Shown piece after piece: positions 1 through 64,000 of a DNA stretch of 64,000 bases. Position 1 is the stretch's first letter, and every line of letters begins with the position of its first letter. Under the pieces are notes generated by a model. That model made no database searches, was not told the DNA's origin, and saw nothing but the letters and a program-made list of their open reading frames with translations. This DNA is from Chitinophagaceae bacterium (lineage in GTDB: Bacteria; Bacteroidota; Bacteroidia; Chitinophagales; Chitinophagaceae): NCBI GenBank assembly GCA_947447825.1, contig CANFLL010000001.1, positions 62,001 to 126,000 of the forward strand, given 5' to 3'. The translations under genes were made by a program, and so were the position numbers.

Positions 1-507
1 AAAAATTACCAAATAGACAAATAGGCATTTAGATTCACTTTCAAGGTTAAAGTAAGAACATATATAAATGCTCCTTCGTAGTGTTTAAACGCCTTTGTGA
101 AATTAAGTTATTTAGTAGAATGCACTTTTCAACCGATTATATATGAGGAACAATAAACCTTAACATCTGAGTTGCCCCTTATTTCTTTGTTTGTATTGTT
201 ACGTTGTATGTAGCTTTAAAACACAATCAAAGTAATATTTTTAAGTTTGAAATTAGTGTACAACCTTACAAATTAGCTTTTGCCTAAAGACATGTTAAGA
301 TAAACAATAAAGCTATTTACTCCCAATACCAGAAGATGATTATCTTTTGATGAAACTTGAAATAAATTTTCAATCCCACTAAATATTCATACTAATCACA
401 GCGTATTGGCCTCCGTTTATTAAAATGATTACTCGGAAACAATGAAAAAAATAGTTAACAGTCCTAAAAACTATTTCAATTCATTAAACCCATAAAGTGT
501 GCTTCAT
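1..507. other. intergenic, no gene seen
   Basis: AT-rich sequence with stops in all frames. I see no RNA gene, no convincing hairpin and no tandem repeat. Only the last bases before 508 matter, because they lead into the comB promoter. An open frame on the minus strand at 476-1045 is antisense to comB and is not a gene. Confidence 0.6.
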
Positions 508-516
508 TATATTTGC
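508..516 (+). promoter_or_regulatory. Bacteroidota -7 element of comB
   Basis: TATATTTGC matches the Bacteroidota sigma -7 consensus TAnnTTTG. It ends six bases before the ATG at 522, so transcription would start almost at the start codon and the mRNA would be leaderless or nearly so. No good -33 TTTG is visible. Confidence 0.5.
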
Positions 517-521
517 GAGTA

Positions 522-1241
522 ATGAGCAAACCTGTTTTACATACCGTTCTTTCTCCCAAATTATTAAAATTATATGACTGCACAGACACTGTTGTGGTCA
601 TCATAGATGTTTTTAGGGCAACTTCTACTATTGCAACCGCCTTGTTTAATGGCGCAACAAGGGTGATTCCTGTGGACTCAGTTGAAAAATGTATAGCCAT
701 CGGCACACAAACCAAAGGTATCACTGCTGGTGAAAGAGATGGCAAAGTGATAGCTGGTTTACAATATGGCAACTCACCTGCTGAATATCCTGAAAGCTTT
801 ATTAAAGGGCAAACTCTAGTGCTTACTACCACCAATGGTACCAAATTATTGCACATGGCTTTAAATGCAGGTGCTTCGGAGGTTATTACTGGTTCCTTCC
901 CTAACCTTTCTGCCGTATGTGATTTCTTATTAAAAGAAAATAAAAACGTACTCCTTGGATGTTCTGGCTGGAAAGATAAATTTAATTTAGAGGATACATT
1001 GTTTGCTGGGGCTGTTATTAATGCCGTAAAAGAACATTTTACCATTCACTGTGATAGTAGTTTGATGGCTGAGGATATGTATTTGCAACACAAGGATGAT
1101 TTGCTTTCGTATATCAGAAAATTGACCCACTGGCATAGACTGGAGAAATTTGGTTTGGAAAAAGATCTTGAATATTGTTGCACAAATGATGTTGCTAATG
1201 TTTTGCCTAGATATAAAAATGGTGCATTGATTGTTGGATAA
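522..1241 (+). CDS. comB: ComB-like 2-phosphosulfolactate phosphatase
   Basis: About 239 residues, the usual ComB length. Family motifs are visible in order: a DVFRATSTIATAL segment near residue 30, GERDGKVIAG near 70, LTTTNGTKLL near 105, and GCSGWKDKFNLEDTLFAG near 145. ComB removes phosphate from 2-phosphosulfolactate in coenzyme M synthesis; Bacteroidota do not make coenzyme M, so here the substrate is unknown. A link to sulfonolipid or sulfolactate metabolism is only a guess. An in-frame TTG at 513 lies inside the -7 element, so ATG 522 is chosen. The next gene begins 12 bases downstream, suggesting co-transcription. Confidence 0.88.
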   Translation: MSKPVLHTVLSPKLLKLYDCTDTVVVIIDVFRATSTIATALFNGATRVIPVDSVEKCIAIGTQTKGITAGERDGKVIAGLQYGNSPAEYPESFIKGQTLVLTTTNGTKLLHMALNAGASEVITGSFPNLSAVCDFLLKENKNVLLGCSGWKDKFNLEDTLFAGAVINAVKEHFTIHCDSSLMAEDMYLQHKDDLLSYIRKLTHWHRLEKFGLEKDLEYCCTNDVANVLPRYKNGALIVG

Positions 1242-1253
1242 AAAATAAACGTT

Positions 1254-1751
1254 ATGAAACAATTACTTATTGTCCGCCATGCTAAAAGCAGTTGGGATGA
1301 GGCTATAAAAAATGATTTTGATAGACCACTTAATGCCCGTGGACTAAAAGATGCGCCTGCAATGGCAAATAAAATGTTGGATAGGAAAATTGTAATAGAT
1401 GCTTTCATTAGCAGTACGGCTAAAAGAGCCATCACAACGGCCACTTTTTTTTATGAAGAATACAAAAAAAGGGGAATTAAAACTACAGGGCTAATCGGCG
1501 TTCCTGAACTTTACTTAGCATCGCCAATTGTATTTGAAGAAACAATTGGCGAAACAGATAATGCACTTAACACCATTGCCATCTTTTCACATAATCCAGG
1601 CATAACTGAGTTTGCAAACTCGCTAACCAATGTTCGTGTTGATGAAATGCCTACTTGTAGTGTGTTTGCTGTGCAGGCAGACGTAGCTAGCTGGCATCAA
1701 TTTATGGAAGCAAAAAAGGAGTTTTTGTTTTTTGATTACCCAAAAATGTAA
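1254..1751 (+). CDS. SixA-like histidine phosphatase
   Basis: 165-residue histidine phosphatase superfamily protein. The phospho-accepting motif is VRHAKSSW at residues 7-14, followed by DRPLNARG near 24, SSTAKRAITTA near 54 and the second catalytic His in SHNPGITEFAN near 112. The RHAKSSW form is typical of the short SixA/phosphohistidine phosphatase group, which can remove phosphate from histidine of phosphotransfer proteins; the target here is unknown. It starts 12 bases after comB, probably in one operon, and ends facing the minus-strand GH3 gene. Confidence 0.88.
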   Translation: MKQLLIVRHAKSSWDEAIKNDFDRPLNARGLKDAPAMANKMLDRKIVIDAFISSTAKRAITTATFFYEEYKKRGIKTTGLIGVPELYLASPIVFEETIGETDNALNTIAIFSHNPGITEFANSLTNVRVDEMPTCSVFAVQADVASWHQFMEAKKEFLFFDYPKM

Positions 1752-1777
1752 TGTTACTATTCTGGGTGGGGATTTTT

Positions 1778-1840
1778 ACCACCAAGAACACAGTGCTAAA
1801 TTGTCTGTTACAGTATTTATATAGTTCTTGTGTTCTTTGA
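1778..1840. repeat. dispersed inverted repeat, copy 1
   Basis: Between two convergent genes. ACCACCAAGAACACAG (1778-1793) is an imperfect inverse of TTCTTGTGTTCTTTG (1825-1839). The arms resemble those at 14547-14664 and 37595-37705, so this looks like a member of a dispersed family rather than a plain terminator, although it could end both transcripts. Confidence 0.5.
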
Positions 1841-1858
1841 AGTAAGATATCCTATAAT

Positions 1859-3388
1859 CTATTTATTCATTTTGCTTATAAATAGGTTCCAATCTTCTAA
1901 CATTTTTCCTTTTAATACTCGTGGGAACTTGTGCTGGCCACCAATTTTTCCTTTTGAATTCATGAAGTCCATGAACGTTTGTTCGGGCAAAACTTTTAAG
2001 AACACTGCTTTCAATGCACTTTTACGTTCTACTGCATAGTCATCATTTAGTTCCTTTAGCTTGGTGTCTATAAGTTCAATTAATTTTTCACTATCAACAT
2101 TGTCATTACAAGCCACATACCATTGGTGCGCAAAAAAGCCTTGATAAGGAATGCCAGTAACGGTAAATTCAGGAATACAAATATTCAGTTCTTGCCCTGC
2201 CATTTGTATGGCCTTGTTCATATTATCTACACTAAGGTGTTCTCCTACTAAACTAAGAAAATGCTTCGTGCGACCAGTAATAATTATTTCTGCCTTTTCT
2301 TTATCAATAAATTTAATGGTATCACCAATTAGGTAACGCCAAGTGCCAGCCGTAGTGCTAATTAATAAAGCATAGTCTTTTCCTTCTTCCACTTCATTAA
2401 TTAATAAAGCTTCGGGCTTCTCCACCATCTCTCCATCAGCATCAAAGTTGTCATCGGTAAAAGGAACAAATTCGAAGAAGATGTGCTCATTCAAAACCAA
2501 TTTCATTCCATGACTAGACTGAGATTCTTGATAAGCAATAAATCCTTCGCTTGCCAAATAGGTTTCAATGTAAATCAAAGGTTTAGCCAATAACTTTTCA
2601 AAACCTTTTTTGTATGGTTCAAAACTTACGCCTCCATGAACAAAAAAAGCAAGGTTAGGCCAAATATCGTGTATGGTGTTTAGCTTATATCTTTCAATCA
2701 CCATTTCCATACACATCTGAATCCAAGCAGGCACACCTACCACAAATCCAATATCCCATTCAGGTGCTTTTTCAACTATCTCTTCTAGTTTTTTTTGCCA
2801 ATCCTTTTCTTTTGCAATCTTTTTCCCTGGTTTATAAAACGGTTGAAACCAAAACGGAGATTTCTTAGCCGTTATTCCACTAAGATCACCCGCATAATAT
2901 CCAGCCGAATATTTATCTAATTGCGTGCTTCCACCCAAAGTAAGCCAACCTTTACTTAGAGATTTAACTGGAAGGTCCTCGTAGTTTCTAAGATTGATGA
3001 GTTGTTTAATCATCACATTCTTATTCCCTTTAAGAATGTCATTAGTAATAGGTATGTATTTGCTCGCAGATTCTGACGTGCCAGAAGAAAGGGCATAAAA
3101 CTTCACTTTTCCTGGCCAACAAACATCAGGAACACCTTCAAGCGTTTTATACCACCAATTTTTATGAATCTTATTATAATTGAATGTGGGAACAAACTCT
3201 TGGTATTTTTTACCCAAATGTTTAGAGAGTAAAATTTCATCGAAACGGAATGTCTGACCAAATTCAGTGAAGCGTGCTTTTCTTAATAATTTTTTCAACA
3301 CACGCAACTGCATGGTACGTGGAGTACTCTTTGGTAAACCAAGAGCTTTTGAAATGCGAGCCGGAATTTTAAAATCAATAATCGCCAT
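1859..3388 (-). CDS. GH3 auxin-responsive promoter family protein
   Basis: 509 residues, a normal length for bacterial GH3 proteins. These belong to the ANL adenylating superfamily and in plants join amino acids to acyl acids; bacterial substrates are mostly unknown. The nucleotide-binding segment FYALSSGTSESASKYIPIT is visible near residues 95-115, with the family's AGTWRYLIGDTIKF further on (around 350) and the C-terminal lobe ending in KFPRVLKGKMLEDW. It is a stand-alone gene with its own likely promoter at 3469-3477 and converges on the SixA-like gene. Confidence 0.88.
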   Translation of the reverse strand: MAIIDFKIPARISKALGLPKSTPRTMQLRVLKKLLRKARFTEFGQTFRFDEILLSKHLGKKYQEFVPTFNYNKIHKNWWYKTLEGVPDVCWPGKVKFYALSSGTSESASKYIPITNDILKGNKNVMIKQLINLRNYEDLPVKSLSKGWLTLGGSTQLDKYSAGYYAGDLSGITAKKSPFWFQPFYKPGKKIAKEKDWQKKLEEIVEKAPEWDIGFVVGVPAWIQMCMEMVIERYKLNTIHDIWPNLAFFVHGGVSFEPYKKGFEKLLAKPLIYIETYLASEGFIAYQESQSSHGMKLVLNEHIFFEFVPFTDDNFDADGEMVEKPEALLINEVEEGKDYALLISTTAGTWRYLIGDTIKFIDKEKAEIIITGRTKHFLSLVGEHLSVDNMNKAIQMAGQELNICIPEFTVTGIPYQGFFAHQWYVACNDNVDSEKLIELIDTKLKELNDDYAVERKSALKAVFLKVLPEQTFMDFMNSKGKIGGQHKFPRVLKGKMLEDWNLFISKMNK

Positions 3389-3468
3389 CGTTAGCAGTAG
3401 ATGTTTGTATGTATTTCAACGAAAATAAACTAAATAGATTAAATTTTTTAACTTGATACTAATAAGTG

Positions 3469-3477
3469 CCAAATATA
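3469..3477 (-). promoter_or_regulatory. -7 element for the GH3 gene
   Basis: On the minus strand this reads TATATTTGG, a match to TAnnTTTG. It would give a leader of about 75 bases before the ATG at 3388. The -33 box is not clear. Confidence 0.4.
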
Positions 3478-3532
3478 GAAGGCTGTTTGGAAAAATCTTA
3501 GTAAGAAATAAGTAGTAGTAATACGAAATTGG

Positions 3533-5476
3533 TTATCCTCCAAGGTATTTATAATTCTTAAACACAATTTTTAAATCCATCCAAAAGTCATAATTCTTTG
3601 CATATTGAATGTTTAAATGATGTAATGCTTCCTTATTTAATGCAGGTGCATTGCCATTTGGAAAACCATAACAAGTAAGGATTCCTTTTTTTATGGTAGG
3701 TAAATAAATCTCTTCTTTAGTATATCCCACCCATGTAGCCTGATTGATTAATACTTTTAAAATATTTACAGAAAGAGAACCACTTTTTCTAACAAGTATC
3801 AATTGAAAAGGAAATGTAACCATTAAATAAAACGAAAAAACAATATCAAATACACGTTTCATCCGTTTGTGATATGCTTCATTAATTCTGTAGAAACCTT
3901 CATCAGTTAACGTTTCTCCTGCTGTTGCTTTGCTGTCGCTACCCACAATACTTTTGGTGTTACTACCAATAAATCGGTAGCTAATGCTTCGTGGAAGCGT
4001 TTGAACCAGTTGAATGTTTAAATGATTAGTTAGCGCACCTTCGCAAAATATTACTTCCCTAATGTTCAATCTTACTAAAAATTCTTTCAAATTTTTAATA
4101 TCTCCCACAGCATTTTCAGTTTCTTCATCCACTTTTATCCTTCCTAAAAGTCTCTCTTCAAGACCTGCCTGCTTAAAAAGGTTTTGAACAACCTGATATT
4201 CACTATTCGATCCCACTACGGCTGTTTGTTGAAACCTATATTCTTCATTGCTTGGTTCTAAAAATTTTAATTTGAATAAGATCCACCTGAAAAGTGTAAT
4301 TGCTATAACGGCAACTACGCCCCCTACAATCATTACAGCACGAGAAAACCAAAAACTTTCGGGCAAAACGCCATAAACAGCCATCATCACAATAATACCT
4401 GCACTGCCAGATGCAAAAGTTTTTGAAGGCTTTTCCGGACTATCATACATGCCAGTTAAGGCGCCAGAAAAAAGAAAAATAACTGTGAACGAAAGAAACA
4501 TCAACGGGAAATTATCGATAGCAAAACCTTTTCCGTCTCGCACCCATCTTATCCATTCATTTTTTGTTTCTAATAGTGAAATGAAAATAATTGCTGCATC
4601 TATCAGTGGTAATCCTATTCTTACAACCAGCGATTTTATGAGTGATAATAGAGCCCTGAAAAATATTGCACATTGAATTAAGGTGGTAAAAACCCTTGCG
4701 CTATTGCCAGAATAATGTTTTTTAACAAAGATGCTCATGGCACTATAAAACATCTTTACGTAGTTGAGGCTTCCTTTTTTGGTGCTCTCCCCTTTAAAAT
4801 GCAAAATGGTGCTATCGGCAAAATAATAATTATTGTATCCTAATTGCTGAATCCTATAGCTAAGGTCTATGTCTTCTCCATACATAAAAAAGGCTTCATC
4901 AAAACCTTTAGTTACATGTAGCTTATCTTTTCTAACCATCATAAATGCACCAGCCAATACATCTACTTTATGGTTTTCAAATTCGCTCAAATAGCCTAAA
5001 GAATACTGATTAAACAATTTTGAGCTAGGGAAAATATCCGACAATCCAGTTAATTTAAAAAAAGAGGCAATTGGCGAAGGAAATCCCCTTTTGCTTTCAG
5101 GCAAAAATGTACCACTTCCGTCAATCATTTTTATGCCCAATGCACCACAATCTTCATGGCTTTCAAAGAAGGCAATACACTTTTCTAAGCAGTCTTCAGG
5201 AATAATCGTGTCTGGGTTTAAGTATAAAATATAATCCCCCGAACATTCATTTAAAACTTGATTATTTGCCTTTGCAAAGCCAATATTTTCTTCATTTACT
5301 ACATATTGAACAAAGGGAAATTTTGGTTTTAGGTATGCAATACTATCATCCGATGAGTTGTTATCTACCACAAAAACTTGCGCATCAATATTGACCATAG
5401 CTTTCTCCACAGAACGCAAGCATTGCTCGAGAAAGTATTTTACGTTGTAATTAACAATAATAATTGATAGATGCAT
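3533..5476 (-). CDS. composite GT2 glycosyltransferase with sugar-transferase-like tail
   Basis: 647 residues in three parts. Residues 1 to about 240 are a GT-A family 2 domain (SIIIVNYNVKYFLEQC start, VVDNNSSDD, YLNPDT as DxD-type site, and EDIDLSYRIQQLGY late motif). The middle, about 255-400, has several hydrophobic helices. The last 230 residues look like the regulatory half of membrane sugar-phosphate transferases: a nucleotide-binding-like fold (TAVVGSNSEYQVVQ) and then KRMKRVFDIVFSFYLM, like the helix that opens the bacterial sugar transferase domain. The catalytic block that should follow is not recognisable. It may be a real fusion with an inactive tail. Role: surface glycan assembly, acceptor unknown. 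Confidence 0.8.
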   Translation of the reverse strand: MHLSIIIVNYNVKYFLEQCLRSVEKAMVNIDAQVFVVDNNSSDDSIAYLKPKFPFVQYVVNEENIGFAKANNQVLNECSGDYILYLNPDTIIPEDCLEKCIAFFESHEDCGALGIKMIDGSGTFLPESKRGFPSPIASFFKLTGLSDIFPSSKLFNQYSLGYLSEFENHKVDVLAGAFMMVRKDKLHVTKGFDEAFFMYGEDIDLSYRIQQLGYNNYYFADSTILHFKGESTKKGSLNYVKMFYSAMSIFVKKHYSGNSARVFTTLIQCAIFFRALLSLIKSLVVRIGLPLIDAAIIFISLLETKNEWIRWVRDGKGFAIDNFPLMFLSFTVIFLFSGALTGMYDSPEKPSKTFASGSAGIIVMMAVYGVLPESFWFSRAVMIVGGVVAVIAITLFRWILFKLKFLEPSNEEYRFQQTAVVGSNSEYQVVQNLFKQAGLEERLLGRIKVDEETENAVGDIKNLKEFLVRLNIREVIFCEGALTNHLNIQLVQTLPRSISYRFIGSNTKSIVGSDSKATAGETLTDEGFYRINEAYHKRMKRVFDIVFSFYLMVTFPFQLILVRKSGSLSVNILKVLINQATWVGYTKEEIYLPTIKKGILTCYGFPNGNAPALNKEALHHLNIQYAKNYDFWMDLKIVFKNYKYLGG

Positions 5477-5640
5477 AAGGCAGTAATCCTAAATGAACCG
5501 TGTAAAAAAGAGCGGAAAAGTAATACAATCAAACGATGAGATAGTAGAATTTATTGTTTTGCGGCTTTTAGGGTGAGAAATAATATTCCGCTAGTTCTTT
5601 ACAACCTAGAAATGCGATGCATTAGAAATAACCGTCGAAG
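5477..5640. other. intergenic upstream of repeat array
   Basis: Left part of the 634-base gap between the divergent composite GT2 and purL. Apart from a degenerate half repeat unit just before 5641, I see nothing recognisable here. Confidence 0.4.
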
Positions 5641-5830
5641 GTTCTGGTCAATACACCGATGTATTAGGAAGAGCCGCCGGAGGTTCTGGTAAATACACTA
5701 ATGTATAAGGCAGAACCGTTGGAGGTTCTGGTCAAAACACCGATGTATTTGGAAGAACCGCTGTAGCTTCTGGTAAATACACTGATGTATTAGGTAGAAC
5801 CGCCTGAGGTTCTGGTCAATACATCGATAG
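5641..5830. repeat. 42-bp (2 x 21) tandem repeat array
   Basis: Four full 42-base units start at 5641, 5683, 5725 and 5767, with a partial fifth at 5809-5830. Each unit begins with (G/C)TTCTGGT(C/A)AA. Two near-palindromes alternate, one centred on AATACACCGATGTATT and one on AGAACCGCCGGAGGTTCT, so dyad centres fall about every 21 bases. Every frame meets stops, so it is not coding. It is richer in G and C than its surroundings. There are no unique spacers, so it is not a CRISPR. From 5831 to 6023 I see nothing further. Confidence 0.9.
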
Positions 5831-6023
5831 ATTTCATAATTACAGCTATCCATCATACCGAAGGTGACTACTATGCTAATTCTTAAAGGTGTTACTGTTC
5901 ATTGCGTAACTTGATAATAAAAATCCTCCACTAAATATTTATGTATTTATTAACCAAACAGATAGTTTACAGCAATCATACACAACTATTCCCCATAAAA
6001 AACCACTTACTAGTTCAGTTCCT

Positions 6024-6032
6024 TACATTTGC
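6024..6032 (+). promoter_or_regulatory. -7 element for purL
   Basis: TACATTTGC matches TAnnTTTG and would give a leader of roughly 75 bases before purL. No clear -33 box and no recognisable purine riboswitch were seen between it and the start codon. Confidence 0.45.
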
Positions 6033-6110
6033 AGGGTATCTATTTGAGGTATAAATTGATGGCTTACTATCTATTTTTCTCAACTCTTAATAAATATTTA
6101 TCTTAAAATA

Positions 6111-8324
6111 ATGGAAATAACTGTACAGACTGCACAGCAGCTTCGCTTGACACCAGAGGAATTTGAGTTGATAAAAACTAAACTGGGGCGCACGCCAAAC
6201 TTTAATGAACTCTGCTGCTTTAGTGCCATGTGGAGCGAACATTGTAGTTATAAAAACAGTATTAAATGGTTAAAAACCCTTCCTCGAGATGGTGGAAAAA
6301 TGCTAGTAGCAGCAGGTGAAGAGAATGCAGGTTTGATGGATATGGGCAACAATTTTGGTGTTGTATTTAAAATAGAAAGCCACAATCACCCAAGTGCGTT
6401 GGAGCCTTTTCAAGGTGCTGCAACAGGGGTAGGAGGAATACAAAGAGACATATTTACGATGGGAGCAAGACCCATTGCTTCGCTGAATAGCCTTCGCTTT
6501 GGTAATTTGAAAGATAAAAAAACACAACATTTATTGGGAGGTGTGGTTCATGGCATTGGTCATTATGGCAATTGCTTTGGCGTTCCTACAGTGGGTGGTG
6601 AAGTTTATTTTGAAGAATGTTACCACACCAATCCATTGGTAAATGCCATGAGCGTTGGGATTGTAGAGATAGGAAAAACGGTTAGCGCTATTGCTTTGGG
6701 CGAAGGAAACCCTGTTTTCTTTGTGGGAAGTGCAACTGGGAAAGATGGCATTGGAGGAGCAAGTTTTGCTAGCGCAGACATTACAAAAGATAGTGTACAA
6801 GAATTGCCAGCGGTGCAAGTGGGAGATCCTTTTCAGGAAAAGAAATTGCTCGAAGCTTGCCTAGAAGTATTAGAAACAGGTGCAGTTGTAGGCATGCAAG
6901 ATATGGGTGCAGCCGGAATTATTTGTAGCACAGCCGAAATGAGTGCAAAAGGTGGTGTAGGAATGCGTATTGATTTGGATAAGGTTCCTACTCGTCAAAA
7001 AGATATGAAAGCCTGGGAACTACTATTGAGCGAAAGCCAAGAACGTATGTTGATGGTGGTAGAAAAAGGTAAGGAAGCCGAGGTTTTAGCTGTGTTCGAA
7101 AAGTGGGATTTGAGTGCAAGCAACATTGGAGAAGTAACTACCGATGGTTTACTACATTTTTATATGCACGGAGAGTTAGAAGCAGTTGTTCCGGCAGAAG
7201 AATTGGTTTTGGGAGGCGGTGCACCTCAATATACCAGAGAATATACGGCTCCTAAATACTTGGATAAGATTTCGGCTTTTAAATTGGAGGATATTGCAGA
7301 TGTAAAAGATAATGCTGAACTAAAAGCAGCCACCGAACAGTTGGTTCAACTGCCAAACATTGCTTCTAAACGATGGATTTATACCCAATATGACAGCATG
7401 GTGGGTGCTGCCAATATGAGTACCAACGAACCTAGCGATGCTTCAATAGTTTTAGCAAAAGGAACTGGAAAGGCATTGGCAATGACGGTGGATTGTAACA
7501 GTAAATATGTATTTGCAGACCCTCACAAGGGTGGAATGATTGCCGTTGCCGAAGCTGCTCGTAATATAGTTTGTAGTGGTGGTGAGCCTTTGGGCGTAAC
7601 AAACTGTCTGAACTTTGGTAATCCTTATGATCCTGAGGTTTATTATCAGTTTGTGAAGGCAGTAACGGGTATGGGTGATGCTTGTAGAAAGTTTAATACC
7701 CCTGTAACTGGTGGTAATGTGAGCTTCTATAACCAAAATCCTGATGGTCCGGTTTATCCTACGCCTACAATTGGTATGGTTGGTTTGCTAGATGATGTGA
7801 ACCAAAAAATGACGATGTACTTTAAGAATGAAGGCGATGTAATTGTCTTGATAGGAAAGCAACCGAATGATATTGGCACATCCGAATACTTGCATAAACT
7901 AAAAGCAACCGAATATTCTCCTGCTCCTTACTTCGATTTGGAAGAGGAATTTGCGATGCAACAGGTTGTAGCAGGTGTTATTAAAGATAAATTGGTTGAA
8001 TCTGCACATGATATAAGCGAAGGAGGCTTGATTGTTACCTTGCTTGAAAGCGGTTTCCAAAAGGGTCTTGGCTTTACGGTTTCTGATAAATCAACTACCA
8101 TCAGGCAAGATGCTTTCTGGTTGGGCGAAGCGCAAGGAAGAGTTGTGGTAAGTGTATCTAAGGAAAAGCTTTCCTCTTTAAAAGAAACATTGACTGCTGA
8201 AGGGCAATCATTTCTGGAATTGGGAACTGTAACTAAATCAATCAATGTAAATGGTTCTGACTGGGGCAATATTGCTAACTGGAAAGAGAAGTATAACACG
8301 GCTATTGAGAAGTATTTGAAGTAA
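6111..8324 (+). CDS. purL: phosphoribosylformylglycinamidine synthase subunit PurL
   Basis: 737 residues, the small-form PurL that works with separate PurQ and PurS to turn FGAR, ATP and glutamine-derived ammonia into FGAM in purine synthesis. Visible motifs include FSAMWSEHCSYKNS near residue 38, ESHNHPSALEPFQGAATGVG near 88, GDPFQEKKLLEACLE near 240, QDMGAAGI near 265 and, in the second half, NPYDPEVYYQF and AHDISEGGL. Both AIRS-like halves are complete. Neither purQ nor purS is in this window. It is probably transcribed with the protease and hldD genes that follow closely. Confidence 0.97.
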   Translation: MEITVQTAQQLRLTPEEFELIKTKLGRTPNFNELCCFSAMWSEHCSYKNSIKWLKTLPRDGGKMLVAAGEENAGLMDMGNNFGVVFKIESHNHPSALEPFQGAATGVGGIQRDIFTMGARPIASLNSLRFGNLKDKKTQHLLGGVVHGIGHYGNCFGVPTVGGEVYFEECYHTNPLVNAMSVGIVEIGKTVSAIALGEGNPVFFVGSATGKDGIGGASFASADITKDSVQELPAVQVGDPFQEKKLLEACLEVLETGAVVGMQDMGAAGIICSTAEMSAKGGVGMRIDLDKVPTRQKDMKAWELLLSESQERMLMVVEKGKEAEVLAVFEKWDLSASNIGEVTTDGLLHFYMHGELEAVVPAEELVLGGGAPQYTREYTAPKYLDKISAFKLEDIADVKDNAELKAATEQLVQLPNIASKRWIYTQYDSMVGAANMSTNEPSDASIVLAKGTGKALAMTVDCNSKYVFADPHKGGMIAVAEAARNIVCSGGEPLGVTNCLNFGNPYDPEVYYQFVKAVTGMGDACRKFNTPVTGGNVSFYNQNPDGPVYPTPTIGMVGLLDDVNQKMTMYFKNEGDVIVLIGKQPNDIGTSEYLHKLKATEYSPAPYFDLEEEFAMQQVVAGVIKDKLVESAHDISEGGLIVTLLESGFQKGLGFTVSDKSTTIRQDAFWLGEAQGRVVVSVSKEKLSSLKETLTAEGQSFLELGTVTKSINVNGSDWGNIANWKEKYNTAIEKYLK

Positions 8325-8363
8325 AGAATAAGGTATCTTCACGGCAAGTAAAAAATAAACATC

Positions 8364-8813
8364 ATGGGATTAATTTACGCAGAGTTAGAATTGATTAATG
8401 CGGGAGATATTGAATTAGCCCGCAGGCATTACATTGGAGAGGAGGAAATTAAACGTATGCGTGTTAATGCTTTGGTAGATTCTGGTGCATATATGCTTTG
8501 CATAAATGAAACTGTGCAAGAACAATTGGATCTTCCACTTTTAGAAATGAGAAAGGGGGTGAATGCGAATGGAGAAGTAAGAGAATATAGGGTGGTAGGG
8601 CCTATAGAATTGAAGTTTAAGAACCGCAGAACCCTTTGCCATGCAATGGTTTTATCTGGTGATAATGAAATATTATTAGGCGTGATACCTTTGGAAGATA
8701 TGGATGTTCTCATTGATCCATTAAGACAAGAATTAATTGTAAATCCTGATCATCCTTATTATGCACAAATGTCTTTGAAGGGTTTAAGAAAGCCAAAAGA
8801 CAATCAAGATTAG
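8364..8813 (+). CDS. clan AA retropepsin-like aspartic protease
   Basis: 149 residues. NALVDSGAYMLCI near residue 35 carries the D-S-G catalytic triad of single-lobe aspartic proteases, and LLGVIPLEDMDVLIDP near 115 matches the family's hydrophobic-Gly closing motif. Such proteins work as dimers, like retroviral protease; the substrate here is unknown. There is no signal peptide, so it is probably cytoplasmic. It lies 39 bases after purL and 14 bases before hldD, suggesting an operon. Confidence 0.8.
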   Translation: MGLIYAELELINAGDIELARRHYIGEEEIKRMRVNALVDSGAYMLCINETVQEQLDLPLLEMRKGVNANGEVREYRVVGPIELKFKNRRTLCHAMVLSGDNEILLGVIPLEDMDVLIDPLRQELIVNPDHPYYAQMSLKGLRKPKDNQD

Positions 8814-8827
8814 ATTTAAAAGTCGTT

Positions 8828-9907
8828 ATGTCAGAAGCAAATACAATTAATAAAACTGATAAATTTATAGTCGTTACTGGTGCAGCGGGCTTTATCGGCT
8901 CGTGCATGGTTCAGTATTTGAATGAACAAGGCTTTACCAATCTAATCTTGGTTGATGACTTTGGCATTGAAGCAAAACGTGTTAACTGGGAAAGTAAACA
9001 ATATGAAGCCATTGTGGAACGCCAGAGTTTGTTTGAATGGTTGGAAAGAAATGAAACCAATATTGAAGTATTCATTCACTTAGGAGCAAGGACAGATACT
9101 ACTGAGTTTAATTATGCCATTCATCAAGAGCTAAATGTTGAGTATTCTCAAAACGTTTGGAACTACTGTACAAAAAATAGTATCCCTTTAATCTATGCCT
9201 CTTCTGCTGCCACTTATGGCAGTGGAGAATTGGGTTATGATGATAGCCATGAGATAGTTGAAGATTTAAAACCCCTCAATCCTTATGGCATCAGTAAGAA
9301 TGAGTTTGACAAATGGGCATTAAAGCAAACTGAAACACCTCCTTTTTGGGCTGGCTTAAAGTTTTTTAATATCTATGGCCCCAATGAATATCATAAAGGA
9401 AGGATGGCAAGTGTAATCTGGCATTCTTTCAATCAGATAAAGAAAGATGGCTTGGTAAAGTTGTTCAAAAGTCATCGACCAGATTTTAAAGATGGCGAAC
9501 AATTGCGTGACTTTGTTTATGTGAAAGACTTGGTGAAGGTTATTTATTGGATGTGCAATGAGTTGAAAGTTGAAAGTCAAAAGTCGAAAGTCAAAGAAAC
9601 GCTAAGCCCCAATGACTTACGACTTACGACTCACGACTCAAATCTTCTTTCTGGTCTATATAATCTAGGTACAGGTACTGCCCGTAGTTTTTATGATTTG
9701 GCTTCTTCTACTTTCAGGGGATTGGATTTGGAGCCTAATATAACTTTCGTTGATATGCCGATTGATATACGGGATAAGTACCAATATTTCACTGAGGCAA
9801 ATATGCAAAAACTTAAAGCCGCTGGATATACCGATACTTTTTATACTTTAGAAGAAGGGATAGATGATTATGTAAGAAACTATCTGGCTACAGGAAAGAT
9901 TTGGTAG
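8828..9907 (+). CDS. hldD: ADP-glyceromanno-heptose 6-epimerase with repeat insertion
   Basis: Extended SDR family enzyme converting ADP-D-glycero-manno-heptose to the L-glycero form for lipopolysaccharide core. The NAD-binding VVTGAAGFIGS is at about residues 15-25, SSAATYG near 125, the catalytic YGISK near 154, and FKDGEQLRDFVYVKD near 220. At 359 residues it is about 30 longer than usual. The extra stretch, residues about 245-271, is encoded by an interspersed inverted repeat at 9561-9640 that keeps the frame. It lies between two conserved parts (VKVIYWMCN and LYNLGTGTARSF), so the enzyme may still fold with a surface loop. Confidence 0.92.
   Translation: MSEANTINKTDKFIVVTGAAGFIGSCMVQYLNEQGFTNLILVDDFGIEAKRVNWESKQYEAIVERQSLFEWLERNETNIEVFIHLGARTDTTEFNYAIHQELNVEYSQNVWNYCTKNSIPLIYASSAATYGSGELGYDDSHEIVEDLKPLNPYGISKNEFDKWALKQTETPPFWAGLKFFNIYGPNEYHKGRMASVIWHSFNQIKKDGLVKLFKSHRPDFKDGEQLRDFVYVKDLVKVIYWMCNELKVESQKSKVKETLSPNDLRLTTHDSNLLSGLYNLGTGTARSFYDLASSTFRGLDLEPNITFVDMPIDIRDKYQYFTEANMQKLKAAGYTDTFYTLEEGIDDYVRNYLATGKIW
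9561..9640. repeat. in-frame interspersed inverted repeat inside hldD
   Basis: Left arm 9561-9592 is built of AAAGTC steps (GAAAGTCAAAAGTCGAAAGT) and right arm 9612-9640 of GACTTACGACT steps. The arms are imperfect inverses around a loop of about 19 bases (9593-9611). The element has the look of the short hairpin repeats spread through some Bacteroidota genomes. Its net length is a multiple of three or fixed to be so, since hldD remains open. No second copy was seen in this window. Confidence 0.75.
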
Positions 9908-9929
9908 ATTTGATTAAAATGTATTCGCT

Positions 9930-10292
9930 ATGAGTGAAATAGAATTAAAGAAACAGAAAGCATTTAAACTGATTCAAGAAGTTGATGACGAGAATTTATT
10001 GGACGAGGTTATAAATTTACTACAAGAAAAGAAGCATACCATCACTGCTAGAGAAATGTTTTCTAAAATTTCTTCAAGATATGATAATACCCTAAACAAT
10101 TTGGTTAATGAACCTGAAGCAATCTATCAAACCCAACAAATGGAAGATTTTGAAGTACCACAAGAATGGCTAGATGAGGCAGATGAAGCTGGTCGGCGAA
10201 TGGATAGCGGTGAAGACAAGGGCTATACGCTTGAGGAAACAATGAAAATGGCACACGAACACTTAGAAATGTTCAGAAAAAATAGAAAATAG
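9930..10292 (+). CDS. putative antitoxin of a RelE/ParE-type pair
   Basis: 120 residues, acidic and helical in look, with a start resembling small antitoxin-type proteins (KLIQEVDDENLLDEVINLLQ). No DNA-binding motif is certain. The call rests mainly on position: its stop codon overlaps by one base the GTG start of a RelE/ParE-like toxin. Such antitoxins bind the toxin and often repress their own operon. It follows hldD by 22 bases. Confidence 0.65.
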   Translation: MSEIELKKQKAFKLIQEVDDENLLDEVINLLQEKKHTITAREMFSKISSRYDNTLNNLVNEPEAIYQTQQMEDFEVPQEWLDEADEAGRRMDSGEDKGYTLEETMKMAHEHLEMFRKNRK

Positions 10293-10576
10293 TGTTTACA
10301 GTAATTGTCACTTCAAAAGCTTTGAATCAATTAGACGAAATGACAATTTTTTATGAAAATATAAGTAATGGGTTAGGAGACAGATTCTTGAGTGATTATT
10401 ACACAACACTTATGAAATTATCCAAAAACCCTTTTGCTTATTTCAATCTTAAAAATAATAAACGAAGAATCTCCTTCAAAACATTTCAATGTATGCTGAT
10501 TTATGAAATTAAGGGAAGTATCATACAGGTTCAAGTGCTAAAAGACCTTCGTTCTAAACCTTCAAAAAACATTTAA
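10292..10576 (+). CDS. RelE/ParE-family toxin
   Basis: 94 residues. The layout fits the family: VIVTSKALNQLDEMTIFYENIS, a middle YTTLMKLSKNPFAY helix, and a C-terminal strand block YEIKGSIIQVQVLKDLR. Members are ribosome-dependent mRNA cleaving enzymes or gyrase poisons; which applies here cannot be told. The GTG start at 10292 shares its G with the antitoxin's TAG, which implies translational coupling. The gene appears intact. Confidence 0.78.
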   Translation: MFTVIVTSKALNQLDEMTIFYENISNGLGDRFLSDYYTTLMKLSKNPFAYFNLKNNKRRISFKTFQCMLIYEIKGSIIQVQVLKDLRSKPSKNI

Positions 10577-10600
10577 TAGTACAAATAACTACAACATACC

Positions 10601-11401
10601 ATGTCAAAAAAAATTGCCATCATTGGCGGAGGAAATCTTGGTTCGGCCATCGCAGAGGGGTTGATTAATAGTGGGTTTATTAATCCAAATGAATTATTAA
10701 TCACTAAAAGAAATATTTCTACGCTTGATTCTCTCAGGGAAAAAGGCGTACTTATAAGCAATAACAATCTGGAAGCTGCTGCCTTTGCCGACTATATCAT
10801 TTTGGCTGTAAAACCTTTCCAGATAAAGGATGTGCTAACCCTTATGTTGCCAAACCTTGATGCGAAAAAGCATGTTTTGGTAAGTGTTATCACGGGTGTT
10901 TGGGTAAAGGACATTGAGGAAGTTATCGGTAATAAGTTCCCTATTTTCCGTGCTATGCCTAATACCGCCATTGCAATCCAAGAAAGTATGACTTGCATTA
11001 GCGATAGCAATGCCTCTAAAGAACAAAAGGAATTTGTGGGTAATGTGTTCGATAAACTAGGCAAATCTGTGTTTATAGAGGAGAAATTGATGGATGCTGC
11101 TACCGTACTTGCGGCTTCGGGGACTGCCTTTGCTATGCGTTATATCAGAGCAAACATTCAGGCTGGGATTGAAATTGGTTTCAGTGCTGCAAATGCTACT
11201 TTAATTGCGGCACAAACCGTGAAAGGTGCGGCAGAATTGTTGCAGAAAAGAGGTTCTCATCCAGAACAAGAGATTGATAAGGTTACTACTCCAAAAGGCT
11301 GTACCATTGCGGGGCTGAACGAAATGGAACACCAAGGCTTTAGTTCTTCATTGATTAGAGGTATCGTTGCTAGCTATAAAAAGATTTTGAGTGGGATGTA
11401 A
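10601..11401 (+). CDS. proC: pyrroline-5-carboxylate reductase
   Basis: 266 residues, the normal ProC length. It catalyses the last step of proline synthesis. The Rossmann motif IAIIGGGNLGSAIAEGL begins at residue 5, ILAVKPFQIKDVL follows near 67, and the C-terminal helical domain has the family segment TAFAMRYIRANIQAG and the proline-site region KVTTPKGCTIAGLNEME near 230. It follows the toxin gene by 24 bases. Confidence 0.95.
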   Translation: MSKKIAIIGGGNLGSAIAEGLINSGFINPNELLITKRNISTLDSLREKGVLISNNNLEAAAFADYIILAVKPFQIKDVLTLMLPNLDAKKHVLVSVITGVWVKDIEEVIGNKFPIFRAMPNTAIAIQESMTCISDSNASKEQKEFVGNVFDKLGKSVFIEEKLMDAATVLAASGTAFAMRYIRANIQAGIEIGFSAANATLIAAQTVKGAAELLQKRGSHPEQEIDKVTTPKGCTIAGLNEMEHQGFSSSLIRGIVASYKKILSGM

Positions 11402-11435
11402 AAGGGTGCGTTTTTACTAAAAGAGACTCAATATC

Positions 11436-11624
11436 GATATACCGATTATCATAATCGGTATATCGATACTGGTTTTCTTGATAAAGATTGTCAATATCTT
11501 GTTCACTATTGCCGTTATCGTCATAAAGATTATCTCCATCTGAATACCGATATTCATAATAGTGATAAAGATTACCTCCATCGGTATACAGATAATGAAT
11601 ATCTTGATAAAGATTTCATCGATA
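11436..11624. repeat. 21-bp tandem array with perfect palindrome
   Basis: Nine units of 21 bases start at 11436, 11457, 11478, 11499, 11520, 11541, 11562, 11583 and 11604; most carry a GATAAAGATT or ATACCGATAT core and end in ATC. The left edge (11432-11449 and 11451-11468) is a perfect 18-base inverted repeat with a one-base loop. It fills the 288-base gap between proC and dut. Open frames here (both strands) are heptad-periodic because 21 is a multiple of three; I do not call them genes. Confidence 0.88.
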
Positions 11625-11689
11625 ATCAATCCATTTGCAACGTTTCCAATCAGATATTTCAACATTAAATCACACATAAAAAAATACTT

Positions 11690-12136
11690 ATGGCAGATAA
11701 ACTTGTTGTTCCCATTATCAATAATTCTCATCATCCATTACCATCGTATGCCACAGAAGGATCATCGGGTATGGATTTGAGGGCATTTATCGATGTGCCA
11801 ATTTCTTTAGTTACCTTGGAAAGAAGGCTCATTCCCACAGGAATTTATCTTGAATTACCACAGGGATATGAAGCTCAAATAAGACCTAGAAGTGGTTTAG
11901 CCATCAAACAAGGCATTACATGTTTAAATTCACCAGGCACAATTGATGCTGATTATCGGGGAGAAATAAAAGTTATTTTGATAAATTTATCAAGCGAAAT
12001 ACAAACGATTAACGATGGTGATAGGATTGCTCAAATGGTTATTCAGCCTGTGGAGCAAATAGAATGGACGCAGGTGGAAAACATTAACGAAACAAAAAGA
12101 GGTGAAGGAGGATTTGGACACACAGGAAAAGTATAA
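11690..12136 (+). CDS. dut: deoxyuridine triphosphatase
   Basis: 148 residues, trimeric dUTPase family, splitting dUTP to dUMP and pyrophosphate. Conserved motifs are seen: SSGMDLRA (motif 1, near residue 25), PRSGLA (motif 2), [13 protein letters not shown] (motif 3), GDRIAQMV (motif 4) and [10 protein letters not shown] (motif 5) at the C-terminus. The 288 bases upstream are taken up by a 21-bp repeat array, so its promoter is either in or next to the array. Confidence 0.96.
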
Positions 12137-12211
12137 TTTAGCGGCTTTCAGCAACTGCTTATTTTTCTTTATTTCAACATATTCATGACACATTTGATAA
12201 CACTACCAAGA

Positions 12212-13030
12212 ATGAAAAATATTTGTTTTCTCTTATTAATCGTTCTACTTGCTTTTTCGTGTAGACCCGTTAAAAAGGTACAAACCATTAAGCAAGCATT
12301 CAGCGTAAAAGATACCATACAAACTATCATTATTAAGGAAACGCCTAAGGTTGATACCCAAGCTTTAATTATTGATATGCTTGACAAGGTAAACAGAAAT
12401 AAAATAGATTTCAACACCTTTAGTGCTAAAATAAAAGTTCAATATGTGGGGCAAGAAACCGATCAGAATGCAACGGCTTACCTTAAAATGAGAAAAGACA
12501 GTATCATTTTAATTCAATTAGTGGGTCCATTAGGAATTGTGGGATTGCAGGCAAAAATTACTAAAGACAGTGTTATTTTGGTTAATAAAATTGATAAATA
12601 TGTTCAACGAAGGAGCATAAATTATGTTACTGATGTAACTGACATTCCTTTTGACTTCACCACGCTTCAAGATTTAATTATTGGCAATCCTCTTTTTATT
12701 AGTAAAAATGTGGTTTCATATAAAAATGCTAACAACCAGTTGTTGGTTTTAATGATTGGCAACTTCTTCAAAAACTTAATTACTCTAGAAACTTCGAACT
12801 ATAAACCACTTCACAGTAAACTAGATGATGTGGATGCTCAACGCAACAGAACATGCGATATTACCTACAGTAACTATGAAAATAAAGGAGATTTTCATTT
12901 TGCAACATACCGCAGCGTTTCTGTTTCTGAAAAGTTTAAATTGGATGTTTATCTCGATTTTAAACAGTATTCATTTAATGAACCGTTAAATTTCAGCTTC
13001 GCAATTCCAAAAAATTATAAGGTAAAATAA
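12212..13030 (+). CDS. DUF4292 lipoprotein
   Basis: 272 residues from ATG 12212. That start gives a clean lipoprotein signal, MKNICFLLLIVLLAFSC, while the upstream in-frame ATG at 12185 only adds nine residues before it. The body matches the Bacteroidota DUF4292 family (NTFSAKIKVQYVG, LKMRKDSIILIQLVGPLGI, DFTTLQDLIIGNPLF). It is probably a periplasmic-facing outer-membrane lipoprotein with a LolA/LolB-like fold, which is inference. It stands just upstream of the EnvC-like gene, a common Bacteroidota pairing. Confidence 0.85.
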   Translation: MKNICFLLLIVLLAFSCRPVKKVQTIKQAFSVKDTIQTIIIKETPKVDTQALIIDMLDKVNRNKIDFNTFSAKIKVQYVGQETDQNATAYLKMRKDSIILIQLVGPLGIVGLQAKITKDSVILVNKIDKYVQRRSINYVTDVTDIPFDFTTLQDLIIGNPLFISKNVVSYKNANNQLLVLMIGNFFKNLITLETSNYKPLHSKLDDVDAQRNRTCDITYSNYENKGDFHFATYRSVSVSEKFKLDVYLDFKQYSFNEPLNFSFAIPKNYKVK

Positions 13031-13087
13031 TTTTTTGCCTTTTTAAACGTTTATAAAGATGTACCTCTTTACAATTAAGTTTCAACA

Positions 13088-14533
13088 ATGATAAAAAGAC
13101 TGTTCATATTTTGTTTCTTTCTTCTTGCAGTAGGAGCAACCCCCTTATTTGCACAACAACCTACCAAAGAAGAACTGCAAAAGCAACAACAACAATTGTT
13201 GAAGGAATTGGCAGATTTGAACAAAGATTTGCAGTCTATTCAGCAAAACAAAAAAGCTGCTCTTGGTGCGTACACTGTTGTAAAAAGAAAAATTGATGCT
13301 CGAGAAGCATTAATTAAAAACATAAACAGAGATATAAATAGGCTTACAGAAACCATTTATCAAAACCAAATAGAAATTTATCGTTTAAGAAAAGAATTAG
13401 ATACCCTAAAGTTGCAGTATGCACAAAGCCTTGTTTTTGCTTACAAAAACAGAGGAAACTCGGATTATTTAAACTTCCTTTTCTCGGCTCAAAATTTTAA
13501 TGATGCTTTAAAACGTATGACTTATTTGAAAAGTTATCGTCAATATAGGGAAACACAAGCAGAAACAATTAATAAAACTCAGACACTTCTTCAGGGTTCT
13601 TTAAATAAATTAAACAATAACAGACAAGAGAAAAGCACTGTTTTGCAAAGTCAAAGCGACCAATTAAAGGTTTTGGAAGATGATAAAAAAGAAAAAGATC
13701 AGGTAGTAAAGCAATTGAAGTCGCAAGAAAAAGATATTGCTGCCCAGATTAAACAAAGAGAGAAGGATAGACAAAAACTAAGAAATGCTATTGATTTAGC
13801 TATTAAAAGAGCATTGGCAGAAGCAATAGAAAAAGAAAAAATTGCTAAAGCTGCAAGACTAAAAGCTGCAGAAGAGGAAAAGAAAAGGATTGCTCAACAA
13901 CAAAAGGAGGCTCGCGAAAAAGAAGCAAGAGATAAGGAAGCGAAGGATAGAGAGTTGGCCGCTGCAAATGCTAAAAACAATACCTCCACACCAAACAAAC
14001 CTATTTTGAGGCCTGCCCAACCAGAAACACCTGTGGCAAAACCAGCTACTGCTTATGTGGAACCTGCAAAGCCTACCCGTGTTTACAATACGTTTGAATC
14101 AACACCAGAAGGATTAACAGAATCATTAAATTTCGAAAAAAGTAGAGGTCGACTGCCTTGGCCTTTGGATGGTGGTAAAATTTATGGCCAGTTTGGACGA
14201 CAACAAATTGAGGGTACAAAACTGGTTGCAGACAATGACGGAATATTCATTAAAACAACAGTAGGCGCAACTATTAAATGTGTGGCAGATGGAGAAGTGA
14301 CTGCTGTGATGGATTTGGTAGATTTTCAGGCTGTAATGATTAAGCATGGTAAATATTTTACTACCTATAATATGCTTTCTTCAGTAACCGTAAAACAAGG
14401 TGATGCGGTGAAAGCAGGAACTGTGTTAGGAAAAGTTGCTGCTGATTTGGATGGTGATGGACAGTTTGAGTTTCAGGTTTTAAATGACCGAAAGGTTTTC
14501 CAAAACCCAGAAAACTGGTTGAGAAGAAGGTAG
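13088..14533 (+). CDS. EnvC-like protein with degenerate LytM (M23) domain
   Basis: 481 residues. Signal peptide at 1-22 (ends LFAQQ), then a long coiled coil to about residue 270 with Lys/Glu-rich repeats, a Pro/Ala linker, and a C-terminal M23-type domain from about 355. The zinc ligands of active M23 enzymes are mostly gone: the HxGxD position reads VADNDG and the usual HLHFE reads QFEFQ, with one His left in IKHGKYF. Such degenerate LytM proteins activate amidases at division sites (EnvC in E. coli), so the likely role is a cell-wall hydrolase activator. Confidence 0.88.
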   Translation: MIKRLFIFCFFLLAVGATPLFAQQPTKEELQKQQQQLLKELADLNKDLQSIQQNKKAALGAYTVVKRKIDAREALIKNINRDINRLTETIYQNQIEIYRLRKELDTLKLQYAQSLVFAYKNRGNSDYLNFLFSAQNFNDALKRMTYLKSYRQYRETQAETINKTQTLLQGSLNKLNNNRQEKSTVLQSQSDQLKVLEDDKKEKDQVVKQLKSQEKDIAAQIKQREKDRQKLRNAIDLAIKRALAEAIEKEKIAKAARLKAAEEEKKRIAQQQKEAREKEARDKEAKDRELAAANAKNNTSTPNKPILRPAQPETPVAKPATAYVEPAKPTRVYNTFESTPEGLTESLNFEKSRGRLPWPLDGGKIYGQFGRQQIEGTKLVADNDGIFIKTTVGATIKCVADGEVTAVMDLVDFQAVMIKHGKYFTTYNMLSSVTVKQGDAVKAGTVLGKVAADLDGDGQFEFQVLNDRKVFQNPENWLRRR

Positions 14534-14546
14534 AAATTTATTCTTT

Positions 14547-14664
14547 CACCACAATGGGCACTAAGAAAAAATTAAAGAACACAAAGTTTTTTTGATTAAT
14601 ACACAAACAATCCATCTTTTTAATCTTTGTGTTACTTTGTGAAAACCATTGTGTGCCTTGTGGT
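14547..14664. repeat. dispersed inverted repeat, copy 2
   Basis: Outer arms CACCACAATGGGCAC (14547-14561) and GTGTGCCTTGTGGT (14651-14664) are imperfect inverses; inner arms AAAGAACACAAAG and CTTTGTGTTACTTTG also pair. It fills the gap between the EnvC-like gene and the EamA gene. It belongs with copies at 1778-1840 and 37595-37705. Confidence 0.65.
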
Positions 14665-14690
14665 AAAACAAAAAATAATATAACAATACA

Positions 14691-15554
14691 TTGAGAGATA
14701 AATTTATCAATTGGGCATTATTTATAGGGCTGTCGCTTATTTGGGGCAGCTCTTTTCTTTTGATGAAAATAGGTCTAGAAAACCTAAGCCCTTATGAGGT
14801 AGCTTCACTTCGGATATTGAGTGCTGGCATCGTACTTACCCCATTTGCTTACAGGGCTTTTAAACAGATTCCTTCCAACAAAATAATCTTCGTAATACTT
14901 TCTGGACTTATAGGCAGCTTTTTTCCAGCCTATTTATTTTGCATGGCAGAAACCAAACTAGATAGTGCATTAACAGGTATGCTAAACTCTCTAACACCAT
15001 TATGTGCGGTGATAATTGGTACTACTTTCTTTAAAATGAAAACCAGTATCCTAAAAGTTACTGGCATCTTGGTGGGACTAGTTGGGCTTTTCTTTTTAGT
15101 ATCCCCTACCGGCGAATTACGTTTAAACAACTTCCATTATATACTACTAGTCATTTTGGCAACCATACTTTATGCGGTAAATGTAAATGTGGTAAGCAAA
15201 AAATTAGGTGGAGTTGGCGCAATAAACACTGCATCTGTTGCATTTATTTTCCTCATCATCCCCTGTTTAGTGGTACTTTCTGTTTCAGGTTATTTCTCTA
15301 GATCTTTTCATCAATCAGAAATAATAAAATCTACAGCCGCAGGGTGTGTGCTAGGAATGATTGGAACTGCCTTTGCAACCATTCTTTTTTACAGATTGGT
15401 TAAACGTGCCGGTGCATTGTTTTCGGCAATGGTCACTTATGGCATTCCCTTCGTAGCGGCTGGTTGGGGCGTGGTTTATGGCGAGCAGGTAACCTTATTT
15501 CAAGTCGGCTGCCTCGGCGTAATACTCTGTGGCGTTTATTTAGCAAATAAGTAA
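14691..15554 (+). CDS. EamA/DMT-family transporter
   Basis: 287 residues with about ten hydrophobic helices in two repeated EamA halves; the first begins FIGLSLIWGSSFLLMKIGL. Drug/metabolite transporters of this sort export amino acids or other small metabolites; the substrate is not predictable here. The start is TTG at 14691, needed to include the whole first helix; no ATG in frame does so. The upstream gap is filled by a dispersed repeat. Confidence 0.88.
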   Translation: MRDKFINWALFIGLSLIWGSSFLLMKIGLENLSPYEVASLRILSAGIVLTPFAYRAFKQIPSNKIIFVILSGLIGSFFPAYLFCMAETKLDSALTGMLNSLTPLCAVIIGTTFFKMKTSILKVTGILVGLVGLFFLVSPTGELRLNNFHYILLVILATILYAVNVNVVSKKLGGVGAINTASVAFIFLIIPCLVVLSVSGYFSRSFHQSEIIKSTAAGCVLGMIGTAFATILFYRLVKRAGALFSAMVTYGIPFVAAGWGVVYGEQVTLFQVGCLGVILCGVYLANK

Positions 15555-15628
15555 TTGTTGTAATGAACCTCCTTATCAAATAGCTGTTCTTCTTTTACCA
15601 ATTTCAGGTATGTAATTGCCTTGAACTA

Positions 15629-15637
15629 TATCTTTGC
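15629..15637 (+). promoter_or_regulatory. -7 element for lysS
   Basis: TATCTTTGC is a full match to the Bacteroidota -7 element. It lies 20 bases before ATG 15657 and within the open frame that extends upstream, which shows that the upstream TTG at 15621 is not the real start. Confidence 0.65.
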
Positions 15638-15656
15638 CACCCATAAAATAAGATTA

Positions 15657-17216
15657 ATGAGCGCACATTTAAGTGAACAAGAACTAGTAAGAAGAGAAAA
15701 ATTAGCCAAACTACAAGCTGCTGGCATAGATGCATATCCTGCGGCATTATATCCTGTTTCGCATTATTCCACACCCGTAAAAGAAGCCTATAATGCAGAG
15801 GTGAAAAGACTGGAAGAAGCTGGAATTGCTATCGAAAATCCATTAGAAGGGTTTGCCAATGTTTGCCTTGCAGGTAGAATAATGAGCATTAACGATAAGG
15901 GTAAAGTATTTTTTATAAAGATACAAGATAGTAAAGGCATCATTCAATTGTACGTTAAACGTGATGACATCTGCCCAGAAGAAGACAAATCATTCTGGGA
16001 TAATGTAATAAAACATGGCTTGGATTTGGGCGATTTTATTGGTGTTACTGGCTATGTATTCATCACTAAAACAGGCGAAACTTCGCTGCACACACAATCT
16101 ATCACCTTATTGGCGAAGTCGTTGAAGCCATTGCCAGTGGTGAAAAGGGATGAGGAAGGAAATGTTTTTGATGAAGTAACCGACCCTGAGTTCCGTTACC
16201 GTCAGCGTTATGTAGATTTGGTTATTAATCCTTCGGTGAAGGATACGTTTGTAAAGCGTACTACGCTGATGAATACCATCCGTACTTTTTTAAATGGTCA
16301 TGGCGCATTAGAAGTAGATACCCCAGTGCTGCAAAGTATTCCTGGTGGGGCTGCTGCAAGACCATTTATTACGCACCACAATGCCTTGGATATTCCTTTG
16401 TATTTGCGTATTGCCAATGAATTGTATTTGAAAAGATTGATTGTTGGTGGATTTGATTGGGTGTATGAATTTAGCCGAAACTTCCGCAATGAGGGGATGG
16501 ACAGAACGCACAACCCAGAGTTTACCGTGCTAGAATGGTACACTGCTTATAAGGATTATTTTTGGATGATGGAAATAACGGAGCAACTGTTCGAACAAAT
16601 CGCCATTGCTTTACACGGAACTACAGAAGTTACAGTGGGCGATAAAACCATTAGTTTCAAAGCACCGTTTAAACGAATCAGCATTCATGAGGCCATCAAG
16701 GAAAATACGGGTATTGATGTAAGCGATAAAGACGAAGCTGGCCTAAGGGATGTTTGTAAACAACTGGAAATAGGCGTTCCTTCAAACATTGGTAAGGGTA
16801 AATTGATTGATGAAATATTTGGCGCTACCAGCGAGCATACTTACATACAGCCAACATTCATTATAGATTATCCTGTGGAAATGAGTCCGCTTACCAAGAA
16901 ACACCGTAGCAAGGAAGGATTGGTAGAGCGTTTTGAATTGATGGTAAACGGAAAGGAAATTGCCAATGCCTACAGCGAATTGAACGATCCGATAGATCAA
17001 CGTCAGCGTTTTGAAGAGCAGGTAAAATTGATGGAACGTGGCGATGACGAGGCCATGTTTATTGATAACGACTTTTTGCGTGCCTTGGAATACGGTATGC
17101 CACCAACAAGTGGTATCGGTATTGGGATAGATAGACTTTGTATGTTGATGACCAATAGTCCGAGTATTCAGGATGTATTGTTTTTCCCACAAATGCGCCC
17201 AGAGAATGTGGGATAG
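15657..17216 (+). CDS. lysS: class II lysyl-tRNA synthetase
   Basis: 519 residues from ATG 15657 (MSAHLSEQELVRREKL). The upstream in-frame TTG is excluded by the promoter that covers it. The N-terminal OB-fold anticodon domain spans about 55-170 (AGRIMSINDKGKVFFIKIQD), followed by the class II core: RQRYVDLVINP (motif 1), FRNEGMDRTHNPEFT (motif 2) near 270 and GIGIGIDRLCML (motif 3) near 490. It charges tRNA-Lys. A strong hairpin follows at once. Confidence 0.97.
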   Translation: MSAHLSEQELVRREKLAKLQAAGIDAYPAALYPVSHYSTPVKEAYNAEVKRLEEAGIAIENPLEGFANVCLAGRIMSINDKGKVFFIKIQDSKGIIQLYVKRDDICPEEDKSFWDNVIKHGLDLGDFIGVTGYVFITKTGETSLHTQSITLLAKSLKPLPVVKRDEEGNVFDEVTDPEFRYRQRYVDLVINPSVKDTFVKRTTLMNTIRTFLNGHGALEVDTPVLQSIPGGAAARPFITHHNALDIPLYLRIANELYLKRLIVGGFDWVYEFSRNFRNEGMDRTHNPEFTVLEWYTAYKDYFWMMEITEQLFEQIAIALHGTTEVTVGDKTISFKAPFKRISIHEAIKENTGIDVSDKDEAGLRDVCKQLEIGVPSNIGKGKLIDEIFGATSEHTYIQPTFIIDYPVEMSPLTKKHRSKEGLVERFELMVNGKEIANAYSELNDPIDQRQRFEEQVKLMERGDDEAMFIDNDFLRALEYGMPPTSGIGIGIDRLCMLMTNSPSIQDVLFFPQMRPENVG

Positions 17217-17224
17217 AAAATGAT

Positions 17225-17274
17225 AAAACTAAAAAAGGTCGTTCAGAATACTCTGAACGACCTTTTTTAGTTTT
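17225..17274. terminator. bidirectional terminator lysS / rfbA
   Basis: Perfect 23-base stem (17225-17247 with 17252-17274) and a four-base loop ATAC. The core is AGGTCGTTCAGA, flanked by A-runs and T-runs on both sides, so it can stop transcripts from both convergent genes. Confidence 0.92.
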
Positions 17275-17288
17275 ATACAAACTAGAAT

Positions 17289-18146
17289 CTATTTTAACTT
17301 CTTCAAATATTCGCCATAACCACTTTTTGCATAACGGGTAGCTAAAACTAACAATTGTTCATGGTTGATGAAGCCCATTCTGAAAGCAACTTCTTCGATG
17401 CAACCAATTTTTTGACTTTGGCGTTTTTCTATCACCCTAACAAATTCACTAGCATCTGCCAATGAATCGAAAGTGCCAGTATCAAGCCAAGCAGTTCCTC
17501 TATTCATTACACCTACATGCAACTTATTTGCTGCTAAATAAACTTTATTTACATCGGTAATTTCATATTCTCCACGAGGAGACGGGGCTATGTTCTTAGC
17601 AATTTCTACCACTTCATTATCATAGAAATATAAACCAGGCACCGCATAGTTCGATTTTGGCTGAACTGGTTTTTCTTCAATAGACAAAGCTTTAAAGTCT
17701 TTATCAAAATCAACAACACCATATCTTTCAGGATCGTTTACTTCATAAGCAAAAATAGCAGCTCCCGTTACATCATTAAATGATTGTAAAAGCTTACTAA
17801 ATCCTGCACCATAAAATATATTATCGCCCAAAACCAAGGCTACCTTATCGTTTCCAATAAAATCTGCACCAATAACAAACGCTTGGGCAAGTCCATTTGG
17901 TTTTTCTTGAACCGCATATTCAAAGCGGCATCCCAAATCTTTTCCATCACCAAGCAAACGCTGAAACTGTGCAGAATCTTCGGGAGTTGTAATGATTAAA
18001 ACTTCACTAATACCTGCCAACATCAAAACAGACAAAGGATAATAAATCATCGGCTTGTCGTAAATAGGCATTATTTGTTTGCTGATACCTTTAGTAATGG
18101 GGTAAAGCCTTGTGCCACTACCACCTGCTAATATTATTCCTTTCAT
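17289..18146 (-). CDS. rfbA: glucose-1-phosphate thymidylyltransferase
   Basis: 285 residues. The nucleotidyltransferase signature [16 protein letters not shown] is at residues 3-18, [17 protein letters not shown] follows, and [14 protein letters not shown] near 105 holds the metal-binding Asp. It makes dTDP-glucose from glucose-1-phosphate and dTTP. It is the last gene of a minus-strand rfbB-rfbC-rfbA set, 42 bases after rfbC, and ends at the bidirectional hairpin. Confidence 0.96.
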
Positions 18147-18188
18147 AAAATGTATTTATAATAGTTTGAATGAATGATTGAGTAATGG

Positions 18189-18749
18189 TTATTTAAAATA
18201 AACAGTGTCTTTTATCTCCTCAAAAGTTGGTTGCAATTTATCCTTTTCAGAAAGCAATAATTCGCTCGAATCTATTTGCCAATCAATATTTACTGTTGGG
18301 TCATTATAAATCAATCCTCCGTCACTTTCTTTATTATAAAAGTTATCGCATTTATAAAAGAAAGTTGCAGTTTCGCTCAATACCACGAATCCATGCCCAA
18401 AACCTCTAGGAATAAAAAATTGCAAATGGTTTGTAGCAGTTAGTTCAACCGCAACATACTCTCCAAAAGTGGGAGATTCTTTACGTAAATCCACAGCAAC
18501 ATCCAATACTGAACCTTCTAAAACACGAACCAATTTAGCTTGAGCATATTCTCCTTTCTGAAAGTGTAGACCTCTAAGAACGCCTCGAGTAGATTTTGAT
18601 TGATTATCCTGTACAAAAGTGACATTTGTGCCTGTTAACTCATCAAACTTTTGCTTATTAAAACTTTCAAAGAAATAGCCTCTGCTATCTTCAAAAACGG
18701 TGTCATGAATAATGAAACAACCAGCAAGTTTAGTTTCTTCAACTCTCAT
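18189..18749 (-). CDS. rfbC: dTDP-4-dehydrorhamnose 3,5-epimerase
   Basis: 186 residues, cupin-fold epimerase. FEDSRGYFFESFN near residue 20, the catalytic-His region RGVLRGLHFQ near 54 and PRGFGHGFVVLS near 114 are intact. It converts dTDP-4-keto-6-deoxyglucose to dTDP-4-keto-L-rhamnose. Only three bases separate it from rfbB, so the two are in one operon. Confidence 0.95.
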   Translation of the reverse strand: MRVEETKLAGCFIIHDTVFEDSRGYFFESFNKQKFDELTGTNVTFVQDNQSKSTRGVLRGLHFQKGEYAQAKLVRVLEGSVLDVAVDLRKESPTFGEYVAVELTATNHLQFFIPRGFGHGFVVLSETATFFYKCDNFYNKESDGGLIYNDPTVNIDWQIDSSELLLSEKDKLQPTFEEIKDTVYFK

Positions 18750-18752
18750 CTC

Positions 18753-19811
18753 TTATCTATTTGAATACATTCCTGAATAATAATTTTGGTATGCGCCACT
18801 AGTAACATTGGTTAACCAAGCAGTATTTTCAAGATACCAATCAATTGTTTGGCTTAATCCTTCTTCAAAAGTTACAGATGGTGCCCAGCCAAGTTCCTTA
18901 TTTAGTTTAGTAGCATCAATAGCATAGCGACGGTCATGCCCCGGACGATCTTTTACATAAGTAATCAATTGTTCGCTTTCTCCAGCTTCTCTACCAAGTT
19001 TTTCATCCATCAGTTTACAAAGAATCTTTACTAAATCAATGTTTTTCCATTCATTAAAGCCGCCAATATTGTAAGTATCGTCTACTTTTCCGCTATGAAA
19101 AATAACATCTATTGCCCTTGCATGATCTTTAACATAAAGCCAATCACGGGTATATAAACCATCTCCATAAACAGGCAATGGTTTTTTATGTATGATGTTA
19201 TTAATAAATAAAGGAATTAATTTTTCAGGGAAATGGAACGGCCCATAGTTATTAGAGCAGTTAGAAATTACTGTTCTGATATGATATGTTTCGGCATAAG
19301 CTCTAACAAAATGATCGGAAGCAGCTTTACTTGCAGAATAAGGAGAATTTGGGTGATAAGGCGTTGTTTCAGTAAACAAACCTTCTGCACCTAATGCGCC
19401 ATATACTTCATCGGTAGAAACATGATAAAATAAGTGAGAACTAAAGTCTGCACCCCATTTAGTTTTAGCAATATTTAATAGATTAACAGTACCAACAATA
19501 TTTGTGTAAACAAAATCAAGAGGGCTTTCAATACTTCTATCAACATGGCTTTCGGCTGCTAAATGTATAACGTCTGTAATATTATGCGTATCAAAAACTT
19601 CATTAAGGGCAAGAACATCCAATAAATTCACTTTTTCGAACTTATAATTTGGTTGTGTATCTATATCACTCAAATTTTCTAAGTTGCCAGCATAAGTAAG
19701 GGCATCTAGATTTATAATATTGTAATTAGGATATTTTGTAACAAAAAGGCGAACCACGTGGCTGCCAATAAAACCTGCACCACCTGTAATCAGTATATTT
19801 TTCCCAGACAT
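18753..19811 (-). CDS. rfbB: dTDP-glucose 4,6-dehydratase
   Basis: 352 residues, extended SDR. The NAD motif ILITGGAGFIGSHVVRL is at 6-22, HVSTDEVYG near 130, and the catalytic YSASKAASDHFVRAY near 160. It makes dTDP-4-keto-6-deoxyglucose. First gene of the rfb set. The reductase RfbD that would finish dTDP-L-rhamnose is not in this window. Confidence 0.96.
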   Translation of the reverse strand: MSGKNILITGGAGFIGSHVVRLFVTKYPNYNIINLDALTYAGNLENLSDIDTQPNYKFEKVNLLDVLALNEVFDTHNITDVIHLAAESHVDRSIESPLDFVYTNIVGTVNLLNIAKTKWGADFSSHLFYHVSTDEVYGALGAEGLFTETTPYHPNSPYSASKAASDHFVRAYAETYHIRTVISNCSNNYGPFHFPEKLIPLFINNIIHKKPLPVYGDGLYTRDWLYVKDHARAIDVIFHSGKVDDTYNIGGFNEWKNIDLVKILCKLMDEKLGREAGESEQLITYVKDRPGHDRRYAIDATKLNKELGWAPSVTFEEGLSQTIDWYLENTAWLTNVTSGAYQNYYSGMYSNR

Positions 19812-19902
19812 TTTTTCTGTTATTTAAATTTGTAATAGTTAAAATAAATTTTGAAGCCATAAAGAAAAGCTCTTTTCTTTAAATATGACCAAGTTCCGCT
19901 AA

Positions 19903-21117
19903 TTAATTGTAATTTATTTGATTGAGTAGTTCATAATAAAGAGCCTTAACAGTTTCAACTTCAGTCTTTTTTGAAAATTTTTCATGCGCAAACGCCTCTG
20001 CTGCTTTACCCATTTGTAGTCTCAATTTATTGTTTTCTGTCAATAATAACAGCTTTTCTGTAAAAGTATCAGGGTCTGAAGGAGGAACTAAAAAGCCAGT
20101 CTCTCCGTCTAATACAGTATCTGCAACACCACCCACTTTAGTTGCAACAACAGGCTTTCCACAATATTGACTTTCTGCCAATGACAACCCCGTTCCTTCG
20201 TTATTAGAAGTAAGTAGAACAATATCCAACATTGATAATGCTTCTCCAATTCTAGAAACCCAAGATGTAAAAATGACTGATGGATTTTCAGTTGCATGTT
20301 TTTCATCACTCCAAGATATGCTCTTTTCAGTCAAAGATTTCTGAATATCTTGCTTTAAGTAACCATCACCAATTACATAGAAAACCACTTTATTCTTTGT
20401 TTTCTTTAGTAACTTATCGACAACTTCTACAAATAAATTGAAATTCTTCACTTTTACAATTCTTGCAATAATGCCAACACAAATTGATTCTTCTTTGGGT
20501 TTATACCTAATAGAAAACAAAGAAGTATTTCCATTTTTAAAGCCATCTAAAAAACTTTCATCAATGCCCAATTGAATGGTTGTGACTTTGCTTAAAGGAG
20601 CAACTTTATATTTTTTAACCAAATCATCGCATTGACTTTTACTAGTTGCGATAATTGAAGTAGTTATGGAAGCAAGCATCTTTTCTAACAAGATGATACC
20701 AGCAGAAAAAAAGCTATTTAAATAAGAATGAAAAAAATGTCCGTGAAACGTATGGACTTTTATTGGAACACGGCAATATGATGCTGCTAACCTTCCTAGA
20801 ACCCCTGGCAAAGCCCCATGTGTGTGAATTAAATCTGGTTTAAAAGTTTTGACAATACTGACTACATTAAAAATTACCTTCAAATTAGCAATCGGATTAA
20901 ATGATTTTTTTAGGGTATTTATTTTAATTGTTTTTAACGATGGGTAATGATTTAGTAAGTAATTGGCATCAACCTCATCTGGCTCTTTGTCACCATAGAT
21001 AATCAGGATGTCAAAGTCAGTTTGTAAAAAACCAGCCATTGATATTACATCAATGGCTGGTCCACCTATTACTAATCTATTTAAAAAAATTAAAACCTTG
21101 GGTTTAGCTCCAATCAT
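19903..21117 (-). CDS. GT4 glycosyltransferase
   Basis: 404 residues, GT-B fold. The N-terminal half opens [20 protein letters not shown] and has an [13 protein letters not shown] acceptor-side loop; the C-terminal half has [12 protein letters not shown] and the donor-binding EGTGLSLAE (E-x7-E). Donor and acceptor are not predictable. It overlaps fcl by 14 bases, so it is translated from the gmd-fcl transcript, which hints at use of GDP-fucose, but this is only an inference. Confidence 0.88.
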
Positions 21118-22036
21118 TATCTTTTATCTCATTATAAACGGATTTAATACCGTCTTCAAGTGTAATCGAAGCTTTCCAACCAAAATTTGTAAGTTTTGAA
21201 ACATCCATTAGTTTTCTTGGTGTTCCATCAGGTTTAGAGGTGTCGAATTTCAATTCACCTTCAAAACCAACTACTTTTTTAACAATTTGTGCCAATTCAG
21301 CAATTGTAACATCATCTCCCCAACCAATATTCACAAGTCCTTTTTCATTGTAGCTTTCCATCAAAAAGAAACATGCAGCTGCTAAATCATCAACATGTAA
21401 AAATTCTCTTTTAGGAGAACCTGTTCCCCAAAGTTCAACAGATGAAGAATTATTTCGTTTTGCCGTTATAAATTTCCGTAATAATGCAGGCAAAACATGA
21501 GACTTTTCTAAATCATAATTGTCATTAGGACCATAAAGGTTTGTAGGCATGGCAGAAATAAAGTTACAACCATATTGAGCCCTGTAGCCATCACACAATT
21601 CAATTCCAGCAATTTTTGCGATTGCATAGGGTTGATTTGTTTGCTCCAAATAGCCACTTAACAAATACTCTTCTTTTAAAGGTTGAGGTGCCAATTTTGG
21701 ATAGATGCAAGAAGAGCCAAGAAACAAAAGCTTAGTTACTTTATTTATGTAAGCTGCATGAATGATATTTGATTCAATCATCAAGTTCTCATAAATGAAG
21801 TCTGCACGATAAGTATTGTTTGCAACGATACCGCCTACTTTGGCAGCAGCTAAAAAAACATAATCAGGCTTTTCTACTTCAAAAAAATTGTTTACTGCTT
21901 GTTGATTGCGTAAATCTAATTCTTTGGATGTTTTTGTTATAATGTTTTCAAAACCTTCTTTTCTAAGCTTTCTTTCAATAGCACTACCCACCATTCCTCT
22001 ATGTCCTGCTATATATATTTTAGAATGCTTTTCCAT
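21104..22036 (-). CDS. fcl: GDP-L-fucose synthase
   Basis: 310 residues, SDR epimerase/reductase. [19 protein letters not shown] is the NADP motif at 6-24; SSCIYP near 108 and [17 protein letters not shown] near 137 hold the catalytic Ser, Tyr and Lys. It converts GDP-4-keto-6-deoxymannose to GDP-L-fucose. Its start and the gmd stop share one base. Confidence 0.95.
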
Positions 22037-23145
22037 TATTCCATCTCATTTTTAGGTGCAAAACCATGGTCTCTCAAGTGTTTCTCTTTTTTAAACAATT
22101 CAACATCACTTGCAACCATTTCCTTAACCAACATTGGTAAATCATAAGTTGGCTTCCATCCAAGCTTTGTGTTTGCCTTCGCTGGATCACCTATCAATAA
22201 GTCAACTTCTGTAGGACGATAATAATGAGGGTCAACCTTTACAACTGTTTTACCAATCAACAAATGATATTCTCCTTTAATTGCAGTGATATATCCTTCT
22301 TCCTCTTCTGCTTCACCACGGAATGCAATTTCAATTCCTACTTCTGCAAAAGCCATTCGTACAAATTCACGAATTTCAGTAGTTATACCAGTTGCTAAAA
22401 CATAGTCTTCCGGAGTTTCTTGTTGAAGAATTAAATACATTCCTTCAACATAGTCTTTCGCATGTCCCCAGTCTCTTTTTGAATTTAGATTTCCTAAAAA
22501 TACTGTATCCTGCATACCCAATGCAATTTTAGCAACTGCACGAGTAATTTTACGAGTAACAAATGTTTCACCTCTCACTGGACTTTCGTGGTTAAACAAA
22601 ATACCATTACAAGCAAACATTCCATAAGCCTCACGATAGTTTACGGTAATCCAATAAGCGTACATTTTAGCTACAGCATAAGGACTACGAGGATAGAAAG
22701 GAGTCGTTTCACTTTGAGGAACGGCTTGTACTAGACCATACAATTCAGAAGTTGAGGCTTGATAAATTTTTGTTTTTTTAACTAAGCCTAATAAACGAAT
22801 TGCTTCTAATAATCTTAAAGTACCAATTCCGTCAGCATTTGCGGTATATTCTGGCTCTTCGAAACTTACATGTACATGGCTCATAGCCGCAAGGTTGTAA
22901 ATTTCATCTGGTTGAACTTCTTGGATAATACGAATAAGATTGGTACTATCAGTTAGGTCTCCATGGTGCAAAACCAAGTGTCTATCTGGAATATGAGGAT
23001 CTTCATAAAAATGATCGATACGCCCGGTATTAAACAACGAACTTCTACGTTTAATACCATGTACTTCATAACCTTTTTTCAGCAACAGCTCTGCCAAATA
23101 AGAGCCGTCTTGACCAGTAATACCTGTAATTAGTGCTTTCTTCAT
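22036..23145 (-). CDS. gmd: GDP-mannose 4,6-dehydratase
   Basis: 369 residues. [18 protein letters not shown] is at 4-21, [10 protein letters not shown] near 133 and the catalytic [11 protein letters not shown] near 155. It makes GDP-4-keto-6-deoxymannose, the substrate of Fcl next door. It is the first gene of the gmd-fcl-GT4 operon, with a possible promoter at 23171-23179. Confidence 0.96.
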
Positions 23146-23170
23146 TAGATGTAATTTATGATTATTGCCT

Positions 23171-23179
23171 GCAAGTATA
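23171..23179 (-). promoter_or_regulatory. possible -7 element for gmd
   Basis: Minus-strand TATACTTGC is one base off TAnnTTTGC and lies 25 bases before the gmd ATG. Weak but well placed. Confidence 0.35.
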
Positions 23180-23514
23180 AGGAATTTAACTTAATTAAAT
23201 AAATCATTGAGAATTTCAAACAATAATAAAGTTTATAATATAAGTTTTGATACTATTTTTTCTAATCTGTATAACATTTCTTGAGGGGCTTGCTGATCTT
23301 TGCCAGCAGCATTTTACGTAAATGTTAATCTAGTTAGTTTTTTAGCTACGTCTTAACCACGCCCCATTTCATAAGTTGTAAGCTTATGCATACAATTTTT
23401 TAAACTAAACAATTACTATGTTATTATTCCCTTTTTTATATCGCTAAAGTGGTTTTTGCTAAAAGATTTTATTTATTGTGAATTAAGTATAAGTTTTGAC
23501 CACTCTCAACTAAC

Positions 23515-23691
23515 TTACATCTTTATTATGGAAAATAATGACCTCAATAAATTGTTTAAATCAAAATGAGTTACAGAAAAATCTGGTCTTTCTTCATTTA
23601 AAGTGAACTCATCTGCAGTCATATTGGGTCTAAAAACATCCGGATGCAATAATGGAATATCCATCTTTCCATAAGGTAACTCAGCTACTTT
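23515..23691 (-). pseudogene. orphan reading-frame fragment
   Basis: 58 codons open on the minus strand, ending in TAA (23515-23517) and beginning right after an in-frame TGA (23692-23694), with no proper start. The residues look like real protein (AELPYGKMDIPLLHPDVF, then NEERPDF and THFDLNNLL). I do not recognise the family. It lies in the 625-base gap between gmd and the flippase gene; the rest of that gap shows only AT-rich sequence and small weak hairpins. It may be the 3' end of a gene lost during cluster rearrangement. Confidence 0.35.
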
Positions 23692-23770
23692 TCATTGTTT
23701 TGCTGTTGTTTCATTGGCTTTTTTTTCTTATACCTATATTCGAGCCTTAAAAAAAATATAATTCATTATT

Positions 23771-25009
23771 ATGAAAAAATTCTTACGGGTTTTTTACTCT
23801 CAAATATTTAACTCTTTCTTCCCAATATTAATTATTTCAATACTCATCAATTTGAAAAATAAAAATGATGTTGCTCTTATTTTCCTGATGCTCAATTTTG
23901 CAAATGTTTACCTATTGTTCTCTGACTATTCTTCAAATATTAATTTCCTAAAAAATGCAATTGCAGCTGGAGGAATTCACAAAAACACTGCTTCTTCAAT
24001 TATTAAGGATATTGAACATTATCTTGGAATCAAGACTATTATTTTTACTATTGGGTTCATTGTCTGGGTTATCATGTGTTCAGTTATTCCGCTGCTTCAT
24101 CAAAGTATGACAGCTAGTATTTTCTCTTATATATTTATTATTGGACATAACCTTAACTTTTATTGGATGTATATGAGCAGTAATAAAGAATACTTATTTA
24201 TTATTTCTAACTTTTTCGCACGCTTGCTTTTACTACTTGTGTTACTACTTTTTATCAAATTTCAGTTGAACTTGTCTTATTTGATGGCTATTGTTGGGAT
24301 TGGCAATACCATTTTAGCTATAGAGTTCTTTAAAAGCTTTTGCAAACGCTACAACCTTAAAATTAGTTTTACCCAAACCACTATTATAGAGTCTTTTACT
24401 ATCATAAAAAAAGACATCCCTTTAGTAGTAAATAATTTTTTGTTAATGAGCCCTAGTACTTGTGTTACTATATTTACTGGGTATGTTAAAAATACTGAAT
24501 TAGTTTTGGTATATGGATTAGCAGAAAAAATATTTCTTGCCTTTAGAGCAATGCTTGGCGTATTTGTAAATAGTATTTATCCTATTTTTTGTTCAAAGGA
24601 AGGCATTAATAGAAAAAAAGCTTCTTTAATTTTTGGAGGGTTCTATTCTTCAATTTTATTTGCCTGTTTATTTATCTACTTTTTATCACCTTACCTTCTT
24701 CAATATTTTCATTTCCCTTCAAGTAACAACAACCTTTTCTATACTTGTTTATTTTATTTGTTAGCAACAATTTTAATTATTAGTATCAATACACCTTGGT
24801 TTTTGTGGCTACTTTTAAAACATCAATTAAATACATCTTATTCTACTATTATATTATTCATTACGTCTCTAATAATTATTGGTGTTTTTATTTTTAATAC
24901 AATTTTCTTTAATGGAGTTGTTTCAATTACAAAAAGTATTTTGATTGCAGAAACATTGGTTTTATTGGCTTACTTAGTTATATATTTTACTAAAAGAAAA
25001 TATGTCTAA
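23771..25009 (+). CDS. Wzx-like polysaccharide flippase
   Basis: 412 residues with about twelve hydrophobic helices and few charged residues, as in the MOP superfamily (Wzx/RfbX) that flips lipid-linked glycan units across the inner membrane. Sequence motifs in this group are weak, so the call rests on topology, length and setting among glycan genes. It is on the plus strand, against the direction of nearly all cluster genes, very AT-rich, and ended by a perfect hairpin. It could have been acquired separately. Confidence 0.72.
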   Translation: MKKFLRVFYSQIFNSFFPILIISILINLKNKNDVALIFLMLNFANVYLLFSDYSSNINFLKNAIAAGGIHKNTASSIIKDIEHYLGIKTIIFTIGFIVWVIMCSVIPLLHQSMTASIFSYIFIIGHNLNFYWMYMSSNKEYLFIISNFFARLLLLLVLLLFIKFQLNLSYLMAIVGIGNTILAIEFFKSFCKRYNLKISFTQTTIIESFTIIKKDIPLVVNNFLLMSPSTCVTIFTGYVKNTELVLVYGLAEKIFLAFRAMLGVFVNSIYPIFCSKEGINRKKASLIFGGFYSSILFACLFIYFLSPYLLQYFHFPSSNNNLFYTCLFYLLATILIISINTPWFLWLLLKHQLNTSYSTIILFITSLIIIGVFIFNTIFFNGVVSITKSILIAETLVLLAYLVIYFTKRKYV

Positions 25010-25028
25010 GTTATAATAGTAATAAATA

Positions 25029-25058
25029 AGGCTATCCAATAAGTAAATTGGATAGCCT
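25029..25058. terminator. bidirectional hairpin, flippase / Fn3-like gene
   Basis: AGGCTATCCAAT (25029-25040) pairs perfectly with ATTGGATAGCCT (25047-25058) around a six-base loop. It lies between convergent genes; T-tails are short. Confidence 0.85.
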
Positions 25059-25063
25059 ATTAG

Positions 25064-25717
25064 TTAGTTGATCAACTTAGTCCGAGAAGGTCCTGCAGGG
25101 CTAATTCCTCCTGCATTTTGTGTAAGTGCCAGCACAGTAACTGTAGTGCCAATAGTTAAAAAAGAAACCGTTTCTTTTAGTCCGCCCTTAGTTACTATAA
25201 TTGAATCTGTGGTTGTTCGAACATAGTTTGAACCCACAATTACTTCACCTACAATTCCTAAAAAGATTACGTAAATATAAGAAGTCGCATTTTTCACTTT
25301 AGCAATAGACAATTCAAGAAGTCCACCTCCTGGCGTGTTAGTACCTACAGCACTTGGTGCACCTGTTTTTGATTTCTTCACCTTCTCATTACTTGTTACA
25401 TCAAAACCAGACAATAATATTTTAGCTTCATCACCCTTTGCGGTATAGTCTACATAACTAGCCTGAGTGTGCAACAAAACATTCAATGCTGCTGCTGCTT
25501 TTGTATATTCCAATTTGCCATCTTTACCATTTTTTCTAGCATTATACGCATCTTGTAATCTTTTTGCAGCTGTAGTTAAAACTGTGAGAACAACATCTGG
25601 CAATGGGTAAGTTGCAATGTTTCTCCCCATTACTGTAACAATGTTTGTAGCTAATGTAACCATTCCCAATTGCTTGTTCAAAGCCCAACTGATAAGTACT
25701 GCTATTATTTTTGCCAT
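25064..25717 (-). CDS. uncharacterised Bacteroidota protein, helical N-terminus and Fn3-like C-terminus
   Basis: 217 residues, no signal peptide. The first half is helical (LTTAAKRLQDAYNARKNGK, then a Tyr-containing helix ending VDYTAKGDEAKILLSGFD), and the second half is strand-rich (LLELSIAKVKNATSYIYVIF, then ...LTIGTTVTVLALTQNAGG). I recall this layout from a widespread but unnamed Bacteroidota family that ends in a fibronectin-III-like domain; the match is from memory. Function unknown. It is a single gene, with a repeat array upstream. Confidence 0.6.
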   Translation of the reverse strand: MAKIIAVLISWALNKQLGMVTLATNIVTVMGRNIATYPLPDVVLTVLTTAAKRLQDAYNARKNGKDGKLEYTKAAAALNVLLHTQASYVDYTAKGDEAKILLSGFDVTSNEKVKKSKTGAPSAVGTNTPGGGLLELSIAKVKNATSYIYVIFLGIVGEVIVGSNYVRTTTDSIIVTKGGLKETVSFLTIGTTVTVLALTQNAGGISPAGPSRTKLIN

Positions 25718-25973
25718 GATACGAAAGCGAAGCTAAGTTTTATGCTTCGTGGTTGAAGGTAGCCTTATATTTACCTTTTATTATTTGTTGAACACCTTAT
25801 TTTCATTTTAATCAAAAATTGTAGCTATAAATCAATCAAATCAATGTTTTTTAACTTTGTATTAACTAAAATTAGAATTATTTAGCATTTAGTAGAAAAA
25901 TCTTTAATTTTTAATGAAAATATTTTAAAGTTTGCATGTATTAATAAGGAAATAGATTACTTTTTTTAATCTT

Positions 25974-26203
25974 CAATTGACTTTATTGAGTACTGAATAG
26001 AATTTGTTGAGTAATCAACAAGTTTTGTTTTGTATTCAACAACTTCTGTTTTATGTTCTACAAGTTTTGTTTTGTATTCAAAAAAGTTTGTCATAATAAA
26101 ACAAACTTCATTTTGTATTCAACAAGTTTTGTTTTATTAAAACAAATGCTGTGATGGCATCAATAAAGTTTGTAGAGGCATTTAAAAAAACAAAATTAGT
26201 TTG
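25974..26203. repeat. 21-bp tandem array, AT-rich type
   Basis: About eleven units of 21 bases, starting at 25974, 25995, 26016, 26037 and 26058, then a 41-base pair of units (one base lost), then 26120, 26141, 26162 and 26183. The commonest unit starts CAACAAGTTTTGTTTTG. Units such as TTGTTTTATTAAAACAA are palindromic. It resembles the array at 60617-60784. It lies in the 540-base gap 25718-26257; the rest of that gap (25718-25973) holds nothing I recognise. Confidence 0.82.
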
Positions 26204-26257
26204 AGAATATCAAAAAAGAGTGATTAAAAAGGTCTCCTTGTTAAGAATAATATTCAT

Positions 26258-27157
26258 TCAATAATAAAAAAATTTTGCACTATTTACACCGTTCGATTGC
26301 ATTTTTACCTGCTTGGTTACCCTTCCTTTTGTATCGAAGGCATAGTGGTATTTACTGGTGTAGGTAGCGGTAGAGTCAGTATAAATTTCGGTATCTGGAA
26401 AATTATAACTCATAAAATTATTGTTATTGTAGCCATCAAATATTAAAGCATGAGTATTATATTGAGGATTGATGTAATTAGTATAGGTATTTTGAATAGA
26501 ATAACGCGCAACTGAAGTCGTGTCAATAGTATAGCTACTATTATACCTATAAATATGAGACGGCATTGATAAATAGTAAGCCAAGTGTCGTTTCATGATT
26601 ATATTTCTATTACTATAAAAAAAACTATCAATATTACTTGAACCCCATTCTAAAGTCATAGTATGATCTATCATTGTATAATAAGAAGTTGAAATCAAAC
26701 TATCGGTGTAATGATAATAGGTTTCCCAATTAGTCATCAAAATATTATTGTTTTGATATATCATTGATAATGTATCGGATGCTGATGGATTCCAAGAATA
26801 TGCTCGAACCAAAAATGTTGGCCAATTAGAATTTTGTGAATAAATATAAAATAACGTATCATAATTCCAAGTTGAATTAGTACCGACATTATAAGCTATT
26901 AATCGTTGACTTGTATCGTATCTATACAAATAGGTAGTAGCATTGGAACTATCTATTTTAGTATCATTTGCTGAAACAATAACTTTTATCGGCAAAAATA
27001 TGTTTGATGATGGGTTGCTTGGGGGCGCAGTTGGCTGAGTGACAGGTGGGGTAACTGGTGGGGTAACAGGTGGTGTGACTGGATTAACACCATTTATTTC
27101 TTTTTTGCACCCTATAAGGAGAGCCAAAATGGTTATTGTTATTAATAAATTTTTCAT
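26258..27157 (-). CDS. proline-rich lipoprotein, unknown function
   Basis: 299 residues. Lipoprotein signal MKNLLITITILALLIGC with the lipobox LIGC at 14-17, then a short tandem TPPV repeat (about residues 27-45). The mature part is rich in Tyr, Ser, Thr and Asn, with recurring YRYDTSQRL, YRYNSSYT and YAFDTKGRVTKQ segments like the short strand repeats of YD/RHS-type or DUF4595-like Bacteroidota lipoproteins. It is probably surface or periplasm-facing. Function not recognised. Confidence 0.75.
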   Translation of the reverse strand: MKNLLITITILALLIGCKKEINGVNPVTPPVTPPVTPPVTQPTAPPSNPSSNIFLPIKVIVSANDTKIDSSNATTYLYRYDTSQRLIAYNVGTNSTWNYDTLFYIYSQNSNWPTFLVRAYSWNPSASDTLSMIYQNNNILMTNWETYYHYTDSLISTSYYTMIDHTMTLEWGSSNIDSFFYSNRNIIMKRHLAYYLSMPSHIYRYNSSYTIDTTSVARYSIQNTYTNYINPQYNTHALIFDGYNNNNFMSYNFPDTEIYTDSTATYTSKYHYAFDTKGRVTKQVKMQSNGVNSAKFFYY

Positions 27158-27229
27158 ATTTTGTTATGTTTTATTTTTCAAAATAGTAATTATTCCTTCC
27201 TTTTTGGTAAGCCGCCTTGAATCCTATCC

Positions 27230-27580
27230 CTATTTTGCCACAATCATTTTAGCCTTATAAATATTACTTCCTGTATTTACCTCCACCATATATAAACCAT
27301 TGGTAAAGTGTTGGGTATTTAGTAAGTAGGCATTGGCATTGGCTATGTTTTCAGCCAATAACTTTTTACCCTCTGTAGAATATATAGAAACTGTACCCTT
27401 TACTATTGTAGAGTTGAAACCAAGGGTGGTACTATTTCTGGCAGGATTGGGCGAAATGGAAATAAGTGAACCACTTTGAGTGAATGATACCTTAACCACC
27501 TTACTATAAGTATGGCTACCGTCTTTATCTATCATTTGTAAGCTTATTACCAATACATTCATTAAATGATATGCTATCAA
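27230..27580 (-). pseudogene. truncated T9SS sorting-domain fragment
   Basis: Residues from about 16 on (QMIDKDGSHTYSKVVKV, SISPNPARNSTTL, YSTEGKKLL, NGLYMVEVNTG, KMIVAK) are the usual C-terminal end of a protein exported by the type IX secretion system. The 15 or so residues before that do not fit, and the frame closes at a stop near 27634. So it is the last 100 codons of a larger secreted protein whose body is gone. It has no signal peptide and cannot work as a T9SS substrate on its own. Confidence 0.8.
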
Positions 27581-27651
27581 AAAAATACTTATTGCATTTA
27601 TACACCAAGAAAGGGATATTATATTTACAAATCATTTTATAAACACTCATC

Positions 27652-29190
27652 ATGAAAAGGTTAATTTTCATTCTTTTATTTTTTATTGTAAAGATTCAAG
27701 CGCAAACAAATCATAAAAAAGATTTTGTATTGGGTGTTTATTTTCCTCCAGACATAATAAATAAAAGCTGTGAGATTATGGATTTTAAAAATCCAAATAC
27801 CTTATTGAAACAAGATCTTGACAACCTCTCCCAGATTAGTGATTGTGGCTTTAACCTGATTGTTAACGCAATGGGAGATCAACTAACCAATGAAAAGGAA
27901 AGAAACTATTACTTGGAGTTAATTAAAAAAAATGGGAATCTTAGGGTTATGCTTTCTGACTTTAACTACGTCCAAAAAAATATCAATCCAAAAAACCTAA
28001 ATATAGACAAAGGGTCAAAAGAATTTTTGACCAGTTTTCCTAAAAAATATAATAACCTTTACCCAGTATCACTATTAGATAAAGAGCCACTATATAAATA
28101 TGTATATGCATTTGATTTGAAGGATGAACCTAGCCCAAACGAGATGGACAATCTTGGAAAGTGGGCTACCTATTGCAGGAAGAACTTTTCTGATAGACCC
28201 ACCTTTACTAACTTAATCCCAATTTCTTTTTTTGATTATGATAATGATTGTAAAACATTTAGGCACCCGAAGAGTATCATTGAATTATATTCAAAGTACT
28301 TAAATGCCTATAAATTAGCTGACGCAAAATCTCCAATTATCTGTTTTGATATTTATCCCTTTTATCAATCTTCTGAGGGTATTGATTTTAGAACAAACTA
28401 TTTTAAGAATTTATATCTAGTCAAAAAACTATTCCCAAATAGGTCATTATGGTCTGTTGTGCATAGTGTTTATGGCGATGGTTATATAAACGAAAATGAA
28501 GCAATGCTACAATTTATGGCTTTTTGTCCAATAGCGTATGGTGCAAAAGGTTTACTAGACTATATATATCAAGTGCCCTCTTGGAATTATGTTAGCATTG
28601 AAAAAAACAAAAACAATAGCAGAGGTTTGTGTTCTGCTTTAGCCGACGATTCAAAAAAGTATATAGAAATGCAGAACATAAACAAATATATAAAGGACAT
28701 TGTAGCCCCTGTAATCATGAATTCAAAATATATAGCAACCCTCCATAAGAACAATACAAAGCTAAACATCAATACTCTTTCAGATACCTCATTTCCTTAT
28801 TCATATCCGTTTAATAAGGATGAACTTGTTAGAAATTTTAGAGGAGTACTTAAAGATATTTCTGATAATGATTTTATGTGTGGCATATTTACCTTAGATA
28901 ACCCTAGGAAGGTAGGCAGTACAAAAGCAAAGAATTCAAATTCTACAGAATATTATATATGGATTGTAAATAAGAATACCAATACAACAAAAAGAAATAT
29001 TTTGATTACATTAAATGGAAATTACACTAATACTACAATAAGCCCAAGTGTAATAAATTATTTTTTAAGTCAAAAAACTACTTACGATAACCCTGAAGAA
29101 ATAAGTTACAACCCTCTTAAAAATGAAACTATTGTAACCATAGATTCATTTGTTCCAGGAGAAGGCAGGATATTAAAAGTGGTAAATTAG
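27652..29190 (+). CDS. secreted glycoside-hydrolase-like protein
   Basis: 512 residues with signal peptide 1-18 (ends IQAQ). The order of strands and helices suggests a TIM barrel: LGVYFPP, GFNLIVNAMG, VYAFDLKDEPS with a possible catalytic Glu near residue 160, ICFDIYPFY near 225, LWSVVHSVYGDG, and FMAFCPIAYGAKGLLDYIYQ near 295, the last being like GH42/GH5-type barrels. A strand-rich C-terminal domain follows (about 370-512). It may trim a surface or host glycan. The exact family was not identified. Confidence 0.6.
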   Translation: MKRLIFILLFFIVKIQAQTNHKKDFVLGVYFPPDIINKSCEIMDFKNPNTLLKQDLDNLSQISDCGFNLIVNAMGDQLTNEKERNYYLELIKKNGNLRVMLSDFNYVQKNINPKNLNIDKGSKEFLTSFPKKYNNLYPVSLLDKEPLYKYVYAFDLKDEPSPNEMDNLGKWATYCRKNFSDRPTFTNLIPISFFDYDNDCKTFRHPKSIIELYSKYLNAYKLADAKSPIICFDIYPFYQSSEGIDFRTNYFKNLYLVKKLFPNRSLWSVVHSVYGDGYINENEAMLQFMAFCPIAYGAKGLLDYIYQVPSWNYVSIEKNKNNSRGLCSALADDSKKYIEMQNINKYIKDIVAPVIMNSKYIATLHKNNTKLNINTLSDTSFPYSYPFNKDELVRNFRGVLKDISDNDFMCGIFTLDNPRKVGSTKAKNSNSTEYYIWIVNKNTNTTKRNILITLNGNYTNTTISPSVINYFLSQKTTYDNPEEISYNPLKNETIVTIDSFVPGEGRILKVVN

Positions 29191-29232
29191 TTAGAAAACA
29201 AGAAAGCTAAACAGATAGGGTTTACCATTTCA

Positions 29233-30144
29233 TCATCTTGGCAAAATGTCTATTTTACCATACTTGCCTTTAAAACCATCACTCCATCCTTTTATGATAT
29301 AACGTAAATAGGTGGCTCTCTTATTGACAAACAAAAGGAAAACAAAAACCCTAGAGAATGAATAAAATACTTCACGCACTTTATAGCGCCAATCTATGTA
29401 GCCTATTTTTACCATAAAAACGGAATTGCGGGCTAAATAATACCTCCTTAATGGACTATGTATTGAAATTTCCCGTCCAAACATTTTCAATCTATCGTCT
29501 CCCACTTGGTGTACCATTTTTGCGCTTGGTATAGCATAGGAAGGAAAGCCATTATGAGTAGCTCTAAAGCTCCACTCTATATCTATATAATCAATAAAAA
29601 AATCTTCTCTCATCCCCCCCACTTTTTCGTAAGTGGTTCGTGGTATCAACGAGCCGGAAGCTATTAGAAAAGAAGCAGATATAGGGTTGTTATCACCAGA
29701 AATTGGATATTTTTTTATTAAGCTAAATCCAGAAAAAACAGAAATTGGATAATGGTTTTGCGTACGTGGATCGATATATACCGGTCCTACTGCCCCTATT
29801 TTATAGCCTTGTTTAATCATTTTATCATAAGCACTGCCTAGTTCATATACCATATTTTGGCTTGGATTACTATCATGATCAAAAAGCAGAACCCCTTCAA
29901 CATTTTCGTCTTTAAAAACAGTTTCAATTCCTCTATTTTGGGCATATCCAATACCCATATTATCTCCTAATTCAATGATGACTATATTTTCAAATAGACT
30001 TGAAAGTGACTTAATTTGGTCAATGTTTTTACTGCCATTATCAGACAGAACTGCACATTTTACACTAGAAATAATATTCCGGATTAATCCTTCTAATACT
30101 GTTAGGTCTGGATTATAGGTTACTATTACCGCACTGATATTCAT
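29233..30144 (-). CDS. GT2 rhamnosyltransferase-like glycosyltransferase
   Basis: 303 residues. NISAVIVTYNPDLTVLEGL start, LFDHDSNPS metal site near residue 92, FFIDYIDIEWSFRATHNGF near 185 and HSPLRRYYLARNS near 232. This pattern is typical of the WbbL/RfbF rhamnosyltransferase group, which would use dTDP-L-rhamnose; that fits the rfb genes at 17-20 kb. It is 13 bases downstream of the polymerase-like gene. Confidence 0.82.
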   Translation of the reverse strand: MNISAVIVTYNPDLTVLEGLIRNIISSVKCAVLSDNGSKNIDQIKSLSSLFENIVIIELGDNMGIGYAQNRGIETVFKDENVEGVLLFDHDSNPSQNMVYELGSAYDKMIKQGYKIGAVGPVYIDPRTQNHYPISVFSGFSLIKKYPISGDNNPISASFLIASGSLIPRTTYEKVGGMREDFFIDYIDIEWSFRATHNGFPSYAIPSAKMVHQVGDDRLKMFGREISIHSPLRRYYLARNSVFMVKIGYIDWRYKVREVFYSFSRVFVFLLFVNKRATYLRYIIKGWSDGFKGKYGKIDILPR

Positions 30145-30157
30145 ATATAAGATTTAT

Positions 30158-31189
30158 CTAAAAAACTAACATCTGCAAATAGAACAAATTAATACACATC
30201 CAAACTAAACTTATACTTATTGAAAGAAAAAAAGCAAAAACTGATTCTTTAATTGTGTAAATAATCATTGGAAATAGTATTACCTCAACAACCATAAACA
30301 ATTCACTTGTTCTGTCAGCAAATGCTGATAAATCTGCAAATGCTACTAATGAACAGAGACCAAAAAAATATATTTTTAGCAATAAGAAAAAGTATTTGTT
30401 ATGCTCAATAATCAAGTCTTTTTTCCATAATAAAAATAACCCTAAGCATACCCTAAACACCTGAATTGGATTAAGTACATGAACCTCAGACAACAAGTTG
30501 TGTTTGTATATATCTAATTTATAACTTAAAGCCTCGCTATGAAAAAGACTTAATAGAGAGCTAAAATGAATGTTTAAAAAATGTAATAGATAAGTAAGAA
30601 TTAAAGAAAAAGAATAAATAAAGCTATTTATTTTTTCAGATGATAATAAGTAAAATGGTAGAAACAAAATTGAGGAATAATGAAAGAAAAAAGCAAGTAT
30701 AACCAACAATAGAAATCCTAACAAATTTCTATTAAACATTGGTTTTATACTTATTAACAAAATGCCTGTTGCAACACCAGATCTTATCTGGGTCATTTCA
30801 TGTAGTATAAAGTAATTTGACAAATAAATTAGGATTGAAAAGAAATATAAATTAGACAATTGTTTTATCCCAAAAAACTTTAAAGAAACACCTAGAAACG
30901 CATAAATCCCAAAAAGAAAAATTACATTGCTTTGAAAACAAAACTTTACTAATCCAGAGATAATCAAAAAAGAGGGTTCTATAAACAATATGCTATTCTG
31001 ATTTGGGTCAATAAAAGCACTTTCATAGGATAAATAATCTCTGTCTGCTCCATCTCTAAAAGCGGCTAAAATAAAAAAGACAAGTCCCAAAAGTAGTATA
31101 AGTGAAAATGGAGGTTCTTTTTTATAAGTGATTAAACCTAAAATCGTGACCAAACAAAAACTACCGAATAGACCAATATAATAAAACAA
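30158..31189 (-). CDS. EpsG-like polysaccharide polymerase
   Basis: 343 residues, about ten membrane helices. The early segment AAFRDGADRDYLSYESAF near residue 43 is the EpsG/Wzy-like periplasmic motif (R.G-x-D-Y-x-Y). These proteins join lipid-linked repeat units outside the inner membrane. It is next to a rhamnosyltransferase and close to the Wzz and Wza-like genes. Confidence 0.78.
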   Translation of the reverse strand: MFYYIGLFGSFCLVTILGLITYKKEPPFSLILLLGLVFFILAAFRDGADRDYLSYESAFIDPNQNSILFIEPSFLIISGLVKFCFQSNVIFLFGIYAFLGVSLKFFGIKQLSNLYFFSILIYLSNYFILHEMTQIRSGVATGILLISIKPMFNRNLLGFLLLVILAFFFHYSSILFLPFYLLSSEKINSFIYSFSLILTYLLHFLNIHFSSLLSLFHSEALSYKLDIYKHNLLSEVHVLNPIQVFRVCLGLFLLWKKDLIIEHNKYFFLLLKIYFFGLCSLVAFADLSAFADRTSELFMVVEVILFPMIIYTIKESVFAFFLSISISLVWMCINLFYLQMLVF

Positions 31190-31269
31190 AATATTAAAAG
31201 TTTTGAACTTATACTTTAATTACTTGAAAATGTGTTAAATTATAGTTGAACAATGTAAAGCTACAAACC

Positions 31270-32397
31270 TTAACCGCTCTTTTTAAATCTAGAATTAACT
31301 AATGCAGTATTAATTATTTTCACAAGACTTTCGCTTACAATTTCGTAACTATACAATGACGAGTATATTTCTAAAGCATTAGTCGACATTTGTTGTATGG
31401 TATTGTTAAGATAATAATTTGTTATATGCTTTGCCAAAGACACAGAGTCTTCAATTCCAATCAAGTTACCATTAACATTGTCTAACACAATTTCTTTTAT
31501 TCCACCTGTGTCTGTTGCAATAATTGGTTTTCCATACTGAAGAGCTTCAATTAATGTTAATGGTAAACCTTCATAATAAGTAGGCAAAATTACAATATCA
31601 GCTTTTTGGTAATAGAAATCAACATTTCCCGTTTCACCTGCCAATGTTACAAAATTTGATAATGAATTTTCATTGATATAATCTACTATGACTTTTCGTT
31701 TGTTTCCATCACCAACAAAAGTGAAATGAATATTTATCAGTCTCTTCTCATTAACAATAATTTTCAATGCTTTTAATGCTGTTAAATGATCCTTTTGCTC
31801 TCTAAATCCACCCACCATTAATACATTATTGGTTAAACTTGACTGAACAGAAGCTTTGTATTTTTTTTCCTCATGCATATTTGGACAAGCAAACACACGT
31901 TTTTTATTCAAAGGCAACTTAGATAACCCAAATTGCTTCGTGTGACGTGAAACACAAACATAAATATCACTAATAGGAATAAGCAGCAGTTCTATAGTTT
32001 GTGCTACAATTTTCTGAATTAAAGGGGTACCGCTTTCAAATGCCCAACCATGAACCGTAAAAATATTAGGAGTCTTGGTTTTAAAACAAGCAATTCTAGA
32101 TAATACGCCGGCTTTTGATGAATGAGAAATAACTAAATTCGGATTAAACTCGGCTATAATAAGTATAATTTTAGAAACAACCTTTAAATCTATTAATAAA
32201 TCATAATTATTCTTTAGTTCTGGTATTATAAAAACATTTACTCCAACTTTTCTTATTTCATCTGCTGCTAACCCTTCGGTACCAGCAATAACTATACACT
32301 CATCATCGTTCTTTAAATGGAACTTTACACATTCTATTGTGTGTTTTTGAGCTCCATATATTTCACTCATTTTTGTAATAACATGTACAATCCTCAT
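31270..32397 (-). CDS. GT4 glycosyltransferase
   Basis: 375 residues, GT-B. VHVITKMSEIYGAQKHTIEC start, FTVHGWAFESGTPL in the first half, and in the second the donor site LPTYYEGLPLTLIEAL (E-x7-E) near residue 280. It resembles WbnE/Cap-type hexosyltransferases. Specificity unknown. Flanked by gaps of 80 and 88 bases in which nothing is seen. Confidence 0.87.
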   Translation of the reverse strand: MRIVHVITKMSEIYGAQKHTIECVKFHLKNDDECIVIAGTEGLAADEIRKVGVNVFIIPELKNNYDLLIDLKVVSKIILIIAEFNPNLVISHSSKAGVLSRIACFKTKTPNIFTVHGWAFESGTPLIQKIVAQTIELLLIPISDIYVCVSRHTKQFGLSKLPLNKKRVFACPNMHEEKKYKASVQSSLTNNVLMVGGFREQKDHLTALKALKIIVNEKRLINIHFTFVGDGNKRKVIVDYINENSLSNFVTLAGETGNVDFYYQKADIVILPTYYEGLPLTLIEALQYGKPIIATDTGGIKEIVLDNVNGNLIGIEDSVSLAKHITNYYLNNTIQQMSTNALEIYSSLYSYEIVSESLVKIINTALVNSRFKKSG

Positions 32398-32485
32398 CTA
32401 TATTTTAGTTCTGATTTTAAAAGTCACTCTAATTGTTGTAAATAATTAATTTGAAAATTTATAAGTAGTAATTATTCAATTCATC

Positions 32486-33517
32486 CTATAGCTGATCTAT
32501 AATCCACTTTTTGGATAAAAGTATAACAAACGAAAAAAGAGTAAAACAAAATGCAAAAAAGAGTCCGAAAAGCAGTCTTCCCTTTTTTTCATTTTTTAAT
32601 GGAAGTTTAGGTCTATCTATGATTTGTATCAAAGGTGTTTCTTTTCTTAGGCTAAGTTTGGAAATTTCTAAATTTTTCAACAATTCGGTATAAAGTACTG
32701 AATTTACTTGCATCTCAATTTGTCTCTTTTGTCCGTTAGTTTTTAATGATTGCTTGACAGGATTTACGTTCAAATCATTGATAGAGGCCACTTCATTGAT
32801 ATTGCCAAATAAAATAGATTTCACTGAATCAGTTTGTCTTTGTAAAATGTTAACATTGTCTTGATTTTTTTTAGTCTTGTAACTAGTGTAAAATGTTATT
32901 GCATTTTCAGCGAGTTTCTCTGCAAAAGCCTTTGCAAAAAACATATCATTATCAATCATTCTGATGTAAATTAGGTCTAACTTTTTATCAACTTTATCAA
33001 TATCTAATTGACTAGAAATAATTCCATCAGCAATAGAATTAAAAATGCTATCTCTTTTTCTATTGAAATCTTTTTTTTCAAGTATTGAAATAAAATTAAT
33101 TTTACTCAGTGCAGAATCATTTTTCCACTTTGAATTTATTTTATGATTAGAAACATATTGATCAATAAAAAGTATATTGTTGTTAAGTGGAGAAAGCAAT
33201 GTTTTATCAATTAACGACCTACTTTTTAGAAGTGAAACGAGGTTATCTTCTGTAAAAATACTATTTGAACCTCCGCCTAAGTCTATACCAAATTGAGATG
33301 CAATACTCGCATATCCACCTAATCCTGAACTACCTTCACTTTCAGTGACAAATGTTAGCTGTGCTGTATATTTAGAATCTTGTTTCCAAGCATAAATAAT
33401 ACCTAATCCAGTTCCTAACAATGAAAAAATTAAAATGACTTTCCATTGACTAATTAAATAATCAACATTACTTTTAATTTTTTTCACAAAGTCTACTAAG
33501 CTTATTTGTGAACTCAT
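32486..33517 (-). CDS. Wzz-type chain-length determinant protein
   Basis: 343 residues. An N-terminal Wzz segment with a membrane helix (VILIFSLLGTGLGIIYAWK, about 28-46), a periplasmic helical domain with a long coiled region, the conserved pre-helix stretch LIQIIDRPKLPLKNEKKGR near 300 and a second membrane helix at the C-terminus. There is no attached tyrosine kinase domain. It sets the length of a Wzx/Wzy-made glycan. The next gene upstream, 3 bases away, is the Wza-like exporter. Confidence 0.87.
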   Translation of the reverse strand: MSSQISLVDFVKKIKSNVDYLISQWKVILIFSLLGTGLGIIYAWKQDSKYTAQLTFVTESEGSSGLGGYASIASQFGIDLGGGSNSIFTEDNLVSLLKSRSLIDKTLLSPLNNNILFIDQYVSNHKINSKWKNDSALSKINFISILEKKDFNRKRDSIFNSIADGIISSQLDIDKVDKKLDLIYIRMIDNDMFFAKAFAEKLAENAITFYTSYKTKKNQDNVNILQRQTDSVKSILFGNINEVASINDLNVNPVKQSLKTNGQKRQIEMQVNSVLYTELLKNLEISKLSLRKETPLIQIIDRPKLPLKNEKKGRLLFGLFFAFCFTLFSFVILLSKKWIIDQL

Positions 33518-33520
33518 AAA

Positions 33521-35977
33521 TTATCTTCTTAAAATTGCTATCACCACCCCTGCCAAAGAAGCTACACCACTAGTTAGCCCAATTATTTCTGCCACTGACA
33601 TGCCCCCGGCTTTCTTTTCAGGAGTTTTAGGTACTAAAATTTCAGAACCTGGCGTAATTGTCGGGTATCTTTTGAAAATCAAAAATCGTTTTATCCGGCT
33701 TGCTCCACCATTTGGATATAGAACATAAACCTTTCTTTCACGGGCATTGTCGGTGTATCCTCCTGCCTTATCTATATAATAATTTAAGGAAGAACCTCTA
33801 CTATAAACAACCTCGGAAGGAACCATAACTTCTCCATTCACTTTAACCTCATTCTTTTGTTTAGGGATACTCAAAACATCGCCTTCTTGCAAAAGAATAT
33901 CATCTATGCTATTGGGATTACCTAAAATTTTACTCAAATTAAGCCCCACTTTTATGGTTGGTTTAGTATAACTTTCTGACAAAGTACTGCTAGTATCCTT
34001 TAACTCTTTTTGAATCTTCTTTACTTTTTCTTCAGCCCCATTATTACCTGTCTGAATAGTGCTATTTACTCTTATCAAATTGGCCGCTTCTATAAAAGCT
34101 TCTCCAGTAAGCCCTCCAGCTCTTTTAAGCAAACTACTTATCCGTTCATCTTTGTTTGCCAAAACATAGTTTCCAGGATACTTTACTTCTCCCTCCACCT
34201 TTACACTTATTTGCTCCTTATAATCTTTTTTCTTCCTCACCGAAATAACATCCCAAGGTTGTAATTCAACCTCTTTTCCTAATAATTTCAAATCTTTTTC
34301 GGCAGAAACATTAATGATGGTCGCCATCAAATTTTTGTTGCTATTGTCATCAGATTTTACCCTTCTAGCTATTTCTATATTTCCCATTGAAGCAGCATCT
34401 GTAACACCTTCTGCTAAAAAAAGCAAATCACTCAACGTAATTCCTTGAAAATATGGAAAGATACCAGGCTTTTTTACTTCCCCTTCTAATGTTAGTGTGT
34501 ATTTTTCTTTGTAGGCAGCCGCTTCTCCAATTACAATTTCATCATTTTTCTGCAACACAATATCAGCCGCTTTTCTAGAAATAATTGCTTGAAAATCGAA
34601 TGGAATAATTTTTTTAGTCAAGTCTGAATCATTTGTTCGTACCAAAACACCTCTCTCTTTAAAAGCATCATCTTTCAATCCTTCAGCCTTGGTAATTAAT
34701 CTAGACAATGTGAACCCATTCTCTAGTTCATACGTGCCTGGGCGATAAACTGCACCAGAAATGGTTACCATATTGTCATATCTATTCAATATTTTAGCTA
34801 CAACAATAGAATCTCCCTTTTGAGGATTGTACGTTGAAAAACTAGTTTTCACCACATCTTTAATTCTTCTTTCCTTATCTGTAACTTGTTTAACTTGAAC
34901 GGAGGCCGTGTAAGCTTCATTAGAAAACCCTCCGGAAAAATCAATTAATTTATCAAGATTGTCAGTAGGCAAAATTTCAAAAATACCTTCTCTTTTAACC
35001 TCTCCTAATAAACTAACCTGCACTTTTGCTGAAGGAATGCGAACCACATCCTGATCTGTTAAACGTACATTGTTCGTTTGGTCGCCCTTTAATAAAAAGT
35101 CGTAAGCATCAAGTTTAGTAATTACTTTGTTATTTCTAATCAACTCAATTTGTCTGAATGACCCTTTGTTTGTTGGACCACCAGCCGCATACAAAGCATT
35201 AAACAAAGTTGATAAGGAGGATAAATTATAAGTCCCTGGTTTTTTTGCTTCTCCAATTATTGTTACCTTGATGGTTCTGATTTTTCCAATGCTTACCACA
35301 AGCTCGGTTTGACTATTAGCCATGCTGGCATAACCACTATGAATCATTTTAGCTTTTATCCTTTTGGTGGCTTGTTCAATGGTTAGACCAACAACTGGAA
35401 CTATTCCTATAAATGGAATATTGATACTTCCTTCTGGCGAAACAGTTAACCTGTAATTGGCTTCTTGATAACCAAAAACATCAAGAATCAATTCATCATC
35501 GGGTCCTAATGAATAGTTTTTTGGCGTTGGTATTCTAGTATTAGGTTCAAAAATGGGCGTCGGATTATCAAATAATTCACTACCAAAAACAGTGCTTCTA
35601 ACTTCTTTTTCCTTTGCTCTATTTAAATCTTTAGAAAGTACATCACTACTATCCGTATCAATCAGTCTGCTAATTGCCCTACTTGTAACCGACGTGTTTT
35701 TATTATTATTACTTGAAGAAGCCAATCTAGCTCGCAATTTATTTAATTCGGAAGAAGGCAACCCTCTCTGTAATGCTAGCTGTTCTGCCTGTGTTTGAGA
35801 TAGGCCGTTTTGCTGCAACTGTTGTTTGAATTTTGATATTTCATCATCAGAAAGATCATCAACTTTTACAGCACTTAGATCTTTATTTTTTAATAGATCC
35901 TGTGCTTTGGCACCTACCGAAGCAATCAAAAGAAAGAAACATACAAATAATATTCTATTCAAAAAGCCTTTAATCAT
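33521..35977 (-). CDS. SLBB-domain polysaccharide export protein (Wza-like)
   Basis: 818 residues, longer than E. coli Wza (379). Signal peptide 1-26 (ends GAKAQ). A charged helical stretch follows, with the Poly_export domain from about 150 (YSLGPDDELILDVFGYQE). A row of SLBB domains follows, opening with KVTIIGEAKKPGTYNL, VQVSLLGEVKREGIFEI, MVTISGAVYRPGTYEL, LEGEVKKPGIFPY, VEGEVKYPGNYVL and VNGEVMVPSEVVY. A single helix sits at the very end (VASLAGVVIAILRR). It forms the periplasm-to-surface channel. Confidence 0.92.
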   Translation of the reverse strand: MIKGFLNRILFVCFFLLIASVGAKAQDLLKNKDLSAVKVDDLSDDEISKFKQQLQQNGLSQTQAEQLALQRGLPSSELNKLRARLASSSNNNKNTSVTSRAISRLIDTDSSDVLSKDLNRAKEKEVRSTVFGSELFDNPTPIFEPNTRIPTPKNYSLGPDDELILDVFGYQEANYRLTVSPEGSINIPFIGIVPVVGLTIEQATKRIKAKMIHSGYASMANSQTELVVSIGKIRTIKVTIIGEAKKPGTYNLSSLSTLFNALYAAGGPTNKGSFRQIELIRNNKVITKLDAYDFLLKGDQTNNVRLTDQDVVRIPSAKVQVSLLGEVKREGIFEILPTDNLDKLIDFSGGFSNEAYTASVQVKQVTDKERRIKDVVKTSFSTYNPQKGDSIVVAKILNRYDNMVTISGAVYRPGTYELENGFTLSRLITKAEGLKDDAFKERGVLVRTNDSDLTKKIIPFDFQAIISRKAADIVLQKNDEIVIGEAAAYKEKYTLTLEGEVKKPGIFPYFQGITLSDLLFLAEGVTDAASMGNIEIARRVKSDDNSNKNLMATIINVSAEKDLKLLGKEVELQPWDVISVRKKKDYKEQISVKVEGEVKYPGNYVLANKDERISSLLKRAGGLTGEAFIEAANLIRVNSTIQTGNNGAEEKVKKIQKELKDTSSTLSESYTKPTIKVGLNLSKILGNPNSIDDILLQEGDVLSIPKQKNEVKVNGEVMVPSEVVYSRGSSLNYYIDKAGGYTDNARERKVYVLYPNGGASRIKRFLIFKRYPTITPGSEILVPKTPEKKAGGMSVAEIIGLTSGVASLAGVVIAILRR

Positions 35978-36002
35978 GTTGATGATTGTGATTTAAAGTA
36001 AA

Positions 36003-36770
36003 TTAACTTTTGATGAAAAACTGATTTAACTTACGCAAAGGTTTTAACGACAGTGTGTACCATTTAGGTTTAATATTATTAATTTTCCATGCTTTTCTGT
36101 CCTCCATATTTGCTCGAATCCTATTAAAAATAGACAGATTACTTTGCCCGCCAGCCCTCATGTGAACCATAATCTGCGGCAAATAAACCAAAGAACACTG
36201 ATACTTAAATAAAAAGCGTAACATTAATTCATAATCCGCAGCACCCCACAAGGAGAGATTAAATAATCCATGTTTTTCATATAACTCTTTCTTAACAAAA
36301 AAAGTAGGATGAGGAGGCATCCATCCTTTCAAAAAATTATCTCTTTTATAATCTCCGGACATCCAATGACGGATAACTTTTGAAGTGTCCAAAGCACTTA
36401 CATATAACAAATCTCCATAAACTGCATCGCAACCAGTTTCGTTAAATATAGATACCACTTTTTCAATTATCGTTTCATCAGCATAAAAATCATCCGAATT
36501 TAAGATTCCTATAATCTCTCCATTTGCCAAACCGATGCCTTTGTTCATTGCATCATAAATTCCATTATCCTTCTCAATATGAATTTGTCCTTTAAAATCA
36601 GATGATTTTATCAGTTCAATCGTATTATCCTGAGAAACCCCATCAACAATAATGTGCTCAATAGAAGGAAAATTTTGTGACTGAATAGAATGCAACGTAT
36701 CCTTAATAGTTTTTGAACTATTGTAAGTAGCGGTGATAATGGAGACTTTAATTGAGTTGTTCTTGTTCAA
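36003..36770 (-). CDS. GT2 glycosyltransferase
   Basis: 255 residues. VSIITATYNSSKTIKDTLHS start, HIIVDGVSQDNT, IGILNSDDFYADE metal site near residue 90, and the WGAADYELMLR motif near 172. This is the WcaA-like short GT2 type used in colanic-acid-like pathways. It is 25 bases upstream of the Wza-like gene on the same strand. Confidence 0.87.
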   Translation of the reverse strand: MNKNNSIKVSIITATYNSSKTIKDTLHSIQSQNFPSIEHIIVDGVSQDNTIELIKSSDFKGQIHIEKDNGIYDAMNKGIGLANGEIIGILNSDDFYADETIIEKVVSIFNETGCDAVYGDLLYVSALDTSKVIRHWMSGDYKRDNFLKGWMPPHPTFFVKKELYEKHGLFNLSLWGAADYELMLRFLFKYQCSLVYLPQIMVHMRAGGQSNLSIFNRIRANMEDRKAWKINNIKPKWYTLSLKPLRKLNQFFIKS

Positions 36771-36830
36771 GATGTATGTAAATAAATAGACCTCAAGTAA
36801 CTTGCTATTTCAATAAGTAAGCATATAATC

Positions 36831-36914
36831 CACTCAAAAGTTCAATTTCCTCACCTGAGGGAATGTCTGACCCAGTTGAGTGAATAAATCACTCAACTGA
36901 GGAAATGACCGCAT
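36831..36914. repeat. 21-bp tandem array with hairpin
   Basis: Four 21-base units start at 36831, 36852, 36873 and 36894, each beginning CA(C/G/A)(T/C)T-like and centred on TGAGgGAAT. CAGTTGAGTGA (36873-36883) and TCACTCAACTG (36889-36899) are perfect inverses with a five-base loop. It sits in the 256-base gap before the acetyltransferase gene. Outside the units nothing else is seen. Confidence 0.75.
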
Positions 36915-37026
36915 TATTTGAATTTCCGTAATCCTAGTTTTATGGAGATTGATTAATAAATGCTTCGTTTTGAGTGAAATTGTTCTATTTGTTAGCATTT
37001 ATCTTGGCAAAACGGAAAGTTAAAAC

Positions 37027-37575
37027 CTAGTATGTAAATTTTCGCTCCCTCACCTTTATAGCCGGATTTCCTTGATAAACAGAATAAGCTTGCAAATCCT
37101 TTGTAGCAATAGATCCTACCGACAAAATTGAGTGACTAAAACAGGTTACCCCTGGGCAAACAACCGACCGTGCTCCAAGCCAAACACCATCTTCCAGCTT
37201 AATTTTTCCGATGATTAAATCGAATGTAGATTTTGTGTAATTATGATTACCCGTTAGCAACATTACACCTTGAGATAAGCAGGCATTATTGCCAATGGAT
37301 ACTTGGGTTAGGTTATCTATCCAAACATTTTCGCCAATCCAAACATCATTGCCAATAGTTAAAAACCAAGGATATTTTATATTTACAGATGGTTTTATAA
37401 CAACTCTTTCGCCCACAGAAGCACCAAAAAATTTTAGTAATCTAATTTTAAGTCCATTGAATAATGCCAAGTTATTAGCAAAGAAAAAGGCATTTACAAC
37501 CAACCACAAGGTTCTTTTAACAACTCCTCCAGGTTGATACCAGCTATTGTTGTATTTAATTAGATTGGTTTGCAT
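37027..37575 (-). CDS. WcaF-like acetyltransferase
   Basis: 182 residues, left-handed beta-helix family with hexapeptide repeats (IGNDVWIGENVWIDNLTQVS, IGNNACLSQGVML). The catalytic His is likely in LLTGNHNYT near residue 117, and LEDGVWLGARSVVCPGV follows. The N-terminal part, with WYQPGGVVKRTLWLVVN, matches the WcaF group that acetylates sugars in colanic-acid-like glycans. Its upstream gap holds copy 3 of the dispersed inverted repeat. Confidence 0.85.
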   Translation of the reverse strand: MQTNLIKYNNSWYQPGGVVKRTLWLVVNAFFFANNLALFNGLKIRLLKFFGASVGERVVIKPSVNIKYPWFLTIGNDVWIGENVWIDNLTQVSIGNNACLSQGVMLLTGNHNYTKSTFDLIIGKIKLEDGVWLGARSVVCPGVTCFSHSILSVGSIATKDLQAYSVYQGNPAIKVRERKFTY

Positions 37576-37594
37576 TGTAATTTTTTTTAAGTAG

Positions 37595-37705
37595 GGTCAC
37601 TTAGAAAAACACAAGTAAAACAAAGTTTTAAAGTTCTGTATCCAAAAGCCACACTTTAATCCATATCTCTCTTTGTGAAACCTTTGTGTACTTTGTGGTT
37701 AACCC
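37595..37705. repeat. dispersed inverted repeat, copy 3
   Basis: Left arm GTCACTTAGAAAAACACAAG with ACAAAG, right arm CTTTGTGTACTTTGTGGTTA. The right end runs into the stop codon of the next gene (37699-37701). The same family is at 1778-1840 and 14547-14664. Confidence 0.6.
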
Positions 37706-38559
37706 TTACGTTGTTTTTTTATTTCATCAATTTTAATGTCAACTACGAGCCTAAACCAAAAAGCCTGCAAAAAATGAAAAACGAATCCTTGTTTACCATC
37801 TAAAATTCCTAATTGAATAACATAACGATGAAAGAAATAGATGAACGGGCGTACATATAAAGGCATCTTCCACCATATACTTTTCAAAAAGGCTTTCTTT
37901 TGGTCGGGGCTCCCAAAAATATTGGGTTGCAATGTTTGAGTACGTAATTTTTGTATCCTCTCCCATTCTTCCGTGGCTACTAAATCGCTATAACGATTGT
38001 GTTTATTTATCCAAAATGATATTTGATTTTCTTTATAATTTTCTTCAATGATGTATCCTGTTTTCCAAATAATAGTCTTTCCTGGAACAATAAACCGATG
38101 ATCCATGTTTTCATTCAAATCAGAATAGCCAACTCCAAAACGAAACATTTTTAGCAAATAAAGTGGGAAATAGCCCCCGTGTTTTAGCCACTTTCCCTTG
38201 AATATGTTTTTTCTGTTAAAATATATTCCTGAAACGTCTTTATAATCTTCATCCTTAAAATTTTGCAGTAAAGACATTAATTCATTGGTCACAATTTGGT
38301 CAGCATCCAAACAAATAACCCAAGGAGTGGTGATATCAAAGGAAGTTAAAGCGGCGTGCCATTGGGAGGGATGGTTTACAAAAGGATTCGACTTTATGGT
38401 ACAACCGAACTCTGTTGCAATGTTTAAGGTGTTGTCTGTACTTCCAGAATCTAAAATGTAAGTAGATGCTTTCAGCGATTGAATAGAAGACAATAATCTA
38501 GGAAGATGAAATTCTTCATTAAAAGTTAAAACAATAAAACTAAATGTTGAATTTTTCAA
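37699..38559 (-). CDS. GT2 glycosyltransferase, WaaE/KdtX-like
   Basis: 286 residues. FIVLTFNEEFHLPRLLSSIQ start, YILDSGSTDNTLNIA near 32, WVICLDADQIV metal site near 80, and FRFGVGYSDLNENMDHRF near 134. This order fits the beta-1,4-glucosyltransferase-like branch (WaaE/KdtX). It ends inside a dispersed repeat and is one base from the next GT4 gene. Confidence 0.86.
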   Translation of the reverse strand: MKNSTFSFIVLTFNEEFHLPRLLSSIQSLKASTYILDSGSTDNTLNIATEFGCTIKSNPFVNHPSQWHAALTSFDITTPWVICLDADQIVTNELMSLLQNFKDEDYKDVSGIYFNRKNIFKGKWLKHGGYFPLYLLKMFRFGVGYSDLNENMDHRFIVPGKTIIWKTGYIIEENYKENQISFWINKHNRYSDLVATEEWERIQKLRTQTLQPNIFGSPDQKKAFLKSIWWKMPLYVRPFIYFFHRYVIQLGILDGKQGFVFHFLQAFWFRLVVDIKIDEIKKQRKG

Positions 38560-39723
38560 TTACGCTCCGATTTTATGTTTTTTATATGCTTCTAAATATT
38601 GATTTCCCAATTCCTCTGAATTGAAATCATGGCTTATTTGATGATGCATCGCCAAAGACTTCGACTGCCAAAATCTTTTATTATTGATGTATTCCTTAAC
38701 AGAAGAAACAATATGATCTGGATTTGTATCAATCACCCATCCCATTTTGTGGTTGAAAACATAATCGCTCAGACCCACATATTTGGTTACTACTACTGGC
38801 CTGCCAGCATATAAAGACTCTAGTATTATATTAGCAAAGTTTTCATTATAAGAGGGCAGAATCAACAAATTAGCATTTAGGATGTCTTTAAACTTTTCAT
38901 TCCACTCAACGCTACCTTTCCAAGAAATCATATTTGCAATATTGTAGGTATTGCACATTTCTTTTAACTCATTTTGATATTCTTCATTACCCGACCCAAT
39001 GATGGTAAGCCTTATTGGAATAGACAACTGATTTAATTCATATACTGCTTTAAGCAAAATTTCTATACCCTTTTTTTTATCTACACGAGAAATAAACAAT
39101 AAATTTATTTCTTGTGTATTAGTATATGTTTCAATAGAAGAAAGTGAAAGTGTGGGAAAGTTTAACAGATTAGGGAGTGTAAATATTTTGGTATTATTTC
39201 CAAACAAACGTTGAATCTCCAGTTGCTCAGATATGGCTGTTGCATGGAATACCTGCTTTTTGAGGACAGTTTTTGAAAGAAAATCGAAGAATATTTTTTT
39301 TTTGAAGGGATTGTTATTGTGCGTGAAAGAATATGAAGAGAACATCCCTCGAGGCGAGATGACAAACCGAATTCCTCTTATAAATAATATCCAAGCACAA
39401 CCAATCATCAATAAACTCCACCAACTATGCAAGTGAACTATGTCGTACTTTTTTTTTCCAAACAATAGTTTCAACCACAACTTAGGCGAAATATGTGTAT
39501 GGTCGCCAGTAATTCTAGGGAAATAATAGACACTTACATTATTAATTATTTGTTCTGAAACTAGAGGCACATTTAGGTTTGTACTACCATTTGCATTAGT
39601 GGTATATACTATAACTTGATGCCCTAAAGCAGCTTGAGCCTCACACAAAGCACTTACAGAATAAATAGGTCCACCATAAACAAAAGCGGGTTTATAGGAT
39701 GGCACTATCTGGAGAATCGTCAT
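38560..39723 (-). CDS. GT4 glycosyltransferase
   Basis: 387 residues. LQIVPSYKPAFVYGGPIYSV start, IVHLHSWWSLLMIGCA, SPRGMFSSYSF in the first half; donor site LPSYNENFANIILESL (E-x7-E) near residue 290. The gene overlaps the upstream polymerase-like gene by 32 bases, so the two are translationally coupled. It holds a T10 tract at 39294-39303. Confidence 0.87.
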   Translation of the reverse strand: MTILQIVPSYKPAFVYGGPIYSVSALCEAQAALGHQVIVYTTNANGSTNLNVPLVSEQIINNVSVYYFPRITGDHTHISPKLWLKLLFGKKKYDIVHLHSWWSLLMIGCAWILFIRGIRFVISPRGMFSSYSFTHNNNPFKKKIFFDFLSKTVLKKQVFHATAISEQLEIQRLFGNNTKIFTLPNLLNFPTLSLSSIETYTNTQEINLLFISRVDKKKGIEILLKAVYELNQLSIPIRLTIIGSGNEEYQNELKEMCNTYNIANMISWKGSVEWNEKFKDILNANLLILPSYNENFANIILESLYAGRPVVVTKYVGLSDYVFNHKMGWVIDTNPDHIVSSVKEYINNKRFWQSKSLAMHHQISHDFNSEELGNQYLEAYKKHKIGA

Positions 39724-41107
39724 ATATTTTTTCTAAGAAGTCATAGCCATAAAGAAATCTTTGGATAACCCACATGGTTAAAAGGGAATATAATACAGAA
39801 TTTAGGATAAACTCAAACGAAAGACCTCGCCAAAAGATAGGAAATAACCCATTAAAGATGATCGCAGTTCCTAAGAAATACCCCCCAAACCAGCTTTCGG
39901 CCAAACCACAGATGTATTGCAAAGCATATCCATAGAAAAACAAACTTAACATTATTCCCAATATTCCTCCACTCAAATATCCATCAACAATATACATTGG
40001 TTTAGCAGACACTTTTGCTAGATTACTTACAACACCAGCATCAAAAACTCGCTGCATTACCATGTTTTCCGTAATTGGTTTATCCTTCCAAGCAATTCTA
40101 GGAACAAGCACAACTAATGAGTTTCCTACAAGGTCGAATCCATAATAAGGGATACGTTTAGGGGTTGACTCTATGTAGGTGGTAAACATTCCTATTTCAG
40201 AAAGCCTTCCAGTTAAAAAATCCCAGTTACTTTTTTTACTCTCTAACGCAGTGTTTAAAGCTTCGTCACGTATTTGTTCAGCAGATTTATTTTCTTCACT
40301 AGACACAGCATCCCTAAAAGCTTGTACATAAATAGGAAGAATAAAAAAGCAAATATAAATAAGTGGTATTGCGAGAAATGATACTGCTTTTTTATAATAC
40401 GGATACATAAAAATGCACACTAACAAAATACTAATAATGACGGGTTCTTTAAAACCCGACACTAATGTATTTATAAAAGAGTAAGAATAAAAAAATCCAG
40501 CTATTGTGATTAGACTTTTGTCTTTTTTTATAATAGCATAGCATAATGCATAAGTACCACTCAAAAAACACAAATTTGTAAACTGTTGTGACAATTGTGA
40601 CAATCCGCCTACAAATTTGGAAACAAGAGAAGCGATAAAAGCTAAGAAAGTAAATCCCAATAAAAAAGCACTCCAGTTTAAATCTTCCCTTACTTTATAA
40701 AGTTGTTTTTGTTTATTTATAGATCTGCTATACATACCAATCAACAAAGAGATATGGCCTAGTAAGTAATATCGTTGAGCACCTGCTATTTTATTAACCT
40801 TAACCATGTCTACATAGTAATTTGGCCTCCACTTAAAGTCTTGCATTCCTAATGTATCAAGAAAATAGAAAATAGAGGAACAAAAGTTAAATCCACAAAA
40901 AATTAATTGAATAATTATTATAGGACGCATCAATTGTTGTGCGAAAGGTAAATCATTTGGCAGCGGAGCTATAAAACCTGTTAGAGATAAATAAAACAAT
41001 ACAAAACTACCAATCCAAGCTGCAAAATATGAGCTTATGGGATCTAGCTCTAAAACATAAGACAGTATTAAAGGGAGAAAAAGAGATACATATTTTACAC
41101 TGCTCAT
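39692..41107 (-). CDS. polymerase/ligase-like membrane protein
   Basis: 471 residues, about twelve hydrophobic helices with a large non-membrane loop around residues 270-330 (FRDAVSSEENKSAEQIRDEA). The later DLVGNSLVVLVPRIAWKDKP and GGILGIMLSLFFYGYAL segments are like the O-antigen polymerase / oligosaccharide repeat unit polymerase group. It would be the second polymerase-like protein in the cluster. Sequence signatures here are weak; the call rests on topology and place. Confidence 0.62.
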   Translation of the reverse strand: MSSVKYVSLFLPLILSYVLELDPISSYFAAWIGSFVLFYLSLTGFIAPLPNDLPFAQQLMRPIIIIQLIFCGFNFCSSIFYFLDTLGMQDFKWRPNYYVDMVKVNKIAGAQRYYLLGHISLLIGMYSRSINKQKQLYKVREDLNWSAFLLGFTFLAFIASLVSKFVGGLSQLSQQFTNLCFLSGTYALCYAIIKKDKSLITIAGFFYSYSFINTLVSGFKEPVIISILLVCIFMYPYYKKAVSFLAIPLIYICFFILPIYVQAFRDAVSSEENKSAEQIRDEALNTALESKKSNWDFLTGRLSEIGMFTTYIESTPKRIPYYGFDLVGNSLVVLVPRIAWKDKPITENMVMQRVFDAGVVSNLAKVSAKPMYIVDGYLSGGILGIMLSLFFYGYALQYICGLAESWFGGYFLGTAIIFNGLFPIFWRGLSFEFILNSVLYSLLTMWVIQRFLYGYDFLEKIYDDSPDSAIL

Positions 41108-41108
41108 A

Positions 41109-42281
41109 TTATAATGCCTCCCATTCGTTTATCATTTTCTGGGCAGTATTGTTGACTGTCCAATTTTGAATAATTTTTTTGCTACCTAAACCCAATTCTT
41201 TTAATCTATTTTTATCAGGCAAATTCTCAATTATTTGTTGCAACTCCAGAACATTTTCACTCTTAAATATCCAACCGTTACTATTTTTTTTCACCAAATC
41301 TTTTGCACAACCTACTTTGTCACTAACAATAATTGCCTTTCCTGATGCCATTGCCTCATTAACTGCCAATCCCCAAGTTTCAGCAGGTCCTTTTGAAGGT
41401 AAACAAAATACATCTGCCATCTGATGCCATATTGGCATCATAGATTGATTTTGAAAATCTAAGAAATGAATAAACAAAACTTTTGAAGATTCATTTGCTA
41501 CTTGCTTTAATTTAACCTCCAATTCACCATTGCCAATAAACAATAAATGAAGACTATGAGTTGAAGCGTTGATAAATGCATTCAAAAGAAGTAGTGGATC
41601 CTTTTTATTTTCAAACTTTCCTGCAAACAAGATAACTCTATCCGAATTTGAGATTGAAAGTGAATTCCTAAGTTCATTTGCTTTTTCAGTATGATCTATT
41701 TCATATCTAGAATTGTCAATTGAATGAGGGGAGAAAACTAATTGAGCCTCTTTTAATAATGCCCATTTAAAGTACAACTTTGATTCTTCACCAACATAAA
41801 AAGCTTTATCGACATGACTGTACACCCATGCCAGAAAGATTCGTCTTAATAAATTCTTTAATTTCCCTGAAATACCCTCGTTATTATTATCTAGTAACGT
41901 TGAATCTCCTCTAAAATAAAGTGGTTTCTTCCCTTTGAAATATCTTATTACTTTTAAATGACTATCATATCCCCAACCTATTACCATTATCGCGTCTGGA
42001 TTATAATCACTTATTTCTGTCGTAATACTAGGATTTATTATGCCTTTAAAGTGATGACTTCCTGGTACTTTAGAAACATTTTCGAGGTATTGATAATCAT
42101 ACCCATCCAATAACGGAATATCCCATTCAACTTTTTTCCCGAATCCTGGATCAAATTTTACAAGAGCCTCTTTTCCCCATGTATAAAACACCTTCAACTC
42201 AACTTTTTTAGCTAGTAACCTAAACAAAGGTGCATAGTACTGAATTGGGTGAGAAGTTACAATTGCTATCTTTTTTGCCAT
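41109..42281 (-). CDS. GT4 glycosyltransferase
   Basis: 390 residues. IAIVTSHPIQYYAPLFRLLA start is typical of a GT4 group found in capsule clusters. Second half: VILFAGKFENKKDPLLLLNAF and the donor site ETWGLAVNEAMASGKAII near residue 290. One base separates it from each neighbour's coding end, so it is within the same operon. Confidence 0.87.
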   Translation of the reverse strand: MAKKIAIVTSHPIQYYAPLFRLLAKKVELKVFYTWGKEALVKFDPGFGKKVEWDIPLLDGYDYQYLENVSKVPGSHHFKGIINPSITTEISDYNPDAIMVIGWGYDSHLKVIRYFKGKKPLYFRGDSTLLDNNNEGISGKLKNLLRRIFLAWVYSHVDKAFYVGEESKLYFKWALLKEAQLVFSPHSIDNSRYEIDHTEKANELRNSLSISNSDRVILFAGKFENKKDPLLLLNAFINASTHSLHLLFIGNGELEVKLKQVANESSKVLFIHFLDFQNQSMMPIWHQMADVFCLPSKGPAETWGLAVNEAMASGKAIIVSDKVGCAKDLVKKNSNGWIFKSENVLELQQIIENLPDKNRLKELGLGSKKIIQNWTVNNTAQKMINEWEAL

Positions 42282-43556
42282 TTAGTTTACTACCAAGTTA
42301 AATAAATCCACTTGTCTTTTTGTCATTTCTCTTGCACCATACTTTTCAAAAGCATTCCATTCCGTTTGACTATGAAAAGAATTTTCATTAACGGATTTCA
42401 GTAATGAATCAAACTTTTTATACATTTCTTCAATTCCTTCATTAAGTGTACAAACCACTCCTGACTTTGTTTCCCTTAAAATATCTATTGCACTGCTTGA
42501 TGGATGAAAAATTGAAACCATAGGCTTGTTAGATAGAATATAAGGATATAACTTGGATGCTGTATAAGCAGGATCATCCGAGCCAGGAATAAACAAAAGA
42601 TCAGCTTTTTGTAATAAAGATAGACCTTCATAGTAGGGTACTCTGTCAGTATATTCTTCAACATAATTGACTAAGCCAATTCGTTCAGCAATGGGTTCAA
42701 TTGTTTTTTTTCCTTGTCCTTTGGGTGCATAGCTTGTTCCAATAAAAACAAATCTAAACTGACTATAAATTTCAGGGTTTTCAGTGAGACCACTTTTAAA
42801 TGCTTGAAAAATTAGGGTTATCGCAGATTGCATATCAAAACCGCCTCTGCCTACATAAAGTATATATTTAAGATTTTTATCTTGCAGATACCTCTCTGAA
42901 GTGACAGTTTTAGCTAGTTCCATGTCTTTTTCAAACGCACCAAATGTGATTACGCTACTAGGCTTATTTAATAAATTTGGATACCTATTACGCAATTCAA
43001 GAATGTATGCTTCTGAAACACTAATTAAACCATCGCAGTCTTTCATTGCAATAGGTTCTAAATATTTATTAAGATTATAGGAGAACCAATACTTTTTAGG
43101 TCGTTCAGATCTTGGTTTGTCTTGGTAATAAGTAGAATGCCAAGGATCTTGCATATCTATTATGTAGGGAATTTTATATTTCCATTTCCAATACCTCCCC
43201 AGTATCAATACAGGGAATTGTGTAGTAGAAAAATAAATTAGGTTGAATGATTCTTTTTTTAAAATAGTATTTACTTCTTTAAAATAAAAGTATAAAGACC
43301 GTAAGGCTAATGCACCCAGACCTATTTTCCTTGTCCACTTTGATGAAAACGCTTTTACTTTTATTATTTTTAAACCAATGGGCAATGACTTTAAAAGTAA
43401 CGGTTCTTCAACCCCTTCAACAAATTTTTCAACAACAGATACTACGGTTGGTTTCCATCCAAAATCTTCAAAATATCCTACACTATGCCTCACTCTGTGC
43501 ATGTCGGCAGCATTGATTGGCGGAAAGTTAGGTGAAATGATGAGTAGTTTTTTCAA
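42282..43556 (-). CDS. GT4-like glycosyltransferase
   Basis: 424 residues, GT-B fold. ISPNFPPINAADMHRVRHSV start. YFSTTQFPVLILG and YIIDMQDPWHSTYY in the N-terminal half; YVGRGGFDMQSA and FIPGSDDPAYTASKLYPYIL in the C-terminal half. The usual E-x7-E is replaced by the DDPAYTASK form seen in a subgroup acting on surface glycans. It is the first gene of the 37.7-43.6 kb run, with a repeat array upstream. Confidence 0.8.
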   Translation of the reverse strand: MKKLLIISPNFPPINAADMHRVRHSVGYFEDFGWKPTVVSVVEKFVEGVEEPLLLKSLPIGLKIIKVKAFSSKWTRKIGLGALALRSLYFYFKEVNTILKKESFNLIYFSTTQFPVLILGRYWKWKYKIPYIIDMQDPWHSTYYQDKPRSERPKKYWFSYNLNKYLEPIAMKDCDGLISVSEAYILELRNRYPNLLNKPSSVITFGAFEKDMELAKTVTSERYLQDKNLKYILYVGRGGFDMQSAITLIFQAFKSGLTENPEIYSQFRFVFIGTSYAPKGQGKKTIEPIAERIGLVNYVEEYTDRVPYYEGLSLLQKADLLFIPGSDDPAYTASKLYPYILSNKPMVSIFHPSSSAIDILRETKSGVVCTLNEGIEEMYKKFDSLLKSVNENSFHSQTEWNAFEKYGAREMTKRQVDLFNLVVN

Positions 43557-43702
43557 AATGTAATTTTTAGCCCTAGTTGTGGTCTCGTTCTTGCTAATTT
43601 CAAGTATCTTTTTAGTTTATTAATCTAGTCATAAATATGAATAATTGTTTAATCTGTTTTATGGAACACTAAAATTGTATTTATAAGCTTAACTATTTTG
43701 TA

Positions 43703-43891
43703 GGAATATACTACTTGAACATTATTGCTTACTACTTGGGAATTATTGAATTTTACTGTAGAAATTCTGTATCTGACATAAACATTATTGTATCTGACAT
43801 CGACATTATTGCATATTACATAAGCATTATCGTGTCTGACAATAACATTATTGCATCTTACAATGAATTTATTGTTTCTGACAACATCTTT
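43703..43891. repeat. 21-bp tandem array, nine units
   Basis: Units of 21 bases start at 43703, 43724, 43745, 43766, 43787, 43808, 43829, 43850 and 43871 with no indel. The commonest form is ATTGTATCTGACAT followed by aaCATT. It fills the middle of the 487-base gap 43557-44043. A minus-strand open frame (43649-43945, 98 codons) reads through it as a heptapeptide repeat around xVRxNNx. I list it as a repeat and not as a gene. The rest of the gap shows nothing. Confidence 0.9.
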
Positions 43892-44043
43892 TGCGAATCT
43901 CGCAGTTAAAAAAGCCTCTCTTACATTGAAAATTGGTTTAGACAACCTGACCCAAGCATAAAAAGGAGACTATCATTTGCTTGCAGCTTGTTAATTTGTG
44001 ATTTGATGAAATTTAAAAGGAATGAAATTCAAAATTAATTTGC

Positions 44044-45222
44044 TTAACTTTTAATGATTTCATTAATTAAACCCATTAAAAGTTTTGATTCTTTTTCCCA
44101 ATTGAATGTTGCTTTAGCTAAAGAAATGGACTGAGCTTTAGTATGGTATAAAAATGAACGATCAACAAAGAAGTTGTTGATTAGCTCTGCCAATTTTTCG
44201 ATATCGCCAGTAGGATAAATGAAACCAACTCCATAATTATCAGCTAAAAACTTAGTTTGTGCTTTTGTATCTGAGGCTACAATTGCTAATCCTGACGTTA
44301 AATAAGAGAATATCTTATTCGTCAAGCAAATATCCCTATTAAAAGGTTTTCCGACTTCCAAAGCAAGCCCAATATCAAAATTTGATGCAAAACTAAATAT
44401 CTGATCTGGAGATATTGGACTATAGAAATATATATTTATATGATCTGTTGATTTTAATCCCAAGAAATAATCTTCGATTTGTTTGTTTGATTTTCCCAAT
44501 AAGTGAAGCTCTATCTTTTTATTATTCAATAAATTTAAGGCTTCGATTACTTCTTCTATACCTCTTTTTTCACCAATAGTTTGAGAAAACCAAAACAACT
44601 TCAACACATCATTCTGCCCATTTTTTGCACCCTGTAAATATCTTTTCTCAAAAACATTATTGATAACAACAGTATTAATTGAAGGATAAAGCTTTTGATA
44701 GGCTTGTTTAATCAGTGGACTTGCCACGACATTATAGGAACAACGTGATAAATATTTATCTTCAATTTTTTTTGCAATTATATAACTAGAGTCGTTTGTT
44801 GAATCTGAAGTTTCATTTCTATGAAAATCTTCTGCATCAAAACCTGATTTTGCTTTATTTCGTTCAGCAGCCAATACTGTAATAGGTAATGCTGCTAGAT
44901 TGTGACCAATGTATAAATCTGCTTTATAAAAATAGGCATAAACAAACAAAAAAAATGAAGCCCGATTATAGGTTAATTCCAAAGGTAGAAATGGCTTACT
45001 AATTTTTGAAAAAATTCTTGTGAATTGATAAAAATATGAGCCAAACTTTCCTCCTACAAGAATAAAGTCATCATTATTTAAACTGATTGAGGATGCCCAT
45101 TTATCTCTCTCTGCATAAACAACCTTAACATTAAAATTATTTTCTTTTAGTAGGTTATATTCTTTGTAAGCCCTAGGATTTTGTGCTAATGGGAAAGGAG
45201 TAATAATTAAAACCCTTTTCAT
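44044..45222 (-). CDS. GT4-like glycosyltransferase
   Basis: 392 residues. VLIITPFPLAQNPRAYKEYN start, LYIGHNLAALPITVLAAERN in the first half, and FDIGLALEVGKPFNRDICLT followed by KIFSYLTSGLAIVASDT near residue 300. This is the GT-B layout of glycosyltransferases with a Glu near the donor, as in GT4. One base from the next gene upstream. Donor unknown. Confidence 0.82.
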   Translation of the reverse strand: MKRVLIITPFPLAQNPRAYKEYNLLKENNFNVKVVYAERDKWASSISLNNDDFILVGGKFGSYFYQFTRIFSKISKPFLPLELTYNRASFFLFVYAYFYKADLYIGHNLAALPITVLAAERNKAKSGFDAEDFHRNETSDSTNDSSYIIAKKIEDKYLSRCSYNVVASPLIKQAYQKLYPSINTVVINNVFEKRYLQGAKNGQNDVLKLFWFSQTIGEKRGIEEVIEALNLLNNKKIELHLLGKSNKQIEDYFLGLKSTDHINIYFYSPISPDQIFSFASNFDIGLALEVGKPFNRDICLTNKIFSYLTSGLAIVASDTKAQTKFLADNYGVGFIYPTGDIEKLAELINNFFVDRSFLYHTKAQSISLAKATFNWEKESKLLMGLINEIIKS

Positions 45223-45223
45223 A

Positions 45224-46171
45224 TTATTGCTTAATGTTTAGCTTAGACTTCGCTATACTCCAATCAAAAAAATCATCAACAATATCATAATTTCCTCTTT
45301 GGGTTATTGGCAAATTATTTGTTTCAACCCTTTCAATTAAAATTGGGAGATCTTCATAAAATTTTTCGGTTCTATAGGGTGGATGTAAAGACCAAAGACC
45401 TTCATTGTTGCCTAAGAAGTCGATTCTAATCTTTGATTTTTTTTCCATAAAATTGCTTAGAATTAGCTCTGGAAGCTTATAAGGCATATTTTTTCTGTAA
45501 AAAGCTCTAATTAATTCCCTTGGTTTAAGAGTTAGTAAATCTTCAATATGTACACCATCTTTTAAAAGACGATGTTTGCTTACAAGAAAAAGTCTTGTAC
45601 TCATTTGTTTAAATTCAAAGAAATATTCTTTTGATTTATAAGGTAAATATTTTTGATTAATCAATATACTGTCTTCTCGTGGAGGGCCGGGTAGCGGACT
45701 TATAAACAAAATTTTTGTATCTGAATGATAGGTTTTCAAAGCTTCATCAATCCAAGTTTGACTTTTGCCTCCAAAGAAAATATCAGAATCTATGTGAAAT
45801 ACAAAGTCATTTTTTGCCTCATTTAACCCAAAAAAGTAGGTGTAAAAAGGACCCCCTCTCCAGTCTTTGGCTGGAACTTGGTTTAGTCTAAAATATTTAT
45901 TCCCAATTTCTTTTTGCTTTTGTTTTGAGTAATCAATTTTTATCACCCTTATTTTTTCCTTATCAGAAGCAAACTCAGTAATGTAATCCCATAATAGCTT
46001 GTTGTTCTGTTCCCAATTGAGTCCAAATCTTCCTTTACTTTTGTGCGTATCATAAGTTAGTAAAATTTCATCAACCTGATTGTAAAATATTTTTATTTGA
46101 TGCGGCAATAAATGAATTGCATGCTTATAATCGGATGGTGCTAATGAAATTTGGAGTGTGACTTTATTCAT
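45224..46171 (-). CDS. glycosyltransferase-like protein, unclassified
   Basis: 315 residues. The fold looks GT-A: strands with VTLQISLAP and DEILLTYDTH, and the metal site FVFHIDSDIFFGG near residue 125, with ILFISPLPGPPRED after it. No named CAZy family is recognised from sequence alone. Its place between GTs supports a sugar-transfer role. Upstream lies a 69-base gap. Confidence 0.65.
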   Translation of the reverse strand: MNKVTLQISLAPSDYKHAIHLLPHQIKIFYNQVDEILLTYDTHKSKGRFGLNWEQNNKLLWDYITEFASDKEKIRVIKIDYSKQKQKEIGNKYFRLNQVPAKDWRGGPFYTYFFGLNEAKNDFVFHIDSDIFFGGKSQTWIDEALKTYHSDTKILFISPLPGPPREDSILINQKYLPYKSKEYFFEFKQMSTRLFLVSKHRLLKDGVHIEDLLTLKPRELIRAFYRKNMPYKLPELILSNFMEKKSKIRIDFLGNNEGLWSLHPPYRTEKFYEDLPILIERVETNNLPITQRGNYDIVDDFFDWSIAKSKLNIKQ

Positions 46172-46240
46172 AAAATGAATTTTGAACTTACATCAAGAGT
46201 TGTTAGTGACTATCAAGTATTTTATTTATACCTCTTACCA

Positions 46241-47236
46241 CTAACATTCCTCCTCAAACCTATTTTTAGTATTTACACAGAGGTAGTTCCATAAATCCTC
46301 GTATTTCTTCTTTGTCTGAAAAACATTTATTGTATTACCAAGATGTTTTAGGCAATATAACAAAAATAGTATCCATTCTTTGATATTTATTTTTGTGAGT
46401 AAAAATCTAGAATCTGTATCTATAATGCCAGCGTAGATGGCTCTGTTAATTGAATTGCCAAAACCATTTCGCAACTCACTTATCAGAGATTCACCAAATT
46501 TTTCTTTATCATTACAGTACTTAAAGAATGAAGCAATTAACATAGCTTCATGTTCATGATAGCCTTTCAAGGACTTTTTCCTGTAAGAATCAAGGGTTAA
46601 AGAAAAATTTACCAATGGCTTAGAAATAAATAACAATGGGTGAACAAAAACTCTCTGTCGTACGTGTTCCATGAAATCACCTCTTGTTTGCAGAGGTATT
46701 TCGAAGTTATCAAATTTATTAGCCCTGATAAATAGACTACAATTTGAAAAACTGTAGTCACAAATATTTTTTAATGAGCGAAATTTGACCCATTCATACT
46801 TGATTGAATTAAATTGTGAATATCTTGTTTCATTTCTTTTTATCCACTTATTTCCAACCCTTTCATCCCATATATAGTGGTTTGCAAATGCAATGATGGC
46901 ACCAATATTGTCCTCCATTGCCATTATCATCGACTCAAGAAAAATAGGTTCCCACCAATTGTCGTCTTCGAGTAAACAATAAAAAGTTTCCTTAATATCG
47001 TTATTAAAAAAAAGATTAAATATTTTGATTGCACCTAAATTTTCATTTTTTGAATAGATTAAAAACCGTTCATCGTTTAAACTTTTAATAAATATTTCCG
47101 GAAAATTATCATCCGGGCAATCATTATGAATTTCTGCAATCCAATTTGTGAAAGTTTGGGCAAGCAAGCTATTGATTGCTCTTACAAATAGTTCATTTCT
47201 TTTATAAGTTGGAACATAAACTCTTACTGAAGCCAT
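46241..47236 (-). CDS. GT2 glycosyltransferase
   Basis: 331 residues. VRVYVPTYKRNELFVRAINS start, AEIHNDCPDD near residue 35, and YCLLEDDNWWEPIFLES metal site near 87. The C-terminal 150 residues are unlike common GT2 tails. It overlaps the next upstream gene by 13 bases, implying translational coupling. Confidence 0.82.
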   Translation of the reverse strand: MASVRVYVPTYKRNELFVRAINSLLAQTFTNWIAEIHNDCPDDNFPEIFIKSLNDERFLIYSKNENLGAIKIFNLFFNNDIKETFYCLLEDDNWWEPIFLESMIMAMEDNIGAIIAFANHYIWDERVGNKWIKRNETRYSQFNSIKYEWVKFRSLKNICDYSFSNCSLFIRANKFDNFEIPLQTRGDFMEHVRQRVFVHPLLFISKPLVNFSLTLDSYRKKSLKGYHEHEAMLIASFFKYCNDKEKFGESLISELRNGFGNSINRAIYAGIIDTDSRFLLTKINIKEWILFLLYCLKHLGNTINVFQTKKKYEDLWNYLCVNTKNRFEEEC

Positions 47237-48171
47237 TTTTTAAATTTTGCAACCTTCTTCCATCCCAAAAAAAACTCTGCAATGTTTCCGATTCCATTAT
47301 TATATTTTCTTACGTTACTCCCACCAAGTCTCTTTATATTAAACTCAATTTCTTTTTCACAAAAGACTAAAGAATTGAAGTAACTATATAACAAGGTTTG
47401 CCATGAATTTGCAATTATTAGTCTTGTTCTTTCTGAGTTTTCTACACCTAAAATATAATCTTGACTTTTTTCTAATGCTTTTTTTGCTGATAAAATAGCC
47501 GTTTCTGACTTTTGACCCGACAACGCATTCTTCAGCCCTGATCTGTAGTAAAGAACAGCATTTTGGCAGAAGACTACGTTCTTACATTTTAGTATTGCTT
47601 TTGTAAAGTATTCCAAATCATCAATCAAACTCAAACTTTCATCCCATAAACCAGCCTGCTCAATGATTGTTCTTGGAATTAAAAAAATGCCAGGTTGAGT
47701 CATGGATGCCCCACTTTTCCAACTACTGCAAATCCAATCGATTGGTAACATATTTTGCCAACATTCTTCAGGATTTAATTTAAATGTAATTGTATCATCA
47801 CCATAAAACCTCCCCCATTTAGCTGAAACAATTGAATAAGGGTTATCTATTGCTAAATTAATCTGAGCTTCAATCATAATAGGGTTCATTAAGTCGTCAG
47901 CATCAAAAAATTTTATAAACTCACCTTTTGATTGCAGAAAACCATAATTCCTAGCGGCACTAGCTCCCCTATTTGGCTGATCATACACTTTTACATTTTC
48001 CCTTTCAAAAGACCTTGCTATTGCCAGACTATTATCCGTACTTCCATCATTCACAATAAGTACTTCTAATTTTTTGTAGGTTTGATCTAAAACGCTTTCA
48101 ATGGCTTCAGCTAAATACCTCTCAGCATTGTAAAGGGGAATAATGATAGAAACCAGTAATTCTGAATTCAC
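47224..48171 (-). CDS. GT2 glycosyltransferase
   Basis: 315 residues. VSIIIPLYNAERYLAEAIES start, LIVNDGSTDNSLAIA near 37, RGASAARNYGF near 69 and the metal site FIKFFDADDLM near 86; SLIDDLEYFTKAILK near 185. A classic GT2. One base from the gene upstream. Confidence 0.88.
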   Translation of the reverse strand: MNSELLVSIIIPLYNAERYLAEAIESVLDQTYKKLEVLIVNDGSTDNSLAIARSFERENVKVYDQPNRGASAARNYGFLQSKGEFIKFFDADDLMNPIMIEAQINLAIDNPYSIVSAKWGRFYGDDTITFKLNPEECWQNMLPIDWICSSWKSGASMTQPGIFLIPRTIIEQAGLWDESLSLIDDLEYFTKAILKCKNVVFCQNAVLYYRSGLKNALSGQKSETAILSAKKALEKSQDYILGVENSERTRLIIANSWQTLLYSYFNSLVFCEKEIEFNIKRLGGSNVRKYNNGIGNIAEFFLGWKKVAKFKKWLQ

Positions 48172-48172
48172 T

Positions 48173-49108
48173 TTAAAAGAGCTTTTTTAATACTGGAAAG
48201 GTCTTAAATATTTTTCTAACCAATTGGCTTTCCTTATTTAGTCTCTCCCATGGCATTGGACCATAAATTTCCCATTGCCTGTCTTGGTCTTCTTGCCACC
48301 TAATTCTCAATTTTTCATCTTTAGTATGCGTCTTTGCCTCTGCATGTTCCCTAGCAACAGATAATACTTTGTCTATATATTTTTTTCTTGCACCTTTTGC
48401 AATCCGCATCCATAATTCGAAGTCTAGGGTACAATGCAGTTCTTCCCATAATGGTTGATGTATATCTGAATCCCAAAATACAGAAGGTTGTGCTACCCCT
48501 GGCATATATAAATACCTGTCAAAAACTATTGGGGTATGATGAATTGAAAATTTCCCATCTTTCAAATTATTGCAATTGCCATATAAAAATTGAGCTTTTG
48601 ATTTTAAGAAAGTTATTGCTGCTTGCTTAAATGCCCCTTTTGTAAAATAATCATCACTATTTATCCAGCAATACAATTTCCCACTTGCTAAACTGAATCC
48701 CTTATTGATGGCATGACTTTGTCCTCTATCTTTTTCGCATTCCCAATAACTAATCCAAGGGGAGTATTTATTTAAAATATCTACCGTTTCATCCTTACTT
48801 TCTCCATCAATAATGATGTATTCTAAGTTAGGATAGTTCTGTAACAATACACTTCTTATGGTCTCTTCAAAATATTTTCCCTGATTAAAGGAGGGGGAGA
48901 TTACAGAAATTTTAGGCCAGTTTACATTGCTTTCATAATCCTCTATTGACACTTCTTCTATCCATGGCCATCCAACTCGATGTGTTTTTGGGAGCGTTTC
49001 TAGAAGTCCTTTTTTTTCAGTTACAACTTTTCGCAACGGAATGGAAACCCCTTTACTCAAAAATTCTTCTCTATATTTTTGGTATGAGGGCAATGGAGGT
49101 AGTTTCAT
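48173..49108 (-). CDS. GT2 glycosyltransferase
   Basis: 311 residues. About 65 residues precede the GT2 domain, which opens at ISVISPSFNQGKYFEETIRS; YIIIDGESKDETVDI and LYCWINSDDYF (metal site near residue 148) follow, then CTLDFELWMRIAKGAR. It shares the DGxSxDxTxxxLxKY core and the SDDYF form with the gene at 52868-53884, so the two are probably related by duplication. Confidence 0.87.
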   Translation of the reverse strand: MKLPPLPSYQKYREEFLSKGVSIPLRKVVTEKKGLLETLPKTHRVGWPWIEEVSIEDYESNVNWPKISVISPSFNQGKYFEETIRSVLLQNYPNLEYIIIDGESKDETVDILNKYSPWISYWECEKDRGQSHAINKGFSLASGKLYCWINSDDYFTKGAFKQAAITFLKSKAQFLYGNCNNLKDGKFSIHHTPIVFDRYLYMPGVAQPSVFWDSDIHQPLWEELHCTLDFELWMRIAKGARKKYIDKVLSVAREHAEAKTHTKDEKLRIRWQEDQDRQWEIYGPMPWERLNKESQLVRKIFKTFPVLKKLF

Positions 49109-49221
49109 TATTTTAAAAATTTCCTATTATTTTACATTCTTTATAATTTCCTTAAAAGGCGGATAAAGTTATTTATTACTGATATTTTTAACTTTTTTGT
49201 TACTAAACCATTTTCCTGGCG

Positions 49222-50136
49222 TTATACTATTTTTTTCCAAGCGTTTCTAAAATATTCAGCTTTAGATAAATCTACATAATGAAATAGATTTGCATTATCA
49301 TAAATTAAACTAGCTTTTGGGTATACTACATATCGATCTCTGTCTAACCGTAAAGAATCATTATTACCAATAATCATCGCCGATAGTGCTTGCTCTAAAT
49401 AATAACAAGTTCCAAATGTTTCTTCTAAATTTTTAGCCCAATATTCTAATTTATCCCAGTCAATTAGTCTATCATTCAGCCCTAAACATCCCACATTAAT
49501 ACAATCCGGAATTGTACTATTTGAAAGCCCCTCCATGTAATCTTTTGGAAAACCATAGGCACTCTCTTCCTCTTGCATATAAATAGGCATTGTAGGGTTC
49601 GATAACCAATCAACTATTTCAGTTGGTGTGTGGGTAAACAACATATCTGAGTCCAACATCAGTCTCCACCCTCTTGTTCCCACATATACGTCTGTTAATT
49701 TTCGTATATGTTTATACACAATTCGCTTGTGATGCAAGTAAGGATACTTTTCTAGAGGTAAATAGCTGCTCAGACGGCTTTCAATTTCTGAAGTGTAAAT
49801 AACTGTACTATTAGGAATCTGACCCTTAATATTAGCAACTTGGTCTAATGTTCCATCATCATAAAAAGTAAAGTGAATAGGATTGGGTATAACCTTTTGA
49901 AGAGAATAGGCACAAAATAGGGTTTGATACCAGAATTTTTTACCTGTCAGAAAACATACATCCAGCTCTTTCAAAAAATTATTCTCATTAAATACAAACA
50001 ATTTCGCTGCTGCTATTGCCATATCCTTTTGAGCAGATAGCATTTTTTGGTACTCAAAATATCCGCCAAAACGTTGCCATAAATTCCAATTACTACGTGG
50101 GTTCCTATAAAGTGTATCTACTATTTTCTGAATCAC
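49222..50136 (-). CDS. glycosyltransferase-like protein, GT8-like core
   Basis: 304 residues. DVCFLTGKKFWYQTLFCAYS near residue 58, IHFTFYDDGTLD near 88, and RGWRLMLDSDMLFTHTP near 155 with a DSD metal site; a late YLEQALSAMI helix near 250. The layout is like GT-A retaining enzymes such as GT8, but no family is certain. It stands between the acyltransferase remnant and a GT2. Confidence 0.65.
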   Translation of the reverse strand: MIQKIVDTLYRNPRSNWNLWQRFGGYFEYQKMLSAQKDMAIAAAKLFVFNENNFLKELDVCFLTGKKFWYQTLFCAYSLQKVIPNPIHFTFYDDGTLDQVANIKGQIPNSTVIYTSEIESRLSSYLPLEKYPYLHHKRIVYKHIRKLTDVYVGTRGWRLMLDSDMLFTHTPTEIVDWLSNPTMPIYMQEEESAYGFPKDYMEGLSNSTIPDCINVGCLGLNDRLIDWDKLEYWAKNLEETFGTCYYLEQALSAMIIGNNDSLRLDRDRYVVYPKASLIYDNANLFHYVDLSKAEYFRNAWKKIV

Positions 50137-50191
50137 TAAAAATTTTTGTTACTTTATTACCCAATACCACAGCTGGCTTTTCTATCCAGCT

Positions 50192-50625
50192 CTATAAGTA
50201 TGTTGATAAGATAAGAATAATTGCATAAAGAGAAATATTTAAACAAATTCTTATTAATAAATTCATGTTTATTACAGGCTCCTTAAAAGCCCCCACAACA
50301 TAAACACCTATTGGAACATGCAAAAGATTGACTTCATAAGAAAAATCTCCTAACTTATAAATAAAACTTTCTCTTAGGGTATTAAATTTATTTGCATAAA
50401 CATCCCTGTTGTTAATATAACTGCTGCCATGTACTCCCAATTACCATTAGAGGGGTGCAATAAACATTGAAACTAAGTTTGATATAAGTAAAAAAATAAC
50501 GGCAATCTTTTTAATACTTAGGTTCATCAAAAACAAGGATACACCAATTCCAAATGATAGAAAACAACAATAAAAGCTGCAAAAAATCTTAAAAGGTCTA
50601 TACAAACATTTCTTTTTTTATCCAT
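50192..50625 (-). pseudogene. decayed acyltransferase-3 (OafA/NodX-like) gene
   Basis: Three pieces of one gene lie in different frames. From ATG 50625: MDKKRNVCIDLLRFF then AAFIVVFYHLEL, the usual first helix with its catalytic-region His, ending in TGA. A second-frame hydrophobic helix follows (GVSLFLMNLSIKKIAVIF) and meets TAA. A third-frame end at 50192-50440 carries KLGDFSYEVNLLHVPIGVYV, the family's late LLHVPI motif. About 145 codons remain of the usual 340 or more, so it has both frameshifts and internal deletions. It once would have O-acetylated a surface glycan. Confidence 0.78.
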
Positions 50626-50627
50626 TT

Positions 50628-51554
50628 CTATCCAACTAATCCCTCATATTGTCCACAAACTCCTTTCCACTTTAAAAACTTTTCATCTGTTTTCCAAGGC
50701 TTAAAAATAAAATAGGCTTTTATTTTCCTAAAAGGAACACTCCATTTAGGAATACTTTCCCACGGGCATATACCATGAAATATTAGCAGCTTTATCCAAC
50801 TCTTATTTTGAGCAAAATTCATTCTTGCTAGATAATTAATTTCTGTCCGACTTTCTGGTATAATATGGTCAATATGTAATTGTGGAAAATAGCCTACTTG
50901 CCACCCATTTTTTAGTGCTGTAATTACAATATCGTTATCCTCTCCAGAGGTTAGGTTATTACCTTTCCTACCTAGATTCTTTCGAAAAACATCAGTTTCT
51001 ATTTCACGTAAATAGGTTAAAAAAACTTCTTTTCTAATACACATCCCCGTACCAATAGGCGAAAAGTTTGGATATTCACTCACTTCATTATTAAGTATGT
51101 TGCTCACAATCTCCTTCTCTCCCAAATCTCTGCATCCCAAAAGCCCCACATAACTTTTAAACCAATCTTCTGGCGAGTGTTTTAAATAATGTGGTATGGC
51201 CTTTCCACCAAAGACACCAATAGTAGAATGGGTGGAAAAAATCATTAAACTTTTCTCTAAATAATCCAATCCTGCCAAGTTATCGTCATCAATAAAAACA
51301 ATAGATTCACAAGTGGCCTCTTTCACCCCCCTTATCCTTGCCATTGCAAGTCCTTGTTTTTTTTCTATTACAATCCTGGCTTTTTCATGCCATGATAGAT
51401 CGATAATGTTCTCAATTTTTTTTGAACTATTATTATCTACAATTATCAGTTCCCACCTATTGTTCTGTAGGGTTTGCTTAGACAATACTTCTAAGACATT
51501 TTTTAAAATCTCAATAGTAGGATTATACGAACAAATAATTACAGATATATCCAT
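50628..51554 (-). CDS. GT2 glycosyltransferase
   Basis: 308 residues. DISVIICSYNPTIEILKNVL start, ELIIVDNNSSKKIENI near 35, VKEATCESIVFIDDDNLAG metal site near 90, and SGEDNDIVITALKNGW near 200. It is a GT2 with a long C-terminal tail. It begins and ends within two or three bases of its neighbours. Confidence 0.87.
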   Translation of the reverse strand: MDISVIICSYNPTIEILKNVLEVLSKQTLQNNRWELIIVDNNSSKKIENIIDLSWHEKARIVIEKKQGLAMARIRGVKEATCESIVFIDDDNLAGLDYLEKSLMIFSTHSTIGVFGGKAIPHYLKHSPEDWFKSYVGLLGCRDLGEKEIVSNILNNEVSEYPNFSPIGTGMCIRKEVFLTYLREIETDVFRKNLGRKGNNLTSGEDNDIVITALKNGWQVGYFPQLHIDHIIPESRTEINYLARMNFAQNKSWIKLLIFHGICPWESIPKWSVPFRKIKAYFIFKPWKTDEKFLKWKGVCGQYEGLVG

Positions 51555-52808
51555 TTATAAATAACTTGTTTCAACTCTTTTACTATTAATAAAAGGAGAA
51601 GTATTGTTTTTTTCGATTGCTTTATTGTATGTATTAATCATCAAGGGTATAGTTTTAGCTGCGGAGTATTCGTTTAAGATTCTCTTTCTACCATTTTCCC
51701 CCATATTGGCAATCATACTTTGGTTGTTTACAAGTAGGGATATTTTATCAACTATTTGCTCAGCGTTGTTCGGATCTACTAATAACCCCGAAAGACCATC
51801 TTCTATTATTTCTGCCATTCCCCCACTCCTGCTTCCTATTACTGCTTTCCCTGCTGCCATTGCCTCACAACAGGCTATTCCAAAACTATCAAAACGGCTT
51901 GGAAAAATAAATACATCACCTTGTGATAATACCTCTACAAGATTCGTTGATTGAAATGCCCCATTAAAAAAAACATTACTTAAACACTTAGATAATTTTC
52001 TTTCTAGGTATTGTACCATATTATATCCATGCTTTGGCGAATTTGCAGGTTGTCCATAAAAATGAAATTTCAAAAGAGGGTGCTTTTTTAATAATATGGG
52101 TATTGCTTTCGCTATTTCAAGTACTCCTTTTCGTATCTCTAGCCTGCCATAGAAAACTATATTTATCTCTCCGTTTTTATCCTTTTTTGGTAGTAGGTTC
52201 AATAAGTCCTGTTTTGGTTCATAGAAAAAGGGTACATATTCATATTCTTTAGTCCACCCAATTTTAATATACATGTTCCCAAGGGCTTTTGATGGAGATA
52301 ACAAAGAAGTACATTGTTCAATAATCTCTTTTTCTATCAAATAGGCATTTTCATTGGGTGGTGTAGGAAAAGATGGCAAACAAAACCTCCTTAGGGCTCC
52401 AATTATAAAACGTATTCTTGGCACACCAGTCAACTTTTCAAATAAGAATATATCAATCAAATAATTAGCGGTATGCGCCCGCACAACAAAAGGCAACATA
52501 GGAAATTGATACCGAATTTCAATCCCACCTGCCCTAAAATCAGTTGCTTCTACAATATCAAATTTATTCTGCTCATGAATCTTTCTAAAATGATTCGGTA
52601 ATTCCTTATTAAAATCACCCCAACTGCTAGCCGGCAATCTATAAACATATTCATTTTCCCAAAAAGCCTCTTTCTTTGCGGTTGCACAAAATACAACCGG
52701 AACATGTTCATGTCTTGGTAAATAATATACCATTTGTGCCAAATAAGTTCCAATGCCACCACCACCTGTTTCGGGGGGGTACTCATAAGAAAAAAAGGCA
52801 ATTCTCAC
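51555..52808 (-). CDS. GT4 glycosyltransferase
   Basis: 417 residues, GT-B. IAFFSYEYPPETGGGGIGTY start, FVVRAHTANYLIDI in the first half, IVFYGRLEIRKGVLEIAKAI and FPSRFDSFGIACCEAMAAGK (Asp in the first acidic position of the E-x7-E) near residue 310. It is directly followed by the GT2 gene. Confidence 0.88.
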   Translation of the reverse strand: MRIAFFSYEYPPETGGGGIGTYLAQMVYYLPRHEHVPVVFCATAKKEAFWENEYVYRLPASSWGDFNKELPNHFRKIHEQNKFDIVEATDFRAGGIEIRYQFPMLPFVVRAHTANYLIDIFLFEKLTGVPRIRFIIGALRRFCLPSFPTPPNENAYLIEKEIIEQCTSLLSPSKALGNMYIKIGWTKEYEYVPFFYEPKQDLLNLLPKKDKNGEINIVFYGRLEIRKGVLEIAKAIPILLKKHPLLKFHFYGQPANSPKHGYNMVQYLERKLSKCLSNVFFNGAFQSTNLVEVLSQGDVFIFPSRFDSFGIACCEAMAAGKAVIGSRSGGMAEIIEDGLSGLLVDPNNAEQIVDKISLLVNNQSMIANMGENGRKRILNEYSAAKTIPLMINTYNKAIEKNNTSPFINSKRVETSYL

Positions 52809-52867
52809 TTGATTCAGTTAATTGATTGTAATGAGTATAATATTTTGATTACTACAAAGCTGTTGTA

Positions 52868-53884
52868 TTATCTTTTAGAAACCATTTTTATAAGTTTATG
52901 AAAATAGGCTTTCAGATACAGCTCCATTACCGAAAATGGACTTATAAAAAAGTTATTTCTCACCTTTTCAACTAACAAAGTCTGCTTCATTAAATCAAAC
53001 TCATTATTAAAATAAGCCGTTTTTAGCAAATTGAGAATATAATAGTGTAATACTTTGTTAAGAAGCCTCTTGTCAAATTCTTGCCTTAAAGGGATAGCAA
53101 ACCATTTTTTATATTGATACTTTTCTAGAACCGGTGCATAAGCCTTATCCAGATGGATGAATATCGAGTTTAACTCATCAAAAAACAACCCAGAGTAACC
53201 CATTCTAAAAACGGCATTCTCAGTCATTGTTTTAGAGTGCTCATGTCGCCTAAAATTTACCAACGTTTTATCCGTCACTCTAAAACCAGTAGTCCCATTG
53301 CCCATTAAAAACAATATCCACATATACTGATCCATCACAAATGAAAATTGAACTGGTAGAGGAAAAATAGGATTTAGTAAAGCTTTTCTAAAGAAAGTCC
53401 CTGGTTGCCTGTTGCAACAAATTGCAATTGTTTTGGGCAGATTTTCTGATATTATTTGTGTCCGTTCTTTCCAATTTATGGTGGCATTCTCAATAAAGTT
53501 ATTAATATAGCCAGATAAAACAGTGGCATTAGTATCTATAAAAGCCTCCCCAATTTCCATCAACGACCCAGGTTCTAAATAATCGTCACTATTCAGCCAG
53601 TTTATTACATCACCACTAGCCAAACAAAAGCCTTTATTGATGGCATCTGTTTGACCATTGTCTTTTTCACTAACCCAATAATGTAATTGTTCCTCGTATT
53701 TCTGTATTATTGCTACGCTGCCATCGGTACTCCCACCATCTATTATAATATATTCTAGGTTAGGGTATCCTTGGTTAAGCACCGACAATATTGTTTCCTC
53801 AATATATTGCGCTTGATTAAAGGAGGGTGTTATAATGGATATTTTGGGATATTTTTTCATTTGAAGGAAATAGTTAGAAGACAC
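52868..53884 (-). CDS. GT2 glycosyltransferase
   Basis: 338 residues. [20 protein letters not shown] start near residue 14, [15 protein letters not shown] near 45, and [17 protein letters not shown] metal site near 93. A C-terminal helical tail of about 120 residues follows. Its nearest relative in the window is the gene at 48173-49108. Confidence 0.88.
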
Positions 53885-53893
53885 TATAATAAC

Positions 53894-55078
53894 CTAACTA
53901 TTAGTATCTAGTAATTCAATGCAACTAGCTATAACACGGTCAACAGTAATAAGATTTATATTTAGAATTGATTGTTTTTTATTTTCATCCACGAGTTTTT
54001 GATATAATTCTTTTTTATAAAAATCATTATTAGGATAAAGGGTGATTATTGTATCTGAAATTTCGTTAGGGTAAGGATTAAATCTTCCAAAATGATTACC
54101 ATTAGATATACAAACAGCTTTAGATTTAAGTGCCGCTGCCATGTGAACGGCACTTGTCTCATTAGAAATTAACAATAATGCACCATCAATTAATCTTATC
54201 AAATCCAATAATGTAGTCCTACCAACAAGTGATTCAATTAAGTTTTTATTTTTTGAATAACTAATTATTTCATCAACTATTATTTTTTCATAAAAAGCAC
54301 CGGCAATTTTAAAAACATATTTACCATTATATTTTTCCGTTAATTGATCAATAAAACTAGCAAATTGTTTGGTTTCCCACTTTCTATACTCAGCATGTCC
54401 TCCAGGGAAAATAACTATATAATTACTTTTAGTTTCCGTTCGAGCTATTGGGTCTATACTTAATTGAGTTTGGAGATTTTTATTTAACAATCCTTCAAAA
54501 AAAAATTTATTTCTAAAAAACTCAAATACCCCTAAAGTTTCAACCTCAATTATTCTGTTATATAGTTTATTGGCTTCATGAAGCTGATTTACAGAATCAT
54601 AATTAGAAGCATCACCACTACTTGTAATAGTATATTTTAGTCCAATGGAAAACAAAAAATTATCAATCTCCCATTTTCTGGAGTGAACTGGATGAATTAA
54701 AATATCATAATTTGCAATCCTTAATTTTAGTTTTATCTTAAGTTTAGTTTTACTTAATTCTTGATCTATGAGTATATCAGGATTTACCCATATAAAATTA
54801 TTAATTACATTACAATCTAGTTTTTCTGCAATCTCTTTAAATACAGGATTCCCTAAAAGGGTAATTTTCTTGTTTCTAAACGCAGCATCATTTCTTAACT
54901 CTGTAAGAAAATTTCTAAAAAGTATATAATCACCAATGGCATCCAGCCTTACAACAAGAACGCTATTCGTTTTATAACGATTAAAAATCCTTTTAGAAAT
55001 TTTAAAAATAAAATTGACAAGTATATCAATTGCATTTTTTATATCTAATAAAAAATATTTATACTTCTCAGATTTCAA
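53894..55078 (-). CDS. GT9 heptosyltransferase-like protein
   Basis: 394 residues. SVLVVRLDAIGDYILFRNFL near residue 39 is the GT9 opening; IVIFPGGHAEYRKWETKQFA near 222 and LISNETSAVHMAAALKSKAV near 308 match the donor site of heptosyltransferases (WaaC/WaaF). ADP-heptose use would agree with hldD at 8.8-9.9 kb, but some GT9 members use other donors. There are 10 bases to the GT2 downstream. Confidence 0.86.
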   Translation of the reverse strand: MKSEKYKYFLLDIKNAIDILVNFIFKISKRIFNRYKTNSVLVVRLDAIGDYILFRNFLTELRNDAAFRNKKITLLGNPVFKEIAEKLDCNVINNFIWVNPDILIDQELSKTKLKIKLKLRIANYDILIHPVHSRKWEIDNFLFSIGLKYTITSSGDASNYDSVNQLHEANKLYNRIIEVETLGVFEFFRNKFFFEGLLNKNLQTQLSIDPIARTETKSNYIVIFPGGHAEYRKWETKQFASFIDQLTEKYNGKYVFKIAGAFYEKIIVDEIISYSKNKNLIESLVGRTTLLDLIRLIDGALLLISNETSAVHMAAALKSKAVCISNGNHFGRFNPYPNEISDTIITLYPNNDFYKKELYQKLVDENKKQSILNINLITVDRVIASCIELLDTNS

Positions 55079-55111
55079 TTTTTAAACATTTACAAGTTAT
55101 TAAATCGTTTT

Positions 55112-55915
55112 TTACAGAGTGTATCCTTCTTTTTCTATAAAAGGTTGCCAGAAACAAAAGTCGTACTTCTCAAAAGCATGACACCCCAAAGGTAGTTTTT
55201 TATTGTTCAAAGCGAAACATTCACGAGGTTGCAATTCCCAAGAAAACATCAATGCCTCAGAAATGGTAGGCATTCTCCAAAAAAAAAAAAATACATTAAA
55301 CCAGTAAGAAAAGAACCCATCCTCATTGTATTTATATATTTTCCATAGTTCCGCTTTCCTCTGTAGCAAAGTTAATAGTACGATAAAAGACGCTACCTTT
55401 CTAAGTGATAGCCCCCCATTAACAATAGGTTTATAACCTACCCGTTTAAAGCCCAACCTATTTATAAAGTCTAACAGCTTCCGATAGTTTTCAAGAATTT
55501 TCATTCCATCATCCTTATGTTCCGGGGTATCAATATCAACAATTGGTGCTGCGAGATAAGCATAATTTTGATTACACCAATAAGTTAGATCATCTCTAAA
55601 AACAAAAGCATCCAATTGATATAGGAGGATGTATTTAAACTGTTTAAACCGTTTATAAAAATCTACAGATAGCATTAGCCTATTATATCCTTCAATGTTT
55701 TCAAAGTACACATTTTCAAATCGTTCTACAGTAAAGACAATCTTATTCAAACAAAAGGATTCATAATAAGAAGTGTCCAAAGACTTAGGTGCAAAGAAAA
55801 CTATTGGATAGTTGCCTAATATCTTTATACATTGGCTAAGTGAAATTAACTCTGACCCTTCTATAACTGTCTTATAAATTGGTATAGTAACCGCAACTAT
55901 TTTCTTTATTTTCAA
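55112..55915 (-). CDS. DUF5672 glycosyltransferase-like protein
   Basis: 267 residues. VAVTIPIYK start, the RFENVYFENIEGYNRLMLS stretch near residue 60, and the possible metal site YILLYQLDAFVFRDDL near 94; PIVNGGLSLRKV near 160 is the usual middle motif. DUF5672 proteins are linked to glycan clusters, chemistry unproven. The coding strand carries a run of 13 T (A13 at 55279-55291 on the plus strand) giving FFFF, a possible slippage site. Confidence 0.82.
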   Translation of the reverse strand: MKIKKIVAVTIPIYKTVIEGSELISLSQCIKILGNYPIVFFAPKSLDTSYYESFCLNKIVFTVERFENVYFENIEGYNRLMLSVDFYKRFKQFKYILLYQLDAFVFRDDLTYWCNQNYAYLAAPIVDIDTPEHKDDGMKILENYRKLLDFINRLGFKRVGYKPIVNGGLSLRKVASFIVLLTLLQRKAELWKIYKYNEDGFFSYWFNVFFFFWRMPTISEALMFSWELQPRECFALNNKKLPLGCHAFEKYDFCFWQPFIEKEGYTL

Positions 55916-55975
55916 TTTAAAAATTGAATAGATAATTAAAAAATAAAATATCTTGCATATTAGAATTGCTATTTA

Positions 55976-56920
55976 TTAACTAGATATAGACTTTCTGAAC
56001 AAAGCTTTACAAAATTTGAAAATAAGCATATGGTCAACTTTCCATGCGAATAAAAATGCCTCCAAAAAGTTCTTTGTAAATATGTATTTGCGGTTTCTTG
56101 TAACTTGGTAAAAAAAAATTAAAAAAAAATGATTTTTTATGACCATCTTTTCAAAATCAGAAAAACATAATTCCTTATAAAGTAGCAAAATAATTTGCGC
56201 ATATTCTAATATGTTTTTATAATTTTTTGTATTTCCGATACTCCCTTTATTCTCATGAATCCTAAAACTATTTAGAGGTTCTGCTATATAACAAATAGAA
56301 GATTTTAATAAGGTCATTATATACAAATACCAATCTCCATTTAACTTAAAAGTATGGTTAAACAAGTCTAAATTCAGCACCTGCTTTTTAAAAAGTACGG
56401 CACTAGCATTAGGGATAGAATTCTGGAGAACCATACAGTTTTTTATGAACATTTTACCACTTACGGTAAAGTCTTCGTTCCAATAGAAATTTGTAATTGA
56501 AGCTGTATGACTTTGCCAGGTTCCCTTTAGTTCATTATGTTGATTAACACTATAGGATTGACAAAACACCATTCCAACAGATTCATCAGCTGAATACGCT
56601 TGTAGGCATTTTTCTAAAAAGGAGGGTTGGCAATAATCATCACTTTCGGCAATCCATATATACGTTCCATTAGCGTATTCAATCCCTTTTCGCCATTGTT
56701 TAAAAGTGCTGCCACTATTGGTTTCATTATAAATGATAGCAGAAACTTTGGGATGGTTTCTATATTGTTCAATTACTTCCTTGCTATTATCTGTACTACA
56801 ATCATCTAAAATAATGAGTTCAAAATCCTGAAAGGTTTGATTCAATACACTTTCAATTCGTTGATTAAGGAATAGAGAATGGTTATAGTTTGGAATAATT
56901 ACTGAGACTTTTTTAGACAC
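55976..56920 (-). CDS. GT2 glycosyltransferase
   Basis: 314 residues. VSVIIPNYNHSLFLNQRIES start, LIILDDCSTDNSKEVIEQY near 36, IWIAESDDYCQPSFLEK metal site near 92 and NSFRIHENKGSIGN near 220. The A9-TT-A9 stretch at about 56108-56128 is in its coding tail. It overlaps the next gene upstream by 8 bases. Confidence 0.88.
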   Translation of the reverse strand: MSKKVSVIIPNYNHSLFLNQRIESVLNQTFQDFELIILDDCSTDNSKEVIEQYRNHPKVSAIIYNETNSGSTFKQWRKGIEYANGTYIWIAESDDYCQPSFLEKCLQAYSADESVGMVFCQSYSVNQHNELKGTWQSHTASITNFYWNEDFTVSGKMFIKNCMVLQNSIPNASAVLFKKQVLNLDLFNHTFKLNGDWYLYIMTLLKSSICYIAEPLNSFRIHENKGSIGNTKNYKNILEYAQIILLLYKELCFSDFEKMVIKNHFFLIFFYQVTRNRKYIFTKNFLEAFLFAWKVDHMLIFKFCKALFRKSISS

Positions 56921-57689
56921 CTAATATAATTTGAGGCGTTGCTACGACATATTTTAAAAAAAGCATTCTGTTTTCTCTAATCCTCATTTGCCTAAACTCA
57001 TTTATTAAAAATTGAAGTCGAGTTTTCATTGGTATTTGATTTTTTACATTTTTTAGATATACCAATAATTTTTCTTTTCTAAAAACTTCATCATAATTAG
57101 AACTAAATCCTCCATCCGCATATTCTGCAATAACTAAGTCGATATAACTTTTATTAACTTTATTTGAAAGAAACCATTTTAAGTTATGATCCCAATCTGC
57201 ATGGATCTTAAACTTTAAATTAAACACTCCAATTTTTTGAAAAACTTTTTTATTAAAAAAAATGGCTTGATGACAAATATTTTGATTAAGAATTCGATGG
57301 ACATCAAATTTACCCCCATAAACTCCATTAAATCTAGTACTTGTTATATTGCCATATACAACATCATAACTATTACTTTTTAAAAAATTGGCAATCTTCT
57401 CAAGAACAGCATTGTTTATAAATTTATCATCACTCCCCAAAAAATACAACCATTCACCTTTTGCAACCCTAATTCCTTTGTTCATTGCATCATAAATTCC
57501 TTTATCTATTTCTGAATAGATTCTTATTCTTTCATCATGGTACTGATTTGCAATTTCTAGAGTACTATCAGAGGAATCACCATCCATTATTAAAATCTCA
57601 AAATTTGGAAAAGTCTGACATTCTATGCTATCTAGACAATACTTTAGTGTCTTGGCTGAATTATATGTTGGTATTATTATAGAAAACAA
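56913..57689 (-). CDS. GT2 glycosyltransferase, WcaA-like
   Basis: 258 residues. FSIIIPTYNSAKTLKYCLDS start, ILIMDGDSSDSTLEIA near 34, and WLYFLGSDDKF metal site near 85 with HADWDHNLKWFLSNK near 168. Same short subclass as 36003-36770. Overlaps the downstream GT2 by 8 bases. Confidence 0.88.
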   Translation of the reverse strand: MFSIIIPTYNSAKTLKYCLDSIECQTFPNFEILIMDGDSSDSTLEIANQYHDERIRIYSEIDKGIYDAMNKGIRVAKGEWLYFLGSDDKFINNAVLEKIANFLKSNSYDVVYGNITSTRFNGVYGGKFDVHRILNQNICHQAIFFNKKVFQKIGVFNLKFKIHADWDHNLKWFLSNKVNKSYIDLVIAEYADGGFSSNYDEVFRKEKLLVYLKNVKNQIPMKTRLQFLINEFRQMRIRENRMLFLKYVVATPQIILGV

Positions 57690-57709
57690 TTGAAAACAAT
57701 TTTAAAACC

Positions 57710-58657
57710 TTACAATCTAATTACCTTAAAACCCCCGAACTTTAATATCACATTAGTCAGTTTTAGTACTATTCTAAATGGAATCTTTGCAATTTGAATA
57801 ACATTAATAGGATTAACATTTTTTTTCACAGTCACTTCTTCAATATTGACTTCTTCTGTAATTTTTTTAGACCTATGATGATTTAAAAGTTGAAAATAAA
57901 ATGAATTATAATAAGGAATACCAGAATAAAAAGAAACAATACTTTGATCCATTTGATTTACGCAATTAAATTCACCATCAATTCTGTATTTTATAGTTTT
58001 GTAATGATTGCCGAATTGTGTTGGCATTCTAAACAACTCTAATTTGTATTTATGAGCCAATAGAGATAAAATTGACTGATCCCACCTATGTTCTAAAAAA
58101 CCATTTATATTTTCTTTACCGCATATATTTGGTAAATCAGTAATATTGTTTGCATTTTTTCCATATCTTAACCAGTCATTTAAAAAATTTATTGAGTATT
58201 CACACTTTTTAAACAAGCTGAATGCCGCATCTATATGTAATGAATACCAATAATATTCTGAATCACAATCCATGAAAACAAAACAGTCTCTCTTCGTCCA
58301 AGAAAAATTTAAATCGTTAGCGTTTCCAAATAATACAATTGATTTATCCTCTGCAATTTGAAAAAGAGGGTCTAATGAATCTATAATTTCAATACCACAG
58401 TCTGAGTAAATTACTATATCTCCATCTACAATTTTATTAAACGCCTGTAAAACCAAATACGGTTTCCAGAGCCAGTAGCCTAAACCTTTTGGAGATTCAA
58501 GTATTTCTTTATTTTGATCAAAGAATTCTGTTTCTTTTATATCAGAAAAATCAAAAGAGTATATATCATCAATTCCGTGCTTAATTGCACTCTGATTTAA
58601 TCGAAACCTGCTTTCTGAATATAATTCGTTAGATAGATTTGTAAGAACTACTTTCAT
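57710..58657 (-). CDS. glycosyltransferase-like protein, GYWLWKPY type
   Basis: 315 residues. SPKGLGYWLWKPYLVLQAF near residue 55, GDIVIYSDCGIEII near 78, and CKKCEYSINFLNDWL-like helices later. The GYWxWKP(Y) motif followed by DIVIYxDxG is seen in a group of capsule-cluster proteins thought to be glycosyltransferases, but no biochemical assignment is known to me. It lies between the beta-helix acetyltransferase and a GT2. Confidence 0.65.
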   Translation of the reverse strand: MKVVLTNLSNELYSESRFRLNQSAIKHGIDDIYSFDFSDIKETEFFDQNKEILESPKGLGYWLWKPYLVLQAFNKIVDGDIVIYSDCGIEIIDSLDPLFQIAEDKSIVLFGNANDLNFSWTKRDCFVFMDCDSEYYWYSLHIDAAFSLFKKCEYSINFLNDWLRYGKNANNITDLPNICGKENINGFLEHRWDQSILSLLAHKYKLELFRMPTQFGNHYKTIKYRIDGEFNCVNQMDQSIVSFYSGIPYYNSFYFQLLNHHRSKKITEEVNIEEVTVKKNVNPINVIQIAKIPFRIVLKLTNVILKFGGFKVIRL

Positions 58658-58671
58658 TAATAAATGAATAT

Positions 58672-59268
58672 TTATCTTTTTGTCACAATTTGATCAACTC
58701 TATTCTTGATTACCACACCAGATGGAATACTATTATAAATCAAATTGTTTGCCCCAATAACTACATTATCACCAATTGTTACATTATTTAGTATAGTTAC
58801 ATTGGCACCTACCCAACAATTTCTACCTATAACTATTTTACCTATACTACATCCTTCCTGTTGAATTATTTTATTAACATCATTGTACAAATGATTATGA
58901 TCATAGAGTTTAACTCCTTCTCCAAAAATTGTATAATCGCCAACTTCTATTTCACCAAGACAATTTATAGAGCAATATCTATTAAAGAAAACATATTTCC
59001 CCAGTTTTAATTTTGCATTAGGATAAACCATTACGTTACAAAAGTCCCTAAAAATTACATCTTTTTCAATTTCTATATGACTTCCAGAATGAATTTCTAA
59101 GTGACTTTTAATTATATCGAATTTAAAATTCTCTTTCACTTTGAATGTATATCCGGAACAATTTCTTATTTTTAAAAGTAAAGAGCTTTTTATTCTTCTA
59201 TCCACTTTAGTATATATGAACAAAAGAATTTTATCAGTTAATGACATAGTCCCATTTATTAATTGCAA
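58672..59268 (-). CDS. hexapeptide-repeat acyltransferase
   Basis: Up to 198 residues; the start is either 59268 or, more likely, the ATG at 59247 (MSLTDKILLFIY), since both lie inside the end of the ABC gene. Left-handed beta-helix repeats run through IEVGDYTIFGEGVKLYDHNH, where the His is a likely catalytic base, IGKIVIGRNCWVGANVTILN and VTIGDNVVIGANNLIY. It would O- or N-acetylate a sugar of the exported glycan. Confidence 0.83.
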   Translation of the reverse strand: MQLINGTMSLTDKILLFIYTKVDRRIKSSLLLKIRNCSGYTFKVKENFKFDIIKSHLEIHSGSHIEIEKDVIFRDFCNVMVYPNAKLKLGKYVFFNRYCSINCLGEIEVGDYTIFGEGVKLYDHNHLYNDVNKIIQQEGCSIGKIVIGRNCWVGANVTILNNVTIGDNVVIGANNLIYNSIPSGVVIKNRVDQIVTKR

Positions 59269-60493
59269 CCAACAATCCTGATCTAATCCCTGTATTTATG
59301 AAGTTGTTGTTCTCAATTGAAAAAACCAACTCAACACTGTCAAATAATTCTGTATTTATAACCCCCATTAAAAATTTAATCTTGTAGTTTCCGGTATTAA
59401 GATTATATAATTCTAAAGGAACTTTTACCCGATAATGACCTTCAAGTTTGGTTGATAATAGTTCCTCATTAACATCAGTGTCTGCACTTGAGTAAATATG
59501 ATTTTCAAGCATATCAGTTAAAAGCATACCTACATTAAAGTTTTTAAACTGATTGTGCAGTACATAGCTAATCTCTATGTATGGTTTAGTTCCAGTTAAA
59601 AAATTATTTGATTCAATACCATCTTCATTAAAAAATGCAATTGTATTGAATTGTCCAGAAGCATTATTTTTACTTTCAATTCGTTTGTATGAAGCCCCAA
59701 TATGTGAATCACTTATATATGACTCTACAACATCTTTAATATTTGATTGACTACGTATTTGACCATTTTTCAAAAGAATTCCAATTGTGCAAAGCTCTTT
59801 TACAGCCGCCATATTATGGCTTACAAACAATACAGTTCTACCTTCGCCCTTACTCACTTCCCCCATTTTGCCTAGACACTTCTTCTGAAACTCTGCATCG
59901 CCTACTGCTAATACTTCATCTACAATCAATATCTCACTTTCTAGGTGTGCCGCAACAGCAAAAGCCAAGCGTACATACATCCCACTACTATATCTTTTAA
60001 CAGGGGTGTCTATATAGCGCTCCACCCCCGAAAAATCGACAATGGCATCAAAATGTTTCTTAATCTCATGCTTGCGCATTCCTAAAATGGCTCCATTTAA
60101 AAATATATTCTCTCTACCCGTTAACTCAGGATGAAAACCTGTTCCTACTTCTAGTAAGCTTGCTATGCGCCCTTTTACTTTAATGTTGCCAGTGGTGGGC
60201 GTGGTTACCCGGCTCAACACTTTTAATAAAGTACTTTTTCCTGCACCATTTTTACCAATGATACCAACAGCATCACCTTGGTTTATTTCGAAGTTAATAT
60301 CTTTCAAACTCCAAACTATATTGCTAGTTCCTTTGGTGCTACGGTCATTCGTTTCTCCTAGCTTTAAAAATGGATCTTCTTTTCCTCTAAGCAATGCCCA
60401 CCATCGCTCAATGTCTCTAGAGATAGTACCTGTACTAAACTCGCCTAACTGGTAAGCTTTTCCAATGTTCTCTGCTTTTATTGCTATGCTCAT
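59234..60493 (-). CDS. polysaccharide ABC transporter ATP-binding protein (Wzt-like)
   Basis: 419 residues. Walker A GIIGKNGAGKST at about 77-88, the signature KRYSSGMYVRLAFAVA near 165, Walker B ILIVDEVLAVGD near 188 and SHNMAAVKELC near 225. The last 150 residues form a strand-rich Wzt-C-like domain that in known systems reads the end modification of the glycan. It partners the permease 310 bases upstream. Its stop overlaps the acetyltransferase start. Confidence 0.93.
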   Translation of the reverse strand: MSIAIKAENIGKAYQLGEFSTGTISRDIERWWALLRGKEDPFLKLGETNDRSTKGTSNIVWSLKDINFEINQGDAVGIIGKNGAGKSTLLKVLSRVTTPTTGNIKVKGRIASLLEVGTGFHPELTGRENIFLNGAILGMRKHEIKKHFDAIVDFSGVERYIDTPVKRYSSGMYVRLAFAVAAHLESEILIVDEVLAVGDAEFQKKCLGKMGEVSKGEGRTVLFVSHNMAAVKELCTIGILLKNGQIRSQSNIKDVVESYISDSHIGASYKRIESKNNASGQFNTIAFFNEDGIESNNFLTGTKPYIEISYVLHNQFKNFNVGMLLTDMLENHIYSSADTDVNEELLSTKLEGHYRVKVPLELYNLNTGNYKIKFLMGVINTELFDSVELVFSIENNNFINTGIRSGLLVAINKWDYVIN

Positions 60494-60616
60494 TATTATG
60501 TATTTAGCCTCTAAAACAAAAGAGGCACGAAGTGTTACACAGTGACAACCTTTTTAGGGCAGTATTTTAAGCTAAAACCACTTTTATTTTAATCATTTCT
60601 ACATTTGTTTTAATAA

Positions 60617-60784
60617 AACAAATGCTGGAGATACATAAACAGCACTTGTTTTATTAAAACAATGTTTGAAAAGGCATAAACAAACTTTGTTTTGTATTGT
60701 GCATCATTTGTATTAACAAAACAAATGTTGTAGAGACATCGACAAAGTTTGTTGAATATAAAACAATGATTGTTGATGCATCAC
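60617..60784. repeat. 21-bp tandem array between permease and ATPase genes
   Basis: Eight 21-base units start at 60617, 60638, 60659, 60680, 60701, 60722, 60743 and 60764, typically a CAAAGTTTGTTTTA-like core. Units pair as 42-base dyads, for instance TTGTTTTAATAAAACAA. It resembles the array at 25974-26203. It lies between two subunit genes of one ABC exporter, within an operon-like run, so it is transcribed if they share one mRNA. Confidence 0.82.
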
Positions 60785-60803
60785 AAAAAAGGAAAAATGT
60801 GTT

Positions 60804-61661
60804 CTATACGGTATCCACAAAAGTTTTCTCAACCTTATTAAAGACAACCAATCCAATTAAAAAAAGTACTAAACTAGCAATAACACTATATAGAAATGCA
60901 CCTATAAAAAATTCTCCTTTACCTGTAAAACCATATCTAAATGTTTCAATCAGTCCACTTAAAGGATTTAGACTAATGTAAACCCTATATTTTGCTGGTG
61001 CAGCAGAAAGCGGATAGATAATTGGGGTAGCATACATTAATAATTGTACACCGAATGTTACTAGAAAAACTAAGTCTCGGTATTTGGTTGTAAGTGCTGT
61101 TATAATAAGTCCTATTCCTAAACCAAGAATAGCCATTAAAGCTAGTATTAAAGGAAAAAGAAGTGCAAAAAGATTTGGGTGAATGCTATTTCCTTTAATG
61201 GAAAAATAGATCATCATTAAAATGAACAATACAAACTGAACCCCAAACTTTATAAGATTCGAAAACACTATGCTCAATGGCATAATTAATCTTGGAAAAT
61301 AAACTTTACCAAATATGCCAGCATTATCACGAAAAACAGTAGAAGTTTTATTTAAACAATCAGAAAAATAATTCCAAGCAATGTTTCCAGTAAGGTAAAA
61401 TAAAGGAGCTGGCACATCATCAGTAGAAATTTTAGCCAATCTACTAAATATTATGGTAAAAGTTATGGTGGTAAAAATTGGTTGAATAAAAAACCAAAGT
61501 GGACCAAAAATGGTTTGTTTGTAAAATGAAACAAAATCCCGGCGCACCAATAACCACAATAAATCACGGTAATTCCAAACATCTTTTAGATGAAGGTCAA
61601 AAAGATTATCGTGTGGTTTTATCTCCATATCCCACTGTTGGGATGTTGCAGTTATGCTCAT
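60804..61661 (-). CDS. polysaccharide ABC transporter permease (Wzm-like)
   Basis: 285 residues with about six membrane helices, ABC-2 type. DLLWLLVRRDFVSFYKQTIF and GPLWFFIQPIFTTITFTII near residues 33-70 are the usual N-terminal interface helix and first helix of Wzm/TagG permeases; LNPLSGLIETFRYGF near 230 is the other typical stretch. It moves a finished lipid-linked polymer across the inner membrane. Confidence 0.92.
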   Translation of the reverse strand: MSITATSQQWDMEIKPHDNLFDLHLKDVWNYRDLLWLLVRRDFVSFYKQTIFGPLWFFIQPIFTTITFTIIFSRLAKISTDDVPAPLFYLTGNIAWNYFSDCLNKTSTVFRDNAGIFGKVYFPRLIMPLSIVFSNLIKFGVQFVLFILMMIYFSIKGNSIHPNLFALLFPLILALMAILGLGIGLIITALTTKYRDLVFLVTFGVQLLMYATPIIYPLSAAPAKYRVYISLNPLSGLIETFRYGFTGKGEFFIGAFLYSVIASLVLFLIGLVVFNKVEKTFVDTV

Positions 61662-61662
61662 A

Positions 61663-64000
61663 TTAATTTATCAATTGATTTTTAAGATTTTGGCAAAAAA
61701 CTGGAAATCCAAAATATCCATCCACCCTTTTCTGTAATTCTACTTTTTCGGATGAAGTATAACTATCTCCCGTAAGAACTTGAAGTATGGTAGCAATCAT
61801 TTCATCTTCATTATCAGGGTTTACTAACATGCCCAATTCTCCATTTTTCAAAGCATCAACACTTCCGTCCTGATTACCTGCAATTACTGGCAATCCACAA
61901 GCCATTGCTTCTATAAATACAATACCAAATCCTTCCTTTTTGCTTGGCATCACAAACACATCTGCTAACTGATAATGATCTGTCACTTCTTCCTCCGCAA
62001 TAAATCCTGCTAAAAAAACGTGGTTTTCTAGTTTATATAATTGAATCAAACTTTCTAACCTGTTTTTTTCTAAATCATCTGGTTTTCCAGCTATCAAATA
62101 TTTTAAATTAGGGTATTTTCTAATCACCTTTGGCAAAACCGCAATTACCTTATCATATCCTTTATATTTTTCGGTATAAGAGAGTCTTGTTAAAGTGAGA
62201 ATTATTTTATCGTTTTTATCTATTCGATACCTTTCTAATAAATAATCAGGCTTCCTAAATTGGTGAGGATAATTGAAAAAAGGATCAATAGTGTTATGAA
62301 ATATTTCAATCTTGTTAGGGTTAACGTTATTAACTTCAATTAATTTTTGCTTAGTAAAATTACTAACTGCTAATATTTTATCACACTTATTTAAAATTTG
62401 TTTTTTAAATCCAGTCAGCTCATCCCATACCTCAATGCCATGGGCAACCAAAAATACTTTGGTTGATGGATTTAAAAACTTTATTAATAAGCCGAACATT
62501 GCCAAGTTAATATGTCCTAGCACAACTTGCTGGTATTTATCAGCACTTATTAATTCTTTCCAAACAAATGATACTTTATCTTTCTGATATAGTCTGTAGT
62601 TACTAGGAACAAAGTAATCAGCATTTACTTCTTTATCGTACATTGATGCTGCATCTGCAATTATTAAAGCCTCTTTCTCTAATCCTGAAAAAGCATGCAG
62701 AAATGCTCGATTAAACTTTTCAATTCCACCCAAAGTAGCAAAAGTACTAGTGGTATAAAAACAAATCCTATCAAATTTTTTTTGCAAGAAGATCAGTTTT
62801 TTAGTGTCGCAGGTGGCTAAAACAAACGTCCAATACTTACTCCAATGGATGAATGATTGATTAAGTTGTTTATATTTTTTTTCGAATACTTCATTTCTAC
62901 TTAAAGGAACTACATGATTTATCCAACGGGTAAACGGGAATGTAAATCCTTGTTTTTTTCTATTCCATATTGCAGTTGGAAGAATATCTTTAAACGCTTC
63001 TATTAATAGATATTTAGGTCTTTTGTTTAATGAGAACTTAATTTGAGGTGCAATTGTGTTACAAGCCTCAATTACTTTCTTATCTAAAAATGGAACCCGA
63101 ACTTCAATTCCATGCCACATACTCATATAGTCAGTATCTTTCAGTAATTGATTTTGCATGTATAAATGCTGTTCTAAATGAGCAGCTTCCTGAATTTCAG
63201 ATTTGCTGTTTAAAGAAGCCACAGTCACTTGCTTTAGAACCTCATTTACTTTTTGAGAACTAATACCTAATAAAAGTGAAATTTTTCTTGGGTTATATAT
63301 TCCTCTATAAAACAAATACTTATTTAAAAGCGTTTTGTTTTGGAGATATGAAATGCGTTTAATTTTATCGTTTGGCAAGTAGTTAGTTAACCCCAACATA
63401 AAGGACGGCAGAAGTGTCAATTTTTTAAGTAGTTGACTTCGCTTTGCAGAATCATATCCTCCCAAAAGCTCATCAGCACCTAACCCACTTAATACAGCAG
63501 TTAATCCATATTGTTTGGCAAACTTACAGATGAAGTAGGAATTTATGCCATCAATGGAAGGTTGATCCATTGCCTCCATAATTTGCTCAAATTCATCCCG
63601 AAACATTTGATTTGTTACTATGAAAGAGTGGTGTTCAACATTTGTTTGTTCAACTACCATCTTTTGATAAACCTCTTCTGAAAAATCTTGTTCTTCAAAA
63701 ACTATAGAAAGTGTTTTTATTTTTTTATCAGAAAATTTTGAAGCCAATATTGTAATAATGCTTGAATCTATTCCTCCACTTAAAAAAATACCAATTGGGG
63801 CATCCGAGATAAGGTGACGTTCTATAGCATTTTCAACATTGGTTCGAATCAAATCAATGGCAACCTTGCTAGAAGTTACTGAACTAGTGTAAGTTGATAC
63901 AAAAAACGGAGAAACTTCAATTGACAGATTCTTTAAACTTATTACTGCAAAGCAGCCTTTTGGAAGTAATTGTACGTCGTGTAAAGTAGTAAATGGTTCT
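61663..64000 (-). CDS. asparagine synthase / GT4 fusion protein, 5' end outside window
   Basis: The frame stays open to the edge, so the N-terminus is missing. The first part matches the asparagine synthetase B C-terminal domain: FLSGGIDSSIITILA (PP-loop), LSGLGADELLGGYD and RKKQGFTFPFTRW. A short linker is followed in the same frame by a GT4 domain: FDRICFYTTSTFATLGGIEK, ILTLTRLSYTEKYKGYDKVI and the donor site MPSKKEGFGIVFIEAM. Upstream codons to 64000 (for example QLLPKGCFAVISLKNLSIEV) continue the glutaminase side. It may amidate a uronic acid in a glycan while also adding a sugar. Confidence 0.85.
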   Translation of the reverse strand, partial: EPFTTLHDVQLLPKGCFAVISLKNLSIEVSPFFVSTYTSSVTSSKVAIDLIRTNVENAIERHLISDAPIGIFLSGGIDSSIITILASKFSDKKIKTLSIVFEEQDFSEEVYQKMVVEQTNVEHHSFIVTNQMFRDEFEQIMEAMDQPSIDGINSYFICKFAKQYGLTAVLSGLGADELLGGYDSAKRSQLLKKLTLLPSFMLGLTNYLPNDKIKRISYLQNKTLLNKYLFYRGIYNPRKISLLLGISSQKVNEVLKQVTVASLNSKSEIQEAAHLEQHLYMQNQLLKDTDYMSMWHGIEVRVPFLDKKVIEACNTIAPQIKFSLNKRPKYLLIEAFKDILPTAIWNRKKQGFTFPFTRWINHVVPLSRNEVFEKKYKQLNQSFIHWSKYWTFVLATCDTKKLIFLQKKFDRICFYTTSTFATLGGIEKFNRAFLHAFSGLEKEALIIADAASMYDKEVNADYFVPSNYRLYQKDKVSFVWKELISADKYQQVVLGHINLAMFGLLIKFLNPSTKVFLVAHGIEVWDELTGFKKQILNKCDKILAVSNFTKQKLIEVNNVNPNKIEIFHNTIDPFFNYPHQFRKPDYLLERYRIDKNDKIILTLTRLSYTEKYKGYDKVIAVLPKVIRKYPNLKYLIAGKPDDLEKNRLESLIQLYKLENHVFLAGFIAEEEVTDHYQLADVFVMPSKKEGFGIVFIEAMACGLPVIAGNQDGSVDALKNGELGMLVNPDNEDEMIATILQVLTGDSYTSSEKVELQKRVDGYFGFPVFCQNLKNQLIN

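Follow-up and report, generated by a model that had tools for sequence, protein, structure and literature searches.

Organisation of the locus

The window analysed here, the whole stretch of 64,000 nucleotides, comes from an uncultured member of the Chitinophagaceae (bases 62001-126000 of contig C1; G000:C1:62001-126000), and at its end an open frame on the minus strand (61663-64000) is present and unbroken. A sequence-only reading of the window had described this frame as an intact PP-loop amidotransferase domain running without interruption into a full GT4 glycosyltransferase with its E-x7-E site, and had expected an N-terminal glutaminase domain beyond position 64000. Reading the gene past the window edge bore this out: the frame continues to an ATG start, the complete AsnB-GT4 gene occupies positions 61663-64569 on the minus strand (L003:2663-5569), and the encoded protein of 968 amino acids begins with MCRIAG and carries the glutaminase nucleophile as Cys2. 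Pfam, TIGR01536 and motif conservation agree on the two other domains, and the protein thus comprises a complete glutaminase, a complete AsnB synthetase domain, a linker of 13 residues and a complete GT4 domain.

The part of the gene past the window edge encodes residues 1-190 including the Cys2 glutaminase (64001-64569, minus strand), while the AsnB-like half within the window covers residues 191-585 (62815-64000, minus), the latter being the point up to which separate homologues align. GATase_7 was found at residues 48-167, far above its Pfam cut-off, the PP-loop ATP pyrophosphatase domain Asn_synthase (PF00733) at residues 241-551 (62917-63849, minus) with 230 bits against a cut-off of 21, and TIGR01536 was matched over its full profile (1-517). 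The PP-loop itself reads SGGIDSS (residues 264-270, 63760-63780, minus), and a second motif, SGLGADE (residues 361-367, 63469-63489, minus), places Leu363 at the site of an essential Glu when aligned to 1CT9 and 6GQ3. After the linker TCDTKKLIFLQKK (residues 586-598, 62776-62814, minus), the GT4 half (residues 599-968, 61666-62775, minus) starts at the same point at which a separate gene of about 370 codons begins in relatives; it contains the N-terminal GT4 domain (residues 614-763), Glycos_transf_1 (residues 780-935, 129.7 bits against a cut-off of 26.4) and the E-x7-E motif EGFGIVFIE (residues 879-887, 61909-61935, minus).

Next downstream of the fusion lie wzm (60804-61661, minus), encoding the permease of an ABC exporter, a homologue of which matches galactan and capsule permease models, and wzt (59234-60493, minus), encoding its ATPase with a C-terminal Wzt_C domain of the glycan-binding type. 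This adjoining pair marks the locus as one of ABC-transporter-dependent export, from which it departs in that Wza and a Wzc-type tyrosine autokinase are encoded in the same block, the order being wza-wzc-asnB-GT4-wzm-wzt. The surrounding cluster reads, by inspection, as having rmlA, rmlB, rmlC, gmd and fcl (the last two also identified by model in a relative). The same cluster contains a second polysaccharide export pair (32486-35977), namely a protein of 818 residues (SLBB/Poly_export) and one of 343 residues that resembles a chain-length regulator. At 3533-5476 the window encodes a 647-aa protein in which an N-terminal GT2 domain is followed by a long C-terminal stretch matched by no Pfam model.

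The fusion in related genomes

A protein search of 59 related genomes recovered the same fusion, over residues 1-967 or 1-968 and with 68-78% identity, from five other genomes of the window's genus; in a sixth the gene is divided between two contig ends, and in a seventh the contig ends after residue 279, residues 1-279 being present. Every complete copy in the genus is 968 amino acids long. The fusion was also found in the named strains Mucilaginibacter rivuli HMF5004, M. myungsuensis KCTC 22746 and Segetibacter sp. 3557_3.

That the frame might arise from an assembly or sequencing error, or might yield two proteins by way of an internal start, draws on a run of eight A residues at the junction and on a TTG at residue 595 that could start the GT4 in the window's genome. 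However, six further genomes of the genus share the frame, and the seven fused genus sequences show no indel at the junction, which rules out the error that, according to the sequence-only reading, might have hidden a stop between two genes. Across the junction (residues 570-612) no ATG, GTG or TTG in any frame could start a near-full GT4 in four of the seven fused genes, only an in-frame TTG or ATG being on offer in the remaining three, and base changes fall chiefly at third codon positions, so that codon periodicity is kept. Together with the fused genes of Mucilaginibacter and Segetibacter strains this leaves the two-protein or artefact explanation a negligible chance; genome comparison confirms the AsnB-GT4 fusion as one real, evolutionarily conserved protein. 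Open reading frames of 1025-1067 amino acids among other AsnB matches were considered as further fusions and rejected, since the five inspected turned out to be ordinary AsnB proteins of about 600-670 residues followed by separate genes.

Fused and separate states of the pair

In a survey of 394 genomes, AsnB and GT4 were found side by side in many genera, either as separate genes, as separate genes that share a frame and are parted by a single stop, or fused, and the adjacent pair is conserved across Chitinophagaceae and Sphingobacteriaceae. A scan of named genomes yielded 80 GT4 loci; pooled with others, and with duplicates included, there are 113, of which 32 are fused, 68 have a separate asnB upstream and 13 have no detected asnB. 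Among the 100 loci with both genes, fused and separate states therefore stand at 32 to 68 (duplicates again included). The separate genes are tightly packed, 63 of the 68 pairs being spaced by 50 nt or less and many having overlapping stop and start codons, and 13 of them lie in the same frame within 60 nt, so that the loss of one stop would fuse them. Relatives with separate genes, which the sequence-only reading would have held against the fusion, do occur, but as an alternative state of the same pair, and are no evidence against it.

In two species of the window's own genus the GT4 is encoded separately: in one (G011) it sits between wzc and wzm, no asnB being present, and in the other (G008) it adjoins wzm and its upstream side ends at a contig end 337 nt away. 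Since 13 of 113 loci, these two species included, have the GT4 but no detected AsnB, amidation would not be required for the GT4 in all species. Some loci deviate from the common arrangement. One genome (G016, L025:9070-10077) has a gene for a 335-aa protein without Pfam match between separate asnB and GT4 genes, and another (G022, L026:1607-6476) has a separate asnB followed by a weakly transglutaminase-like gene, the GT4 and, further on, a carbamoyltransferase. Near-identical loci (L072 and L076) are found in a metagenome-assembled genome labelled Azovibrio restrictus, Pseudomonadota, and in an uncultured Bacteroides bin; in the former, the contig is probably of Bacteroidota origin and mis-binned.

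In the tree built from 84 distinct AsnB sequences, counted unrooted, so that fusions and fissions are not separable, the fused label costs seven changes, at least five of which are forced by well-supported branches. Constraining all fused rows to one clade lowers the likelihood by 463 units, and a single origin of the fusion without reversals is rejected by the AU test (p-AU 9.6e-38). The GT4 tree gives 16 changes for three states, a count on which we do not rely given its long branches and weak deep forks. The window's gene falls into a group of 12 fused proteins together with Segetibacter and Mucilaginibacter rivuli; the fused gene of the latter (L067:4231-7137) groups with the Chitinophagaceae fusions, far from other Mucilaginibacter, which suggests horizontal transfer.

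Identities of the AsnB and GT4 parts correlate with r = 0.89 over 3486 pairs, a value that includes shared genome ancestry. The tight pairing throughout the family, the repeated change between fused and separate states and this co-varying divergence are good evidence that AsnB and GT4 are functionally coupled, and they lend support to the coupling of sugar addition to AsnB activity that had been proposed from the window.

The pair is also tied to its surroundings. Of 59 loci with full flanks, in which neighbours were named by model searches, 45 have wza, 47 wzc, 43 wzm and 45 wzt. Where wzm is present, slightly more than half of the loci have the permease starting no further than 30 nt from the end of the GT4. 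Every other glycosyltransferase family is a less frequent neighbour of the export block. By these neighbour counts the GT4 and, in most species, the AsnB are part of a constant export block. Of 80 loci, 33 also have a gene for an UpxY-type antiterminator close to the pair.

The GT4 half and the structure model

Both Glu residues of the E-x7-E motif are present in all 83 homologues that have the stretch (83 of 84). The half shares the GT-B fold, this motif and the conserved Arg and Lys of TLTRL...KGYD with the retaining GT4 glycosyltransferases BshA, PimB' and HepE, from which it differs in being fused to an amidotransferase. An AlphaFold2 model of the 968-aa orthologue from locus L045, for which 77 sequences were aligned, has high confidence over its whole length (pLDDT 93.6, pTM 0.88). 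In Foldseek searches its GT4 half matches HepE, BshA and PimB' and its AsnB half TsnB9, AsnB and ASNS, and among the matches listed there is no solved chain whose description combines the two activities, amidotransferase and glycosyltransferase.

Proposed function of the fusion

In the AsnB half, Cys2 is found in all 83 rows covering the start, Arg50, Asn76, Glu78 and Asp101 are conserved in 84 of 84 homologues, and the SGG, D and following S of the PP-loop are likewise invariant (84 of 84). As the residues for glutamine hydrolysis and for binding the pyrophosphate of ATP are conserved throughout, an active amidotransferase is likely. We consider it probable that the fusion is a bifunctional enzyme of a system for surface-polysaccharide export, whose AsnB half would amidate a sugar carboxyl group and whose GT4 half would transfer or extend the sugar before export. 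We infer amidation, a sugar carboxylate as its substrate and the following order of steps: the N-terminal AsnB half would draw ammonia from glutamine and, with activation by ATP, spend it on amidating a carboxyl group of a sugar nucleotide or of the growing glycan, and the GT4 half would transfer the amidated sugar or add the next sugar to it. The fusion would tie modification to transfer, and the chain would carry its amide before export by Wzm/Wzt and Wza/Wzc.

Deletion of WbpS in Porphyromonas gingivalis abolishes the uronamide (PMC7468200), and when wbpS is lost in Helicobacter pullorum, the glycan retains the un-amidated sugar and is not extended by the next glycosyltransferase (PMC6025236). 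In Escherichia coli O121 the amidotransferase WbqG is encoded directly before an overlapping GT4 gene. By analogy with these precedents, a tie between amidation and the glycosyltransferase would fit. The sequence of WbqG was read from NZ_CP022407, where it was identified as the asnB gene of the O-antigen cluster, and is the one sequence read among the genetically supported proteins; wbqG overlaps the GT4 gene by 22 bp, and the gene order matches that of the Bacteroidota pair (L160:14315-17319; NZ_CP022407 386314-389318). Unlike the present gene, it is not fused, and its cluster has wzx/wzy instead of a Wzm/Wzt ABC exporter; the O121 GT4 is distant from ours (22% identity over 170 aa).

Quite possibly, the reaction is more specifically the conversion of a UDP-hexuronic acid, or of a uronic residue in the glycan, into a uronamide that the GT4 transfers, which would be a special case of the bifunctional enzyme proposed above. 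The genetically supported AsnB-like proteins of glycan clusters make uronamides (PMC7468200, PMC6025236), and WbpS, WbqG and PGN_1234 (Pseudomonas aeruginosa O6, E. coli O121 and P. gingivalis; TIGR03108-like) share with the fusion the AsnB-type architecture of GATase and PP-loop domains and the setting in a surface-glycan cluster. The identity to WbqG is 30% over residues 1-550. Furthermore, the window's genome encodes two UDP-sugar dehydrogenases, both on contig C19, so that UDP-uronates can probably be made. However, there is no uronate dehydrogenase in the window's own cluster, and none of the 51 pair loci with full flanks has a gene for a UDP-uronate dehydrogenase (ugd/wbpA) within 6 kb, which sets the Bacteroidota pair apart from the WbpS/WbqG/PGN_1234 group. 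The fusion scores 428 bits with TIGR01536 against 363 with TIGR03108 (cut-off 816.9), whereas WbqG shows the reverse order, 528 with TIGR03108 against 460 with TIGR01536; as WbqG itself remains below the TIGR03108 cut-off of 816.9, only the order of the scores counts. Position 363 is Asp in WbqG (SGDAGDE) and hydrophobic here (SG[LIV]GxDE; Leu in 57, Ile in 17 and Val in 10 of the 84 homologues). Differing in best model and in this residue, the present protein and WbqG would be analogues and not members of one subfamily. Of the amidation of uronic acids suggested by the sequence-only reading, the conserved catalytic residues are in favour; position 363, the order of the TIGR scores and the absence of a dehydrogenase near the pair speak against it, and the likeness to WbpS and WbqG is one of analogy.

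More speculatively, and in our view rather unlikely, the protein might represent a distinct AsnB subfamily of Chitinophagaceae and Sphingobacteriaceae that forms an amide, by amidation or otherwise, on a carboxylate that is non-uronate or glycan-bound and passes it to the fused or partner GT4, so that one invariant residue of otherwise variable polysaccharides would serve as a tag needed by the Wza/Wzc/Wzm/Wzt exporter.

It is unlikely that the AsnB half makes a different amide, joining a sugar carboxylate to an amine or forming a lactam or hydroxamate in the manner of its distant relatives beta-lactam synthetase, the lasso-peptide cyclases and TsnB9. The hydroxyamidotransferase TsnB9 is its best solved relative by sequence as well as by fold, and the substrate-side residue is hydrophobic in the whole subfamily; the fully conserved glutaminase (Cys2 and the glutamine-binding residues), on the other hand, points to ammonia as the nucleophile. 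Beta-lactam synthetase is devoid of the glutaminase cysteine.

An ordinary asparagine synthetase, fused by chance to a glycosyltransferase, is very improbable. The protein does score above the TIGR01536 cut-off and shares with asparagine synthetase B (E. coli AsnB, human ASNS) the two-domain architecture, the glutaminase residues, the PP-loop and the fold (1CT9), and the window's genome has no AsnA and only two AsnB-family genes, the other of which (L001, G000:C6:15840-16937) carries Gln at the Glu348 position (DGQGADE). That position, Glu348 in E. coli AsnB (SGEGSDE) and Glu364 in human ASNS, is essential in the human enzyme, where E364A and E364Q are inactive with aspartate (PMC6748925), but all 84 homologues have Leu, Ile or Val there, which makes an asparagine synthetase unlikely. 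The extra C-terminal GT4 also distinguishes the protein, and the gene context is another one: the gene lies in a polysaccharide export block and is absent at that place in sister species.

Significance

In the open-access literature searched, which is not the whole literature, neither an AsnB-GT4 fusion was described nor a relevant paper found on an asparagine synthase in polysaccharide clusters of Chitinophaga or Mucilaginibacter. Bacterial glycan clusters commonly contain AsnB-like genes, and it is often not known whether the enzymes act on the free sugar nucleotide or on the growing chain, and which glycosyltransferase uses what they make. A fusion that has switched with the separate state several times directly names the partner glycosyltransferase and lets a single protein serve to test the question, and the residue change of the subfamily points to a specific position, open to mutation, that may determine the choice of substrate.
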